Shown here piece by piece: positions 1-9,830 of a stretch of DNA of 9,830 nucleotides. Numbering within the stretch: position 1 is the stretch's first letter; each line of letters opens with the position of its first letter. The notes below the pieces were generated by a model that did no database searches, was not told the DNA's origin, and saw nothing but the letters and a program-made list of their open reading frames with translations. The translations under genes were made by a program, and so were the position numbers. The stretch covers positions 1 through 9,830 of the forward strand of contig CAIYYW010000113.1 in NCBI GenBank assembly GCA_903930515.1. The letters are read 5' to 3'. The DNA is from an uncultured delta proteobacterium. GTDB taxonomy: Bacteria; RBG-13-61-14; DRUE01.

Positions 1-603
1 AGCCTGCTTTACCTGAAAAACGGCGTTTTCATCTCCCATCAGAAAGAGCCGGAATCAGATCAATTCGTCCAGTTTGAAGAAGCCTATTCCCGTCTGGATT
101 TCGGGGATGTCACGGAGTTGGAACAGAAGCTTCGGAGGGAATCCACTTCCGCGAGCTTTGTGGATTTGATTGATATGATGGCCAACCTGGAGGAGTACCG
201 TCCCAAATCCCGGGAGTCCAGGAAGGAGGTCGGCTTTTCCAAACAAATCCAGATTGAAATCATCCAGCGACTGGCCCAGGTCCTAAGCGCGGTGTTTCTG
301 GCGCTCTGGGGGATCGGGCTGGGGATCAAGCCTCCCCGGACGAGCCGGACCATCTCCTACATCCTGGGGGTGCTGGCCGGGTTCGGATACTATTACCTGA
401 ATGTGTTCTTCAAGGCCCTTGCGCTGAAGAAGGTTTTGCCGTTGGAGGTCGCGCTCTGGAGCCCGGCGCTCCTGGTCCTGGTAACCGGGGCCTGGCTGAT
501 GCGGCAGCGGATGAAGGGATACGAGCCGCTCAACTTCCTGTACCAGGCCGACGAGTATCTCCGGCAATGGCGGATACGGAGGCGGAATCTTGAAAATCCT
601 TGA
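1..603 (+). CDS. lptF: LptF-family LPS export permease, C-terminal part (5' end outside window)
   Basis: The frame is open from the first base of the window and ends at TGA 601-603, so 200 codons of a larger gene are visible. The first ~80 residues look like the end of the periplasmic beta-jellyroll domain and a polar linker. Three hydrophobic helices follow, around VLSAVFLALWGIGLGI, YILGVLAGFGYYYLNVFF and LWSPALLVLVTGAWL, which match TM4-TM6 of the LptF/LptG family. After the last helix comes a short basic cytoplasmic tail. In the family, LptF and LptG form the inner-membrane channel driven by the LptB ATPase that extracts LPS and feeds it to the LptC/LptA bridge. The LptF assignment (rather than LptG) rests on its position just upstream of an LptG-like gene, the usual lptF-lptG order, and on the overlap of the two frames. 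The missing 5' part would hold TM1-TM3 and most of the jellyroll. Confidence 0.85.
   Translation, partial: SLLYLKNGVFISHQKEPESDQFVQFEEAYSRLDFGDVTELEQKLRRESTSASFVDLIDMMANLEEYRPKSRESRKEVGFSKQIQIEIIQRLAQVLSAVFLALWGIGLGIKPPRTSRTISYILGVLAGFGYYYLNVFFKALALKKVLPLEVALWSPALLVLVTGAWLMRQRMKGYEPLNFLYQADEYLRQWRIRRRNLENP
578..582 (+). promoter_or_regulatory. Ribosome binding site for lptG (TTG start)
   Basis: GGAGG sits 7 nt before the TTG at 590, inside the last codons of lptF. It decides the non-ATG start of lptG; there is no in-frame ATG nearby that would give the conserved LptG N-terminus. Confidence 0.75.
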
Positions 604-1684
604 CCGCTATCTAGCCAAGATTTTCCTGGTGATCCTGCTCTCATCCAACCTGCTCACCTCGCTGCTGTTCCTGCTGATCAGCATCCTGGACCGGCTCAGC
701 TATTTTTTGGTCAAGCGGGAGTTGAGCCTGGGCCAGATCTTCATCTACTTCAGCTATCAACTGCCCCAGATTTCTTATTACTGCGCCCCGCTCTCCGTCC
801 TGTTCGGACTGCTCCTGACCATGGGCGTCCTCGGCCAGCGGCAGGAGCTCACGATTATGCGCGGAACCGGTTTAAGCTGGAGCCAGATTATGCGCTGGCC
901 TTTGATCCTGGCCATCGTCTATGCCTGGCTGATGTACCTGATGGGCGGATGGATGATCCCGCTGGCCAACCAAAAAACCCGCGCCTTCGAGCAGGAGGAG
1001 ATCAAGAAAAAAAACCTCAAGTCTCCGATCGCGGACCTGTGGATTTTCAATTCCAAGGACCCCAATAATCAATACGCGATCTATATCCCGATCTTTTTGC
1101 CGGGCAAGGAAGTGGTGAGGCGGATTTCGATATATCAGATCAACGCCGATTTTTTCCCGGTCAAGGAAATCCAGGCGAAAAGGGCCAAATACCGGGAACA
1201 CAATCAGTGGGTATTGAAAAAGGTCAAGGTGTTCACCTACCAGCCGTTCGGCCGGCCGATTTTGGAACTGGTGGACAAAATGGAACTCAAGTTGCCGACC
1301 ATACCCAAGGATTTTTATACTTTCCAAAAAAAACCGGATGAACTGACCATCCCGGAACTATCCAGCTACCTGAAAAAGCTGGTCAATTTCGGATTGGACC
1401 CCCGGGAATACCAGGTGGAACTGATGAGCAGGTATTCCCTGCCCTTTGCCTGTTTGATCCTGTTCGGGCTCGGACTGGGCATTTCCATCCGGCTAAAAAG
1501 GCCGCGCGGGATTTACCTCAACCTCGCCTACGCCCTGGTCTCCAGCTTCGGCTACTTCGCGATTATGGCGCAATGCCTGTCGCTGGGCAAGAGCGGAAAA
1601 TTGCCGGCCACCCTCTCAACCTGGATCGCCAACCTGGTGTTCGGGATCATCACTGTTTATCTTCTGATCCGGCGCGAACAGTAA
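590..1684 (+). CDS. lptG: LptG-family LPS export permease
   Basis: A complete protein of 364 residues, the usual size for LptG. The start is TTG at 590, inside the end of lptF (14-nt overlap). It is chosen because GGAGG lies at 578-582 with a 7-nt spacer and because the N-terminus MKILDRYLAK is typical of LptG. Helices are seen at about residues 11-33, 62-82 and 102-124. A polar periplasmic jellyroll domain follows at ~125-275, then helices at ~283-300, 308-332 and 341-361. The segment QELTIMRGTGLSW between TM2 and TM3 is the conserved cytoplasmic coupling-helix region that in the family contacts LptB. The protein pairs with LptF to form the lateral gate through which LPS leaves the inner membrane. 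The overlap implies translational coupling with lptF and a 1:1 ratio. The stop TAA at 1682-1684 is only 13 nt from the stop of the convergent MBL gene, with no convincing terminator between them. Confidence 0.9.
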   Translation: MKILDRYLAKIFLVILLSSNLLTSLLFLLISILDRLSYFLVKRELSLGQIFIYFSYQLPQISYYCAPLSVLFGLLLTMGVLGQRQELTIMRGTGLSWSQIMRWPLILAIVYAWLMYLMGGWMIPLANQKTRAFEQEEIKKKNLKSPIADLWIFNSKDPNNQYAIYIPIFLPGKEVVRRISIYQINADFFPVKEIQAKRAKYREHNQWVLKKVKVFTYQPFGRPILELVDKMELKLPTIPKDFYTFQKKPDELTIPELSSYLKKLVNFGLDPREYQVELMSRYSLPFACLILFGLGLGISIRLKRPRGIYLNLAYALVSSFGYFAIMAQCLSLGKSGKLPATLSTWIANLVFGIITVYLLIRREQ

Positions 1685-1697
1685 TAGCCGCGAAGGC

Positions 1698-2540
1698 TTA
1701 TTTCAGCAGACGATACTGTTTTTCGTTTCCGGAAGATATCGCAGCCACTTTCCCCTCCCGCTCCAGCTTGCTCAGATGACCGAGCACGGTGATCTCCGCG
1801 GCCCGGTAAAGACCGGGATGGATCAGCCCGGCATAAATTTTCCCCGCCAGCTCGCCGCTGGTTTCCGGACCGTCGCCCAGGATTTTCAAAATCTGATACT
1901 CGCGCAGCTCGCGGTGCGCGATCAAATCCTTCAGATGCCGGGCCGGGTCCCGGATCACCGGCCCGTGGCCCGGAAGCATCAGCCGGACTTCCAGTTCCCG
2001 CACTTTTTTTAAAGACGCCAGATACTCGCTCATATCCCCGTCCGGGGGGCCTACAAAACTGGTTCCCTCGCCCACGATCAAATCTCCGGTGAAAAGGATC
2101 GCTTCTTTTTCCAGGTAAAGAGAAATATGCCCGGGGCTGTGGCCCGGGGTCGCGATCACCAAAAGCTCTCCCAACTCGCTCTCCAACCGGGGTTCCCCTT
2201 CAATCCACTCGTCCACCATCGCTTCCAGATTCCTCCGCGCCAGGACCGGCCGCTCCAACTTATGCGCCATCACTTTCGGCTGAAAATTTTCCTTCAGATC
2301 CGGGATCGCGCCGGAATGATCAATATGGCCGTGAGTCAATACCAGGGTTTTCAGTTTTCGGGAGGAATGGGCGATGACCCGGCTGATCTTTTCCACCGTA
2401 TGGTCCTCGCGGTAGCCGGCATCAATCAGAACCAGGTTTTGGTTTCCGATCAGATAGAAGAACGGGGTTTGCCAGCCGGGCAACGGGGGTGATTCGCTGG
2501 ACAGCCGCGCCAGGCCGGGAATCACCTCTTCAATCTTCAT
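1698..2540 (-). CDS. Metallo-beta-lactamase fold hydrolase, LACTB2-like, with C-terminal winged helix
   Basis: 280 residues with no signal peptide, so probably cytoplasmic. The MBL core spans about residues 1-200 and carries a full binuclear metal site: THGHIDH (H70, H72, D74, H75), PGHSPGH (H134, with H138), TGD (D153) and PGHG (H192). Residues ~205-280 look like a small helical/winged-helix tail (EITVLGHLSKLEREGKV), the arrangement seen in LACTB2-like hydrolases. Members of this group act on diverse substrates, including thioesters, lactones and single-stranded RNA; the substrate here cannot be named. The ATG overlaps the stop of the upstream signal-peptide MBL gene as ATGA (2540-2537). No Shine-Dalgarno precedes it, so translation should be coupled. 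It is last in a three-gene minus-strand operon and converges on lptG. Confidence 0.85.
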   Translation of the reverse strand: MKIEEVIPGLARLSSESPPLPGWQTPFFYLIGNQNLVLIDAGYREDHTVEKISRVIAHSSRKLKTLVLTHGHIDHSGAIPDLKENFQPKVMAHKLERPVLARRNLEAMVDEWIEGEPRLESELGELLVIATPGHSPGHISLYLEKEAILFTGDLIVGEGTSFVGPPDGDMSEYLASLKKVRELEVRLMLPGHGPVIRDPARHLKDLIAHRELREYQILKILGDGPETSGELAGKIYAGLIHPGLYRAAEITVLGHLSKLEREGKVAAISSGNEKQYRLLK

Positions 2541-3274
2541 TTATAATCCAGCACGATGATCTCCGGCTTTTCCGGCAGGGTCTTGATCAAATACTCGTTG
2601 CCCTTGATCCTCCGGACCTTGCTTTTTCCGGAAAGGAAATCATCCACCGCCCTGAGCGGAATGGTGATGGCCGCGGTTTTATAATGCATCGGGAAAATCA
2701 GTTTCGGCTTCAACTGCTCAACCACCCGGGTCGCTTGCTCCGCGTCAATGGTATAGGTCCCGCCCACCGGGATCAGCAGCACATCCGCCCGGCCGATCTT
2801 TTGCAACTGCTCTTCGCTCAGGATCGCCCCCAAGTCGCCCAAATGGATGATCCTCATCCCCGGCATCTCCAGCGCCATTATCGCGTTCTTCCCCCGCTCC
2901 TTTCCGTTTTTATCGTCGTGATCGGACGGGACCGAGTAAACCTTTACATCCTTGATGGTCTCGCTCACCCGGTTGAAATCCTGGGTGGCCGGGTCCAGGC
3001 CGTGGATGACTTTGGCATTGCCCTTGGCCATCTTCGCGTAGTTATGGTCATAATGCTCGTGGGTAATCAAAACCAGGTCCGGGGATACCTCCGGCATCGG
3101 GTAGCCCACCTGGGGACCGAACGGGTCCAGGAGAATTTTCACCCCGTCCGGAGAAGTGATCAAAAAGCAGGACTGGCCGAACCATTTTATTTTCACTTCG
3201 GCCCGAGCCGAAAATCCGGAGAGAAAGCCGGTTAAAACCATCGCGCCCGCGATTACGCCGATTATTTTTTTCAT
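2537..3274 (-). CDS. Exported UlaG-like metallo-beta-lactamase fold protein
   Basis: 245 residues. The N-terminus MKKIIGVIAGAMVLTGFLSG followed by FSARA-EV is a Sec signal peptide with an AxA-type site, cleavage predicted after A25. No lipobox is present, so a periplasmic location is likely. The mature part starts with VKIKWFGQSCFLI and continues with THEHYDH (H72, H74, D76, H77), PSDHD (H119), HLGD (D147) and FPMHYKT (H197). These are the metal ligands of the UlaG / YtkL-like branch of the MBL superfamily. Characterised UlaG is a cytoplasmic L-ascorbate-6-phosphate lactonase, but most relatives, and this exported one in particular, have unknown substrates. The start ATG at 3274 has GGAGGA (3283-3278) just upstream. 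The gene lies 17 nt after the FHA gene and overlaps the next MBL gene by 4 nt. Confidence 0.85.
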   Translation of the reverse strand: MKKIIGVIAGAMVLTGFLSGFSARAEVKIKWFGQSCFLITSPDGVKILLDPFGPQVGYPMPEVSPDLVLITHEHYDHNYAKMAKGNAKVIHGLDPATQDFNRVSETIKDVKVYSVPSDHDDKNGKERGKNAIMALEMPGMRIIHLGDLGAILSEEQLQKIGRADVLLIPVGGTYTIDAEQATRVVEQLKPKLIFPMHYKTAAITIPLRAVDDFLSGKSKVRRIKGNEYLIKTLPEKPEIIVLDYK

Positions 3275-3278
3275 CGCT

Positions 3279-3290
3279 CCTCCCGGGAGG
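3279..3290. promoter_or_regulatory. 12-bp perfect palindrome covering the RBS of the exported MBL gene
   Basis: CCTCCCGGGAGG is a perfect inverted repeat filling most of the 17-nt gap between the FHA stop (3292-3294) and the exported MBL start (3274). On the minus strand its right half is the Shine-Dalgarno GGGAGG. In RNA it could fold as a 4-bp stem with a CCGG loop and mask the ribosome site. The palindrome is seen directly; the regulatory role is inference, and a short GC-rich palindrome can arise by chance. Confidence 0.4.
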
Positions 3291-3291
3291 G

Positions 3292-4077
3292 TTATTGGGA
3301 CAGGCGGAAGTATAAGGTCATTTTGGTATTGCCGATCTCGATCTGGTCCTCGTTCCGGATTTTCACCGCGCTGACTAAAATACCGTTGACCCGGGTGCCG
3401 TTGGTGGACGCCAGATCCTTGATCGTGATTTTGTCCTTGGAATGAATCTCGATCTGGCAGTGCCGCTGGCTGGCCGCTTCATCGTCCAGGGGCAAATCCG
3501 CATCGTGGGAACGGCCGATCACCGTGCTCCGACGGTCCAGCCGGAACCGTTGCCCCTTGTTGGGGCCTTCCGCGATCTCCAGCACCGCCTGAAAATCTTC
3601 CGGCAACTCCGGGTTGTGAACCCCCTCCCCCATCACAAAGGTGCCCTCGTCCCGCGGGCCGGCCGCGGGGACGGGTACTTCAACCGTCCCGGCAGGCTCC
3701 TCGTAGATCGCGTAGGGGTCGCTCACCACGCTAATCAAAAGTTTGCTCTCCCCGACCTTGATCTCGTCCATGTTCTGGAGCGGGCACCCGCTCACTTTTT
3801 CGCCGTTGACAAAAGTGCCGTTGGTGGAATTATTGTCGTAAAGCGTGATGTTCTCCTTGTTTACCTCAATCGTGCAGTGCTTGGAACTGATCGCCTGGTC
3901 GCTCAAGACTATCTCGCAATTCTTCCTGCCAATGCTCGTGCTCATTTTACGGATCTCGAACTTCACGCCCGCCTCCGGGCCTTCCAGGACCTCTAAAGAA
4001 ATCTTCAGGTTGGACGGGATCTCCCCTTCCGGCGACTTGTCCTTCCCCGAAGGAATCTTGGTATCTTCTTCCGACAT
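3292..4077 (-). CDS. Tandem FHA-domain protein (two forkhead-associated domains)
   Basis: 261 residues from the ATG at 4077 (a TTG directly before it would add one codon). FHA domain 1 covers about residues 25-117 with G50-R51, S64-x-x-H67 and the STNGTFVNG loop at 84-92. FHA domain 2 covers about 164-260 with G188-R189, S203-x-x-H206 and STNGTRVNG at 224-232. Both keep the residues that bind phosphothreonine in the family (GR, SxxH, NG), so both are expected to be functional. A charged N-terminal tail (1-24) and an acidic, Pro-rich linker (~118-163) flank them. There is no signal peptide or membrane segment, so the protein is predicted cytoplasmic. It probably acts as an adaptor reading Ser/Thr phosphorylation, but no kinase or phosphatase is in the window. 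It heads an operon with two MBL-fold genes. No clear Shine-Dalgarno precedes the start; see the promoter at 4114-4086. Confidence 0.9.
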   Translation of the reverse strand: MSEEDTKIPSGKDKSPEGEIPSNLKISLEVLEGPEAGVKFEIRKMSTSIGRKNCEIVLSDQAISSKHCTIEVNKENITLYDNNSTNGTFVNGEKVSGCPLQNMDEIKVGESKLLISVVSDPYAIYEEPAGTVEVPVPAAGPRDEGTFVMGEGVHNPELPEDFQAVLEIAEGPNKGQRFRLDRRSTVIGRSHDADLPLDDEAASQRHCQIEIHSKDKITIKDLASTNGTRVNGILVSAVKIRNEDQIEIGNTKMTLYFRLSQ

Positions 4078-4085
4078 CAATTATT

Positions 4086-4114
4086 ATTTTAGGCGAATTG
4101 ATCCCTGCCGTCAA
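4086..4114 (-). promoter_or_regulatory. Sigma70-type promoter for the FHA-MBL-MBL operon
   Basis: Read on the minus strand: -35 TTGACG at 4114-4109, a spacer of exactly 17 bp, and -10 TAAAAT at 4091-4086. Each box differs from consensus at one position. The expected transcription start, 6-7 nt past the -10 box, is about 4080-4079, while the start codon is ATG 4077-4075. The mRNA would therefore have almost no leader, which fits the absence of a Shine-Dalgarno. The boxes and spacing are read directly; use in the cell is inferred. Confidence 0.65.
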
Positions 4115-4244
4115 ATTCAGCGAAAGCCGATGGCCCGAATGAATCTGGTGTTGCGAGACGATCGTATTAACTCCCTGATCGCCTTTGAGCGGAAATAGCG
4201 CAATCTTATCCTTAATTCCGGTGGCAAAATTGGACGGGTTCAGT

Positions 4245-4250
4245 TAAAAT
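4245..4250 (+). promoter_or_regulatory. Possible -10 box for the AOR gene
   Basis: TAAAAT lies 20 nt before the ATG at 4270. At 17-bp spacing the -35 would be TGGCAA (4222-4227), only 3 of 6 consensus bases, so the promoter is weak or needs an activator. It lies in the 192-base divergent region (4078-4269), which otherwise holds only the FHA operon promoter and nothing else I can recognise. Confidence 0.3.
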
Positions 4251-4269
4251 CAATTCCGGGAAGAATTTG

Positions 4270-6033
4270 ATGGGAAAAATTTTGATGGTTGACCTTGCGG
4301 GCCAAAAGTCGCGGGTAATGGAAATCCCCCCGGGTTGGGCTCAAGAATATATGGGCGGGACCGGACTGGGGGCGCGATTGCTTTACGCTCCCGGGAACCA
4401 GAATGATCTGGTGATCGCGCCGGGATTGTTTTTAGGTTTGCCTATTTTTACCGCCAGCAAGACCGGGATCGCCGCTATTTCTCCGCTCACGGAAAGATGG
4501 GGCGAGTCCAATATGGGCGGGAGATTCGGGATTGAGATTAAGCGGGCGGGCTGGGATTTGGTCTGGATCAAAGGCCAATCCCCGGATTGGGTGGCGCTCA
4601 AAATCACTGACGAGCGGGTTGAGTTTGAACCGGCGGAAGATTTGCTCGGCCTGAGCACTTCGCAGACCGAGGATGCCCTTAAAAAGAAAATTGGAAGCCC
4701 TTATCAATTCGCGGTGATCGGCCCGGCGGCTGAGAAGGATGTCCTGTTCGCGTGCATCCGGAGCGGGAACCGCACGGGCGGTCGGTGCGGGATGGGCACG
4801 GACTGGGCGAGAAGGAAGATCAAGGCGATCGCGGTTTTTGGCTCGCGCGTGATTGCGCCGGTTGATCCGGAGGCGATCAAGTCCCTGCAAAAGGATTTGA
4901 TCAAGAAAATCCGGGCCAAATCCGAGGCGCAAAATAAATACGGCACGGCCTGCGGCGTGGTTTACCGCGAGGGGATCGGCGACCTTCCGATCAGAAATTT
5001 CGCCGGGGGAAAATTTTCAGCCGCGGATAAAATTTCCGGCCAGGCGATGGTTGAGAGGTTTCAGGGCAAACGGCGGGCTTGTCCGCATTGCCCGATTGCC
5101 TGCGCGAAAGAGATCACGGTTCCGGAAATAAACTACCAAGGCCCGATGCCCGAGTATGAGACGGTCGGGTCGCTAGGCTCGCTCCTGATGATTGAAGACC
5201 CGGTGGCGGTGATTGCCGGGAACCGCGCTTGCAACGAATACGGCATTGACACGATCACCGCGGGAGCGGTCGCGGCGTTCGGGCTGGAATGTTTTGAGAA
5301 GGGGGTGCTCGGGGAAAAAGATTTCCACCCGATCAAGCCGGAATGGGGCTCGGGAAAATATTTGTTGGACCTCATTGACGCGATTGCCAAGCGCGAGGGG
5401 ATCGGGGAACTCCTGGGTCTGGGCACCAGGAAAGCCGGCCTCAAGATCGGCGGGAACGCCCTGGACTTTGCCATGCAGTCGCACGGCCTGGAGCTCGCGA
5501 TGCACGATCCGCGCGCCTATGTCAGCCTGGCGGTATCTTATTCCATCGGCACCCGGGGCGGCTCGCATAACGAGGCGATGAGTTATTTTGTGGAGCAGGG
5601 ATTTGATATGGCCGACTTCGGATTCCCGGGCGGGCTGGACCCGCATAAAATTCCGGGCAAGGGAAGGATGGCGGCGATTATGCAGAATATTTCCACCGTT
5701 TATGACAACCTGGGGGTTTGCAAATTTATGTATTCCTCCGATGTCGGGCCGACCACGCTTTGCCAATGGCTCAAGTTCGGCCTGGGCTGGGAAAAAAGTT
5801 ATCCCGAGTTGGTCAGATGCGGGGAACGGTCTTACACGGTCAAGCATTTGTTTAATATTGACCGGCTCAAGATCAAGCCTGACGCCGACCTTCCCAAGCG
5901 TGTGCTCTGCGAGACCAGGGGAGAGGGCGGTTCCGCGAACATCCTTCCCGACCTGGCAACCATGCTCAAGGAATACTATGATTATAGGGGATGGTCGCCG
6001 GAGGGGTATCCGCCCCTGACCACTCGCCCTTGA
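4270..6033 (+). CDS. Aldehyde:ferredoxin oxidoreductase (AOR) family protein, tungsto/molybdopterin enzyme
   Basis: 587 residues from ATG 4270, close to the ~600 usual for the family. TTG 4267 directly upstream is an alternative that adds one codon. The N-terminal domain (1-~200) opens with GKILMVDL and carries the family's SPLTERWGESNMGG and ELKRAG-like EIKRAGWD segments. The [4Fe-4S] ligands are complete: C271-x2-C274-x3-C278 (ACPHCPIAC) and C484 in DNLGVC. The motifs PEYETVGSLGS (295-304), HDPRAY (412-417) and GTRGGSH (428-433) also match the family. The C-terminus YYDYRGWSPEGYP is typical. AORs oxidise aldehydes to carboxylic acids (or the reverse) using a bis-tungstopterin cofactor and ferredoxin, in the cytoplasm. 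The usual RGGxGAVMGSKNLKAI stretch is here GRCGMGTDWARRKIKAI (171-187), which suggests a divergent subgroup with an unknown substrate. No partner subunit or cofactor gene lies beside it; a lipoprotein gene follows after 44 nt. Confidence 0.88.
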   Translation: MGKILMVDLAGQKSRVMEIPPGWAQEYMGGTGLGARLLYAPGNQNDLVIAPGLFLGLPIFTASKTGIAAISPLTERWGESNMGGRFGIEIKRAGWDLVWIKGQSPDWVALKITDERVEFEPAEDLLGLSTSQTEDALKKKIGSPYQFAVIGPAAEKDVLFACIRSGNRTGGRCGMGTDWARRKIKAIAVFGSRVIAPVDPEAIKSLQKDLIKKIRAKSEAQNKYGTACGVVYREGIGDLPIRNFAGGKFSAADKISGQAMVERFQGKRRACPHCPIACAKEITVPEINYQGPMPEYETVGSLGSLLMIEDPVAVIAGNRACNEYGIDTITAGAVAAFGLECFEKGVLGEKDFHPIKPEWGSGKYLLDLIDAIAKREGIGELLGLGTRKAGLKIGGNALDFAMQSHGLELAMHDPRAYVSLAVSYSIGTRGGSHNEAMSYFVEQGFDMADFGFPGGLDPHKIPGKGRMAAIMQNISTVYDNLGVCKFMYSSDVGPTTLCQWLKFGLGWEKSYPELVRCGERSYTVKHLFNIDRLKIKPDADLPKRVLCETRGEGGSANILPDLATMLKEYYDYRGWSPEGYPPLTTRP

Positions 6034-6066
6034 AACACAGATGGAGCTATAACAAACCAAACCGAT

Positions 6067-6072
6067 GGGAGG
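6067..6072 (+). promoter_or_regulatory. Ribosome binding site deciding the start of the 395-residue RCC1 lipoprotein
   Basis: GGGAGG followed by TTAAA and then ATG 6078. It supports the lipoprotein start over in-frame codons further upstream that would run into the end of the AOR gene. The leader GGAGGTTAAAATG resembles that of the paralogous RCC1 gene (AAGGAGGTTGAAAAATG). Confidence 0.75.
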
Positions 6073-6077
6073 TTAAA

Positions 6078-7265
6078 ATGTATAAAAGCCTGAAAGCGAT
6101 TTTGACAGTGGCGGCTATGGGGTTCGCGGTCTGGGCCTGCGGGCCGGCCCCGGAGTTTGCGCCGGACTCAATTCCGGTTGAGCAGGAAAGCCCGACAAAG
6201 TCTTTTGTAAGTTTACCCACGACTTGGAACCAGGTAAGCGCTGGTTTCCCTTATACCTGCGCGATCGCCTCGGACAAATCGCTATGGTGCTGGGGAGGGA
6301 ATGCCGACGGAGAACTCGGGACTGGAAATACGACCGAGCAAACCACCCCTTACCAAACCCCCACGGGAAACAGTTGGAAAACGGTTTCCACCGGAACCAA
6401 ATTCACCTGCGCAATAAAAACCGATGGCACACTCTGGTGTTGGGGCAATAACGCCAACGGGCAATTGGGCTTGGGGGTGATCGGCGGGGATCATTGGGGC
6501 CCTTCCAAGGTGGGCAAGGCAACCAACTGGACCTCGGTTGCAACCGGCGGATACCATACCTGCGGCAAGCGTTCCGACGACACGCTCTGGTGCTGGGGCA
6601 GAGGCATTGAGGGCCAACTCGGAAATGGACTGATCACCGCCGGCGCGCCCAAAAAAGTCAATCGCGCCACGGACTGGGCATCGGTTTCCACAGGCAATTC
6701 TCATACCTGCGCGAAAAAGAAAAACGGAAACATTTATTGCTGGGGCAACAATGGCTCGGGCCAGGTGGGGGATGGGACCACGGACGGAAAACCTCATCCC
6801 AAAAGAATCGGCTCCCGAGAAGATTGGAAACTGGTTTTTGCCGGGGGCGCCCGCACCTGCGGGATCAAGAAGAATACCCAACTCTGGTGCTGGGGCAGTA
6901 ATTTTTTCGGAGGGGTCGGGGATGGAACCACGGCTGATAAAAAAGTTCCGACCAGAATCGGGACCGACCAGAACTGGAGCCTGGTTCGGCAAGATGAGGA
7001 CTTCACCTGCGGAGTCCAGTTTGGCACCCGGATGTGCTGGGGCGCGAACAATGTCAATCAACTCGGAGACGGAACCGACGTGGAAAGGCATGATCCCACC
7101 CAGGCGGATGCGTCTTCGGACTGGAAGACCATTGAAGTGGGAATGGTGCACGGGTGCGGGATCAAGACTGACTTGAGCCTATGGTGTTGGGGTTATAATA
7201 GCGCCGGCCAGGTAGGAGACGGGACCAAAGTCGCCAAACCCAGCCCGGTCCAGATCGCTCCCTGA
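6078..7265 (+). CDS. RCC1-repeat lipoprotein, one seven-bladed propeller
   Basis: 395 residues. The start ATG 6078 is chosen because GGGAGG (6067-6072) lies 5 nt upstream and it gives a clean signal peptide; earlier in-frame codons have neither. The signal peptide is MYKSLKAILTVAAMGFAVWA followed by C21, a lipobox-like VWAC with Gly at +2, so lipidation and outer-membrane sorting are likely. A Pro/Glu-rich linker (22-47) leads to seven RCC1 repeats of ~50 residues starting near 48, 98, 149, 198, 248, 298 and 347. Each has the form nW-x-x-V-x-x-G...TC-x9-CWG-x-N-x-x-GQLG-x-G-x...P. Cysteine pairs are 61/71, 111/121, 162/172, 211/221, 261/271, 311/320 (x8 spacing) and 360/370. Seven repeats make one closed propeller. 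The RCC1 fold is a binding scaffold in general; no partner can be named here. The gene may be co-transcribed with the AOR gene 44 nt upstream and ends at a shared terminator. Confidence 0.9.
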   Translation: MYKSLKAILTVAAMGFAVWACGPAPEFAPDSIPVEQESPTKSFVSLPTTWNQVSAGFPYTCAIASDKSLWCWGGNADGELGTGNTTEQTTPYQTPTGNSWKTVSTGTKFTCAIKTDGTLWCWGNNANGQLGLGVIGGDHWGPSKVGKATNWTSVATGGYHTCGKRSDDTLWCWGRGIEGQLGNGLITAGAPKKVNRATDWASVSTGNSHTCAKKKNGNIYCWGNNGSGQVGDGTTDGKPHPKRIGSREDWKLVFAGGARTCGIKKNTQLWCWGSNFFGGVGDGTTADKKVPTRIGTDQNWSLVRQDEDFTCGVQFGTRMCWGANNVNQLGDGTDVERHDPTQADASSDWKTIEVGMVHGCGIKTDLSLWCWGYNSAGQVGDGTKVAKPSPVQIAP

Positions 7266-7284
7266 AATAATCTCTTGACAAGGA

Positions 7285-7314
7285 AAAGGGGCAGGCGATT
7301 TCGCCTGCCCCTTT
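7285..7314. terminator. Bidirectional intrinsic terminator between the convergent RCC1 genes
   Basis: A perfect hairpin with the stem AAAGGGGCAGGCG (7285-7297), an ATTT loop (7298-7301) and the matching arm CGCCTGCCCCTTT (7302-7314). On the plus strand the stem's own TTT end runs into AAATT. On the minus strand the arm ends in CCCCTTTTCC. It lies 19 nt after the stop of the plus-strand RCC1 gene and 18 nt from the stop of the minus-strand one, so it can serve both. The U tracts are short, but the GC-rich stem is very strong. Confidence 0.85.
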
Positions 7315-7332
7315 AAATTCGCTATCGGAAGC

Positions 7333-9445
7333 TCACGGTTTCAAGACCTGGGAAGGGGTCACCCGCATCAGACTATTGTCTCCGAGTTGGCCGAAATTAT
7401 TCCTTCCCCAGCAGAAGAGCGTTCCCGCGGTCTTGATCCCGCAGGTGAAATAGCCATTGCCGCCATCAACCGAGGCCCATTCCGCGCCGCCGATCACGAC
7501 CGGGGTGGTCCGGTCAAGATAGCTCCCGTCCCCGACCTGGCCATAATTGTTATTATCCCCCCAGCAGGAAATGGTATTATCAGTATGTCTTCCGCAGGTA
7601 TGATACGCGCCGGCTGTAACCGATGCCCAGTTGGTCAGCGCGCCCACCTGAGTGGGGTCCCCGACATTCCCGCCGCCGAATCCCAATTGACCATTATTGT
7701 TCCTTCCCCAGCACCAGAGCGTGCCATTGGACTGGGTCGCGCAAGTATGTTCCTGCCCGCCGCTGACCGTGGTCCAGAGCGTGCTGGTCGTGCTTTCCTG
7801 TTGCGGCACATCGGCATCTCCGCCGCCCCCCGTGCCCAGTTGGCCCCGGTTATCCCGCCCCCAGCACCAGAGCGTGCCCGTGGTCTTGATTCCGCAACTA
7901 TGCCACCAGCCGGTTCCCACATAATTCCAGACGCTGGCGCTATCCTCCTGATCCGGAAGGTCATAATCCGTGCCAGCATCAGCATTGCCCAGTTGACCAT
8001 AATCATTATTCCCCCAGCACCAGATGGTGTTATCGCTCCGCCGGGCGCAGGTCTGATCGCCTCCCGCGGAAATCTGGTTCCAGGTATTCAAGGGGTCAAC
8101 CGGGGAAGGGTTGCTATTGTCGGTATTGCTCCCGATTCCGAGTTGGCCGAAATTGTTTCTGCCCCAGCAGAAAATCGCGCCGCTAGATTTCCGAGCGCAG
8201 GAATGGTTCCTGCCCAGATCAAGTTTGTCCCAGGTGGTGTCGGATCGCGCCAACATCGGATAATTCACCCACGCGCCCGGAATGGCCAGTTGACCGTATT
8301 GTCCGTCTCCCCAGCAATAAAAACTATTATCGCTTTTCTTGGCGCAGGCGTGGTTTTCTCCCAGGGCCACCTGGCTCCAATTAACATCGGTTCCAACGGC
8401 GTTGGGCGCGCCCCGGTCAGTATATGGCGTTGCCACTCCGAGTTGACCGTAGGCATTATAGCCCCAGCAGTAGATCGTGCCATCGCTCTTGAGCGCGCAG
8501 GCGAAACTCTGGCCGGTGTCAACCGAAGCCCAGTTGGCCGCGGTATCAATCCGCCTGGGGGTAAAATAGTTGATCGTGGTGTTGTTTCCAAGCTGGCCCG
8601 AACTGTTGTCTCCCCAGCACCAGAGCGAGCCGTCGGTCCTGGTCGCGCAGGTGAATAAATCTCCGGCGCCCACGGCCTTCCATCCCTTGGACGCGATCTT
8701 CTTGGGCAGATTCTGGTCCATCGCGTGCCCAATTCCGAGTTGGCCCTCGTTATTCCTTCCCCAGCACCAGACCGTGCCATCGCTCTTGGTCGCGCAGGCG
8801 TGGTCCCAGCCGGCTGCGACCGTGGAGCATTTGGAGAATTTAGTTACCTTGGTCGGGATGTAGCGGTTGCCATTGGTTCCCTCCCCGAGCTGGCCAAAAG
8901 CATTGTTGCCCCAGCAATAAAGCGCGCCAACGGAATTCCTGGCGCAGGTGAAATCTCCCCCGGCTGAAACCAAAACCCAGTTTTTGGCAACACCGATTTT
9001 CCTGGGAATATAACCGGGGATTATGGTCGCATCTCCGAGCTGGCCTTCATCATTCAGCCCCCAGCACCAGAGCGTGCCGTCGTTCTTCCTGGCGCAGGTA
9101 TGGTTCCCGCCGGTTGAAACCAGCGACCAGCCCGAGGAAATCAAGGTCGGCGCCGCTTTGGAAACCCCGGTCCCGTCTCCCATCTGCCCTTCCCAGTTCC
9201 TGCCCCAGCAATAAAGGCTGTTGTCGGTCTTGGTCGCGCAGGTGTGAAATTTTCCGGCCGAGATGCTTTTCCAGTTGGTATCGGTTCCGATCTTGACCGG
9301 AGTATCCCGCTCAATCACGCTGTTGTCTCCAAGCTGACCGTCATCATTGATGCCCCAGCAATAAAGCGTCCCGTCCTTGGCAATGGCGCAGGAATGGTTC
9401 TCGCCCACCGAAAGCCGATTCCAGGGACCGGCGCCGGCAAAGCTG
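7333..9445 (-). repeat. Coding tandem repeat of ~150 nt, 14 copies
   Basis: The RCC1 repeat is visible at DNA level. A unit of about 147-156 nt recurs, with the plus-strand core CCCCAGCACCAGAGCGTGCC or close variants at roughly 7707, 7860, 9060 and elsewhere. Conservation is highest over the CWG codons and low between them, so the copies are old and under protein-level selection rather than a recent expansion. Confidence 0.8.
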
Positions 9446-9591
9446 ACCGCATCATCATAGCCCGCGGGACTCTGAAAATCCGCGGTGATCGCCCCTTCCG
9501 CGATCCCTTCTTCCGATGAGCCGCATCCATAGAATCCTGCCAGTCCTGCAATCAGGATCAGAAAGAATACGCTTTTCAAACGGTTTTTCAT
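7333..9591 (-). CDS. RCC1-repeat lipoprotein, fourteen repeats (two seven-bladed propellers)
   Basis: 752 residues. The start ATG 9591 has a perfect AAGGAGG 7 nt upstream. The N-terminus MKNRLKSVFFLILIAGLAGF then YGC gives a lipoprotein signal peptide with Cys at 23; the lipobox (FYGC) is unusual at -3 and -2. A short acidic linker (24-54) follows. Then come fourteen ~50-residue RCC1 repeats with the consensus nW-x-x-v-x-x-G...hTCA...dGtlyCWG-x-N-x-x-GQLG. Every one has a C-x9-C pair: 68/78, 118/128, 166/176, 216/226, 266/276, 315/325, 365/375, 416/426, 465/475, 515/525, 566/576, 617/627, 666/676 and 717/727. Fourteen repeats fit two consecutive propellers (~55-402 and ~403-752). Blade 5 has an extra C255 where the other blades have the core Trp. 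Blades 11-12 have Gly-rich loops. It is probably displayed on the envelope, with binding partner unknown. It is a paralogue of the convergent 395-residue protein. It could be a single transcription unit or follow the gene at the right edge. Confidence 0.9.
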   Translation of the reverse strand: MKNRLKSVFFLILIAGLAGFYGCGSSEEGIAEGAITADFQSPAGYDDAVSFAGAGPWNRLSVGENHSCAIAKDGTLYCWGINDDGQLGDNSVIERDTPVKIGTDTNWKSISAGKFHTCATKTDNSLYCWGRNWEGQMGDGTGVSKAAPTLISSGWSLVSTGGNHTCARKNDGTLWCWGLNDEGQLGDATIIPGYIPRKIGVAKNWVLVSAGGDFTCARNSVGALYCWGNNAFGQLGEGTNGNRYIPTKVTKFSKCSTVAAGWDHACATKSDGTVWCWGRNNEGQLGIGHAMDQNLPKKIASKGWKAVGAGDLFTCATRTDGSLWCWGDNSSGQLGNNTTINYFTPRRIDTAANWASVDTGQSFACALKSDGTIYCWGYNAYGQLGVATPYTDRGAPNAVGTDVNWSQVALGENHACAKKSDNSFYCWGDGQYGQLAIPGAWVNYPMLARSDTTWDKLDLGRNHSCARKSSGAIFCWGRNNFGQLGIGSNTDNSNPSPVDPLNTWNQISAGGDQTCARRSDNTIWCWGNNDYGQLGNADAGTDYDLPDQEDSASVWNYVGTGWWHSCGIKTTGTLWCWGRDNRGQLGTGGGGDADVPQQESTTSTLWTTVSGGQEHTCATQSNGTLWCWGRNNNGQLGFGGGNVGDPTQVGALTNWASVTAGAYHTCGRHTDNTISCWGDNNNYGQVGDGSYLDRTTPVVIGGAEWASVDGGNGYFTCGIKTAGTLFCWGRNNFGQLGDNSLMRVTPSQVLKP

Positions 9592-9598
9592 TTTTCAA

Positions 9599-9605
9599 CC
9601 TCCTT
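9599..9605 (-). promoter_or_regulatory. Ribosome binding site of the 752-residue RCC1 lipoprotein
   Basis: Minus-strand AAGGAGG followed by TTGAAAA and ATG 9591: a full-length Shine-Dalgarno at ideal spacing. The 101-nt gap upstream (9592-9692) is AT-rich. It holds a 10-bp palindrome AATTTAAATT and a possible weak promoter (TTGCAA, 17 bp, GAAAAT), neither strong enough to call. Confidence 0.75.
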
Positions 9606-9692
9606 GGTTTAAGGTTTAAATACCCACCTTGTCCTTTTAGTCATTTTCCCGCATTCAATTTAAATTTGCAATTCGCAACACACCATCCGTTT

Positions 9693-9830
9693 TCAATAGA
9701 TCTTCTTCATCACATTCCAGCCCTCAACCTCCAGGAACGGGGTTTCCGAGCCCAAATCCTCTAGCCGATAATTGGCAATGATCTCACGCTTTTCGCTCGG
9801 CAGAAGGCTGAAATAGTTGTCTTCCCAGAA
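9693..9830 (-). CDS. C-terminal end of a GH2-type beta-mannosidase/exo-glucosaminidase-like protein (5' part outside window)
   Basis: On the minus strand a frame is open from the window edge to TGA at 9695-9693, giving 45 codons. It begins FWEDNYFSLLPSEKREIIANY and ends with a polar tail, EVEGWNVMKKIY. The pattern (W/S)-x-N-Y/F-F-x-L-L-P-x-E-x-R is typical of the last Ig-like beta-sandwich domain of GH2 beta-mannosidases and exo-beta-D-glucosaminidases. The catalytic domain is outside the window, so enzymatic identity cannot be checked. Its reading direction places it 101 nt upstream of the 752-residue RCC1 lipoprotein. A sugar-degrading enzyme next to an envelope protein is suggestive but no proof of a joint role. 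Family call is moderate; that it is coding is fairly sure. Confidence 0.6.
   Translation of the reverse strand, partial: FWEDNYFSLLPSEKREIIANYRLEDLGSETPFLEVEGWNVMKKIY

What the first reader, a model, noticed from the sequence alone, without database searches (positions are those of the whole stretch)
6078..9591. Convergent pair of RCC1 lipoproteins with exactly 7 and 14 blades
Counting CWG-centred repeats gives seven in one protein and fourteen in the other, which is one and two closed seven-bladed propellers. Both have lipoprotein signal peptides, similar ribosome-site leaders and a shared terminator. This looks like a duplicated system in which an ancestral single-propeller gene, or its double form, was copied in inverted orientation. 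Bacterial RCC1 lipoproteins have no well-defined general function, so this is the best candidate for an uncharacterised envelope system here. The counts are read directly; duplication and surface role are inference.
Basis: partly seen in the sequence, partly recalled or inferred. Interest (0 to 1): 0.7.

Follow-up and report, generated by a model that had tools for sequence, protein, structure and literature searches.

The report
Seven- and fourteen-blade surface propeller proteins
Two neighbouring genes of an uncultured sediment-type bacterium encode lipid-anchored proteins built from one and two closed seven-bladed propellers; they are two ordinary members of a very large, fast-changing family of exported propeller proteins in its genus, and not a special gene pair.

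Summary
The counts are right. The short gene (6078-7265 +, 395 aa) has 7 RCC1 repeats and the long one (7333-9591 -, 752 aa) has 14. Both have lipoprotein signals and share a strong hairpin between their stop codons. AlphaFold2 with relatives predicts 56 strands (14 x 4) in the long protein, and its two halves separately match seven-bladed RCC1 folds. The 7/14 count is a rule: 35 of 37 complete RCC1 genes in this genome and its one held congener have exactly 7 or 14; the other two (6 and 13) have the missing blade in another frame. Each blade carries a C-x9-CWG cysteine pair, as in plant CRINKLY4 receptors. The pair is not conserved: in the congener the same locus (between an aldehyde ferredoxin oxidoreductase and a GH2 gene) keeps only a decayed last blade of the long gene, lacks the short one, and carries three lipoprotein genes, two with Kelch propellers. 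The two genomes hold about 24 and 45 RCC1 propellers plus a Kelch family; order-mate G002 none. Best reading: disulfide-clamped surface binding proteins from a rapidly turning-over repertoire. Ligands unknown.

The parts
6078..7265 (+). Short RCC1 lipoprotein, 395 aa, 7 repeats (one propeller), 15 Cys = lipidation Cys + 7 pairs
6078..6137 (+). Lipoprotein signal peptide of the short protein (lipobox VWA|C)
   Evidence: read from the sequence; pattern test
7333..9591 (-). Long RCC1 lipoprotein, 752 aa, 14 repeats (two propellers), 30 Cys = lipidation Cys + 14 pairs + 1
8400..9430 (-). Propeller 1 of the long protein (blades 1-7; approximate limits)
   Evidence: AF2 model residues 28-378 match UVR8, Z 56.8, 348 aligned, rmsd 1.5 (model residue 1 = precursor residue 23)
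7333..8399 (-). Propeller 2 of the long protein (blades 8-14; approximate limits)
   Evidence: AF2 model residues 399-730 match HERC2 RLD2, Z 47.7, 329 aligned, rmsd 1.4
9526..9591 (-). Lipoprotein signal peptide of the long protein (lipobox FYG|C)
   Evidence: read from the sequence
7285..7314 (.). Perfect 13-bp hairpin between the two stop codons, probable bidirectional terminator
4267..6033 (+). Aldehyde ferredoxin oxidoreductase family gene 44 bp upstream of the short gene; conserved left border of the variable locus
   Evidence: Pfam; 78% identical ortholog in G001 C564
9693..9830 (-). C-terminus of a GH2 (beta-mannosidase/glucosaminidase-like) gene, right border of the variable locus, 101 bp upstream of the long gene
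   Evidence: 79% nt identity over 53 bp and same reading frame as G001 C564; Pfam of the homologue

Best explanation
The two genes encode outer-membrane-directed lipoproteins whose exported parts are one (short) and two (long) closed seven-bladed RCC1-type propellers. Each blade is probably clamped by a disulfide across its middle hairpin (C-x9-CWG). They are two of a genus-specific family with tens of RCC1 propellers and a parallel Kelch-propeller family, which gains, loses and exchanges members at a fixed chromosomal site. The most likely job is binding: each propeller is a rigid scaffold whose variable loops hold a ligand at the cell surface or on vesicles, and the tandem form gives two sites or higher avidity. 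Shown: repeat counts, signal sequences, predicted fold, family size, locus turnover. Inferred: export to the outer membrane, disulfides, binding, ligand diversity.
For: Repeat counts. AF2 model with 40 relatives, pLDDT 90.6, pTM 0.65, 56 strands; halves match UVR8 (Z 56.8) and HERC2 RLD2 (Z 47.7) separately. 35 of 37 complete genes have 7 or 14 blades; in other bacteria 7 (34 genes), 14 (29), 21 (1), against 13 (5) and 6 (2). 39 of 44 five-prime-complete genes have a lipobox. Cysteine pair at the main spacing in 395 of 455 genus repeats and in 731 repeats of relatives; the same motif is read as a disulfide in CRINKLY4 (PMC4617170). Same locus, different propellers in G001 C564. Kelch family with shared N-terminal module. 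The longest variable stretch is the C-D loop. A Myxococcus RCC1 protein is vesicle-specific (PMC4158809). BLIP-II, a secreted RCC1-like protein, is a binder (PMC9218822) and matches the model (Z 28).
Against: No ligand, expression or localisation data. Variable positions lie in the AB, CD and DA loops, so no single binding face is proven. No recurrent partner gene was found. The lipoprotein sorting rule is taken from other bacteria. pTM 0.65 leaves the relative placement of the two propellers open.
Confidence: 0.6

Rival explanations
1. The pair is a local duplication in inverted orientation of one ancestral gene, working as a two-gene envelope system.
For: Convergent neighbours of the same family with a shared terminator; the short protein and the long protein's first propeller fall in one five-member clade in the larger tree (0.83).
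Against: That clade includes three congener propellers, two of them closer to the short protein. Identity of either protein to its best matches in the two genomes is only 40-44%, all with other loci. The congener lacks the short gene and keeps only a decayed blade of the long one. Leaders are generic. Blade-by-blade scores show no clear register.
Confidence: 0.07
2. The propellers are mainly structural or envelope-maintenance parts, for example partners of the neighbouring enzymes (oxidoreductase, GH2), and not a recognition repertoire.
For: The short gene is 44 bp behind the oxidoreductase gene and the long gene 101 bp behind the GH2 gene, possibly co-transcribed; no promoter-like site lies in either gap.
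Against: The enzymes are conserved in the congener while the propeller genes are not, and no recurrent partner gene was seen around about 50 RCC1-bearing contigs.
Confidence: 0.2
3. Injected or secreted effectors acting on eukaryotic Ran GTPase, as for Legionella RCC1-repeat effectors.
For: Same repeat family; Legionella RCC1-repeat effectors exist (PMC7157520, title and abstract).
Against: Lipoprotein signals in nearly all members point to membrane anchoring; paired cysteines suit an oxidising compartment; family size and turnover do not fit one conserved target.
Confidence: 0.04

Closest known systems
RCC1-like domain of plant UVR8 and human HERC2 (PF00415, PF25390)
   Same: Seven-bladed fold; halves of the long model align over about 330-350 residues at rmsd 1.2-1.7 with Z 47-57
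   Different: Cytosolic or nuclear proteins; templates lack the paired cysteines (PMC4617170 for RCC1-type templates); UVR8's GWRHT motif is absent here
CRINKLY4/ACR4 receptor ectodomain (PDB 7a0j, 7a0k)
   Same: Extracellular RCC1-like propeller with C(X~10)CWG in each blade (PMC4617170); Z 26-27
   Different: Plant receptor kinase, single propeller of shorter repeats (about 39 aa)
BLIP-II, secreted beta-lactamase inhibitor
   Same: Secreted bacterial RCC1-like binder; Z 28, about 243 residues aligned
   Different: Shorter protein, not a lipoprotein (own knowledge); beta-lactamase binding not tested here
Myxobacterial RCC1 proteins (MXAN_0889; 15 COG5184 genes in Haliangium ochraceum)
   Same: Multicopy RCC1-repeat genes; MXAN_0889 found only in outer membrane vesicles (PMC4158809; PMC3035250)
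   Different: Fewer copies reported; function equally unknown
WRAP double propeller of Nostoc punctiforme (14 blades)
   Same: 14 blades fold as two seven-bladed propellers (PMC9218822)
   Different: WD40 lineage, near-identical recently amplified blades, STAND ATPase context

Membership tests
RCC1 repeat family (PF00415 / PF13540) | Repeats of about 50 aa matching the family models above the curated cut-off | tested here: met
   163.8 and 408 bits against a 21.7-bit cut-off
RCC1 repeat family (PF00415 / PF13540) | Closed seven-bladed propeller, four strands per blade | tested here: met
   Long protein: AF2 model with 56 strands, each half matching a seven-bladed RCC1 chain. Short protein: by count and homology only
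Bacterial lipoprotein | N-terminal signal with lipobox cysteine | tested here: met
   Pattern test; lipidation itself not shown
CRINKLY4-type disulfide-clamped RCC1 propeller | Cysteine pair C...CWG in every blade | tested here: met
   21 of 21 blades have the pair, 20 at a spacing of 10 and one at 9; bond formation not shown
UVR8 photoreceptor | GWRHT tryptophan motif | tested here: not met
   0 occurrences
Ran guanine nucleotide exchange factor | Exchange activity on Ran | not testable with these tools
   needs biochemistry
BLIP-II | Tight binding of class A beta-lactamase | not testable with these tools
   needs biochemistry

The most novel reading that the evidence does not exclude
The genus carries a diversified surface-recognition repertoire in which RCC1 and Kelch propeller lipoproteins are swapped at fixed chromosomal sites and sometimes exchanged between species, analogous in logic to variable receptor or antigen families, with ligands such as prey, kin, phage or polymers.
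Probability: 0.25. Interest if true: 0.65.

Novelty: new member of a known kind. Interest (0 to 1): 0.42.

Why it matters
Exported bacterial RCC1 propellers have hardly any known function outside BLIP-II. A genus with roughly 24 and 45 such propellers in two genomes, strict 7/14 blade quantisation, and one locus where RCC1 propellers in one species correspond to Kelch propellers in the other gives a natural system for asking what these scaffolds bind and how they diversify.

Tried and rejected
AF2 of the long protein without an alignment failed (pLDDT 42.7); a 41-row alignment solved it. Blade-by-blade comparison of the two proteins shows no clear register, so whole propellers were used for trees. 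The first tree placed the long protein's second propeller with G1_C24, the larger tree with L070: its position is unstable. NCBIfam gave nothing for either protein. Searching order and class returned the same three genomes, of which only the two congeners have RCC1_2 matches. Neighbour clustering found no recurrent partner except other propeller lipoproteins. UVR8-like light sensing was set aside for lack of the GWRHT motif.

Full report
Observation. The finding's counts and coordinates hold. The short gene (6078-7265 +) encodes 395 aa with seven CWG-centred repeats at 49-51 aa spacing, the long gene (7333-9591 -) 752 aa with fourteen at 48-51 aa; shuffled sequences never exceed 3 and 4. Pfam models for RCC1 repeats and RCC1-like domains match both strongly. 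Both start with a lipoprotein signal. A 13-bp perfect hairpin lies between the convergent stops.

Fold. The mature long protein was modelled with 40 relatives (alignment A1): pLDDT 90.6, pTM 0.65, and 56 strands, i.e. 14 blades of four. Re-alignment to solved chains shows two separate full matches: model residues 28-378 to the seven-bladed UVR8 (Z 56.8, 348 residues, rmsd 1.5) and 399-730 to HERC2 RLD2 (Z 47.7, 329 residues, rmsd 1.4). The short protein was not modelled; its repeats match the same solved chains by sequence.

The 7/14 rule. The window is contig C113 of genome G000. With a repeat HMM, complete RCC1 genes of G000 and its one held congener G001 have 7 (20 genes) or 14 (15 genes) repeats; the two others, with 6 and 13, have the missing blade in another frame of the same locus. 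In relatives from many phyla the counts are 7 (34), 14 (29), 21 (1), 13 (5) and 6 (2); several of the 13s have a partial blade left at the end. So exactly 7 and 14 is the family rule and suggests that the closed propeller is the unit kept by selection. One gene cut by a contig end, C70, has 8.

Cysteines. Every blade of both proteins has a C-x9-CWG cysteine pair (one blade has x8); the short protein has 15 cysteines (one lipidation cysteine plus seven pairs), the long one 30 (one plus fourteen pairs plus one). The similar C(X~10)CWG motif in plant CRINKLY4 receptors is read as one stabilising disulfide per blade outside the cell (PMC4617170). I infer the same here.

Relationship of the two genes. 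In the propeller tree of both genomes the short protein groups with two congener propellers, G1_C241_1473 and the first propeller of G1_C418 (support 0.955; 0.926 with relatives). The first propeller of the long protein joins them only in a wider clade (0.83), and its second propeller lies far away at an unstable place. First and second halves of most double proteins of the genus form separate clades, so the 7+7 form is old and was probably not made anew in this gene. A recent inverted duplication within the pair is not supported.

The locus in the congener. The oxidoreductase gene has a 78% identical ortholog on G001 C564. Behind it, in the orientation of the long gene, are 42 residues 74% identical to the last blade of the long protein, with a stop codon in place of the first cysteine of the blade, followed by a terminator-like inverted repeat; the short gene is absent. 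Next come three lipoprotein genes, of which the second and third carry Kelch propellers, and then a GH2 gene whose C-terminus is also at the right edge of the window. The simplest reading is that the long gene was present in the common ancestor and decayed in G001. Whether the short gene was gained in G000 or lost in G001 cannot be decided with two genomes.

Family size. Order-mate G002 has none. A Kelch lipoprotein family with a shared cysteine-rich N-terminal module is also expanded, and one 2094-aa protein combines Kelch, Ig-like and two RCC1 propellers. One locus of G001 (C482) has eight RCC1 genes in a row. G001 appears to be the lake-sediment MAG CAIUDS01 (uncultured delta proteobacterium AlinenSedimentsD2_bin-1424), since its contig C712 and locus L031 have the same length and carry the same gene at the same place.

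Interpretation. Lipoprotein anchoring, paired cysteines, a rigid scaffold with variable loops, tandem forms, large copy number and turnover at a fixed site fit surface or vesicle binding proteins better than a conserved two-gene machine. A Myxococcus xanthus RCC1 protein was found only in outer membrane vesicles (PMC4158809), and BLIP-II shows that a secreted RCC1-like propeller can be a tight protein binder (PMC9218822). Ligands and the benefit of two propellers remain unknown.

Verdict. Observation confirmed; closed-propeller reading supported; pair and duplication reading not supported. The proteins are new members of a known kind. The more interesting fact is the genus-wide propeller repertoire and the exchange of propeller type at one locus.

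Noticed in passing
G000 C56 (L118) 5413-6916 and G001 C672 (L178) 5858-7361: One RCC1 lipoprotein gene is 99.5% identical in DNA (dS 0.008) between the two species although its flanks are 65-80% identical and the oxidoreductase ortholog has dS 0.85. Recent transfer or gene conversion, or an assembly join near the contig end.
   Followed up: partly
G001 C482 (L162) 5174-16607: Eight RCC1 lipoprotein genes in a row on one strand, seven with one propeller and one with two.
   Followed up: partly
G000 C179 (L115) 287-6571: A 2094-aa protein with a Kelch propeller, Ig-like domains and two RCC1 propellers; signal-like N-terminus but no lipobox found.
   Followed up: partly
G001 contigs such as C338, C217, C69, C272: A large Kelch-propeller lipoprotein family with a cysteine-rich N-terminal module shared with one class of RCC1 lipoproteins.
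   Followed up: partly
L080 5338-8967: A gammaproteobacterial RCC1 lipoprotein with 21 repeats, i.e. three propellers by count.
   Followed up: no
G000 C289 (L117) 998-2214 and G001 C544 (L167) 871-3177: RCC1 genes with a frameshift before the last blade; decay or assembly error.
   Followed up: no
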